Source of the DNA: an uncultured Bacillota bacterium
GTDB taxonomy: Bacteria; Bacillota_I; Bacilli_A; RF39; UBA660
Direction: 5' to 3'
Length of the DNA stretch: 37,944 nt
Assembly: GCA_900318075.1 (NCBI GenBank)
Contig: ONJI01000021.1
Coordinates: 1-37,944 of the forward strand
The position numbers and the translations under genes were made by a program. Below are positions 1 through 37,944 of the stretch, one piece after another. The notes under the pieces are model-generated. The model was not told the origin of the DNA and searched no databases. It was given only the letters and a program-made list of their open reading frames with translations. Position 1 is the stretch's first letter; every line of letters starts with the position of its first letter.

Positions 1-528
1 ATTATCATTTACTTTATTTTTAGTTTTAATTATTATTGGATTTTTAATTAAAGTATTTACTTTAGGTTCTTCTAGTTCTTCTTTATAGCCTATTCTTTCA
101 TATTCTTTTGATTTTATTCTTTCTCTTAAGTCCCTAACAGGCAAGTTCTGACTTTCGCAAATATAAATGTAATATTTTATTTCATTTATACCATCTAATT
201 TTAAAAGTTCCACATAATGGCTCCATGACAATTGGGCCGACATTGTCGTCCCTTTTTGTATGAACAAATAAAATTTTCGCATACGTTTCAAATTTCTTGT
301 TGAATACCCTGTTCCAAGTTCCTTTGTTAATCTTTCCGAATATTCTTTTATTAATTTATTTCCATATTTTGCTCTAGCTTCCCCACCTTGAGCTTCAATA
401 AGTAATCTTCCTACCTCAAAATATGAATTTAAATCACTTTTATTTTTACTATAGTCTTTAATCTTTTTATATGCTTCATTTTTTATTAGTGTTGTTTTGA
501 TTTCTTCATAGTAATTGATAATAATCAC
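1..528 (-). CDS. DUF1016/YhcG-type PDDEXK nuclease, N-terminal part (cut by left edge)
   Basis: An open frame on the minus strand runs from about 528 off the left edge. It encodes about 176 residues of the DUF1016 N-terminal domain: the segment with EVGRLLIEAQGG near residues 39-50, then RNLKRMRKFY, then QLSWSHYVELL, then LPVRDLRERI with a trailing KEYERI. This order is typical of the YhcG family, whose C-terminal half is a PD-(D/E)XK nuclease-like domain lying outside the window. The family occurs near restriction-modification and other accessory loci, but its in vivo role is not settled. The start is uncertain. No ATG is available; a GTG at 528 lies inside the Shine-Dalgarno-like AGAGGTG, so initiation at GTG or at an ATT/ATC just downstream must be considered. 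The HerA-like gene upstream ends in its own terminator, so co-transcription is not evident. Confidence 0.8.
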   Translation of the reverse strand, partial: MIIINYYEEIKTTLIKNEAYKKIKDYSKNKSDLNSYFEVGRLLIEAQGGEARAKYGNKLIKEYSERLTKELGTGYSTRNLKRMRKFYLFIQKGTTMSAQLSWSHYVELLKLDGINEIKYYIYICESQNLPVRDLRERIKSKEYERIGYKEELEEPKVNTLIKNPIIIKTKNKVNDN

Positions 529-576
529 CTCTACATTATATATACTAGATAATTTTCTTTTTTCCTTTTTGTAATC

Positions 577-611
577 AAAAAAATCTGAAAAAAATCAGAT
601 TTTTATTTTCT
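577..611 (-). terminator. Terminator after the HerA-like gene
   Basis: The hairpin AAATCTGA / TCAGATTT with a six-base A/T loop is flanked by T-rich runs on both sides. On the minus strand it follows the TAA stop of the HerA-like gene at once and is trailed by a T run. Confidence 0.75.
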
Positions 612-2375
612 ATCAATAAACCAATTACTACTTATATCACAGCTACTACTTGAAGGTGGAGGTGTCGGCTTATCCATTTTAGTTAAAACCGGTACCTTAA
701 AAGCCGATCCAAAAGCAATACAATTACCAGGCTGTAAGATTCTAAGTCTTTTGACAATTTCATTAGTAATATTTGGGACCATATCTTTAATATACTCTAC
801 ATCTCTAGGATGAAGCATTTTAAAAATCAAGAAATTATTACACTGTGAGATAGACGTTTCCGATAAATCAGATGGTCTTTGCGAGATAAGCCCCAAAAGC
901 ACTCCATATTTTCTACCTTCTTTAGTAATTCTATCAAATATATTATATCCAAGTAAGTTGACATCATTGTCATTCTGAACATATCTATGAGCTTCTTCCA
1001 AAATTATATGAAAAGGAAGCGATGCCCTCTTATCTAAATTTTTGGCATAATCAAATAAAAGTTTAGAATATATTTTTGTAACTACTTTCGCAAACCTATC
1101 ATCAACATAATTTATATTAAAATTAATTATTTGAGCCTTTCTTCCATTAGATGCCATTAATAACTGTTTAATATAATCATCTTTGCTTATATACTTATCA
1201 CATTCAAAATATTTAGCATAATCACTGTTAAGCAAAGAATGAATTCTAACCTTTAAAATATTATTTTGCTCAAATACTTTATCACTATTTAAAGCCCCTT
1301 CAGAAATTAAAGCAAAATCTAAGGCATCTGCTAAATCCTTTAAACTATATTTAAAAGAACCATCAGGCATTGTAAGTTCAATTGCATCATCCAAAAATGA
1401 CTGCATAAAATTAGTAAGAAGCTCCATTTCTCTTATCTTTCCAGTTTCATCTATAAGTAAACACTGCTTTAAACTTCTAGTATATCCAGGCTGATATATC
1501 TCTGTATCTAAATTAAGATCACTAGTATGATAAGTTGATAAAACAGAAAATATTTGGTCTCTTATCTGTGAAGAACTTTTGCCACTAGCTAAAATATCTA
1601 AAATAGCTCTTGCAATGATATCATTTTTTGCCGCTTTTACGGTATCTTCCTCCCTAGCAAATACTCCTACAAACTTTAATGATTTTTCTATTATTGGAAT
1701 TTGATTAGAACTTTCCGCATTTAATAAAAGAGCAATATCATCAACCGATAGTAACCATAAAGGAATCTTTAAAATTTCCGTTTCACTAAATTTAGTATTT
1801 GTTGTATAAGCCTTAAAACTTACCTCTGGAACTTTTTCACTTATACTTTTAAATGCACTATGATATTCACCATAAGCATCAAATATAAATATTGAAGCCC
1901 TATAGGCTACAGTATTTTGCTTTTCAAAAATACTTTGAATAAGTCTAGCTACACCCCAAGATTTACCACTACCAGTTGACCCAAATACAGCAAAATGACT
2001 TGCAAAAAAAGAGTTTATATCAAAGCCAATCTTTACACCTGGATAAATTGGACTTTCACCTATATATACATCTTTCTTTTCCTCAAAATTTGGTACACTG
2101 ATAATCATCGGAATTTTTTCTTTAGAAATAAGCTTAACTGACGCTCCAAATGATGGCTTTTTAATAACCCCAAAAACAAATTCATTGTTTTGAATTTCAC
2201 CTACTAAATTAATATAAGCTATTCCATCTTTAATATCAATTATCTCTCCAACTAGCATCTTACTGCTATCTTCCATAACGACATGCATATTTACTAAACT
2301 CTGAAAATCAGCTAAATTTATAGATAACTTTAATAAAACCGTATCTTCACTAATTCCAATTATCGTTCCTAACAT
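603..2375 (-). CDS. HerA-like ATP-binding protein (DUF87)
   Basis: 590 aa. Residues 1-95 look like the HAS-barrel that precedes the ATPase core in HerA proteins. The core has a Walker A motif GSTGSGKS at about 132-139, a DAYGEY motif near 167, a Walker B stretch IILEEAH near 460 and the SQRPSDLS sensor segment downstream. This order matches the HerA/FtsK superfamily of hexameric DNA-translocating ATPases. In archaea HerA works with NurA in end resection; bacterial HerA proteins often pair with a nuclease or SIR2 effector in phage defence. Here the only nuclease-like neighbour is the DUF1016 gene, beyond a terminator. A GTG three codons upstream (2384) is open, but the ATG at 2375 has AGGTG six bases ahead and is preferred. 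It probably acts in the cytosol on DNA; its exact role is unknown. Confidence 0.85.
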   Translation of the reverse strand: MLGTIIGISEDTVLLKLSINLADFQSLVNMHVVMEDSSKMLVGEIIDIKDGIAYINLVGEIQNNEFVFGVIKKPSFGASVKLISKEKIPMIISVPNFEEKKDVYIGESPIYPGVKIGFDINSFFASHFAVFGSTGSGKSWGVARLIQSIFEKQNTVAYRASIFIFDAYGEYHSAFKSISEKVPEVSFKAYTTNTKFSETEILKIPLWLLSVDDIALLLNAESSNQIPIIEKSLKFVGVFAREEDTVKAAKNDIIARAILDILASGKSSSQIRDQIFSVLSTYHTSDLNLDTEIYQPGYTRSLKQCLLIDETGKIREMELLTNFMQSFLDDAIELTMPDGSFKYSLKDLADALDFALISEGALNSDKVFEQNNILKVRIHSLLNSDYAKYFECDKYISKDDYIKQLLMASNGRKAQIINFNINYVDDRFAKVVTKIYSKLLFDYAKNLDKRASLPFHIILEEAHRYVQNDNDVNLLGYNIFDRITKEGRKYGVLLGLISQRPSDLSETSISQCNNFLIFKMLHPRDVEYIKDMVPNITNEIVKRLRILQPGNCIAFGSAFKVPVLTKMDKPTPPPSSSSCDISSNWFIDRK

Positions 2376-2392
2376 ATCCTTCACCTATTATA

Positions 2393-2420
2393 ATTATAAC
2401 ACATACAAAAAAAGAATCAA
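2393..2420 (-). promoter_or_regulatory. Sigma-A-type promoter of the HerA-like gene
   Basis: On the minus strand TTGATT (2415-2420) and TATAAT (2393-2398) are separated by 16 bases, and the gene starts 18 bases further on. The -35 is part of the terminator hairpin of the preceding gene. Confidence 0.6.
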
Positions 2421-2433
2421 TTATTTTGATTCT
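2405..2433 (-). terminator. Terminator after the yqeH-like gene
   Basis: AGAATCAA (2413-2420) pairs with TTGATTCT (2426-2433) around a five-base loop, followed on the minus strand by a run of eight T. It lies about 100 bases beyond the YqeH stop. A second imperfect stem, GCCATT/AATGGC (2489-2519), sits between. Confidence 0.6.
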
Positions 2434-2531
2434 AAGGTTAATCTTTTTTTGATTAATATAACTTATATTTGTTACATAATCTAAAACAGCCATTCTAAAC
2501 AAATAATAATTATAATGGCCTTTATCACTAT

Positions 2532-3509
2532 TTAAACCATTGACTTTCTAACAAAAAATTTAATATTATCCGCCAAATATAATTTAACATTAGACGCATT
2601 TTTAAACTTTATAAAGCCAAGACCCTTAATAACTAAATCACAGTTTTCATCTATTCTTATTTCATGTATATTTAAATTACTTAACCTATCATTACTCTTA
2701 TAAATTCTGTTAATATTTAAATTATTAGACATATATAAAGTGATAATGTTATCACTAGGGACATCTAGTCTTAGAAAATCCTCAATTAAAATTGTCTGAT
2801 TATTTTTAATCTGATAAATTATAGGATTAATCTCTTTTTTGGGAATTATCTTTTTTAAAACTTCTCTAGACACTTCCATAACCATACTACCTTCATCAAG
2901 CAGTCCTGGGGTATCTATAAGTGTAAGTTCATTGTTTACTTCTTTTTCTAAATAATCTAAAGTCGTCGAAGGTAAATTACTAGTAGTAATGTTACTATCA
3001 TTATTAGAATAGTTTTTAAGTATTTTATTAATTAAAGTAGACTTTCCAGCATTAGTAAGTCCAATCACATATACGTTACTACTCACCTTATGCTTCTTTA
3101 TCTCATCCATAAGTAAATCTAAATTATAATTATTCTTGCTAGAGACAAACATTTTAGCTTTAACATTTAAATTGCATTTTATCTTATTAAGAAATTTACT
3201 TTCATTAACTGACCTTGGAAGTAAATCTTTTTTTGTCAATACAACAATTACCGGATTACTTATTTTTAGACTATCTATATCAAATAAATTTAAAAAATCT
3301 AAAGTTAAAACTACTAAATCATGAGTTTTATTAATCTCATCTATTTTTTTATAATATTCACTGTTATTTTTATCACTTAAAATATAATCATTATAATGAG
3401 TAATTCTAAAGCAACGTTCACAAAACTTATTTTCTAAATAAAGAGTGTATCCTTCTTTTAAAGGATCTACATTTTGTAAAATTGCACCACATCCAGCACA
3501 CTTAATCAT
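2532..3509 (-). CDS. yqeH: YqeH-like circularly permuted GTPase (30S ribosome assembly)
   Basis: 325 aa. An N-terminal zinc finger has CxxC pairs at Cys4/7 and Cys30/33. The G motifs come in permuted order: G4 TKKD at 92-95, G5 SSK at 123-125, G1 GLTNAGKST at 150-158, a Thr-rich G2 near 175-183, and G3 DTPG at 199-202. This layout defines the YqeH family. B. subtilis YqeH is needed for 30S subunit maturation, and that role is inferred here. The gene overlaps the end of yqeG by 8 bases, so translational coupling is likely. It is slightly shorter than the B. subtilis protein (about 366 aa). The usual partners aroE, khpB/yhbY and nadD do not follow. Confidence 0.92.
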   Translation of the reverse strand: MIKCAGCGAILQNVDPLKEGYTLYLENKFCERCFRITHYNDYILSDKNNSEYYKKIDEINKTHDLVVLTLDFLNLFDIDSLKISNPVIVVLTKKDLLPRSVNESKFLNKIKCNLNVKAKMFVSSKNNYNLDLLMDEIKKHKVSSNVYVIGLTNAGKSTLINKILKNYSNNDSNITTSNLPSTTLDYLEKEVNNELTLIDTPGLLDEGSMVMEVSREVLKKIIPKKEINPIIYQIKNNQTILIEDFLRLDVPSDNIITLYMSNNLNINRIYKSNDRLSNLNIHEIRIDENCDLVIKGLGFIKFKNASNVKLYLADNIKFFVRKSMV

Positions 3510-4023
3510 AAAATCTATCCTTCACAAATAGATCATTTTGCTGTAACTGTTTCATCTTTCTTCGCTCAAAAAATCTATTAATCTTAGTAACAAACCATTC
3601 TTTTTCAGAAATTGGATTTACTAAAATAGTTGTGATTCCTACCGCTTTACCAACTTTGATATCAGTCATCAACTGATCACCAATTATAGCAACTTCGGAA
3701 GGGTCATAATTATACTCTTTTAATACTTTTCTAAGTTTTCTAGAAAAAGGTTTTCCAGCACTAGAAACACCAAAAACGCCATAAGCTTTTGTAAATATTT
3801 TAAGTCTAAAACCAGGACTATTAGTAAAGATAATAACTTTAAAACCCTTCTGCTTTAAACTAGTAAATAAATCTTTAGCCTTTTCTGTAGGTTCACTACT
3901 ACTTGCCGAAACAATAGTATTATCTAAATCGTATAAAAGACACTTAATACCTTTACTGAGCAATTTAGAATAATCTATCATATAAATGCTTTTTTGATAG
4001 ATATCAGGCAAATATTCCTTCAT
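3502..4023 (-). CDS. yqeG: YqeG-family HAD phosphatase
   Basis: 173 aa from the ATG at 4023, which has GGAGGTG four bases ahead. A longer in-frame start at 4074 has no such site and covers the promoter -35. HAD motifs are in order: motif I DLDNT (32-36), motif II IIFTNS, motif III AGKPF, and motif IV GDQLMTD. The YqeG family belongs to HAD class III and is close to mitochondrial Gep4 phosphatidylglycerophosphatase; a role in phospholipid synthesis or in step with YqeH is inferred. The gene is first in a two-gene unit with yqeH, as in many Bacillota. A second, more divergent YqeG-like protein lies at 19227-19778. Confidence 0.9.
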   Translation of the reverse strand: MKEYLPDIYQKSIYMIDYSKLLSKGIKCLLYDLDNTIVSASSSEPTEKAKDLFTSLKQKGFKVIIFTNSPGFRLKIFTKAYGVFGVSSAGKPFSRKLRKVLKEYNYDPSEVAIIGDQLMTDIKVGKAVGITTILVNPISEKEWFVTKINRFFERRKMKQLQQNDLFVKDRFYD

Positions 4024-4045
4024 AATGCACCTCCAACCTAATAAC

Positions 4046-4074
4046 ATAATATCATATTTAAAAGGTTTCATCAA
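4046..4074 (-). promoter_or_regulatory. Promoter of yqeG-yqeH
   Basis: TTGATG (4069-4074) and TATTAT (4046-4051) are separated by 17 bases on the minus strand, 22 bases ahead of the chosen start. Confidence 0.6.
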
Positions 4075-4084
4075 TAATAGTAAA

Positions 4085-4113
4085 ATAGAAAAAATTAAGA
4101 TTAAGAATCTTAA
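4085..4113 (-). terminator. Terminator after dacF-like gene
   Basis: TTAAGATT (4095-4102) pairs with AATCTTAA (4106-4113) over a three-base loop, then TTTTTTCTATTTT on the minus strand. The stop codon of the carboxypeptidase gene lies in the stem. Confidence 0.8.
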
Positions 4114-5267
4114 CTTATACTCACATTTCCAATAATTATATCTCTTAAATTTCTCAAAAATAACTCTATAAAATTAATCTTTGAAACATCTCTATCTACA
4201 GTTAAATCAACAGTTCCAATAATCTTGCCATCTTCTTTTATCTTCAAATTTCCAACAACATCTCCTTTTTTTAATGGAGCCTTTAAATTATTTATATCAG
4301 TATCATATGTAAGTGTTCCTATTTGCTCACCTTTTTTTCTAACAACTGTCGAAGGTCCTTTAGGTATAACACTTACATATTCTTCTTTACCACTATCTAC
4401 TCTATATTTACCAAGTGATTTTTTATTTTTTAATAAATCTTTCGTTTTATACTGGGCAAAAGAATAATCAAACATCTCACTTATTTCTTTATTTCGCATT
4501 TTACTAGTAGGTTCTCCCATGACAACAGCAATAATACGCATACCATTCTTTTTAGCAGTTGCCGTTATACAATAACCAGCTCCATTAGTAAAACCTGTTT
4601 TTAAACCATCAACACCATCATAAAATCTTACTAATTTATTTGTATTTACAAGCCATATTTTTCTATCAGTATTTTGCCTTAAATAATCTTCGTAAACCGA
4701 AGTAAATTCAAAAACTTTTTCATGCTTAGATAACTCTCGTGCGATTAAAGACATATCTCTGGCACTAGAATAATGATCCGCCGCATCTAAACCATGTGGA
4801 TTTTTAAAATTAGTATTTTTAAGACCAAGCTGTTTAGCCCTCTTATTCATGTGGCTTACAAAAGTATTTTCACTGCCATAACTCGCCTCTGCTAAAGCAA
4901 CTACTGCATCATTACCGGAAGCAATCGCCACACCTTTAAATAAATCTTGAACAGTCATTTTCTCCCCTGTTTCTAAAAGTATTTGACTGCCACCCATTCC
5001 AGAAGCATTTTCCGAAACAGTAACTACTTGATCCCATTTTAATATTCCATTTTCTATAGCTTCTAATATCAAAAGCATACTCATCATTTTCGTCATGCTA
5101 GCTGGAACTAATTTTTCATCAGCATTTTTCTCATATAAAATTTTCCCCGTACTAGCCTCAATTAGTATTGCCGATTTTGCATTTAAAGCAAGCTGCAGAT
5201 CATCCGCCTTAACTATAGGAACATAAAAAAGACTAAATAATACTAATACTACCATTAACTTCTTCAT
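4110..5267 (-). CDS. dacF: D-alanyl-D-alanine carboxypeptidase (PBP5/DacF type)
   Basis: 385 aa. A signal peptide covers about residues 1-21 (MKK, then a hydrophobic run ending near VKA/DD). The serine peptidase S11 domain has all three active-site motifs: SMTK at 57-60 (Ser57 nucleophile, Lys60), SGN at 117-119 and KTG at 223-225. A beta-rich PBP5 C-terminal domain and an amphipathic tail follow, consistent with membrane attachment outside the cell. It removes the terminal D-Ala from peptidoglycan stem peptides. The start at 5267 is chosen because AGGTGATG lies just ahead and it begins the signal peptide; the upstream start at 5294 would add nine residues. In spore formers DacF acts in the forespore, but a vegetative DacA role fits equally well. 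Confidence 0.93.
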   Translation of the reverse strand: MKKLMVVLVLFSLFYVPIVKADDLQLALNAKSAILIEASTGKILYEKNADEKLVPASMTKMMSMLLILEAIENGILKWDQVVTVSENASGMGGSQILLETGEKMTVQDLFKGVAIASGNDAVVALAEASYGSENTFVSHMNKRAKQLGLKNTNFKNPHGLDAADHYSSARDMSLIARELSKHEKVFEFTSVYEDYLRQNTDRKIWLVNTNKLVRFYDGVDGLKTGFTNGAGYCITATAKKNGMRIIAVVMGEPTSKMRNKEISEMFDYSFAQYKTKDLLKNKKSLGKYRVDSGKEEYVSVIPKGPSTVVRKKGEQIGTLTYDTDINNLKAPLKKGDVVGNLKIKEDGKIIGTVDLTVDRDVSKINFIELFLRNLRDIIIGNVSIS

Positions 5268-5313
5268 AACATCACCTAATAAAAAATATGTCACATTATG
5301 AATAATTATAACA

Positions 5314-5338
5314 AAAAACTGAATTCATTCAGTTTTTA
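5314..5338 (-). terminator. Terminator after the prepilin-like gene
   Basis: AAAACTGAA pairs with TTCAGTTTT around a short loop, and a T run follows on the minus strand. The stop codon of the prepilin-like gene is inside the stem. Confidence 0.75.
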
Positions 5339-5706
5339 CAATCAGCCTGTCTTCTAGCATATTCATATACAAACTGACTATCTTTATAAAAAATGCATAC
5401 TCCAGCAACATCTAATTCATCTTCAGTTAAATTTAAATTACTAAGAATCTTATTTTCAATAGCACCGTCTTCTTGGAGTTCTTTTATAGTTACAAATTCT
5501 CTTGAAGGAACTTCATCATTCAAAACAAGTCTCTTTATTCCCCAAGCTCTAGCCCCATTTTCAATAGCGAGTTTTTGCTCAGAACTCAAACTTTCTTTAG
5601 AAGTGTTTAATACACCTATCACAATAGGTGTAGTTACTAAAGCAATTATTCCTAAAATAATTACTACCGCAACAAGTTCAATTAAAGTAAAACCTCTATT
5701 TTTCAT
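5329..5706 (-). CDS. Type IV prepilin-like protein with class III signal peptide
   Basis: 125 aa. The N-terminus MKNRG followed by FTLIELVAVVIILGII is a textbook type IV prepilin/pseudopilin signal: a short basic leader, cleavage after Gly5, Glu at +5 and a hydrophobic helix to about residue 30. The rest is a small globular domain with two Cys (about 103 and 123) that could form a disulfide. It may be a ComG-like pseudopilin or a pilin. No prepilin peptidase, pilus ATPase or other pilin gene lies within the window, so it is an orphan here. The start has AAGGTGATTGT just ahead. It has its own likely promoter (TTTACT, 17 bases, TATATT) and terminator. Confidence 0.85.
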   Translation of the reverse strand: MKNRGFTLIELVAVVIILGIIALVTTPIVIGVLNTSKESLSSEQKLAIENGARAWGIKRLVLNDEVPSREFVTIKELQEDGAIENKILSNLNLTEDELDVAGVCIFYKDSQFVYEYARRQADCKN

Positions 5707-5749
5707 ACAATCACCTTCTTCAATATAACATAACTAGACATTTTAGTAA

Positions 5750-5781
5750 AGAAAAACATAAATTCTAAAAAGAATCTATGT
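5750..5781 (-). terminator. Terminator of rpsP-khpA
   Basis: An 11-base stem (5756-5766 with 5771-5781, one G-U pair) and a four-base loop are followed by TTTTCTTT on the minus strand. The khpA stop is in the stem. Confidence 0.75.
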
Positions 5782-6007
5782 TAATTTTTACACGAGAAGA
5801 ATTATTTAAACAACTACTAGCCTGAACTATAGTTCTAATCGCATTCGCGATCATCCCTCTTTTACCAATAATCTTACCCGCATCATCAGAACTAACTAAA
5901 ACTTCAATTGTGATCAAATCTTCATCATCAAATTGCTTAACTGACACCATGTCAGGATTACTAACTAAATTTTTTACCAAAAATTCAGTTAAATTACATA
6001 AATCCAT
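5765..6007 (-). CDS. khpA: KhpA, KH-domain RNA-binding protein
   Basis: 80 aa, the full length of the family. It is a single KH domain with the signature GKIIGKRG at 44-51 preceded by a VSSDDA turn. KhpA (YlqC) pairs with KhpB in Gram-positive bacteria to bind RNA and affect cell division and envelope; the partner is not in this window. It starts two bases after the rpsP stop codon, so the two genes form an operon, which is the usual arrangement. Normally rimM, trmD and rplS follow; here the operon ends in a terminator and a prepilin-like gene follows. Confidence 0.92.
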   Translation of the reverse strand: MDLCNLTEFLVKNLVSNPDMVSVKQFDDEDLITIEVLVSSDDAGKIIGKRGMIANAIRTIVQASSCLNNSSRVKINIDSF

Positions 6008-6009
6008 AA

Positions 6010-6285
6010 CTACTTACTTTCTTTTTTAGATTGATGAAATTTTTCGTTAATTCCTTGACTTCTGAATAAACTTTTAACTGTATCAGTAGGAATAGCTCCA
6101 TTATTTAGCCATTTTAAAGCTACATCCTCTTTAATATTGACCTCTGCTGGATTAGTAACAGGATTGTAAGTTCCAACTAATTCAATATATTTTCCATCTC
6201 TCTTAGTTCTAGAATCAGCTACGACAATTCTATAAAAAGGTTTTCTCTTCGCACCCATTCTTAAAAGTCTTAATTTAACTGCCAT
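6010..6285 (-). CDS. rpsP: 30S ribosomal protein S16
   Basis: 91 aa. The N-terminal [21 protein letters not shown] and the ELVGTYNP segment near residue 36 are typical of S16, a small-subunit protein of the 5' domain. The ATG at 6285 has GGAGGG seven bases ahead. It is first in the rpsP-khpA operon and is driven by a near-consensus promoter. Confidence 0.97.
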
Positions 6286-6309
6286 AAAAATCCCTCCATT
6301 TCAGATATA

Positions 6310-6338
6310 ACTATACCATAAAATTATATGCGTGTCAA
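6310..6338 (-). promoter_or_regulatory. Strong sigma-A promoter of rpsP-khpA
   Basis: TTGACA (6333-6338), a 17-base spacer and TATAGT (6310-6315) on the minus strand, about 25 bases ahead of rpsP. The match fits high expression of a ribosomal protein. Confidence 0.85.
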
Positions 6339-6360
6339 CCATTTTTAGTTGACAGATAAC

Positions 6361-6394
6361 AAAAAAAGAAAAAGCATTCATATTATGAATGCTT
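6361..6394 (-). terminator. Terminator after the CotE-like gene
   Basis: AAGCATTCAT (6372-6381) pairs with ATGAATGCTT (6385-6394) over a three-base loop, then TTTCTTTTTTT on the minus strand. The gene's stop codon lies in the hairpin. Confidence 0.88.
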
Positions 6395-6928
6395 AGATAA
6401 ATAATCTTCATCTACCTTTTCATCAATTTCCTTTAATGTATCTTCTAAATCATTATCGTCGACAATTTCATCCCAAGGCTCTTCATCATCTTCAACTGTT
6501 ATTTTCATTTTAGTTTCACCAACAATTTCAATGCCAAGTTCTTTTTCAATATCAAATGATATAGTATTTCCATCTAACTTAACACCTGAGCAAGTTGGCT
6601 GCTTAAGTGAACGCACAATTATATCGGTATCACCAGACAAATCAGCATTATCGCGAACTTTTACATTGAATAAATCATTATATTCAATTTTCTTATTAAT
6701 AACAGTTGTTTTACTATCGTCATCATAAGAGTACCATATATTTATATCAAATGACCCATCTACTCCTACTTTATCACCGGATTTATACCCTTTAAATTTA
6801 TGATTTATTACCCAGCACCCTAATACAGTCGTAGGATTATTATCCGCTTCTACCGTATAACTGTTCTTAAAATATTTTTTACCTTTTCCGACAATTGCCT
6901 TTGTTACTATTTCTTTAAAAGAAGCCAT
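6383..6928 (-). CDS. cotE: CotE-like outer spore coat morphogenetic protein
   Basis: 181 aa, the CotE family length. Conserved stretches recognised are EIVTKAIVGKGKKYF near the N-terminus, PTTVLGCWVINHKF, DGSFDINIWYSYD, then DIIVRSLKQPTC and KELGIEIVGETK, followed by an acidic C-terminal tail with EDDEEPWDE. In B. subtilis CotE assembles the outer coat on the mother-cell side of the spore. The ATG at 6928 has GAGGGGTGAT ahead and is chosen over an upstream start at 6943. The upstream region lacks a clear sigma-A promoter but holds a possible sigma-K-type site. It implies that the organism forms spores or descends from spore formers. Confidence 0.9.
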   Translation of the reverse strand: MASFKEIVTKAIVGKGKKYFKNSYTVEADNNPTTVLGCWVINHKFKGYKSGDKVGVDGSFDINIWYSYDDDSKTTVINKKIEYNDLFNVKVRDNADLSGDTDIIVRSLKQPTCSGVKLDGNTISFDIEKELGIEIVGETKMKITVEDDEEPWDEIVDDNDLEDTLKEIDEKVDEDYLSKHS

Positions 6929-6945
6929 TTTATCACCCCTCATTT

Positions 6946-6972
6946 TAAGATATGCGACTAATTAAAAAATGT
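6946..6972 (-). promoter_or_regulatory. Possible sigma-K-type promoter of the CotE-like gene
   Basis: On the minus strand AC (6971-6972), 16 bases and CATATCTTA (6946-6954) match the published B. subtilis sigma-K pattern mAC-16/17-CATAnnnTA, apart from the base before AC. It is 18 bases ahead of the ATG. The motif is short, so chance is possible. Confidence 0.35.
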
Positions 6973-6973
6973 A

Positions 6974-7002
6974 CACAAAAAAAGTAGTTATAAAACTACT
7001 TT
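6974..7002 (-). terminator. Terminator after the 435-aa membrane protein gene
   Basis: AAAGTAGTT (6981-6989) pairs with AACTACTTT (6994-7002) over ATAA, then seven T on the minus strand. It includes the TAG stop of the gene. Confidence 0.85.
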
Positions 7003-8303
7003 ATAAATTTTAAAAAAACATTAAACTTAGGATTTGTAAATACTTTGGTATATATAGCAAATTTTTCAAGATCAGTTAAATCATCTATTGAAATTGCTTT
7101 ATCAACCTTCATGCTTCCGAATGAAGATGCTTTCTTATTAGTTATTTTAATATCACCTTTGCCACTATAAATAACTTTATTATCCCTCTGCATTTTTATA
7201 TCGACTTTAAATTCATAATCAGTTTTTTTATCATTTGTCTCTAAAGTCACATTACCACTAATTTGTTCCTTTTCCTTAGCGTCAAAAATGACAAAATCAA
7301 CACCATCATCTTTCTTAATAAAACTTAAATGCCCTAATTTTCCTGTGATCTCACCTTTTATAAAATCATTTGACTCTCTATCTGTATATAATTTCACTTC
7401 TGTTTTTTTATTTTCTTTAAAAATTACTTTCAAATTTAATAAAAACCTATTCAAACTTTTTTTAATATCACCACTGGATGAATTTTTAATTTTAGCTAAA
7501 GAACTAACTAACTCTTTATTTGATTTTAAAGTATTTACAAAAGTTTCAGCCACCCTTTCATAATTACTTTTATCTATGACAAGTGTTGTCTCATATACTT
7601 TTAAAGTTTTATTATAAACATCTAATGTCTTACTCTTTCCAGTTATCTTTTCAGAAGTAGCCACCCTATCAAAAGCTTGATTTACTCCGTCAAAAATATT
7701 ACGCACATCTTTTAAACTTATCTTGTTAAAACTTCCTAAATTATCAGACTTTAAATAACTATCATATATATCTTCTGAATAGACGTAAATAGCTTTCTTA
7801 TCACTATATACATCTAAGTCTATAAAATCATCATCTAAATAAGTAGAAGAAATCTTAAAATGTGATAAATCATTTGCACTATCAACCACATAATCTATAT
7901 CAAAGTTAAGCTTACTAATTTCATCAAATAATTCTTTATTTTCCTCACCACTCATATTAAAATTAGCTTTAATATTGCCCTTGGATATATCATAATTAGT
8001 ATCACTTATATTATCAATTACATATGTAAAAATCTTATCTACAGCCATTGTAAAAACAGTTTGTGGATTTCTTTTCAAAAACATTGTTCCTACTATTATA
8101 GCAATAATCAAAATTAAAAATATTGTTACAAGCCAAGGAAGCTTCGACATTCGCGCTTTATTACTGTTTTTTACAATATCGTCATAATTAAAACTTCTAA
8201 CATCATCTATTTTTACTTCAGAATCTAATAATGTATCTTCCAAAGCATAATTAGTTTTATTCTCTACATTATTAACAAAATCTTCTAGATCTTTTTTATC
8301 CAT
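6996..8303 (-). CDS. Membrane-anchored extracytoplasmic protein of unknown function
   Basis: 435 aa. A charged, probably cytoplasmic N-terminus of about 52 residues is followed by one membrane segment (about 56-76) and a 350-residue outer part rich in Lys, Asp, Asn and beta-strand-like stretches. This type II topology with a long repeat-poor ectodomain resembles uncharacterised Bacillota membrane proteins; I do not recognise a family. AGGAG lies seven bases ahead of the ATG. The gene ends with TAG inside a terminator, showing that UAG is used as a genuine stop here. It lies between miaB and the CotE-like gene but is separately terminated. Confidence 0.75.
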   Translation of the reverse strand: MDKKDLEDFVNNVENKTNYALEDTLLDSEVKIDDVRSFNYDDIVKNSNKARMSKLPWLVTIFLILIIAIIVGTMFLKRNPQTVFTMAVDKIFTYVIDNISDTNYDISKGNIKANFNMSGEENKELFDEISKLNFDIDYVVDSANDLSHFKISSTYLDDDFIDLDVYSDKKAIYVYSEDIYDSYLKSDNLGSFNKISLKDVRNIFDGVNQAFDRVATSEKITGKSKTLDVYNKTLKVYETTLVIDKSNYERVAETFVNTLKSNKELVSSLAKIKNSSSGDIKKSLNRFLLNLKVIFKENKKTEVKLYTDRESNDFIKGEITGKLGHLSFIKKDDGVDFVIFDAKEKEQISGNVTLETNDKKTDYEFKVDIKMQRDNKVIYSGKGDIKITNKKASSFGSMKVDKAISIDDLTDLEKFAIYTKVFTNPKFNVFLKFIK

Positions 8304-8348
8304 GATATTCTCCTACTTCCCAAGTTAACTATACCAAAATATTATAAA

Positions 8349-9764
8349 TTATTCAACCATTTCCCCATCCATACTAAAAGACTGTACATTAGTTATTTTT
8401 ACATCCACTATTTCACCAATTTTATCTTCGGAAGTTTTAACATTTACAAGCTTCATCGTATCCGTATAGCCTGCTAAAGTAGAACCTTTTTTAGTGCTTT
8501 TACCTTCTAGTAAAACCTTAACCGTCTTACCTAAATATTTTTCATTAGCTTCTTTGGCATATCTATTAATTACATCATTAAGCTTGTAAAGTCTTTGTTC
8601 CTTTTCTTTAAAAGAGACATCATCCTTCATCTTACTAGCAGGCGTTCCTTCTCTAGGTGAAAAAATAAACGTAAATGCCGAATCATATTTGCACTCATTA
8701 ACTACCTCCAAAGTGTCGTTAAAATCCTCTTCCGTCTCACCTGGAAAGCCAACAATTATATCCGTAGTTATAGAAGCTCCTTTAACTTTATCTTTTATTT
8801 TATGAAACAATTCTAAATATGACTCTTTTGTATATCTCCTACCCATCATTTTCAATATTTTATTAGAACCTGACTGTAAAGGAAGATGAATATAAGGCAT
8901 AACATTATCATATTCACTAATTACATCAATCATATCGTCAGTAAAATCCCAAGGATGTGAAGTTACAAACCTTATCCTATCAATACCGGTTTCTGCCACA
9001 TCACGCAGTAAATCACACATATCATAATTAATATCTAAATCTTTTCCATATGCATTTACATTTTGACCAAGTAAAGTTACTTCTTTATAACCAAGAGTCT
9101 TTAATTTTTCTACTTCTCTTATAACATCTTTAGGATTTCTACTTCTTTGCTTTCCTCTAGTATAAGGAACTATACAGTAAGTACAAAACTTATCACAGCC
9201 ATACATTATATTAACCCAAGCCTTATATTTACTATCCCTCTTAACGGGAATATCCTCAATAATATCTCCCTCACAGCTATATACTTGAACCTCTAGACTC
9301 CTACTATTCATGGCCTTTTCTAAAACTGAAGGAAGTTCATGAATATTATGAGTTCCAAATACAATATCGAGCCATTTATATTTATTAAGAATTTCCTCAA
9401 CAACACCCTCTTCTTGAGCCATACATCCACATATTCCTGCAATTAAAGAAGGTCTTTCTTCTTTCATGTGTTTAATTCTACCTATCATCCCAAATACCTT
9501 GTTATGTGCATTTTCCCTAATCGCACAAGTATTAAGTAAAATCAAATCAGCTTTTTCCATGTCATCCACTTCTTTAAAACCCATTTCTTCAAGTATTGCC
9601 CTTATATTTTCAGAATCATGGACATTCATCTGACACCCATAAGTTTTAATATGATATGTTTTTCCTAAACCTAATTTTCTTAAATTATCTGAAATTTCAT
9701 ATTTTTTAGTTTGAACTTTATTTTTAGTTCTAACTTTTGCTTTTTCTCGTTCTGGAGTCAACAT
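8349..9764 (-). CDS. miaB: tRNA-2-methylthio-N6-dimethylallyladenosine synthase MiaB
   Basis: 471 aa. The N-terminal methylthiotransferase domain has three cluster-binding Cys at 44 (TYGCQMN), 80 (NTCAIRE) and 114 (GCMAQ). The radical SAM domain has CxxxCxxC at 190/194/197, with TRGKQRSR just after. The C-terminal TRAM domain covers about 405-471. It adds the methylthio group to i6A37 of tRNAs reading UNN codons, using two 4Fe-4S clusters. The ATG at 9764 is chosen because AAGTGAT lies ahead and the upstream 18 codons read as non-conserved. The usual neighbour mutS is not seen here. Confidence 0.95.
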   Translation of the reverse strand: MLTPEREKAKVRTKNKVQTKKYEISDNLRKLGLGKTYHIKTYGCQMNVHDSENIRAILEEMGFKEVDDMEKADLILLNTCAIRENAHNKVFGMIGRIKHMKEERPSLIAGICGCMAQEEGVVEEILNKYKWLDIVFGTHNIHELPSVLEKAMNSRSLEVQVYSCEGDIIEDIPVKRDSKYKAWVNIMYGCDKFCTYCIVPYTRGKQRSRNPKDVIREVEKLKTLGYKEVTLLGQNVNAYGKDLDINYDMCDLLRDVAETGIDRIRFVTSHPWDFTDDMIDVISEYDNVMPYIHLPLQSGSNKILKMMGRRYTKESYLELFHKIKDKVKGASITTDIIVGFPGETEEDFNDTLEVVNECKYDSAFTFIFSPREGTPASKMKDDVSFKEKEQRLYKLNDVINRYAKEANEKYLGKTVKVLLEGKSTKKGSTLAGYTDTMKLVNVKTSEDKIGEIVDVKITNVQSFSMDGEMVE

Positions 9765-9904
9765 ATAAATCACTTCTTTTCCTTTAAAAATAATAACACA
9801 CTTAACACTTTTATTCAATATATTAAATATTCAATAGCTACTTTTATTTGCGAACTTCTTATGTAGTAATATTTATTTTTATATCATATTTTCCTTTACT
9901 GCAC

Positions 9905-9933
9905 AAAAAATGTAGACACTACTGCCTACATTT
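9905..9933 (-). terminator. Terminator after the RNase J-like gene
   Basis: AAATGTAG (9908-9915) pairs with CTACATTT (9926-9933) across a ten-base loop, and TTT continues on the minus strand 16 bases past the stop codon. Confidence 0.7.
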
Positions 9934-9948
9934 ACTATATCAGCCCAT

Positions 9949-11595
9949 TTAAACTTCCAAAGTAGCAATCAATATCATCGGTTTGCATTCCGTTTGTTCA
10001 TAAAAATACTTACCAACTTTATCTCTAATACCAAGTTTAACCTTAGCAAAATCTACATAACTGCCTTTTGTGTGTTCTTTGATTACTTCTAAAGATATTC
10101 TTTGAGCTTCTTTTATCAAATCAATATTTTCTTTTACATATATAAAGCCTCTAGTTAAAACTTCAGGCCCAGCTAAAACCTCTTTAGTTTCCTTATCTAA
10201 TGTGGCAGTAATAATAACAATACCATTGCCACTTAATAGTTCTCTATCTTTAAGAACAAGCTCACCTACATCACCAGAACCTAATCCATCGATTAAAATA
10301 TCATCGACTGGAACTTTAATACCATTATCTATAAGTTTACCATCTTCAAAATAAGCAACTTGGCCATTCAATTTAAGTAAAATATTTTCCTCACTCATAC
10401 CAACTTTTTTAGCAACTTCCGCATTAGCCACCTGATGACGATATTCACCAATAACTGGCATATAATACTTTGGATTCATAAGATTTAACATAAGCATCAA
10501 ATCCTCAGAAGATGCATGATATGACAAATACTTTTTCCTAGAAAGTTCTATGACATTTGCGCCTATTTTAGCTAAAACATCAAATATTTTAGTGGCAGTT
10601 CTTTCCATTCCATCATCAATTGTCGAAGCAAAGACAACTGTATCATCTTGGGTAATGGTTATAAACTTATCATAACCTCTAACTATCCTCTTTAAATTAG
10701 AAAAAGCTTTTTCCCTTTCATCAGAAATAATAATTACTACTCTTTTATCATTGACATGTGATATAGTTTTAATGCGTTTCTTATCAAAATCAACATATTT
10801 CATATCAATAGCTTTTAAAATAACACTTTCAAGCCTTTTACCCAAAATAACTACATTCCGATTAGTATTTTTAAGTTCATTAAATAACTCTTGAATTCTA
10901 TAAAGCTGTGTTTGATAGACATTATATAAAATTCGTCCATCATTCCTGTTTAATATTTCACGAATCAAATCACTCGTTCGATGGTTTGGTGAAGTATATC
11001 CTTTTCTATCAGCATATAAAGATTCTGAAAGCAAACATAATACACCTTGCTTTCCAACATATGCGAGTTTACCAATATCAGTTTTATAATTTCCAAGCAT
11101 TGTCGAATCAAAAATAAAATTACCTGTATAAAATATAGCTCCATCAGGTGTATATAACACATAACCTACCGCATCAGGTACTGTATGTGTAAGCGATATA
11201 GGGAAAATTGCATTTGCGCCAAAATTAACCTTTCTATGTGGTTTTAGTTCGATTAAATTTTTTACACTTAAATTTTCAAAAATAAATTCATCTTTTATAA
11301 CTTCTAAAGTAAATTTAGTACCATATATTTTAATATCTGGAATTTCCTTAACTATTTCCGTTAAAGCCCCCATGTTATTATCATGACCGTGTGTAATAAA
11401 AATACCCTTAACATTCTTTAAATTGTTTTTTATATAATCGTAATTTGGAATAATATAATCTACTCCAAGCATCTTGTCATCAGCGTACTTTAAACCTGCA
11501 TCAAAAACAAATATATCTTTATCAACTTCCACAACATACATATTTTTTCCGTTTTCATTAAGTCCGCCAAGACCAAAAATTTTAATTTTACTCAT
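9949..11595 (-). CDS. rnjB: RNase J-family protein, RNase J2-like, with a degenerate active site
   Basis: 548 aa, the full RNase J length, with the metallo-beta-lactamase, beta-CASP and C-terminal regions all present. In RNase J1 the metal ligands lie in HGHEDHIG, a HSIPDA-type His, TGDF and HGEYRH. Here they read HGHDNNMG (69-76), HTVPDA (His137 kept), TGNF (Asn159) and VIGEYRH (Ile382). Two His of the first motif survive, but the Asp and His after them, the later Asp and the late His are replaced, so four of seven ligands are lost. SGH is SYH at 358-360. B. subtilis RNase J2 also has a weakened motif and works as a partner of J1 in mRNA decay. A scaffold or regulatory role is inferred. A catalytic J1 is not in this window. 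AAAGGAG precedes the ATG. Confidence 0.88.
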   Translation of the reverse strand: MSKIKIFGLGGLNENGKNMYVVEVDKDIFVFDAGLKYADDKMLGVDYIIPNYDYIKNNLKNVKGIFITHGHDNNMGALTEIVKEIPDIKIYGTKFTLEVIKDEFIFENLSVKNLIELKPHRKVNFGANAIFPISLTHTVPDAVGYVLYTPDGAIFYTGNFIFDSTMLGNYKTDIGKLAYVGKQGVLCLLSESLYADRKGYTSPNHRTSDLIREILNRNDGRILYNVYQTQLYRIQELFNELKNTNRNVVILGKRLESVILKAIDMKYVDFDKKRIKTISHVNDKRVVIIISDEREKAFSNLKRIVRGYDKFITITQDDTVVFASTIDDGMERTATKIFDVLAKIGANVIELSRKKYLSYHASSEDLMLMLNLMNPKYYMPVIGEYRHQVANAEVAKKVGMSEENILLKLNGQVAYFEDGKLIDNGIKVPVDDILIDGLGSGDVGELVLKDRELLSGNGIVIITATLDKETKEVLAGPEVLTRGFIYVKENIDLIKEAQRISLEVIKEHTKGSYVDFAKVKLGIRDKVGKYFYEQTECKPMILIATLEV

Positions 11596-11631
11596 TTTAT
11601 CTCCTTTCTTTAAAATTCAAAAGCCAGAGTA

Positions 11632-11660
11632 ATTATATCAAAAAAGCATATAAAAAGCAA
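11632..11660 (-). promoter_or_regulatory. Promoter of the RNase J-like gene
   Basis: TTGCTT (11655-11660), 17 bases, TATAAT (11632-11637) on the minus strand, about 37 bases ahead of the ATG. Confidence 0.65.
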
Positions 11661-11742
11661 ACTAAAAGGGCTTCATTAATATTTACAATAATGAATAATT
11701 TAAAAAAACACAACTCGTGTTAAAAATTATAATTCCTTATAT

Positions 11743-11773
11743 ATAAAAAAACATTTATAGTTTTTCTATAAAT
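11743..11773 (-). terminator. Terminator after argS
   Basis: ATTTATAG (11753-11760) pairs with CTATAAAT (11766-11773) over five T/A bases, with T runs on both sides. It lies about 70 bases past the argS stop. The rest of 11661-11839 holds nothing I can assign. Confidence 0.6.
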
Positions 11774-11839
11774 ATTTTTTATTAAACATTATTTATGTAT
11801 TTCAATCAATAAATAACATTTTTTACTCAAAGCTTATAA

Positions 11840-13525
11840 TTACATAGATTTTGGTATATAAATTCCTAAAAGTGACAATAAACTCTTTAACACTTTATTG
11901 TTAAATGAAAGAACTATATCATAGTCATTTTTAATATCATCATCTATATCAGTCATCCTATTTTCTACATAGAAATTATTGGCAAGTACTGAAAGTTCAT
12001 ATACATAATTTGCAATATAATGAGGTTTTCTTTCTCTAGCAGACTGATCAATTACGACTGGGACATCTATCAGTTTAAGCCTCAAATCTCTATCTATATC
12101 ATTATATATATTATCCGATAATAAGCCATTATTACTAGAAAGAAGTTTACTGATTCGAAGATAAGTATATAAAATATAAGGGCCAGTTTTACCATTTACT
12201 TCACTAAACTTTTTGATATCAAATATATAATTTCTCGACATATCATTTTGTAAATCAGCAAATTTTATAATCGAATTTACTATTTTATCTAAGTCCTCTT
12301 TATCCATTTTTTTGTTTTCTTCTCTTAAATTTATAAACTCTTCCCTTACTTCACTGATTAAATCATCAAGTTTTAAAGTTCCCCCACTACGGGTTTTAAA
12401 TGGTTTATTATCTTTACCATTTACTGTTCCATATCCATGATGTTCTAAGCCCTTTTCATATATGTGGGCTTTACGTGCCACTCTAAAAACTTGCTCAAAA
12501 TGTAAACTCTGTCTATCATCTGTAACATATATAATATCATCAGGATCAAAATCTTTTTTTCTCTGCCAAATGGTTGCTAAATCAGAAGTACTATACAAAT
12601 AAGCTCCATCGCTCTTTTGTAAAATCAAAGGAGGAACATCTACTTTGTCACTATCTTCCTTGACATCTATTATTTTAGCCCCATCATCTATTCTGACAAG
12701 ACCTTTACTTTCTATATAAGGAATCATTTCATCAAAATACTTATAAGCATCAGATTCCCCATACCAATAATCAAAATCTACAGATAAATACTCGTAAAGT
12801 CTTTTAATATCATCAAGAGAAATTTTCATTATCTTCTTCCATAAATATACATACTCTTCATTTCCATCTTGAAGTTCTTTAGTTATCTTATGACACTTTT
12901 CTTTAACATCATCATCCTCTTTGCATAAAGCACTTACTTTAGGATAAGTCTTATTTAGATACTCTAAATCAAATTCTATATCCTCATATTTAGTATTTGG
13001 AAAATCATTAATTATACCATATATAACTTGACCCATCTGAAGTCCGATATCACCTAAATGGACATCGCCTATTACCTTATTACCTTTAAATTTTAATATA
13101 TTGTAAATTGCCTGTCCGATTATTGCTGTACGTAAATGTCCTACATGTAATGGTTTAGCTACATTAGGTCCACCATAATCAATAACTATCGTACTTTGTT
13201 CTTTAGTACATCCTAAACTATCCTTAGTAATTAACTTTCTTAAAGATTCATTTATAAACCTATCTGACACACATATATTTATAAATCCCGGTTTAGCAAG
13301 CTCAACACTTTTAAAATAGAAAGAAAAATCAGACATTTTTTTAATTTCAGATATCACTTCCTCGCCTATTACCAAAGGTGCTTTATGATAAGTTTTAGCT
13401 AAACTAAATAAATTATCACACTGAAAATCCACAAATTCTTCTTTAGATTTTACAACTTTAGGCTCCACTTCATAGCCAATTTTTTTAAAAGCCTTATTCA
13501 AAATACTTTCAAGTTCATTATACAT
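11840..13525 (-). CDS. argS: Arginyl-tRNA synthetase
   Basis: 561 aa. An N-terminal Arg-tRNA synthetase domain (about 1-95) is followed by the class I catalytic core with HVGH at 127-130 inside KPLHVGHLRT. FKTRSGGTLKLDDL lies near 383-396, where most ArgS enzymes have no classic KMSKS, and a C-terminal DALR anticodon-binding domain covers about 450-561. It charges tRNA-Arg in the cytosol. The ATG at 13525 has AGGAGG seven bases ahead. The open frame extends upstream to 13591, but those codons are the T-box and terminator of the leader and are not protein-coding. Expression is controlled by the T-box just upstream. Confidence 0.96.
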   Translation of the reverse strand: MYNELESILNKAFKKIGYEVEPKVVKSKEEFVDFQCDNLFSLAKTYHKAPLVIGEEVISEIKKMSDFSFYFKSVELAKPGFINICVSDRFINESLRKLITKDSLGCTKEQSTIVIDYGGPNVAKPLHVGHLRTAIIGQAIYNILKFKGNKVIGDVHLGDIGLQMGQVIYGIINDFPNTKYEDIEFDLEYLNKTYPKVSALCKEDDDVKEKCHKITKELQDGNEEYVYLWKKIMKISLDDIKRLYEYLSVDFDYWYGESDAYKYFDEMIPYIESKGLVRIDDGAKIIDVKEDSDKVDVPPLILQKSDGAYLYSTSDLATIWQRKKDFDPDDIIYVTDDRQSLHFEQVFRVARKAHIYEKGLEHHGYGTVNGKDNKPFKTRSGGTLKLDDLISEVREEFINLREENKKMDKEDLDKIVNSIIKFADLQNDMSRNYIFDIKKFSEVNGKTGPYILYTYLRISKLLSSNNGLLSDNIYNDIDRDLRLKLIDVPVVIDQSARERKPHYIANYVYELSVLANNFYVENRMTDIDDDIKNDYDIVLSFNNKVLKSLLSLLGIYIPKSM

Positions 13526-13552
13526 ATTATTCCTCCTAAAATAATAAAATAA

Positions 13553-13745
13553 TTCTATAAAATAAGGACGAGTATAACCCCGCGGTACCACCTTAATTCA
13601 TAGAATTCCTATGCTCTTTCGTCTTTAACGCAGATCTACGTTTTAAGCTTAAAAGGTGCGTTCATAAGTAAATATTATTAGTTTCCACTAACCACTAACT
13701 CACTATAAATATTAAACCTTATTACTATTCCTTCGTCATCACTTT
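13553..13745 (-). promoter_or_regulatory. T-box riboswitch controlling argS (specifier CGC, Arg)
   Basis: On the minus strand the leader holds the T-box AAGGTGGTACCGCG (13581-13594), which pairs with the free NCCA end of uncharged tRNA, and a TCGTCC segment followed by a T-rich stretch as the terminator's 3' arm. A stem I lies upstream, with AATAGTAA on the 5' side of the specifier loop and GAA-CGC-ACC on the 3' side. The codon CGC (13658-13660) in the usual place after GAA reads Arg, as expected for argS. Premature termination is expected unless uncharged tRNA-Arg binds. Confidence 0.92.
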
Positions 13746-13751
13746 GACCAT

Positions 13752-13780
13752 ATTATAAAAAAATATATTTTTTTTGTCAA
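13752..13780 (-). promoter_or_regulatory. Consensus promoter of the argS T-box leader
   Basis: TTGACA (13775-13780), 17 A/T-only bases, TATAAT (13752-13757) on the minus strand: a perfect sigma-A match. Confidence 0.9.
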
Positions 13781-13808
13781 GAAAAAGGGTTATCTAAGAT
13801 AACCCTTT
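13779..13808 (-). terminator. Terminator after the SipW/TasA-type surface protein gene
   Basis: AAAGGGTTATCT (13784-13795) pairs with AGATAACCCTTT (13797-13808), then TTC on the minus strand. It abuts the argS -35 box. Confidence 0.8.
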
Positions 13809-13821
13809 GCAAAGCATATTA

Positions 13822-14406
13822 TTAAGCTTGAGATGCTGTAAATGAAACATTGACAGTAATAGATTCACTAGAAGCCAAACTAGTAACCTCAGTATCTTTA
13901 AATTTAGCAGTTACTTTAATATTAGATGATCCATTAGTTGCTGCTAAACTTGCAGATGGAGTAAAACTTCCTATAGTAAACTCAATATGTCCAGCATCAC
14001 TTGTACAAACTGTACTAGTTCCAGAACCTGTACAAGAACCTCCAGTTGTAGCTGTCATTGTAGGAGTACCTAAAGTTGCATCTAAACTACCTGTATTTAA
14101 AATAGTTAAAGTATATTCTACTTTATCTCCTGGTTGATTAAGTGTAGCACTTAAAGTCGCACTTTGATTAGTAGGATAAGCAATTGTTCCTCCTGAAGGT
14201 GCAGTTGTTCCACCCGCTCCTGTCGTAGTAGAAATAACACCTGCTCCACTAGTTTTTGAAGTATCATATTGTACATTCCAGCTAGAATTAATAGTTGCTG
14301 TACCATTAATTGTAAGTGCCGTACTAAATGCTGCATAAGCTACTGCCATAATTACCAAAACCCCTAATAACATTGCAATCATCGCATTTTTATGATTATT
14401 TCCCAT
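13822..14406 (-). CDS. SipW/TasA/camelysin-type secreted surface protein
   Basis: 194 aa. An N-terminal signal of about 30 residues (MGNNHKN, then a hydrophobic run ending AYAAFSTAL) leads into LTINGTATINSSWNV. This signal plus the first beta-strand is typical of the TasA/camelysin-like proteins cleaved by SipW-type signal peptidases. The mature part is extremely rich in Thr, Ser, Gly and Ala with few charges, as in beta-sandwich fibre or matrix proteins. Two Cys (near 135 and 144) could form a disulfide. GGGAG lies ahead of the ATG at 14406; the upstream start at 14445 is not supported. A promoter TTGCGC-17-TATATT precedes it. No SipW peptidase is present in the window. A surface or matrix role is inferred. 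Confidence 0.75.
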   Translation of the reverse strand: MGNNHKNAMIAMLLGVLVIMAVAYAAFSTALTINGTATINSSWNVQYDTSKTSGAGVISTTTGAGGTTAPSGGTIAYPTNQSATLSATLNQPGDKVEYTLTILNTGSLDATLGTPTMTATTGGSCTGSGTSTVCTSDAGHIEFTIGSFTPSASLAATNGSSNIKVTAKFKDTEVTSLASSESITVNVSFTASQA

Positions 14407-14490
14407 ATAAATTCTCCCTTCCTTATCATAACTAAAATATATCATAACTTCTTTCCACGCGCAATATCATTTTTGTAACTTTACAAAATA

Positions 14491-15300
14491 TTACACTAAA
14501 AAATAAAGTAGTATGATAATACCTAATATAATTCTATAATACCCAAAAGCTTTAAAATCATGTTTTTTGATATAATTCATTAAAAATTTAATAACAAACA
14601 TCGACGTAATAAAAGCTGTCACCATGCCGACAAGTAAAATTGTAAGCTCTAACCCTGTAAAGTTGAAAGAAAATTTAAGTAGCTTAAGTAAGCTCGCGCC
14701 AAACATAACCGGAATTGCCAAAAAGAAAGTAAACTCCGCTGCTGTAGTCCTAGATACTCCAATTAAAAGCGCACCAACTATTGTTGCTCCAGATCTAGAC
14801 GTTCCTGGAAATATTGCAGCAATTAACTGAAATATTCCAATAAGTAAAGCTGTATTATAAGTAATCTCCGTAAGTGAAGTGATTTTAGCTTTACGGTTTT
14901 TATTTTCAATCACAATAAATAGAATACCAAATACTATTAAGGCAATTGCTACACACACCGGATTATAGAAAAGCCTCTCAAATACCTCATCAAATAAAAT
15001 TCCAATAACAGCAGCCGGAATACACGCCACTATTATTTTTCCCCAAAGGGAGATTATATTCATATCTATTTTGACCTTTCCCTTATCTTTATATAATGGC
15101 CATATCTTATTCCAAAATAATATTACAACCGCCATAATTGCTCCAAGTTGAATTACGACCTCAAACATATTGTAAAACTCTTTAGAAACATCTAATTTGA
15201 TAAATTCATTGAGCAAAATCATATGACCCGTACTGCTTATTGGAAGCCACTCTGTAATACCTTCAACAATACCAAAAATAATTGCTTTTATAATAAACAT
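14491..15300 (-). CDS. uppP: Undecaprenyl-diphosphatase UppP (BacA)
   Basis: 269 aa with about eight membrane helices. Both family signatures are present: EGITEWLPISSTGH from residue 13 and PGTSRSGATI at 165-174. It dephosphorylates undecaprenyl diphosphate to recycle the lipid carrier for peptidoglycan and other wall polymers, and is linked to bacitracin tolerance. Its ATG overlaps the stop of the lipoprotein gene by one base (TAATG), so tex, lipoprotein and uppP form a coupled unit. Confidence 0.95.
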   Translation of the reverse strand: MFIIKAIIFGIVEGITEWLPISSTGHMILLNEFIKLDVSKEFYNMFEVVIQLGAIMAVVILFWNKIWPLYKDKGKVKIDMNIISLWGKIIVACIPAAVIGILFDEVFERLFYNPVCVAIALIVFGILFIVIENKNRKAKITSLTEITYNTALLIGIFQLIAAIFPGTSRSGATIVGALLIGVSRTTAAEFTFFLAIPVMFGASLLKLLKFSFNFTGLELTILLVGMVTAFITSMFVIKFLMNYIKKHDFKAFGYYRIILGIIILLYFLV

Positions 15301-15734
15301 TATTTACCCTCACATTCTATATTTTCTTCTTTCATTTTATTGAAAAACTTCACCACGTTTTTCTTTAATTTAAATTCTTTTAAAATATTATTATCTATTT
15401 TTTGTACATCTAAAGCGTATTTAATCTCAAATTCATCTTGATTATTCTTAGATATATATACTTTAATATTATCATCATATTTTTTATTATAACTATCATT
15501 TGCTTCTTTTATATTTTTTAAAGTGTCTTTTCCATCTTCATCAAGCGCCTTATAGTTTTTAGTAATAGTTGCCTTTTTAATCACATCTTCGTTATCATAA
15601 ACTACATTTATCCTAGTAGAATCAGTTAAATGAAATGTCTTAGTTTCATATTTGCACGTTTTACTAAAATCATAATTTTGTGTACACCCTGTTAAAGCAA
15701 AAATTAAAGCTAGCATCAAAAAATATTTTTTCAT
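15300..15734 (-). CDS. Small lipoprotein of unknown function
   Basis: 144 aa. A lipoprotein signal peptide ends in the lipobox LTGC, so Cys17 should be lipidated and the mature protein held on the outer face of the membrane. The mature part is Lys/Asp/Asn-rich with predicted alpha/beta content. I do not recognise a family. The start codon overlaps the tex stop (ATGA), and AAAGGAGG in the last tex codons is its ribosome site, so it is coupled to tex. It is followed by uppP with a one-base overlap. Confidence 0.85.
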   Translation of the reverse strand: MKKYFLMLALIFALTGCTQNYDFSKTCKYETKTFHLTDSTRINVVYDNEDVIKKATITKNYKALDEDGKDTLKNIKEANDSYNKKYDDNIKVYISKNNQDEFEIKYALDVQKIDNNILKEFKLKKNVVKFFNKMKEENIECEGK

Positions 15735-17872
15735 GAAACCTCCTTTGGTTCTATTAAAGATAAAGACACTTTCTGTTTGTCATATAAAATATCATCGACA
15801 TAACAATCCACAATATCTCCAACACTCACTACTTCCATAGGATGTTTAATAAACTTATTTGTAAGCTTTGATACATGAGCTAGGCCATCATTATGAAGTC
15901 CAATATCAATAAAAGCTCCAAAAGGTGTTACATTTCTAACCGTGCCCTGAAGTTTCATTCCAGGTTTTAAATCTTTAAGCTCCAAAACATCACTTCTGAG
16001 AAGTGGTTTTGGCATATCATCACGTGGATCTCTATTAGGTTTTTTTAAAGACTTAACTATATCTTCTAAAGTATATTTATCTGTATCTAAAATAGACGCA
16101 TATTCATCAATATTGATATCTAATTTTACATTAAACTCATCTGTACCAATATCCTTTATATCGAGATTTAGTAACTCTAAAAGTTTCAAAACTATACTAT
16201 AACTTTCTGGATGGATGGCCGTTCTATCTAAAACATTATCGCCTGTTACCCTAAGAAAGCCAACTGCTTGCGTGTAGACTTTATCAGAAAAAAGCTTTTT
16301 AATCTCATCCCTACTTTTTATTTTTCCATTGTTATCCCTATAATTAACTAACTTATCAATTGCCATTTTAGTAAGACCAGAAACATATTTAAGTAAAGAT
16401 TTACTCGCTGTATTTACATTAACTCCGACATTATTGACTGACTTTTCAACTACAAAATCCAAAGATTCCCTAAGTTCTTTGTTCGGAACATCATGTTGAT
16501 ACATGCCAACCCCAATACTCTCAGGCTCTATTTTAACAAGCTCTGATATAGGATCTTGGAGTCTTCTTGCGATACTGATTGCACTTCTTTCTTCTACATG
16601 TAAATCCGGAAACTCAGAAATTGCAAGTTTACTTGCAGAATATACAGAAGCTCCAGCTTCATTAACCAAAATATATTCTACTTTTCGTTTCGCATCCTTT
16701 ATAATTGAAGCCACAAATGCTTCACTTTCACGAGATGCTGTACCATTACCAATTGCAATAATATCAATATTATATTTATCTATTAAATCAAGTAAGACTT
16801 TTTTACTTTTTTCCTTTTCATTTTTAGGCTCATGTGGATATATAACCTTGATATCTAACATTTTGCCAGTAGTGTCCACAACCGCCAATTTACAGCCTGT
16901 TCTAAAAGCCGGATCAAAACCTAAAACAACTTTTTCCTTAATAGGTGGCTGCATAAGTAATTTTTCTAAATTAAGACCAAAATTCTGAATTGCATCAATA
17001 TTAGCTTTTTCTGTAAGTTCACTTCTTACTTCCCTTTCTATTGAAGGAAAAATAAGCCTTTTATAACTATCCTTTATTGCCTCCTCTATGATGTAATTTA
17101 AAGGGCCTTCCTTTTTAATCATTTTTTCTTTTAAAAATTTAATTATCTTATCATTATCTACTTCAATTTTAACAGAAATTATTTTTTCTTTTTCGGCTCT
17201 ATTAATAGCCATTACTCTATATTCTTTTGCATACTTAACTTTTTCACTAAAATCATAGTACATGTCATAGAGTTTATTAACATCGGTAGCATCTTTCTTT
17301 TTCTTGCACGTAATAACTCCATCATTAAAAACTAATCTTCTAATCCACTTTCTAAAATATGCGTTATCACTTATCCATTCAGCTATTATATAACCGGCTC
17401 CTTCTATCGCTTCTTCCTTAGTTTTGACATTCTCATTTAAATAAGGCTGCACCAAAGAATCTAAATCTTTAGTCGTATAGCTCATAATTTGTTTAGCAAG
17501 GCCTTCAAGCCCATTTTTAATAGCCTCAGTTGCTTTAGTTTTCTTTTTTTCTTTAAATGGTCTATATAGGTCTTCTACTTCAACGAGCTTAGAAGCACTC
17601 ATTATCTGATCTTTTAATTCATCAGTAAGTAGACCTTTTTCATCAATTAACCTAATGACATCTTCTTTTCTTTTTAAAAGATTTACCTCATAATCGTAGA
17701 CTTCACTAATCTGTCTAATCTCTTCTTCATTTAAATTTCCAGTTACTTCCTTTCGGTATCTAGCAATAAAAGGAATAGTATTTCCATCCTCAAGCAATTT
17801 TAAAGTTTTAGATACCTGATCTTTTTTTATTTTTAAATTTTCACTAATTTCTAAAATGATTTTTTCGTTCAT
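15731..17872 (-). CDS. tex: Tex-family RNA-binding transcription accessory protein
   Basis: 713 aa, the usual Tex length. Domain order is a helical Tex N-terminal region (about 1-190), a YqgF/RuvX-like RNase H fold starting with VLGFDPAFRTGC near 317, a helix-hairpin-helix pair near 490-560, and a C-terminal S1 domain (about 638-708). Tex proteins bind nucleic acids through the S1 domain and interact with the transcription machinery; the precise function is not settled. It is first in a tex-lipoprotein-uppP unit. Confidence 0.95.
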   Translation of the reverse strand: MNEKIILEISENLKIKKDQVSKTLKLLEDGNTIPFIARYRKEVTGNLNEEEIRQISEVYDYEVNLLKRKEDVIRLIDEKGLLTDELKDQIMSASKLVEVEDLYRPFKEKKKTKATEAIKNGLEGLAKQIMSYTTKDLDSLVQPYLNENVKTKEEAIEGAGYIIAEWISDNAYFRKWIRRLVFNDGVITCKKKKDATDVNKLYDMYYDFSEKVKYAKEYRVMAINRAEKEKIISVKIEVDNDKIIKFLKEKMIKKEGPLNYIIEEAIKDSYKRLIFPSIEREVRSELTEKANIDAIQNFGLNLEKLLMQPPIKEKVVLGFDPAFRTGCKLAVVDTTGKMLDIKVIYPHEPKNEKEKSKKVLLDLIDKYNIDIIAIGNGTASRESEAFVASIIKDAKRKVEYILVNEAGASVYSASKLAISEFPDLHVEERSAISIARRLQDPISELVKIEPESIGVGMYQHDVPNKELRESLDFVVEKSVNNVGVNVNTASKSLLKYVSGLTKMAIDKLVNYRDNNGKIKSRDEIKKLFSDKVYTQAVGFLRVTGDNVLDRTAIHPESYSIVLKLLELLNLDIKDIGTDEFNVKLDINIDEYASILDTDKYTLEDIVKSLKKPNRDPRDDMPKPLLRSDVLELKDLKPGMKLQGTVRNVTPFGAFIDIGLHNDGLAHVSKLTNKFIKHPMEVVSVGDIVDCYVDDILYDKQKVSLSLIEPKEVS

Positions 17873-17892
17873 ACTTTTACCTTCCCTATAAT

Positions 17893-17920
17893 ATTATACC
17901 GTTTTTAACTATAAAAGCAA
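17893..17920 (-). promoter_or_regulatory. Promoter of tex-lipoprotein-uppP
   Basis: TTGCTT (17915-17920), 16 bases, TATAAT (17893-17898) on the minus strand, 20 bases ahead of tex. Confidence 0.55.
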
Positions 17921-17947
17921 ATAAAAACCACAGTATTTTACACTGTG
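17920..17947 (-). terminator. Terminator after the Y-family polymerase gene
   Basis: CACAGT (17929-17934) pairs with ACTGTG (17942-17947) over seven A/T/C bases, then GGTTTTTATTT on the minus strand, five bases past the stop. Confidence 0.75.
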
Positions 17948-17951
17948 ATTT

Positions 17952-19166
17952 TTACTTATTTAAATATTTATTTCCTACATATTTATCAGATAAAGATGCT
18001 TTTTTAATCGCCTTAAAGCCATATTTTTCTTTTATCTCGTCCACTGTTTTTTCCAATATCTTATTATCTTCTCTAATATCATAGTTTTCAAATAAAGATG
18101 TTTGATGATTAGAAATATCCACCAGTCCATCAAGCCTAACCCCTATTAATCTAATACCATCATCCGTATCCATCTCATCTAGTATTTCTTTAGATACTTT
18201 ATAAACCTCTTCTGTAATATTAGTTGCGTTAACTAATCTTTTTTGATGACTTTTCCTTTTGAAAAACTTATCCTTTAAAGTAACTACTACCACATACGCA
18301 TATTTTTCTTGTCTTCGAAGTCTTAAAGTAACATTTTCTGATAAAGCTAGTAAATACTGATATAATTCTTCTTTAGAAGAAATATTATGATCTAAAGTTG
18401 TCTCATTACCTATTCCCTTAGGATCAGCCGGCACAGAGTTCACAAAATCACTACCTATGCCGTTAGCTGCTCTTATCATATCTATAGCCATATTTTTAAA
18501 ATATTTATACATTTTTTTCTCATCAGCATGTGCTAAATCATAAATAGTATTTATATTTAAATTGTGAAGCTTAATAGCCGTTTTCTTACCTATGCCAAAT
18601 AAATCATCGATAGGTAATGGCCACATTTTATCTTGAACTTCATTTTTATACAAAGTATGAACCTTATAAGGTTTAGAAAAATCAGAAGCCATCTTCGCAC
18701 ATAGTTTATTATTTGCAATACCAATATTTACCGTAAAACCCAATACATCATAGATTTCTTTTTTTAGCTTATAAGCAAAATCTATTTCGTTACCATATAG
18801 ATGTCTAACTGGCGTATAATCCAAAAAGCACTCATCAATACTCATCGGTTCAATATCTGGTGTATATTTTTTAATAAGATCAAACATACTATCACTCATT
18901 TTTTTGTAATAATTATAATTTGGTGGATAAGTTCTCAAATTAGGACATTTTTTTCTAGCCGAATACAATGTCTCACCAGTAACTACACCTTTCTTTTTAG
19001 CCGGCATAGACTTAGCTAAAACAATTCCTCTTCTAGAAGCCTCATCACCACCAATAACCGCATATGACTTTCTAATATCATATTTATAACCTTCTTTAAG
19101 CATGAAAACTGCCGTCCATGATAAAAAAGCGTTATTGACATCTATATGCATTATGATCTTTTCCAT
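17952..19166 (-). CDS. dinB: Y-family DNA polymerase IV (DinB-like)
   Basis: 404 aa. The palm/fingers core starts with MHIDVNNAFLSW (Asp9 binds metal; Phe14 is at the steric-gate position) and has the second catalytic motif SIDECFLDY at 109-117. A thumb with helix-hairpin-helix (LFGIGKKTAIKL near 188) and a little-finger domain follow. The FLSW wording instead of FFASVE marks a sub-branch common in Firmicutes. It performs error-prone lesion bypass. The ATG at 19166 has AGGTGG four bases ahead; an ATG at 19184 overlaps the -10 box and would not be transcribed. A LexA-like box overlaps the promoter. Confidence 0.9.
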   Translation of the reverse strand: MEKIIMHIDVNNAFLSWTAVFMLKEGYKYDIRKSYAVIGGDEASRRGIVLAKSMPAKKKGVVTGETLYSARKKCPNLRTYPPNYNYYKKMSDSMFDLIKKYTPDIEPMSIDECFLDYTPVRHLYGNEIDFAYKLKKEIYDVLGFTVNIGIANNKLCAKMASDFSKPYKVHTLYKNEVQDKMWPLPIDDLFGIGKKTAIKLHNLNINTIYDLAHADEKKMYKYFKNMAIDMIRAANGIGSDFVNSVPADPKGIGNETTLDHNISSKEELYQYLLALSENVTLRLRRQEKYAYVVVVTLKDKFFKRKSHQKRLVNATNITEEVYKVSKEILDEMDTDDGIRLIGVRLDGLVDISNHQTSLFENYDIREDNKILEKTVDEIKEKYGFKAIKKASLSDKYVGNKYLNK

Positions 19167-19182
19167 GAAACCACCTATATCC

Positions 19183-19205
19183 ATTATAGCACGAACAACT
19201 GTTTT
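19183..19205 (-). promoter_or_regulatory. Extended -10 promoter with LexA-like box (dinB)
   Basis: On the minus strand TGCTATAAT gives an extended -10 (TATAAT at 19183-19188). Just upstream, CGAACAACTGTTTT on the plus strand (19192-19205) matches 12 of 14 positions of the B. subtilis LexA (DinR) pattern CGAACRNRYGTTYC. Control by the SOS response is inferred. Confidence 0.5.
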
Positions 19206-19238
19206 GAAAAAGAGAAAGATGTTTTTTTATCTTTCTCT
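19206..19238 (-). terminator. Terminator after the second YqeG-like gene
   Basis: AGAGAAAGAT (19211-19220) pairs with ATCTTTCTCT (19229-19238), ten perfect pairs, then TTTTTC on the minus strand. The stop codon is in the hairpin. Confidence 0.82.
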
Positions 19239-19778
19239 ATATCCAATATAATATTCTTTAAAATGAAACCCTTCCGTTTTCAAAGCTGTATACATTACTG
19301 CCTGTATTACATCGTTAGTAAATAGTTTTAGATTAGCTCCATCTCTAACCATATCGACTAAAACTTTATACATTTTATTCCTATCTGCAAGTAACATATC
19401 TAAATAAAGTGAATCTCCAACAAACATCGTATTATTAGGTTCACAGTCATCATCAAACATCTTTTTAATATCTGCAAAAGCGACAAACGGTTTCCTAGCT
19501 CTTGCCATATAATTAACTTTCAAAATATCAGCAACCGGCTTCACTCTTTTTTCAGAACCACTAGAACATAAAGCTGCATTCATTCCTAAATCTGCAATAT
19601 TTTTAAAAAGACTTTCATTATTTGAAGTTACCCTAGTATCATCAAAAGGCAAAAGCGTACAATCTACATCAAAAACCGCATATTTAATACCATTTTCATA
19701 TAATTTTGGATAATTAATGTCATATACAGTTGGTAAATAAGAATCTGGTTTAAAAGCATCTATAATTTTTAAACCCAT
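19227..19778 (-). CDS. HAD-family hydrolase, second YqeG-like protein
   Basis: 183 aa. HAD motifs are FDVDCTLLPF (motif I near 36-45, DxDxT form), CSSGS (motif II), ARKPF (motif III Lys) and VGDSLYLDM (motif IV). The opening KPDSYLPTVYDINYPKLYENGIKYAVFD reads like YqeG, but divergence from the yqeG product at 3502 is large, and Cys replaces the usual Asn in the DxDNT loop. A phosphatase role is likely; the substrate is unknown. AAGGGATGAT precedes the ATG, and a 19-base palindrome lies further upstream. Confidence 0.8.
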   Translation of the reverse strand: MGLKIIDAFKPDSYLPTVYDINYPKLYENGIKYAVFDVDCTLLPFDDTRVTSNNESLFKNIADLGMNAALCSSGSEKRVKPVADILKVNYMARARKPFVAFADIKKMFDDDCEPNNTMFVGDSLYLDMLLADRNKMYKVLVDMVRDGANLKLFTNDVIQAVMYTALKTEGFHFKEYYIGYRER

Positions 19779-19793
19779 ACTATCATCCCTTCA

Positions 19794-19812
19794 GGTGATA
19801 TATTATATCACC
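19794..19812. repeat. 19-base palindrome upstream of the HAD gene
   Basis: GGTGATATATTATATCACC is a perfect 9+1+9 inverted repeat between two minus-strand genes. It contains a TATAAT on the minus strand but has no T-tract after it, so it fits an operator better than a terminator. Confidence 0.45.
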
Positions 19813-19832
19813 AATTATCAAAAATATATAAT

Positions 19833-20768
19833 TTATATAAATAAATTTTCAAAATTTTCAGCCATTTCTTCTAAATAATCAAATCTTTTCAGCTTATAAA
19901 TCCATTTACTTGGAATTTCATTAAATCCATATAATATACCAGCTATTGAACCTGCAGTAGCTCCTATTTTATCAGTGGCCCCACCTAGATTAATAGATCC
20001 TACTATTGCTTCTGAATAAGAATTGGTTTTTAGAATTATCCACATCGCAGATTCCAAAGTATATATTACATAGTCAGTTGACTTTAAATCATCTATCCTT
20101 AAATTGCTGATATTTGTCTTTAAAAGCCTATTATAATAAGCAATAGTATCTTCATCAAAATACGAAGAAAAATCTAAACATTTAATCATATTATAACTGG
20201 CAAGCTTATCCTTACCATTTAATATGAATAATAAATAACTTACGTATATATAGCACCCTAAAATACTTACTTCATTCGCATGTGTAATTGAAGAAGCATT
20301 TTTAACTATATTAAATATTTCGTAATCTTTAAGTTTATTAAAATGACAATATAAAGCAATTGGAAACATTCGTATTAATGAACCATTATCATTTGAATCA
20401 ATATCAGTTAAACCACATTTAACTGCATCACCTTGTATTTTCAAATACCTATTCAATGCCTTTTTAGTAGTAGTACTAATATCAAAAGCTTTACCAATCG
20501 CCGTATATTCTCCTTTGCCCACAAAGTTACAAAATCTACTTGCCATATCATCGAAATTTATTTTTCCACATTTTATAATAGAATCCATAGTCGCCAGAGT
20601 CATCGAAGTATAAGTAGACCATACCCCTTCTGGCACATCATAACTTCCATAACCAATCATAGAAGTTACTGGATCATTAAATAATCGTTTACGCTCTATA
20701 GATTGTAAAGGAACACCCATCGCATCGCCAACTGCTAAACCTATAAGGCCATCTTTTATCACTGACAT
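19833..20768 (-). CDS. ADP-ribosylglycohydrolase homologue lacking metal-binding residues
   Basis: 311 aa. The all-helical ADP-ribosylglycohydrolase (DraG/ARH) fold is recognisable from GLIGLAVGDAMGVP at the start, GVWSTYTSMTLAT at 48-60, NGSLIRMFPIA mid-protein, and INLGGATDKIGATAGSIAG near 259-277. Active members have WSDDTSM and GGDTDT, whose Asp and Thr residues bind two Mg2+. Here Asp52 and Asp53 read Thr-Tyr, Asp264 reads Ala and Thr267 reads Lys; only Asp266 remains. Removal of ADP-ribose by the usual mechanism is therefore doubtful, and a binding role is possible. An extended -10 (TGTTATAAT, 20784-20789) precedes it. Confidence 0.82.
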   Translation of the reverse strand: MSVIKDGLIGLAVGDAMGVPLQSIERKRLFNDPVTSMIGYGSYDVPEGVWSTYTSMTLATMDSIIKCGKINFDDMASRFCNFVGKGEYTAIGKAFDISTTTKKALNRYLKIQGDAVKCGLTDIDSNDNGSLIRMFPIALYCHFNKLKDYEIFNIVKNASSITHANEVSILGCYIYVSYLLFILNGKDKLASYNMIKCLDFSSYFDEDTIAYYNRLLKTNISNLRIDDLKSTDYVIYTLESAMWIILKTNSYSEAIVGSINLGGATDKIGATAGSIAGILYGFNEIPSKWIYKLKRFDYLEEMAENFENLFI

Positions 20769-20830
20769 ATTATCACCATATTTATTATAACACAGTAAAA
20801 TAAACTTTCCTAAAAGAGTATACGCCTACT

Positions 20831-21193
20831 TTACATTGCACACTCTCTTTCTATATATTTCATAATTACTTTAACTATATAAGAAATCTCATCTTCTGTA
20901 AGCTCTCTATACATTGAAATATTATGCCATTTAAAAAGGCACCTGCGGCAGCATGTTCCTGTTGCATGCTGAGCTATAAAAACCGGATGCACTTGTCTCA
21001 TCGGTGTCTGCTTACCATCATTTTTAGGATAAGCTGGTTTTAATCTTTCATTTATAAAATCATAAGCATGCCTTTCTACTAGACATATTCCCTTATTTTT
21101 TACATATTCTTTCATCTTTGAATTTAAATGAAAACTAGATCTAAATTTTGAATGTTCTAAACTATCAAACAATTCATTTAAATTTTTATACAT
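20831..21193 (-). CDS. DUF4186 family protein
   Basis: 120 aa. It matches the DUF4186 pattern: SKFRSSFHLN near 15-24, ERHAYDFINERL, PKNDGKQTPMRQVHPVF, then AQHATGTCCRRCLFKWH near 74-90, ending ELTEDEISYIVKVIMKYIERE. The CC-x-x-C cluster with nearby His residues suggests a metal site. Function is unknown. It has its own ribosome site (AGGTGTG ahead of the ATG) and lies between an unknown gene and the ADP-ribosylglycohydrolase homologue. Confidence 0.85.
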   Translation of the reverse strand: MYKNLNELFDSLEHSKFRSSFHLNSKMKEYVKNKGICLVERHAYDFINERLKPAYPKNDGKQTPMRQVHPVFIAQHATGTCCRRCLFKWHNISMYRELTEDEISYIVKVIMKYIERECAM

Positions 21194-21223
21194 AAAAAAT
21201 CACACCTACCAAATCAATTATAG

Positions 21224-21260
21224 CAAAAAAAAGACATAACATCTATTTTGTATATGTCTT
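21224..21260 (-). terminator. Terminator after the 168-aa unknown gene
   Basis: AAGACATA (21231-21238) pairs with TATGTCTT (21253-21260), then eight T in all on the minus strand. The stop codon is in the loop. Confidence 0.8.
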
Positions 21261-21749
21261 AATTTTTGGTCTCGATATAACTAATTCTAAATTACCTTCT
21301 GCAGTTTCTTCAGTTAAATACTCAAAATTAGTTAGAAAATCTGAAAACTGCTGTAGATATCTTTGATTTCTTTCTTGTTCATAATTTCTTTTTTTAAAAG
21401 AATAAGCACCCAAAATAGCCACGGCTTTTGTGTTAGCTGAAACTAACGCTAATTTACGAATCATATTATCTGGCCTAACAAATGGCATTTGTGAATATAC
21501 CACATCAACCGGCATGTAGTTAGGATCAATTAAAATATTATCCAAAACATCCTCTGTACAAATTCTAAGAGATTTAATATGTCGCCTACCATCTTTATAT
21601 GAAAAACCGAGATAATCAGACACAGTATTAAAATTATTGTCAGTAATTTCTAAAAGTTCGTGTGTTTGCGTTTCATAACCATAATTTTCAAGAACATTTT
21701 CTAAAAACTGTGCATAATCCACTAATAGTTTTGTTTTTCTATTATACAT
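21243..21749 (-). CDS. Hypothetical protein, unknown function
   Basis: 168 aa, soluble, no signal peptide or membrane helix. The C-terminal half has a run of charged and aromatic residues (FKKRNYEQERNQRYLQQF) that may be helical. No family recognised. It has a good promoter (TTGACT-17-TAGTAT) and a GAGGGGG ribosome site, and it follows the GH25-like gene on the same strand. Confidence 0.7.
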   Translation of the reverse strand: MYNRKTKLLVDYAQFLENVLENYGYETQTHELLEITDNNFNTVSDYLGFSYKDGRRHIKSLRICTEDVLDNILIDPNYMPVDVVYSQMPFVRPDNMIRKLALVSANTKAVAILGAYSFKKRNYEQERNQRYLQQFSDFLTNFEYLTEETAEGNLELVISRPKIKTYTK

Positions 21750-21775
21750 TTGAATTCCCCCTCAAAAACATGGAT

Positions 21776-21804
21776 ATACTAACACAAATTAAAAATAAAG
21801 TCAA
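21776..21804 (-). promoter_or_regulatory. Promoter of the 168-aa unknown gene
   Basis: TTGACT (21799-21804), 17 bases, TAGTAT (21776-21781) on the minus strand, 27 bases ahead of the ATG. Confidence 0.6.
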
Positions 21805-21833
21805 ATAAAAAGTTAGGCTACTCTAGCCAAACT
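21805..21833 (-). terminator. Terminator after the GH25-like gene
   Basis: AGTTAGGCTA (21811-21820) pairs with TAGCCAAACT (21824-21833) with one mismatch, followed by TTTTTATTT on the minus strand. Confidence 0.7.
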
Positions 21834-22250
21834 TTCACCTTTAATTTCAGCATTTAATCTGTTTATAATTTCCCTATTACTAATTTTTACTATGTCATAA
21901 TCATTACCTGGATCTACAACAATCACAGAAGCATTTTTACTAACACTGTCAATATCACGCACTACTGCCATGAAAATTACTTCATATTCAGACTGCATAT
22001 TATATCTTCTATTGATATCATCAATAATTTCAGCACTTTTTAGATCCATAGATAGCATAACAATATATCCAGCTTGATTTATAGCCCTAGCAATAGCATT
22101 ATAAACATTAATAAAATCTAAAAGTTTCAAATCACTATTTCGATTTTTTTGGGCATATTCATTATCTATTGAATAAATAACTAAACCCGAAAATTTGTTA
22201 TCAAAATTATCAAGCATTTTTAAAATTCGTTTTAATTCAATAGCTCCCAT
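21813..22250 (-). CDS. GH25-like barrel protein, 3' part (in frame after a UAG)
   Basis: 145 aa if started at the ATG at 22250, but that ATG has no ribosome site. The frame is open and in phase with the gene upstream right up to its UAG at 22362-22364. The 37 codons between read as protein (ending ESFNTGAFIYGKATDDH). Together these look like the later strands of a GH25-type barrel: GAFIYGKAT (usual GvYhy), then LVIYSIDNEY at about 22-31 (usual DxE on a strand), then the YNAIARAINQAGYIVMLSMD segment (usual GykvmiYs). I therefore think this is the C-terminal half of one gene. The resemblance is by eye and no signal peptide is present. Function unknown. Confidence 0.6.
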   Translation of the reverse strand: MGAIELKRILKMLDNFDNKFSGLVIYSIDNEYAQKNRNSDLKLLDFINVYNAIARAINQAGYIVMLSMDLKSAEIIDDINRRYNMQSEYEVIFMAVVRDIDSVSKNASVIVVDPGNDYDIVKISNREIINRLNAEIKGESLARVA

Positions 22251-22361
22251 ATGATCATCAGTGGCTTTCCCATAAATAAACGCCCCAGTATTAAAACTTT
22301 CAGCTTGACATCTAGCTGCATTACTAACGAAAATATCCTCTTCCTTAGACTTGCTAGAATC

Positions 22362-23156
22362 CTAACATGTAAGCACAACAATATCAGTATTTTGTTTTTT
22401 CAAAGCACCTATATCACTACTATCCAAAATTGCTCCATCTGAAACTTTTTGAATAACTAATCTTTCATCATCCCCTGCTGTCTTACTTTCCATTTCTGCT
22501 TGAATTGCCTCTTCAATTTCTGGATTAATATTACGCTTTGCATATGAAGCAACCTGTTTAACCATACTAGTTTTTAAAGATTTTGGATTTTCTTTAGGTA
22601 AACTTACCTGATTAGCAGGATTAAGCATTACACTACTTTTTTTAACCGAAACGCCAATTTTTCTACTTTTTATAGACTCCAAAAATATAGTTTTAAGATT
22701 ATTATATGTATTTAAAATTCTTTGCAGTTCTTTAGCATATTCTGCACTTTCAGGATTAAATGTAGGCCATTTTATAACTTGTCTTTGAAACGTGCCATTT
22801 ACCTGAATAGGTATCGTCCAGCCACTATTATCTCTTTTTATAAATTTATTTTCTAAACAAGCTGCATTTAATGATCCTTCCAAGTAATCAAGACTTTTAT
22901 TATAGACATTTACCCAAGATTTAATATAGTCAATATATTCTTCTTTCCTTGGAATAGATATAATATTAAAAGAAGTACTATTTGGTACACTAACTAAAAC
23001 TTCTCTTCCACGAGTTTTTAAAAACCTTCCAGCTTTTAGCTCTGAATCTATCCATTTTATATGATCGCTAACTCTACGGAAATCATCGAAACTGTCGATT
23101 TTTTCAACATCAATTCTATTTAATAGCGTTGCCCCTTGTTTTTCTTGAACTATCAT
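22362..23156 (-). CDS. GH25-like barrel protein, 5' part, ending at an in-frame UAG
   Basis: 264 aa to the UAG at 22362. The first 170 residues have no family I recognise; Lys/Ser-rich linkers lead to GAILDSSDIGALKKQNTDIVVLTC. This resembles the first two strands of a GH25 lysozyme barrel (the D-x-S start, then a strand). The stop falls in the middle of the fold and the frame continues to 21813. The full reading would be about 447 codons. The ATG at 23156 has GGGTGATGAT ahead (a GTG at 23168 is also open). A strong promoter precedes it. No signal peptide, so the product should be cytosolic unless exported another way. It may be a nonsense-mutated gene, a read-through product or a base-call error. 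Confidence 0.6.
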   Translation of the reverse strand: MIVQEKQGATLLNRIDVEKIDSFDDFRRVSDHIKWIDSELKAGRFLKTRGREVLVSVPNSTSFNIISIPRKEEYIDYIKSWVNVYNKSLDYLEGSLNAACLENKFIKRDNSGWTIPIQVNGTFQRQVIKWPTFNPESAEYAKELQRILNTYNNLKTIFLESIKSRKIGVSVKKSSVMLNPANQVSLPKENPKSLKTSMVKQVASYAKRNINPEIEEAIQAEMESKTAGDDERLVIQKVSDGAILDSSDIGALKKQNTDIVVLTC

Positions 23157-23186
23157 ATCATCACCCACGCTTTATATCCTATATAA

Positions 23187-23216
23187 ATTATACATCTCCT
23201 TTACACCTAGTGTCAA
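23187..23216 (-). promoter_or_regulatory. Strong promoter of the GH25-like gene
   Basis: TTGACA (23211-23216), 18 bases, TATAAT (23187-23192) on the minus strand. Both hexamers are consensus. Confidence 0.75.
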
Positions 23217-23255
23217 CAATTAAATATAAACTAGCAAATAAAATTAATATATTTT

Positions 23256-25547
23256 TTACCATCTAATTCGTTTTGTAATATTGTAAAATAACGCTGTAAA
23301 AAAGTTAAAAAGCAATACAGCTATTAGTAATAGCACACTTATTATAAGAAACAACTTAGGTGTTAAAATAACAAGCGAAAAGAACTCTCTCATAAATATG
23401 ACTTCAAATGCAAATATAAAAAATAAAGATATAAATAATATTCTTCTAAGTTTATTAAAAGGAACACTTATTCTATATAGAAGCATAAAACCTGTTATAG
23501 CCGTCATTATAACGCACAATGTTGATACTTCATCTTGTGAAAGTCTGACAAATGAAGATAAAACCATAATTATAAGTATATTAGATACGATAGTAAGAGC
23601 TGTTGGAATTGACTTCTTAAGAACATTTATAACTATCTTTCCATTAATTCTTTCATTATTAGCTTCAAGCGCTAAAACAAATGACGGAATACCTATCGTC
23701 ACCACACTAGTTAAAGTAAGCTGTATTGGAATGAAAGGATAAGTTTGACCTAAAAACATAAAAATTATTGCAAGTATTGTCGCATAAGTAGTTTTACACA
23801 AAAACAAAGTTGAAGATCTTTGAATATTGTTAATACTTCTTCTTCCTTCAGAAACGACCTTAGGCATTGAAGAAAAATTAGAATCCAGTAGTACTAACTG
23901 AGATACATTTCTCGCCGCATCACTACCACTATTCATTGCTACACTACAATCAGCTTCCTTTAAAGCCAACACATCATTAACACCATCTCCAGTCATAGCT
24001 ACCGTATGACCATTAGCTTTTAAAGCTAAAATGATATCTTTTTTCTGATTTGGTGTTACTCTACCAAAAATGTTGTATTCACCTACCAAATCATTAATCG
24101 ATGATTTAGTTCTGCTCATATCTACATATTTTATATTATCAAGTCCAACTCTCCTAGCCACAGAGGCTACCGTTTTAGGATTATCGCCTGATATTAATTT
24201 AATATCAACGCCTTCTTCTTTAAAATAATTTAAAGTAACTCTAGCTTCTCTTCTAATTCGATCACTGATTATAATTAAAGCCATTGGCATTAAATCACTA
24301 GGTAACTTTTTATTAAGTTTACTATTACTTTTGGCAAGTAAAACTACCCTACTACTGGCATATTCTTCAAGTTCCTTAATCTTATGTGAATTATTAATAA
24401 TTATATCTGGTGCCCCGATTACATAACTAATCCCTTCAAAAGAAATTCCAGACCATTTATTTTTAGAAGAAAATGGTACGATTTCCAAAACATTATAATC
24501 ATTCTTACGTCCATACTTTTTACTAATAGCTTCCATTGTTTGATTATCGTTTTCCATGTGATACCCTATAAGACCAAGAGCATCAGTTATATCACTCATA
24601 GTAGTACCATTCAAAGGAACTAACTTTGATACTTCCATTTTCCCTTCAGTAATGGTCCCCGTCTTATCTAGACAAATAGTATCTACTCTAGCTAAAGTCT
24701 CAATACAATAAAGTTCTTGAACCAGTACATTATAGTCAGCAAGTCTAATAACACTAATAGCCAAAACCGTACTTGCAAGTAAGACTAAACCCTCCGGAAT
24801 CATTCCTATCAAAGCCGCTACCGTCGAAATAATCGCATCTGATAAAACTGCCTCCTTAGCTTGATTTAAAAATAATAAAATTCCAATCGGTACTATGGCA
24901 ATAGAAATATATTTGATAATTTTATTTATAAAATTCATAATTTCTGAATTAATTTTTTTAATATACTTTGCTTCTAATGAAATTTGGGAAGCATAATTGT
25001 CTTTACCCACATGAATTGCCTCAGCTAAACACGTACCACTAACAACAAAACTACCAGAATATAATTTAGAACCATTTTTTTTAATAACAGATTCTTCCTC
25101 ACCAGTAATCAAAGATTCATTAACAAGTAACTCGCCAGATAAAACTTGACTATCAGTAGGAATTTGATTTCCAGCTTTTAATTTTAAAATATCACCCAAG
25201 ACAATTTCATAAATGCCTATTTCTTTTTCAACACCGTCTCTAATGACACGCGTTTTGCTTTCATTTAATAATGATAATTTGTCAACTATAAGTTTACTTC
25301 TTATTTCTTGAAAAGTACTAATCAAAGTATTACATACAACTACCCCAAGAAAAAGTAAGTTTTTATATGATCCTGCAAAAAATACAGCTAAAGCTAAACC
25401 AAAATTTAAAAAATTAAACAAAGTAAAAAAATTATCAGCAATAATTTGTCCTATCGATTTAGTTTTAACATCAGATTTATAATTGATTAAACCTTTTTCC
25501 TCAAGCTTTAAAACTTGTTCTTCAGTAAGACCCTTAATTTTTTCCAT
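23256..25547 (-). CDS. Cation-transporting P-type ATPase (CtpE/Ca2+-type)
   Basis: 763 aa with about ten membrane segments. P-type ATPase motifs: actuator ITGEE at 147-151, ion-binding PEGL in helix M4 at 251-254, phosphorylation motif DKTGT at 294-298, hinge TGDGVND at 519-525, and ISGDNPKT near 452-459. The IPEGLVLL wording is that of the CtpE-like branch, whose mycobacterial member takes up Ca2+; Ca2+ as substrate is inferred. Unlike SERCA-type pumps it is short at both ends. The ATG at 25547 is chosen for the GGATGTGAT site and the family's usual start; an upstream start at 25610 adds 21 unlikely residues. It is divergent from the tRNA-Gly gene. Confidence 0.9.
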   Translation of the reverse strand: MEKIKGLTEEQVLKLEEKGLINYKSDVKTKSIGQIIADNFFTLFNFLNFGLALAVFFAGSYKNLLFLGVVVCNTLISTFQEIRSKLIVDKLSLLNESKTRVIRDGVEKEIGIYEIVLGDILKLKAGNQIPTDSQVLSGELLVNESLITGEEESVIKKNGSKLYSGSFVVSGTCLAEAIHVGKDNYASQISLEAKYIKKINSEIMNFINKIIKYISIAIVPIGILLFLNQAKEAVLSDAIISTVAALIGMIPEGLVLLASTVLAISVIRLADYNVLVQELYCIETLARVDTICLDKTGTITEGKMEVSKLVPLNGTTMSDITDALGLIGYHMENDNQTMEAISKKYGRKNDYNVLEIVPFSSKNKWSGISFEGISYVIGAPDIIINNSHKIKELEEYASSRVVLLAKSNSKLNKKLPSDLMPMALIIISDRIRREARVTLNYFKEEGVDIKLISGDNPKTVASVARRVGLDNIKYVDMSRTKSSINDLVGEYNIFGRVTPNQKKDIILALKANGHTVAMTGDGVNDVLALKEADCSVAMNSGSDAARNVSQLVLLDSNFSSMPKVVSEGRRSINNIQRSSTLFLCKTTYATILAIIFMFLGQTYPFIPIQLTLTSVVTIGIPSFVLALEANNERINGKIVINVLKKSIPTALTIVSNILIIMVLSSFVRLSQDEVSTLCVIMTAITGFMLLYRISVPFNKLRRILFISLFFIFAFEVIFMREFFSLVILTPKLFLIISVLLLIAVLLFNFFTALFYNITKRIRW

Positions 25548-25643
25548 GGTATCACATCCTAAATCAATTTTATCATAAATAAAGTAATCTTTAAATACTA
25601 AAGCACACAATAATCAATAGACAAAATTTTCATTCATTTTTCC

Positions 25644-25672
25644 TTTACAATATCAGTAAAATATTATATAAT
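25644..25672 (+). promoter_or_regulatory. Promoter of tRNA-Gly
   Basis: TTTACA (25644-25649), 17 bases, TATAAT (25667-25672), eight bases ahead of the tRNA. Confidence 0.75.
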
Positions 25673-25680
25673 GTATTTAC

Positions 25681-25755
25681 GCAGGTGTAGTACAACGGTT
25701 AGTATATGGCCTTGCCAAGGCTAAGATGCCGGTTCGATTCCGGTCACTTGCTCCA
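25681..25755 (+). tRNA. tRNA-Gly (anticodon GCC)
   Basis: 75 bases including an encoded CCA. Acceptor GCAGGTG pairs with CACTTGC (one G-U), with discriminator T. The anticodon stem TGGCC/GGCTA holds the loop TTGCCAA with anticodon GCC. The T arm has GGTTCGATTCC. It reads Gly codons GGC/GGU. It is the only RNA gene in the window and has its own promoter and terminator. Confidence 0.96.
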
Positions 25756-25764
25756 TTTGTAAAC

Positions 25765-25802
25765 AAGTTACGATACAATGTACCGTAACTTTTTATTTTT
25801 TT
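25765..25802 (+). terminator. Terminator after tRNA-Gly
   Basis: AAGTTACG (25765-25772) pairs with CGTAACTT (25784-25791), with extra inner pairs, then TTTATTTTTTTA. Confidence 0.85.
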
Positions 25803-25892
25803 ATATATTCAAGATTAAAGGGATTGAATGAATAAAATAAAGATAATATCCGCTTACTAAAAGAAAGGCTTTTTATTCTTAAAATAAACCAT

Positions 25893-25917
25893 AAAAAAAG
25901 AAAACTTTTAAAGTTTG
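25893..25917 (-). terminator. Probable terminator after the HExxH gene
   Basis: AAACTTTTAAAGTTT forms a small A/T hairpin followed by TCTTTTTTTATGG on the minus strand. It lies about 30 bases past the shifted stop at 25947, which supports the longer reading of the gene. Confidence 0.5.
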
Positions 25918-26022
25918 CTTATCACTCTACTTTTATATTATTGTAGTTAATATTCAAATCCCACAATATAAAAATTTTCTTTTAATAATTCATTATATTT
26001 TTTACTATAAGATTTAACAAAA

Positions 26023-26868
26023 TCATCTTTTTGCAATATTATTTATATCTATCTTTGTTTTTAAAGATGTACCACACATTTCACAACATCTCTCGTCTAA
26101 GAAAGATACAAAATCATTACCAATTATATTTTTTAACAAAGCAAATAATTCATTGTTTGGATCTATTAATTTTATTGCTTGATAATTGGCAAGTATTTCC
26201 TCAAATTGATAATCACTACTTGAAAAATATTCACACCCATGGCCAAAAGTTTTTTTTGTTTTAAAAGCATTACTATTATTATCTTTAATACTTACTAGGC
26301 CATATGTAAATGATTGACCATCATATATAGAATCAACTATATCTTCCATCATATGAATTAAATCAAGCTGCCTACTTTGCGGTTCTTGCTGAGCATCATT
26401 CATTTCATTTAAATTATTATCATAAACATTTACATCTTCATCGCTAAAGCTTTGAACTAATTCTACCTTTTTTCTCTCACACAAATCTAAAAATTGAACT
26501 ATTAAACTTGTGTTATCTTTATTTGTCATAAAACTTCTTTTAAATGAATCATATTCATTTGGCACTTGAAAACTCAAATAATTATATGACAATAGATGCG
26601 TAAGTTCATGAAAAAACGTTTCTATAGACAAATTATTTATATAAATAGTATTTTCATCCGGGCTAAAATAAGATTTCTCTTTTGACGGATCTAAAATAAT
26701 ATTAATATTAGGATCTTGCTTCTTTAATAGTAATAGTTGTTCAAACACACCATCAGATAAATCTTTATCACTCTCTTGAGATAAAAAATATGAATACACT
26801 AACATTTTCTTAATATTCTCATCTGGAAACAAACCTAATAAATCCTCTATTTTAAACATGTAAACCAT
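26023..26868 (-). CDS. HExxH metallopeptidase-like protein, probable frameshift at the 3' end
   Basis: 281 aa. The zinc motif HELTH is at 87-91, in a helix after a short strand (TIYINNLSIETFF). EEILANYQAI at 223-232 could give the third ligand from Glu, as in gluzincin-like enzymes. A CC-x-x-C cluster is at 261-265. No signal peptide. Resemblance to a named peptidase family is not clear. The reading ends at 26023 just past a run of five A; in the next frame 25 more sensible codons follow to a TAA at 25947, next to a terminator-like hairpin. The last two residues before the stop are therefore doubtful, and the natural product is probably about 25 residues longer. AGGAGG precedes the ATG, and an extended -10 (TGGTATAAT, 26885-26890) lies upstream. 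Confidence 0.65.
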   Translation of the reverse strand: MVYMFKIEDLLGLFPDENIKKMLVYSYFLSQESDKDLSDGVFEQLLLLKKQDPNINIILDPSKEKSYFSPDENTIYINNLSIETFFHELTHLLSYNYLSFQVPNEYDSFKRSFMTNKDNTSLIVQFLDLCERKKVELVQSFSDEDVNVYDNNLNEMNDAQQEPQSRQLDLIHMMEDIVDSIYDGQSFTYGLVSIKDNNSNAFKTKKTFGHGCEYFSSSDYQFEEILANYQAIKLIDPNNELFALLKNIIGNDFVSFLDERCCEMCGTSLKTKIDINNIAKR

Positions 26869-26941
26869 TCACCCTCCTAGTGTAATTATACCATATTTTA
26901 AAGTTTATTAATATAAAATTCAAATATGTTATCTTATTATT

Positions 26942-27577
26942 TTAAATTGTTTTAATCTCCTCTAAATTAGCCATAATTAATTCGGTTGAGAGCTTTATAA
27001 ACTCATCAACATTATCCATATTAAAAACCATATCTTTATGTACTTTGCTATTTTCATATATTTGCCTAGTTTTATTAACAATTAAACTAATCTTGTTCAT
27101 ATCTATCTCATCAATAATACTTTCCATTTTTGGAAGTTTAGCATATAAAAAATTAATATTTAAATTGTATCTTTTAACTATTTCTGAATTGATATTTGTA
27201 TAATCATTATAAATATACATTATAGCCATTTCACCCTTACAATTTACAACCGTTCCATCAAGTTTAGTTATCAAATTTTTTTCCTTATCATATATTTCGG
27301 GTATAAAGTATTTAAACCATAAATAATCAGTATATAAGTGAATATAATATCCAAGAACAAAGTCATCATTTAAACTATCCATATACTTAGCCAAAAATTT
27401 ACCAATATTAGGGATGTCTGTATCTTTACTATCCAAAAAATGAGTGTATACCTTAGACTCACCAACCAACTTAGATATATCTGGAGCTATAGTACCAATT
27501 AATATTTTACTATTATCTCGCTTTAATTTTTTATTAAGCTCATTACACACAGCTATGTGTATCATAGATGATGCCAT
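26942..27577 (-). CDS. Zinc-dependent phospholipase C-family protein (PF00882-like)
   Basis: 211 aa, no signal peptide. The N-terminus MASSMIHIAVCNEL (His7), then GTIAPDISKL (Asp33), then YTHF (His46), and VLGYYIHLYTDYLW (His79, Asp83) give the His/Asp pattern of the zinc-dependent phospholipase C/S1-P1-like fold. Cytosolic members are common in Bacillota and are often annotated only as hydrolases; the substrate is unknown. AGGTGTAAAG lies just ahead of the ATG. It stands alone between the HExxH gene and trxB. Confidence 0.75.
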   Translation of the reverse strand: MASSMIHIAVCNELNKKLKRDNSKILIGTIAPDISKLVGESKVYTHFLDSKDTDIPNIGKFLAKYMDSLNDDFVLGYYIHLYTDYLWFKYFIPEIYDKEKNLITKLDGTVVNCKGEMAIMYIYNDYTNINSEIVKRYNLNINFLYAKLPKMESIIDEIDMNKISLIVNKTRQIYENSKVHKDMVFNMDNVDEFIKLSTELIMANLEEIKTI

Positions 27578-27663
27578 CTTTACACCTACCTTTTTTAGCT
27601 AACTACCCATCAAGTGGTCTTTTTTTCATCAATTTTTACTATTATCACACACTTATTATAACA

Positions 27664-27689
27664 AAAAATAAAGAAACTATAAAGTTTAC
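27664..27689 (-). terminator. Weak terminator after trxB
   Basis: A five-base AAACT/AGTTT hairpin followed by CTTTATTTTTTG on the minus strand, right at the trxB end. It is short and A/T-only. Confidence 0.4.
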
Positions 27690-28591
27690 CTATTATTTAT
27701 AAATTTTATAGCCTCTGTCGCTGCTATAGCACCATCAGAAGCTGCCGTGACAAGCTGCCTTACATCTTTAACTCTATTATCACCAGCAACAAATATACCA
27801 GGCACATTGGTATGACAGTCTTCAGAAGCTATTATATATCCACTTTCATCTAAATTGATAACATTTCTAAAGTTTTCGTTTTCAGGAATTCGGCCTACAG
27901 CCACAAACAATCCAGAAACTAAAATTTCCTTCTTGCTACCATCATTACCACTTATTTCAATACTTTCAAGTCTATTATCGCCGTTTAATTTAGTGACATT
28001 ACTATTATATATAAATTTTATATTATTTTTATTTTTAAGCGCATTCACTAATGCTTCTTCTCCTCTAAATTCATCTCTTCTATGAATTAGATAGACAGTT
28101 TTGGCAACATCAGTCAAATATAAAGCATCTTCCAAAGCTGTATTTCCTCCACCAACAACAGCAACATCTTTACCCTTATAAAAAGCACCATCACAAGTCG
28201 CACAGTAAGAAATTCCTTTACCAGTAAGTTCCAACTCTCTTGGAATCCCAAGTTTTCTATTTTCTGAACCAGTAGCTATAATTATCGTTTTAGTTTTATA
28301 AGAACCTTTAGTAGTCACTACCTCTTTAAAGCCTTCGCTGTCCATTATTTCTGTAACTTTTTCAAACTTTATTTCTGCACCTAAATCCTTAGCTTGATTA
28401 TAAAGCCTAGTTGCAAAATCAAAACCGGAAATATTAGGATTAGCTGGATAATTATCAATACTTAAAGTATTTATAATCTGTCCACCATAACTAAGCGCTT
28501 CCAAAACTAAAGTTTTTTTCATCGCTCTTCTTGCATAAATACTGCTAGTAAGCCCTGCCGGCCCAGCTCCAACTATTATGATATCATACAT
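27686..28591 (-). CDS. trxB: Thioredoxin reductase
   Basis: 301 aa. FAD-binding GAGPAG at 8-13, NAD(P)H-binding GGGNTA near 149, and the redox CATC pair at Cys130/Cys133 between them. The C-terminal FAD motif is GIFVAGD. It is the low-molecular-weight type that passes electrons from NADPH to thioredoxin. The ATG directly follows the trxA stop codon (TAA-ATG), so the two are coupled. It is last in the gpx-ohrR-trxA-trxB unit, where it supplies reducing power for the peroxidase. Confidence 0.96.
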   Translation of the reverse strand: MYDIIIVGAGPAGLTSSIYARRAMKKTLVLEALSYGGQIINTLSIDNYPANPNISGFDFATRLYNQAKDLGAEIKFEKVTEIMDSEGFKEVVTTKGSYKTKTIIIATGSENRKLGIPRELELTGKGISYCATCDGAFYKGKDVAVVGGGNTALEDALYLTDVAKTVYLIHRRDEFRGEEALVNALKNKNNIKFIYNSNVTKLNGDNRLESIEISGNDGSKKEILVSGLFVAVGRIPENENFRNVINLDESGYIIASEDCHTNVPGIFVAGDNRVKDVRQLVTAASDGAIAATEAIKFINNR

Positions 28592-28906
28592 TTAGTTGCC
28601 TCCAATTAAACTTTCGATTTCTTCCTTTGGCCTTAACCCAATACTCCTATCATATTCATTTCCATCTTTGAAAACAACTAAGCAAGGAATAGAAGAAACG
28701 CCATAATCTTCAGCAAGTTCTTCTTCATCATCAATATTGACAGAGACTATTTTATATTCATCATGCTCTCTTGCTAGTTCATTCAAAATAGGTCTAACCA
28801 TTCTACAAGGTCCACACCAATCGGCATTAAAATCTACAAGTACCGGAATATTAGATTCCAATACTTCTTCCTTAAAATTGTCTTTATTTACATCTATTAT
28901 TTCCAT
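28592..28906 (-). CDS. trxA: Thioredoxin
   Basis: 104 aa, a single thioredoxin domain. The active site WCGPC is at 30-34, and the cis-Pro is in SIPCLV near 76. It reduces disulfides in the cytosol and is the likely electron donor for the peroxidase two genes upstream. AAAGGAG precedes the ATG. The gene lies between ohrR and trxB with almost no spacing. Confidence 0.95.
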   Translation of the reverse strand: MEIIDVNKDNFKEEVLESNIPVLVDFNADWCGPCRMVRPILNELAREHDEYKIVSVNIDDEEELAEDYGVSSIPCLVVFKDGNEYDRSIGLRPKEEIESLIGGN

Positions 28907-28910
28907 ATAA

Positions 28911-29345
28911 TTACTCCTTTTCTATATTTGCCAAAATTTTATAGGTTAATGAATATAGTGACATAACCTCTTTTTCATTCAAGTTAATACAATAACCCAT
29001 TTTTTTAGGAATTTCCACAGCATCCTCCTTTAATTTTTGACCCTTTCTAGTAAGACTTACATTTACTATTCTCTCATCACTAACATCTCTTTTTCTAGTT
29101 ATATAACCCTTAGCCTCAAGTTTTTTTAAAAGCGGAGTCAAAGTACTAGAATCAAGCATTAAAGTATTTCCAATTTCTTTAACATTGCTCTTTCCATGCT
29201 CCCATAGATAAAGCATAACTATATACTGCGTATAAGTCAAATTTAGTTTATCTAAATGTGGTGTATAATGTTTAATTATTTCTTTACTGCATAAATATAA
29301 TGGAAAGCATAGTTGATTTTCTAATTTTAAACAATCATACTTCAT
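28911..29345 (-). CDS. ohrR: OhrR-like MarR-family peroxide-sensing regulator
   Basis: 144 aa. The start LENQLCFPLYLCSKEI reproduces the OhrR signature; Cys13 aligns with the peroxide-sensing Cys of OhrR. The winged helix has YTQYIVMLYLWE, then LMLDSSTLTPLLKKLEAKGYITR, then the wing SDERIVNVSLT. OhrR proteins repress until organic peroxide oxidises the Cys. A 15-base palindrome matching the known OhrR box overlaps the promoter of this operon, so autoregulation is likely. AGGAG precedes the ATG. Confidence 0.88.
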   Translation of the reverse strand: MKYDCLKLENQLCFPLYLCSKEIIKHYTPHLDKLNLTYTQYIVMLYLWEHGKSNVKEIGNTLMLDSSTLTPLLKKLEAKGYITRKRDVSDERIVNVSLTRKGQKLKEDAVEIPKKMGYCINLNEKEVMSLYSLTYKILANIEKE

Positions 29346-29354
29346 ATTAATCTC

Positions 29355-29894
29355 CTACAAAACTTCTAAGATTTTTTCTTCCATTTTCATAGGATCTTCG
29401 ATAGGAGAAAGCCTGTAAACTACATTTCCTTCTCTATCCACCAAAAATTTAGTAAAATTCCATTTTATATCATTTTCTTTTTTAGTAGAATTGCTCATCT
29501 TCTCAACAGCCTTCATAACCATCTTATTTTTAAAACTAAAAATTTCTTCCTTTGGAGAATTCTCTTTTAGATAAGTAAAAATCGGGTCTTCATTTTCACC
29601 ATTTACTTCTATTTTAGCAAATTGATCAAATTGGGTTTTATATTTACCAGTACAAAATTCATGTATTTCATCATCGCTTCCTGGAGCCTGATGACCAAAC
29701 TGATCACATGGAAAATCTAATACTTCAAAGCCTTTATCATGATACTTTTCATATAACATCTCCAATGCTTTATATTGTGGTGTAAAACCGCAACCAGTTG
29801 CAGTATTAACAATAAGTAATACCTTACCTTTAAAATCATTTAAAAGAACTTCTTCTCCTTTTCTAGTTTTTGCTTTTAAATCATATATATTCAT
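29355..29894 (-). CDS. gpx: Glutathione peroxidase-family thiol peroxidase
   Basis: 179 aa, with a GPx fold of thioredoxin type. The peroxidatic Cys35 is in VNTATGCGFTPQ, the family's Gln is replaced within the FPCDQFGHQ segment as usual, and the Trp is in KWNFTKFLVD near 147. Such Cys-GPx proteins in bacteria usually use thioredoxin rather than glutathione; trxA and trxB in the same unit support that. The ATG at 29894 is chosen over the one at 29903 because of spacing to GGTG/AAAGG and the usual family start MNIYDL. It is first gene of the operon. Confidence 0.93.
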   Translation of the reverse strand: MNIYDLKAKTRKGEEVLLNDFKGKVLLIVNTATGCGFTPQYKALEMLYEKYHDKGFEVLDFPCDQFGHQAPGSDDEIHEFCTGKYKTQFDQFAKIEVNGENEDPIFTYLKENSPKEEIFSFKNKMVMKAVEKMSNSTKKENDIKWNFTKFLVDREGNVVYRLSPIEDPMKMEEKILEVL

Positions 29895-29921
29895 ATACAC
29901 CATCCTTTCATTTAATTTGTA

Positions 29922-29936
29922 TACGATTTAATCGTA
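29922..29936. promoter_or_regulatory. OhrR-type operator
   Basis: TACGATTTAATCGTA is a perfect 7+1+7 inverted repeat, close to the B. subtilis OhrR box TACAATT-AATTGTA. It covers the -10 of the gpx operon promoter. Confidence 0.75.
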
Positions 29937-29959
29937 GCATATAAACATTAAATATTCAA
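29931..29959 (-). promoter_or_regulatory. Promoter of gpx-ohrR-trxA-trxB
   Basis: TTGAAT (29954-29959), 17 bases, TACGAT (29931-29936) on the minus strand. The -10 half overlaps the OhrR palindrome. Confidence 0.6.
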
Positions 29960-30018
29960 TACATTTACGTAAAATTTTTAAATTCATAATAACTTATATA
30001 TATAAAAATCAACATACA

Positions 30019-30027
30019 TGTTATAAT
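30019..30027 (+). promoter_or_regulatory. Extended -10 promoter of the 251-aa gene
   Basis: TGTTATAAT with no clear -35 hexamer, 28 bases ahead of the ATG. Confidence 0.45.
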
Positions 30028-30054
30028 AAAAACATAAAGTAGAGGTTGTGTTTT

Positions 30055-30810
30055 ATGAAAAAAATGGTTAAAAAAATACTAATAATAATTGGCATCATTA
30101 TTATTACATTAATTGGATTACTCATTTGGGCCGTCGCTAGAGATTTCAAACAAGAAGAAATATTAAAACAAGAGATAATAAACTATTCTAACAAAGACTT
30201 TATAAAAGATGATTTCCCAATTGATATCAAATCAAAAGGAGATTATGCTTATATTGAAAAAGCCATAAAAAAATATTATAAAGAACTCGCTGACAATATC
30301 AAAATCATCAATTACTATATTAACAGTGATGAACTTACAAACATTTTATCAATACAAAACCTAGAACAAGATAGGCCTAATTTTATAAAAAGTCACGCTG
30401 CTATTAATAAAATTAGAGATAAAACAACCAAAGCTATTGAAAACATTTCAAAATTATGTGAAAAAAATACCATAGATAATTTAATAAATAAAGACAAAAT
30501 AGACGAATATAACTATGAACTATATTTAAATATTATGTATACTAATCAAGATATAAAACAATTAGAACAGACAAATAAAGAAATGGAAGAAATATCTAGT
30601 AACCTAACAGCTTTACTAGATAAGCTAGATGAAATATTAAACTTTTTTGAAGCAAACAATTATTCATGGATAAGTCAAAATGATCAGCTATACTTTGAAA
30701 CTGACAATCTAGTTACCGCTTATAACTCGCTATATAAAGAACTTTTTGATATTTTAAACAAGTTCGATTATAACGAAATTTCAAATAATTCAAAAAATGA
30801 GCAATTATAA
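30055..30810 (+). CDS. Membrane-anchored coiled-coil protein of unknown function
   Basis: 251 aa. A basic start (MKKMVKK) leads into a hydrophobic segment at about 7-27, followed by a long, highly charged, Lys/Asn/Ile/Glu-rich helical region with coiled-coil-like heptads, especially about 150-200. The bulk should lie outside the cell. I do not recognise a family. The start at 30055 has AGAGG nine bases ahead; a TTG at 30046 is also open. It is one of only two plus-strand protein genes and carries its own promoter and terminator. Confidence 0.7.
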   Translation: MKKMVKKILIIIGIIIITLIGLLIWAVARDFKQEEILKQEIINYSNKDFIKDDFPIDIKSKGDYAYIEKAIKKYYKELADNIKIINYYINSDELTNILSIQNLEQDRPNFIKSHAAINKIRDKTTKAIENISKLCEKNTIDNLINKDKIDEYNYELYLNIMYTNQDIKQLEQTNKEMEEISSNLTALLDKLDEILNFFEANNYSWISQNDQLYFETDNLVTAYNSLYKELFDILNKFDYNEISNNSKNEQL

Positions 30811-30832
30811 AAAGGACATAAGTCCCTTTTTA
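30811..30832 (+). terminator. Terminator after the 251-aa gene
   Basis: AAAAGGAC pairs with GTCC-CTTTT (one bulge) over a short ATAA loop, ending in a T run. It starts right at the stop codon. Confidence 0.65.
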
Positions 30833-30899
30833 ATGCACTCATTTAACTATTAATTCTATGTTCATCATATCACTTTCTAAAATATTTTACCATGTAAAA

Positions 30900-30924
30900 A
30901 GAAAAAACTAGAATACTCTAGTTT
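30900..30924 (-). terminator. Terminator after the 229-aa unknown gene
   Basis: AAACTAGA (30905-30912) pairs with TCTAGTTT (30917-30924) over ATAC, then TTTCTTTTT on the minus strand. Confidence 0.8.
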
Positions 30925-30933
30925 AATCAAGGA

Positions 30934-31623
30934 CTAAATTAAATCATTTATTTTTTTTACCATGGTTTTTGGTTTACCATTAGGAGCTTTATAGTATGGA
31001 ATATCAGATTCCGATAAAACAAAATCTCTACATCTTCTAACTATAAATTTATCTAGAAACTCTTTTCCACATTCATCAATATAGAAAATTTGAAAACCGT
31101 CAGTAATAAAATTATATTCCGAAATTTTCTTTTTTCTAATTTCAGCTTTCTCACAAATTAAAGGTGATAAATTTTTACAATCTTTACACTCGTGGATTAA
31201 TACATCTCTAGCTAAACTATCACTTACTCTTATTAAACCGAGTTCTTTTAAAATAAAATCAAAATTATCGCGATCTATTGGTATACTTATAAAACATTTT
31301 CTAATTCTTTCTTTTAATGATAGAGCTCTATTTGGACTATTGCGAGTAACATTTTCATTAATGAAAAATCTTTCTTCAGGTTCGCCCTCATCTATCAATT
31401 TTTTTAAATAATTCATAGCGATATTAAAGCATTTAATATCTGAAACATCAATAGTATTTATGTTTTCAAAAGTAACCACATAATGTTTACCATACATTTC
31501 TATAAATCTATCAACAATTTCCAGCATACTTTTACGTACTGTTGGTCCAAGAATTGCTTCTATTCTACCACTAGTCACTTTATTAGTAACACCATTTTCT
31601 TTTATTAAAGCATAAAGTTCCAT
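30934..31623 (-). CDS. Hypothetical protein, possible zinc-cluster protein
   Basis: 229 aa, no signal or membrane segment. A middle section has ECKDCKNLSPLICEK near 150-165 and later CGKEF and RRCRDF, a Cys spacing that could bind zinc. The first third mixes alpha and beta (ending ENINTIDVSDIKCFNIA near 60-70) and faintly recalls STAS-like anti-sigma-antagonist order, but I cannot confirm it. The ATG at 31623 has GGAGG six bases ahead and is preferred to 31644. It has its own terminator and lies next to hsp20. Confidence 0.65.
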   Translation of the reverse strand: MELYALIKENGVTNKVTSGRIEAILGPTVRKSMLEIVDRFIEMYGKHYVVTFENINTIDVSDIKCFNIAMNYLKKLIDEGEPEERFFINENVTRNSPNRALSLKERIRKCFISIPIDRDNFDFILKELGLIRVSDSLARDVLIHECKDCKNLSPLICEKAEIRKKKISEYNFITDGFQIFYIDECGKEFLDKFIVRRCRDFVLSESDIPYYKAPNGKPKTMVKKINDLI

Positions 31624-31672
31624 ATCTTTCCTCCAAACTAACATGTATTATATATTAATTTTACAAAAAGTC

Positions 31673-31702
31673 AAATTAAAACTGTCATTAAAAGACAGTT
31701 TT
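31673..31702 (-). terminator. Terminator after hsp20
   Basis: AAAACTGTC (31678-31686) pairs with GACAGTTTT (31694-31702) over seven bases, then AATTTGA on the minus strand. It has no long T run, so efficiency is uncertain. Confidence 0.55.
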
Positions 31703-32084
31703 AATTTATATCAATTGTTTTATTAGTTCTTTTGACAGTTTCTTTTGGTACCTGAACTTTTAAAACGCCATCTTTAAAACTAGCAGTTATTTCTTCATCG
31801 TTGACTTCTCCAACATAAAATTTACGTTCCATAGAGCCATAGAACCTTTCGTGCCTTATAAATTCTTTCTCATTTTCTTCATTTGAAGAACTAGTTTCCG
31901 CACTAATAGTTAGATAGCCATTATCATAATCAACTTTTACATTTTTTTTATCAATACCTGGCATATCTGCTTCAATGTAATAGCTCCCTTCCTTTTCGTA
32001 AATATCACATTTCATATTTTCTGTAGGAGTTAAAAAAGCATCAAACATACTGTCTAAATCGTACCTTCTTGGTAACATACGCAT
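31701..32084 (-). CDS. hsp20: Small heat-shock protein Hsp20 (alpha-crystallin)
   Basis: 127 aa. The alpha-crystallin domain covers about 24-118, with the ADMPGIDKKNVKV start and the DGVLKVQVPK end including the G-V-L motif. The N-terminal arm is short. It holds unfolding proteins in the cytosol without ATP. AAGGA lies six bases ahead of the first ATG. A near-consensus promoter with an overlapping CIRCE element lies upstream, so HrcA repression and heat induction are expected. It is a single-gene unit. Confidence 0.93.
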   Translation of the reverse strand: MRMLPRRYDLDSMFDAFLTPTENMKCDIYEKEGSYYIEADMPGIDKKNVKVDYDNGYLTISAETSSSNEENEKEFIRHERFYGSMERKFYVGEVNDEEITASFKDGVLKVQVPKETVKRTNKTIDIN

Positions 32085-32112
32085 ATTTATTCCTTCTTTC
32101 TATTACATCTTA

Positions 32113-32141
32113 ATAATACCACTATTTTTAGCACTTGTCAA
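32113..32141 (-). promoter_or_regulatory. Sigma-A promoter of hsp20
   Basis: TTGACA (32136-32141), 17 bases, TATTAT (32113-32118) on the minus strand, 28 bases ahead of the ATG. Confidence 0.8.
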
Positions 32142-32154
32142 TGGAGATTGCTAA
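32128..32154. promoter_or_regulatory. CIRCE element (HrcA operator) at hsp20
   Basis: On the minus strand TTAGCAATC, nine bases, AAGTGCTAA. The consensus is TTAGCACTC-N9-GAGTGCTAA, so 16 of 18 arm positions match with the exact spacing. It overlaps the -35 box. Confidence 0.85.
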
Positions 32155-32161
32155 AAAACGA

Positions 32162-32197
32162 CAAAAAAATTAGAAATGACTATTTGATCATTTCTAA
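32162..32197 (-). terminator. Terminator after gltX
   Basis: TTAGAAATGA (32170-32179) pairs with TCATTTCTAA (32188-32197), then seven T on the minus strand. The gltX stop is in the hairpin. Confidence 0.88.
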
Positions 32198-33817
32198 CCT
32201 TTTAATCATTCGATCTCTACCAAGTAATTTCATAATATCATATAAATCAGGTGTCATACTCTTAGAAGTAAGTGTTACACGCACAGCTGTACTAAAATCA
32301 GCAATACTTCCTTTATAGCTGTCAGGATTTTCTCTATACTCTTTCATTTCACCAGCATATCCTAAATTAACTGCAACTTCCTTCATTTTATCAAACCAAA
32401 CTTGTTTGTCATCCCCTTCATCATATCTTTCTAAATAAGATATGACAATATTTTTAATCTCATCTAAATCCGTAATATTCTGCCACTCATAACTAAGAGG
32501 ATTATAAAGTTCATCATACATATACCAAATTTGATTTTTAACGTCACTAAAATAGGCAATATCTTTACGAGGCTTCTTCTGCTCTCTTTCAATATTGAAT
32601 ATAGATATTGAATAATCTTTATATTTAGTAAGTAATTGTTCAAGCTCACTATCATATTCTTTTGCATATTCCAAAGCTCTATCATAGACTTCTTTTGCTG
32701 AAAGTGTACTGATAAAATTCTTAGAAATGTTTATTAATTTATCATAATCATACATAGTCCCACCTTTAGGCATTTTACTAAAACTAAAATCAAAATCTTT
32801 GTAAGTTTTATCTTTATTTTGATTCATCCATATTTCAAAATTAGAATTAGTTATCGTAGCTAAGTAAAGAACAAGAGCTTCATTTGGAATTCCTTCTTTA
32901 TGATAATAATCCACTGCAGCCCAAGGGTCTTTTCTTTTAGAAAGCTTTCTTCTCGTACCATTATCGTCAACCATCAAAGTTGAAATATGAGCATACTTAG
33001 GAAGATCAAATCCCAAATTAGTAAACAAATCTATATGTTTATCCAAACTGGCAAGCCATTCTTCACCACGGATAACATGCGTTGTACCCATTAAATGATC
33101 ATCTACCGCATGAGCAAAATGGTAAGTAGGTAACCCATCAGACTTAATAATTGGAATATCTAAATTATTTTCTGGTATTTCCATTTTACCAACAATCTCA
33201 TCTTTAAATTTTATTCTATGATTAGGATTTCCACGAGACTTTAATCTAATAATATATTTCTCACCATTTTTAACTTTTTCTATAACATCTTCCATATTAA
33301 GTTTTCTACATGTAGCCCATCTACCATAGTAACCAATCTGCTCTTTATTTTTAGTTTGGACTTCTTTTATATGTTCTACCTCATCCGGTGTGCAAAAACA
33401 AGGATATGCTTTATCTTCGATAATTAATTTTTTAGCAAAAGCTTTATATATATCTTCTCTTTTACTTTGAATGTAAGGACCATAGTCGCCAACTTCTCCA
33501 TCTTTAGTTACACCCTCATCAAAAGTAATATCAAACTTATTTAAACTATCGATAATCATATCTATTCCATTATCCACAGTTCTTTTAGTATCAGTATCCT
33601 CTATTCTAAGATAGCAAACACCACCACTTTGCGATGCAAAAACTCTATCAACAAAACCAACATCTAAAGAACCCAAATGAACAAATCCAGTAGGACTAGG
33701 TGCAAGTCTTGTAACCATAGCACCATCTTTTAAAACTCTTTTTGGATATTTTTTCTCATAATATTCATAATCATGTTCAGTCTTAAGTAAAAAATCTGCA
33801 TATTCTTTTCTATTCAT
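32180..33817 (-). CDS. gltX: Glutamyl-tRNA synthetase
   Basis: 545 aa. Class I core with APSPTGFVHLGS ending at residue 50 (HLGS in place of HIGH) and YLRIEDTDTKR near 69-79. KLSKR is at 291-295, and a helical C-terminal anticodon-binding region follows. The first 33 residues precede the catalytic core, and the wording follows a Clostridia-type branch of about 550 aa rather than the 480-aa B. subtilis form. It charges tRNA-Glu (and probably tRNA-Gln where GatCAB is used). AGAAGGTGAT precedes the ATG. No T-box was found in the 200 bases upstream. Confidence 0.94.
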   Translation of the reverse strand: MNRKEYADFLLKTEHDYEYYEKKYPKRVLKDGAMVTRLAPSPTGFVHLGSLDVGFVDRVFASQSGGVCYLRIEDTDTKRTVDNGIDMIIDSLNKFDITFDEGVTKDGEVGDYGPYIQSKREDIYKAFAKKLIIEDKAYPCFCTPDEVEHIKEVQTKNKEQIGYYGRWATCRKLNMEDVIEKVKNGEKYIIRLKSRGNPNHRIKFKDEIVGKMEIPENNLDIPIIKSDGLPTYHFAHAVDDHLMGTTHVIRGEEWLASLDKHIDLFTNLGFDLPKYAHISTLMVDDNGTRRKLSKRKDPWAAVDYYHKEGIPNEALVLYLATITNSNFEIWMNQNKDKTYKDFDFSFSKMPKGGTMYDYDKLINISKNFISTLSAKEVYDRALEYAKEYDSELEQLLTKYKDYSISIFNIEREQKKPRKDIAYFSDVKNQIWYMYDELYNPLSYEWQNITDLDEIKNIVISYLERYDEGDDKQVWFDKMKEVAVNLGYAGEMKEYRENPDSYKGSIADFSTAVRVTLTSKSMTPDLYDIMKLLGRDRMIKRLEMIK

Positions 33818-33982
33818 TATATCACCTTCTATTATTTCTTATTACAATTTTTTAGATAATTATTAGGTATCATTACATTATAATCCATATACAAAGCTAC
33901 ATAAAACTATTTTGCATAAGACTAAAATATCATAACACACATCTCTCTATATATTCTATCATTTAATTTTAATATATGCAAA

Positions 33983-34016
33983 AAAAATAAAAAAAAGATT
34001 CAAAATTTTGAATCTT
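33983..34016 (-). terminator. Terminator after the LCP-PASTA gene
   Basis: AAGATTCAAAA (33995-34005) pairs with TTTTGAATCTT (34006-34016), then TTTTTTATTTTTTTT on the minus strand. The stop codon is three bases away. Confidence 0.9.
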
Positions 34017-34018
34017 CT

Positions 34019-36070
34019 TTAAGGTTCTTGCGTTGGGGATCCAGGAACAACTTCAGTCGGCTCCTTATCTTTACTATCATCTTCAGTTTTATCATCAGTT
34101 TTTTCCTCAGGATCTACTTTCTTATCCTCTTTATCATCAGACTTACTATCTGTATCCTTATCAGTCTTTTTAGTTGAACTACTATTATCAGTTTTATCAG
34201 CCGAAGTATTTGAATTACCACCAGCAGTCAAAGTTATAGATTTTACATCTTCCACATTAGCTCCAGCTGGAACGCTTTGCGTAATAACATATCCATTGCC
34301 ACCACTTACATTTACACTAATGCCATGACTAGAACACCAAGACTGTGCATAACTTAACGTCTGACCAACAAAACTAGGAACTAAAACTAAAGATCTTTTA
34401 CCAGTCGTTTTTTGACCAATGACAACTTTTTCATATGGTTTATTTACATCAAAGCTGAAAGACTTAATAACTTTAGCCGTTTTAAGGCCTAAGTTTTCTT
34501 TCATCGCATTAGATACCTCTTTAACACTCTCATCGTATAAAACATAATTATATAAAGATAAATTTGAACCACCATAATCAACTATTCTTGCATCATAACC
34601 ATTTAGATATAATCTCTGAATGCCAAGTACATCAGCTATATCTATATCACCATCAGCTTTGCTTGCTATATCTTTAAAAACATTATAAAGTGATAATATT
34701 TGATCAGTACTCATATTCGTAACCATATTATTGCTGATTGTATCTAATAATTTATATACCGTATTTAAATCTTTTATAGACTTAAACTTATTTAATAATG
34801 CAGTAACAACTTCCTGTTGATGCTGTCCTCTAATAAAATCATTACTCGTATAATTAGCCCATTCTTTTGGACACATATCAGGATTTGGATGCCTGTTACG
34901 AGAATAAGCTAAAGCTTGCTCACCGTTTAAATTTCGAAAACCTTTTTCAATATAAACTGTATTATCACCCCACTGCCTACTACTGTTTTGTTCACATAGG
35001 CTATAAGGAACATCTATTTCAACTCCGCCTAAAGCATCAACAAGACTAACTGCTCCTTTAAAATTGATTTTTACATAATAGTCTATATTTATATCCAAGA
35101 AATCTTGAATCGTATTTATCATACAGCTTTCACCACGCCAAGCAGCATGCGTTATTTTATTTTTTTTCTTACCCGCAAAACATGAAATTGGGACATATGA
35201 ATCACGAGGAATACTTAATATTGTCGCGCCTAAAGTTTTTGGATTAAAAGTAATAACCATAAGCGAATCTCCATTGAATGAACTTCCTCTTATACCTTCT
35301 TCTTCCGAATCAACACCCATAAGCAAAACTGTAAATGGTGAATCTATAGATTTACCTTTACTGCTGACAATACTATTTTTTTCTTTCACTTTCTTCTTCT
35401 TAGTATATATAATTTTAGTTTTATCCCTAATATCCTCATAACCTTCCATACTGCCAAACATCACAGAATAATTAGTAGGTAAAAAGATATATTTTATATC
35501 GCCTTTATATAAAGCATCTATCATTTCAATATAATTACTATATTCTTTAATTTCATTTGATAAACTTTTACTTTTAATAATTTCATTTGGTATTTCATAG
35601 CCATCAATACTCTCTTCGTCTTTAACAAGACCTATCGGCTCCTCACCAATCATAGAAATTTTTTCCACATTATTAGTACTTAGCGTTACTAAACTAGATG
35701 AATATGTCTTATATCCTGAAGTGTCACTAACATTATCTAAAGTCGAATAAACTTTATCAACATTGTAACCGATAAATCCAGCTCCACCGCCTATTAATAA
35801 CATCAAAATAATGATAAAAGCTAGCTTAACATTTTTGTGCTTTTTATAAAATTTAATTGCTAATATAAATAATAAAAGACAAATAATACCTAAGACAATT
35901 GACCCTATAAGTCTAAGCTTATCTTCTACATTATTTAGTAAAGATACATTATAAACTAAATATCCACTTCCACCTATAAGTACCAAAACACCTATAAATG
36001 TTAAAAGCAATGATAACTTATGACTTTTTTTACGTCTTTTATCTTCCATTCTTTCAGTTCTTTTTCCCAT
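34019..36070 (-). CDS. LCP-family (LytR-CpsA-Psr) protein with C-terminal PASTA domain
   Basis: 683 aa. Three membrane segments (about 19-41, 53-73, 82-102) lead to an outer region. A 140-residue beta-rich part precedes the LCP domain (about 245-430) with its hallmarks: LLMGVDSEE, SIPRDSYVPI at 286-295, ALGGVEIDVP, YSRNRH at 389-394 and RGQHQQE. LCP enzymes transfer wall teichoic acid or other undecaprenyl-linked glycans to peptidoglycan. A single PASTA domain follows at about 562-616, then a 65-residue Ser/Asp/Lys/Glu tail. PASTA domains bind peptidoglycan fragments, so substrate targeting is inferred. The ATG at 36070 has AAGGAGTGAT ahead; the TTG one codon upstream is not needed. A promoter (TTGTTA-17-TATACT) precedes it. 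Confidence 0.92.
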   Translation of the reverse strand: MGKRTERMEDKRRKKSHKLSLLLTFIGVLVLIGGSGYLVYNVSLLNNVEDKLRLIGSIVLGIICLLLFILAIKFYKKHKNVKLAFIIILMLLIGGGAGFIGYNVDKVYSTLDNVSDTSGYKTYSSSLVTLSTNNVEKISMIGEEPIGLVKDEESIDGYEIPNEIIKSKSLSNEIKEYSNYIEMIDALYKGDIKYIFLPTNYSVMFGSMEGYEDIRDKTKIIYTKKKKVKEKNSIVSSKGKSIDSPFTVLLMGVDSEEEGIRGSSFNGDSLMVITFNPKTLGATILSIPRDSYVPISCFAGKKKNKITHAAWRGESCMINTIQDFLDINIDYYVKINFKGAVSLVDALGGVEIDVPYSLCEQNSSRQWGDNTVYIEKGFRNLNGEQALAYSRNRHPNPDMCPKEWANYTSNDFIRGQHQQEVVTALLNKFKSIKDLNTVYKLLDTISNNMVTNMSTDQILSLYNVFKDIASKADGDIDIADVLGIQRLYLNGYDARIVDYGGSNLSLYNYVLYDESVKEVSNAMKENLGLKTAKVIKSFSFDVNKPYEKVVIGQKTTGKRSLVLVPSFVGQTLSYAQSWCSSHGISVNVSGGNGYVITQSVPAGANVEDVKSITLTAGGNSNTSADKTDNSSSTKKTDKDTDSKSDDKEDKKVDPEEKTDDKTEDDSKDKEPTEVVPGSPTQEP

Positions 36071-36097
36071 CAAATCACTCCTTGAGTACTATAAATA

Positions 36098-36126
36098 AGT
36101 ATAGCCTAAATTTTTATTTTTAACAA
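36098..36126 (-). promoter_or_regulatory. Promoter of the LCP-PASTA gene
   Basis: TTGTTA (36121-36126), 17 bases, TATACT (36098-36103) on the minus strand, 28 bases ahead of the ATG. Confidence 0.6.
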
Positions 36127-36148
36127 TATATATTCAAAAATTTTCAAT

Positions 36149-36805
36149 TTATTTTTTTAATAATGCTTTAAATATTTGATATGAATCTTTTAGCGCACGA
36201 TAATGAGATTTGTTATCATTATAAATAGTTTTAATATCAATTTTCTTTATTTGAATTTCTTTCATTGCTAAATATTTTAAAACATTCATTTCATATTCAA
36301 ATCTATTACCCTCTATATTAATCAAATCGAAAAGATTTTCCTTTGGAAAACATCTAAGACCAGTTTGCGTATCACATATGTCTTCTTTATAAACTAACTT
36401 AAATAATTTAGAAGCCATTTTATTAGCAATTTTTCTTATAATTGGAGCACCTTCGAATTTTCTTACGCCAAAATAAATACCTTTATCATTTAAAAAAGCA
36501 TTTGCAATATTTTTAATGTCTAAAATATCCTGCTGCAAATCATCGTCAAGCGTGATTACGCCTTCAAAACTAAGCTTTTGTAAATATTGAAAGCCTGTTT
36601 TTAAAGCAGCACCTTTCCCCTTGTTAACATCGTGCTTTAAAACCTTATCGACACTAATTTTAGAAAAAACTTCAGTATTTTTACTTCCGTCATTTACAAT
36701 TATAATGTGATTAAAGCCATTTTTATTCAAAATATCTATTGTTTTAATAAGACTTTCCCCTGGATTAAACGTCGGAATTAAAATAGCTATTTTATTATAA
36801 TTCAT
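36149..36805 (-). CDS. Family 2 glycosyltransferase (dolichol-phosphate-mannose-synthase-like)
   Basis: 218 aa, a bare GT-A domain. Features: AILIPTFNPG near 7-16, IIVNDGS at 35-41, NKGKGAALKTGFQ near 61-73, the metal-binding LDDDLQQD with Asp87-89, and DTQTGLRCF near 144-152. This is the DPM1/DPG-synthase type, which moves a sugar from a nucleotide sugar to polyprenyl phosphate. No membrane anchor is present; the reaction faces the cytosol. It is preceded by the 62-aa gene after 18 bases and followed by the LCP gene, so a shared role in wall or glycan synthesis is plausible. Confidence 0.88.
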   Translation of the reverse strand: MNYNKIAILIPTFNPGESLIKTIDILNKNGFNHIIIVNDGSKNTEVFSKISVDKVLKHDVNKGKGAALKTGFQYLQKLSFEGVITLDDDLQQDILDIKNIANAFLNDKGIYFGVRKFEGAPIIRKIANKMASKLFKLVYKEDICDTQTGLRCFPKENLFDLINIEGNRFEYEMNVLKYLAMKEIQIKKIDIKTIYNDNKSHYRALKDSYQIFKALLKK

Positions 36806-36823
36806 AATATCTGATCTCTAATC

Positions 36824-37012
36824 TTATAAATTTTTTTTACCATCTTCTTGTGATTTCTGATTTTCTTCATACCTAAACCAATTATTGTATTTGCCCAATT
36901 TTTGAATATCTTCAAGTTTTAAACCAGACTCTAACAAAAATCTAACAAGTTCATCTACCTCTTTTTGGGATAATTTAGTACCATTACTTATAAACATATT
37001 ATTTTCTTTCAT
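36824..37012 (-). CDS. Small hypothetical protein
   Basis: 62 aa. It is a helical, charged protein with KLSQKEVDELVRFLLESG near 13-30 and LEDIQKLGKYNNWFRY near 33-48; no family recognised. GGAAGGTGG precedes the ATG and an extended -10 (TGTTATAAT, 37034-37039) lies upstream. The glycosyltransferase starts 18 bases after its stop, so both are probably co-transcribed. Confidence 0.7.
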   Translation of the reverse strand: MKENNMFISNGTKLSQKEVDELVRFLLESGLKLEDIQKLGKYNNWFRYEENQKSQEDGKKNL

Positions 37013-37061
37013 TTAGTCCACCTTCCAATAATAATTATAACATTTTTTTACAAAAATAAAA

Positions 37062-37078
37062 AACTGCTTAAAGCAGTT
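37062..37078. repeat. Palindrome between divergent promoters
   Basis: AACTGCTTAAAGCAGTT is an 8+1+8 inverted repeat lying between the promoters of two divergent genes. T-rich flanks give it a terminator look on both strands, but neither gene transcribes across it, so an operator or insulator is equally possible. Confidence 0.4.
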
Positions 37079-37118
37079 ATTTTTAATTCGTAATTTTATA
37101 CAATTAATACTCGAATCA

Positions 37119-37127
37119 TGGTATACT
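37119..37127 (+). promoter_or_regulatory. Extended -10 promoter of the 247-aa gene
   Basis: TGGTATACT, 23 bases ahead of the ATG. The -35 is unclear. Confidence 0.5.
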
Positions 37128-37150
37128 AGTGTTGAAAGGATGTGATAGGT

Positions 37151-37894
37151 ATGTCTACACCATATCAAAATGTTGCAAGAGCAGCACTAATTAATTGGAA
37201 TGGATTAAGTGAAGAAGAAGCAAATGCTAAAATTCAAACTGAATCTGTTCAAGAACTTGAAGGTCAAGTTTATGCAATGGGATCAATGAAATATGCAGTT
37301 GTGGGTATTGCAAAACAAATTGGTTTAAACGAGGAAGAAACAACTAAATTTTTTGAAGCAGTCATTAATGGACCGGAAAATGCTGAAATATTTGGAATGG
37401 TTAGAGAAAAAATGCAAGGATTCTCTGAAGAACAAAAACTAGGAGTATTATCTACTATTCATGATGGTTGGGTTGTTGATAATTCAAGCGAAAAAACATT
37501 TAACAAAAAAGTTGATAGGCAACAATTAAGACAATATGCACCATTGGATCTAATTGGATGGAATGAGGTAAGAAGTGATTTATTGTTCTTAAATCCAATT
37601 TTAGCATCTGTAGGTGTTCAAGTTGATGAAGAAACTTTATCACAAGCATATCATACTAGAGTTGCAAACTACATGGAAGAAATGAAAATCAATAGTCAGG
37701 ATGATTTAACTGCACTTGTTCAACAAGGAAGAAATTATTATCCAGTATTACCAGAAGAATTAGAAGCAAGATTACTTCCAATGAGTGAAATTGTTTCTGG
37801 ACAAATGATTCAAAATTGGAATGCCAAAGATCCAGAAACAGCGAGAATATTTGCTACTAGACAACAACAAGTATATAATGGAATAGCAAGATAA
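37151..37894 (+). CDS. Hypothetical cytosolic protein rich in Gln and Glu
   Basis: 247 aa, soluble, no signal or membrane segment. It is mostly helical, with many Gln and Glu. A helical segment with MGSMKYAVVGIAKQIGL lies near 41-57, and the C-terminal end RIFATRQQQVYNG is basic and Gln-rich. I do not recognise a family. The ATG at 37151 is chosen because AAAGGATGTGAT, one base off the full anti-Shine-Dalgarno complement, lies just ahead; a GTG at 37142 is also open but sits inside that site. The strong ribosome site and extended -10 suggest good expression. No terminator is visible before the right edge. Confidence 0.75.
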   Translation: MSTPYQNVARAALINWNGLSEEEANAKIQTESVQELEGQVYAMGSMKYAVVGIAKQIGLNEEETTKFFEAVINGPENAEIFGMVREKMQGFSEEQKLGVLSTIHDGWVVDNSSEKTFNKKVDRQQLRQYAPLDLIGWNEVRSDLLFLNPILASVGVQVDEETLSQAYHTRVANYMEEMKINSQDDLTALVQQGRNYYPVLPEELEARLLPMSEIVSGQMIQNWNAKDPETARIFATRQQQVYNGIAR

Positions 37895-37944
37895 TAACAG
37901 TAAAATTTAATATTACAAATAAAAAGAGATATCTATATTAATTA

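Follow-up and report, generated by a model that had tools for sequence, protein, structure and literature searches.

A likely nonsense mutation in a conserved gene with a GH25-fold barrel from an uncultured Bacillota bacterium

Introduction

A single UAG inside an otherwise open frame of an uncultured bacterium may mark a broken gene, a codon that is read through, or an error in the sequence. We wondered which of these applies to the gene at 21813-23156 (minus strand) of the window, that is, the whole analysed stretch of 37,944 nucleotides from an uncultured Bacillota bacterium (GTDB lineage Bacteria; Bacillota_I; Bacilli_A; RF39; UBA660; GenBank assembly GCA_900318075.1, contig ONJI01000021.1). 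A previous sequence-only reading had described the gene as GH25-like and had listed nonsense mutation, read-through and base-call error as possible causes of its interruption. Among these, nonsense mutation fits best, since the homologues are intact and UAG is a true stop.

Results

The interrupted frame

Translation of 21813-23156 revealed that the frame opens at ATG 23156, runs for 264 codons to the TAG at 22362-22364, and proceeds past it in the same minus-strand frame for 182 sense codons to the TAA at 21813. The joined frame comprises 447 positions before the TAA, the UAG position counted. At the base composition found here, 182 codons would stay open by chance with a probability of about 2e-6, and the second part contains neither a frameshift nor a second stop. 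The next ATG (22250) lies in the same frame, separated from the TAG by 37 codons. A UAG interrupting one frame, 37 sensible codons behind it and about 447 codons in total had been claimed from the sequence, and translation bears out all three. The features of the gene, all on the minus strand, are as follows.

23187-23216, minus: sigma-70 promoter TTGACA-N18-TATAAT, 12 of 12 consensus positions; hexamers and spacer length unchanged at 29 homologous loci
23160-23166, minus: GGGTGAT, ribosome-site-like, just before ATG 23156 (read directly; GGGTGAT or GGGTGGT is common before the ATG in homologues)
22362-23156, minus: first part, 264 codons up to the TAG, encoding the N-terminal domain, the linker and barrel strands 1 and 2
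22662-23114, minus: N-terminal alpha/beta domain, residues ~15-165, without family match (predicted structure, pLDDT mostly >85; no Pfam match)
22362-22364, minus: in-frame TAG at residue 265, where 20 of 29 intact homologues have Gln
21813-22361, minus: second part in the same frame, 182 codons then TAA, without a ribosome site of its own
21837-22466, minus: GH25-fold barrel, residues ~231-440, split by the TAG after the second strand
22164-22172, minus: residues 329-331, S-I-D, which occupy the position of the catalytic D-x-E in GH25 (from profile comparisons with LytC and canonical GH25 proteins and from the residue table)
21816-21828, minus: terminator-like hairpin GGCTAGAGTAGCC with a T run behind it; it overlaps the final codons

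The hairpin GGCTAGAGTAGCC is the only terminator-like hairpin of the region and sits at the end of the second part, where the sequence-only reading had placed the sole terminator. With the promoter before the first part and this hairpin at the end of the second, the two parts constitute one transcription unit. Promoter, frame and terminator of the interrupted gene are all intact.

Further, we examined the promoter. Exact TTGACA-N18-TATAAT occurs at only two sites in 384 kb of the window's genome, and its conservation before the gene suggests strong, strictly kept expression. At the level of single loci, the exact promoter was found before the gene at all 30 tabulated homologous loci (the window and L003-L031), and its spacer often contains GTGTAAA. 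The exact promoter is missing at L140-L142 and L144.

Homologues in the genus

The gene is present in 43 of 44 genomes of the genus and is interrupted only in that of the window. Whole-genome search of the genus accounts for 39 of the 44, and family profiles added four more (G018, G038, G040 and G043); the 44th genome, 62% complete, gave a weak match only. The nearest homologue, from G035, is 72% identical over its full length, and other homologues are lower. In an alignment of 30 proteins, all 29 intact homologues are continuous through the stop position and none has a stop at the UAG column. The residue found there is Gln in 20 of the 29 (17 CAA and 3 CAG codons), Leu in four and another residue in five. 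Just after the TAG, the window protein departs from the family consensus, with DSS instead of D-V-N. Homologues that end at the same place and are followed by a separate second gene, which the earlier reading had proposed to look for, were not found in the genus. Stops noted in other genus members proved to be natural terminal stops counted within the match.

Genome and genus searches detected no second copy of the gene in the window's genome, and thus no paralogue replacing the broken one. A search for another strain returned four other family members, at 50-69% identity, and no second strain.

Domains and predicted fold

The structure of the joined protein, predicted with 30 sequences (mean pLDDT 83), consists of an N-terminal domain (residues ~15-165), a disordered linker and a barrel (residues ~231-440). 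The UAG at residue 265 falls just after the second barrel strand. Prediction and structure search were run on the whole protein, and the structure matches are dominated by the barrel. Ranks 1-19 are all GH25 (Z 14.2-17.1; next fold 11.4), with about 180-200 residues aligned at an rmsd of 2.9-3.8. In a search of viral structures, phage lysozymes matched the barrel. The structural match to GH25 that the earlier reading had asked for is thus present, at Z 14-17, and it is joined by a profile match of the family to LytC (E 6.8e-10). A Pfam scan of family members listed no GH25 family, which together with the LytC match indicates a distant relation to GH25. Pfam, PHROGs and NCBIfam scans of members gave scattered weak matches only. 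As to the GH25-like barrel claimed from the sequence, the fold is thus supported by profile and predicted structure; its proposed start at DSS is not, since the barrel begins at about residue 231, before the TAG.

The N-terminal domain is predicted with confidence, is conserved across the genus and belongs to no Pfam family.

The family has the barrel fold (residues ~230-440) in common with GH25 muramidases such as LytC of Streptococcus pneumoniae (2ww5), CTP1L endolysin (5a6s) and SleM (5jip). Unlike these, it has no Pfam match, carries an added N-terminal domain and, as had been read from the sequence, shows no evident signal peptide in the joined two-domain protein. In addition, none of the 30 members compared has the catalytic Glu; Asp or Asn stands in its place. 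The position of this Glu in LytC was identified by the E versus Q difference between the sequences of 2ww5 and 2wwc, and it aligns to Asp 331 of the window protein. In the profile alignment, D-V-E-N of LytC corresponds to E/S-V-N/D-D of the family, and canonical GH25 proteins of the wider family give the same register. Asn occupies the catalytic Glu position in 25 of 30 members and Asp in the other five. D240, a candidate counterpart of the catalytic Asp that closes strand 1 in GH25, is present in 30 of 30. The D-x-E strand of the sequence-only reading turned out to be S-I-D-N-E, which is out of register with the catalytic D-x-E of GH25. Because the catalytic Glu is absent in the whole family, it probably represents a non-hydrolytic derivative of GH25, with a binding or scaffold role rather than that of a lysozyme.

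UAG in the window's genome

We wondered if UAG is used as a stop elsewhere in this genome (84.8% complete, 71 contigs). We set a 384-kb sample of it against 589 kb of G035 and aligned 159 orthologous frames, about 45,900 codons. TAG is the terminal stop in 37 of 139 sampled orthologues of the window's genome, and 30 of these 37 end in TAG in G035 too. Among the 159 frames, no other real gene has an in-frame stop; other in-frame stops occur only in short shadow frames overlapping another ORF in the other strand or frame. RF1 is present (517 bits), as is tRNA-Gln(CUG). The search for a UAG suppressor and PylS, suggested earlier, found no CUA anticodon among the tRNAs recovered from this incomplete genome, a partial set with none for Ser, Tyr or Asp, and PylS was not found. 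Wholesale reassignment of UAG, already judged unlikely from the sequence, is ruled out by RF1 and by normal use of UAG as a stop, and pyrrolysine decoding is rejected, as no PylS was found. Further codes reported from uncultivated Bacilli concern Arg codons, with AGG read as Met in a clade of the order RFN20 (PMC8629427). This code does not apply here, as AGG of the window's genome aligns to Arg in the relative.

Changes after the stop

Derived residues were polarised against three outgroups. After the TAG, the window's lineage has 18 and its sister 6; before it, the numbers are 8 and 11. By nucleotide counts the excess after the TAG is not significant (Fisher p 0.16). A branch codon model gives no raised dN/dS on the window's branch, under synonymous saturation and with one branch at bound. 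Drifting neutrally, the second part would pick up about 18.5 additional stops for each substitution per site, so drift past about 0.16 substitutions per site is unlikely. The sequence data agree with a recent mutation after which constraint was relaxed briefly, if at all.

Discussion

Taken as a whole, the comparisons argue for a single nonsense mutation that probably truncated a conserved chromosomal gene, in an allele known from one assembly. The other explanations have to be weighed against the same data. If a base-call or assembly error or a strain-mixed consensus had produced the TAG, 22362-22364 would be a sense codon in the true genome, and the gene would be intact. Intact frame, promoter and terminator would agree with this, as would the lack of measurably relaxed constraint on the second part and the origin of the contig from an incomplete assembly of 71 contigs. 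On the other side, the absence of any other in-frame stop in a real gene over ~45,900 aligned codons means that the assembly is not error-ridden, and an isolated error would not cause DSS in place of D-V-N just after the TAG. We therefore regard an error as unlikely, yet as the strongest of the rivals. The idea that the second part is a separate gene with a start of its own draws on the 145 codons that ATG 22250 opens. This ATG is preceded by no ribosome-site-like sequence at suitable spacing, in line with the earlier remark that the second part has none. It is also located mid-barrel, past the third strand, so that the product would miss three strands, and no split homologue was found among the 29 intact ones. 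Two natural genes were rejected because the homologues are unsplit, and we give this reading next to no credence.

If some fraction of ribosomes read through the UAG with a suppressor or a near-cognate Gln tRNA, short and full-length products would both arise. Gln is the commonest homologous residue, tRNA-Gln(CUG) exists, the second part carries no extra disabling mutation, and a suppressor could be missing from an assembly that yielded no tRNAs for several amino acids. In common with systems of stop-codon suppression or recoding (supE-type suppressor tRNA, pyrrolysine), the locus has an in-frame UAG at a position that is commonly Gln. It differs from them in that RF1 is present, neither a CUA tRNA nor PylS was found and UAG is a common, normal stop. 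Moreover, the site is not conserved: no relative has a stop there, so there is no conserved read-through signal. Such read-through is thus quite improbable. A partial reading of UAG as Gln in this species, by which one strong promoter would give the isolated N-terminal domain as well as the complete protein and its non-catalytic barrel, appears very doubtful; if true, one mutation would have created a switch in a lineage where UAG is otherwise a stop.

In the case of a nonsense mutation, translation would start at ATG 23156 and terminate at the UAG. The product would be 264 residues long and would retain the N-terminal domain but no more of the barrel than strands 1 and 2; a barrel so incomplete is predicted to be unable to fold, and its function would be lost. 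The mutation is presumably young or still polymorphic, because neither the promoter nor the rest of the frame nor the terminator shows damage. The gene resembles ordinary bacterial pseudogenes that carry one nonsense mutation: like them, it has a single in-frame stop set against intact orthologues, in a frame whose remainder and flanks are intact, and it has nothing distinctive among them.

As a nonsense allele the gene is thus ordinary. It points to an undescribed protein family, near-universal in one gut Bacilli-like genus and equipped with a consensus promoter, which appears to be built on a GH25 barrel without the catalytic Glu. The locus also teaches that recoding ought not to be read from one in-frame UAG of a metagenome-assembled genome until homologues have been compared.

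Genomic neighbourhood

Gene order is kept in G035 and G034 over the stretch that starts with the P-type ATPase, includes the ADP-ribosylglycohydrolase and ends with the gene at 17952-19184. G006 has the same order except for the small gene 20831-21193. The adjoining gene at 21243-21749 (minus) codes for a protein of 168 residues without Pfam match and stands beside the GH25-like gene in three relatives too. In the distant family members L140, L143 and L144, the upstream neighbour resembles SPFH/stomatin by eye, so gene order differs there. Elsewhere in the window, outer spore coat protein E (CotE) has a homologue at 6383-6943 (minus; Pfam E 1.6e-51); the genome that encodes it is reduced, at ~1.1 Mb.
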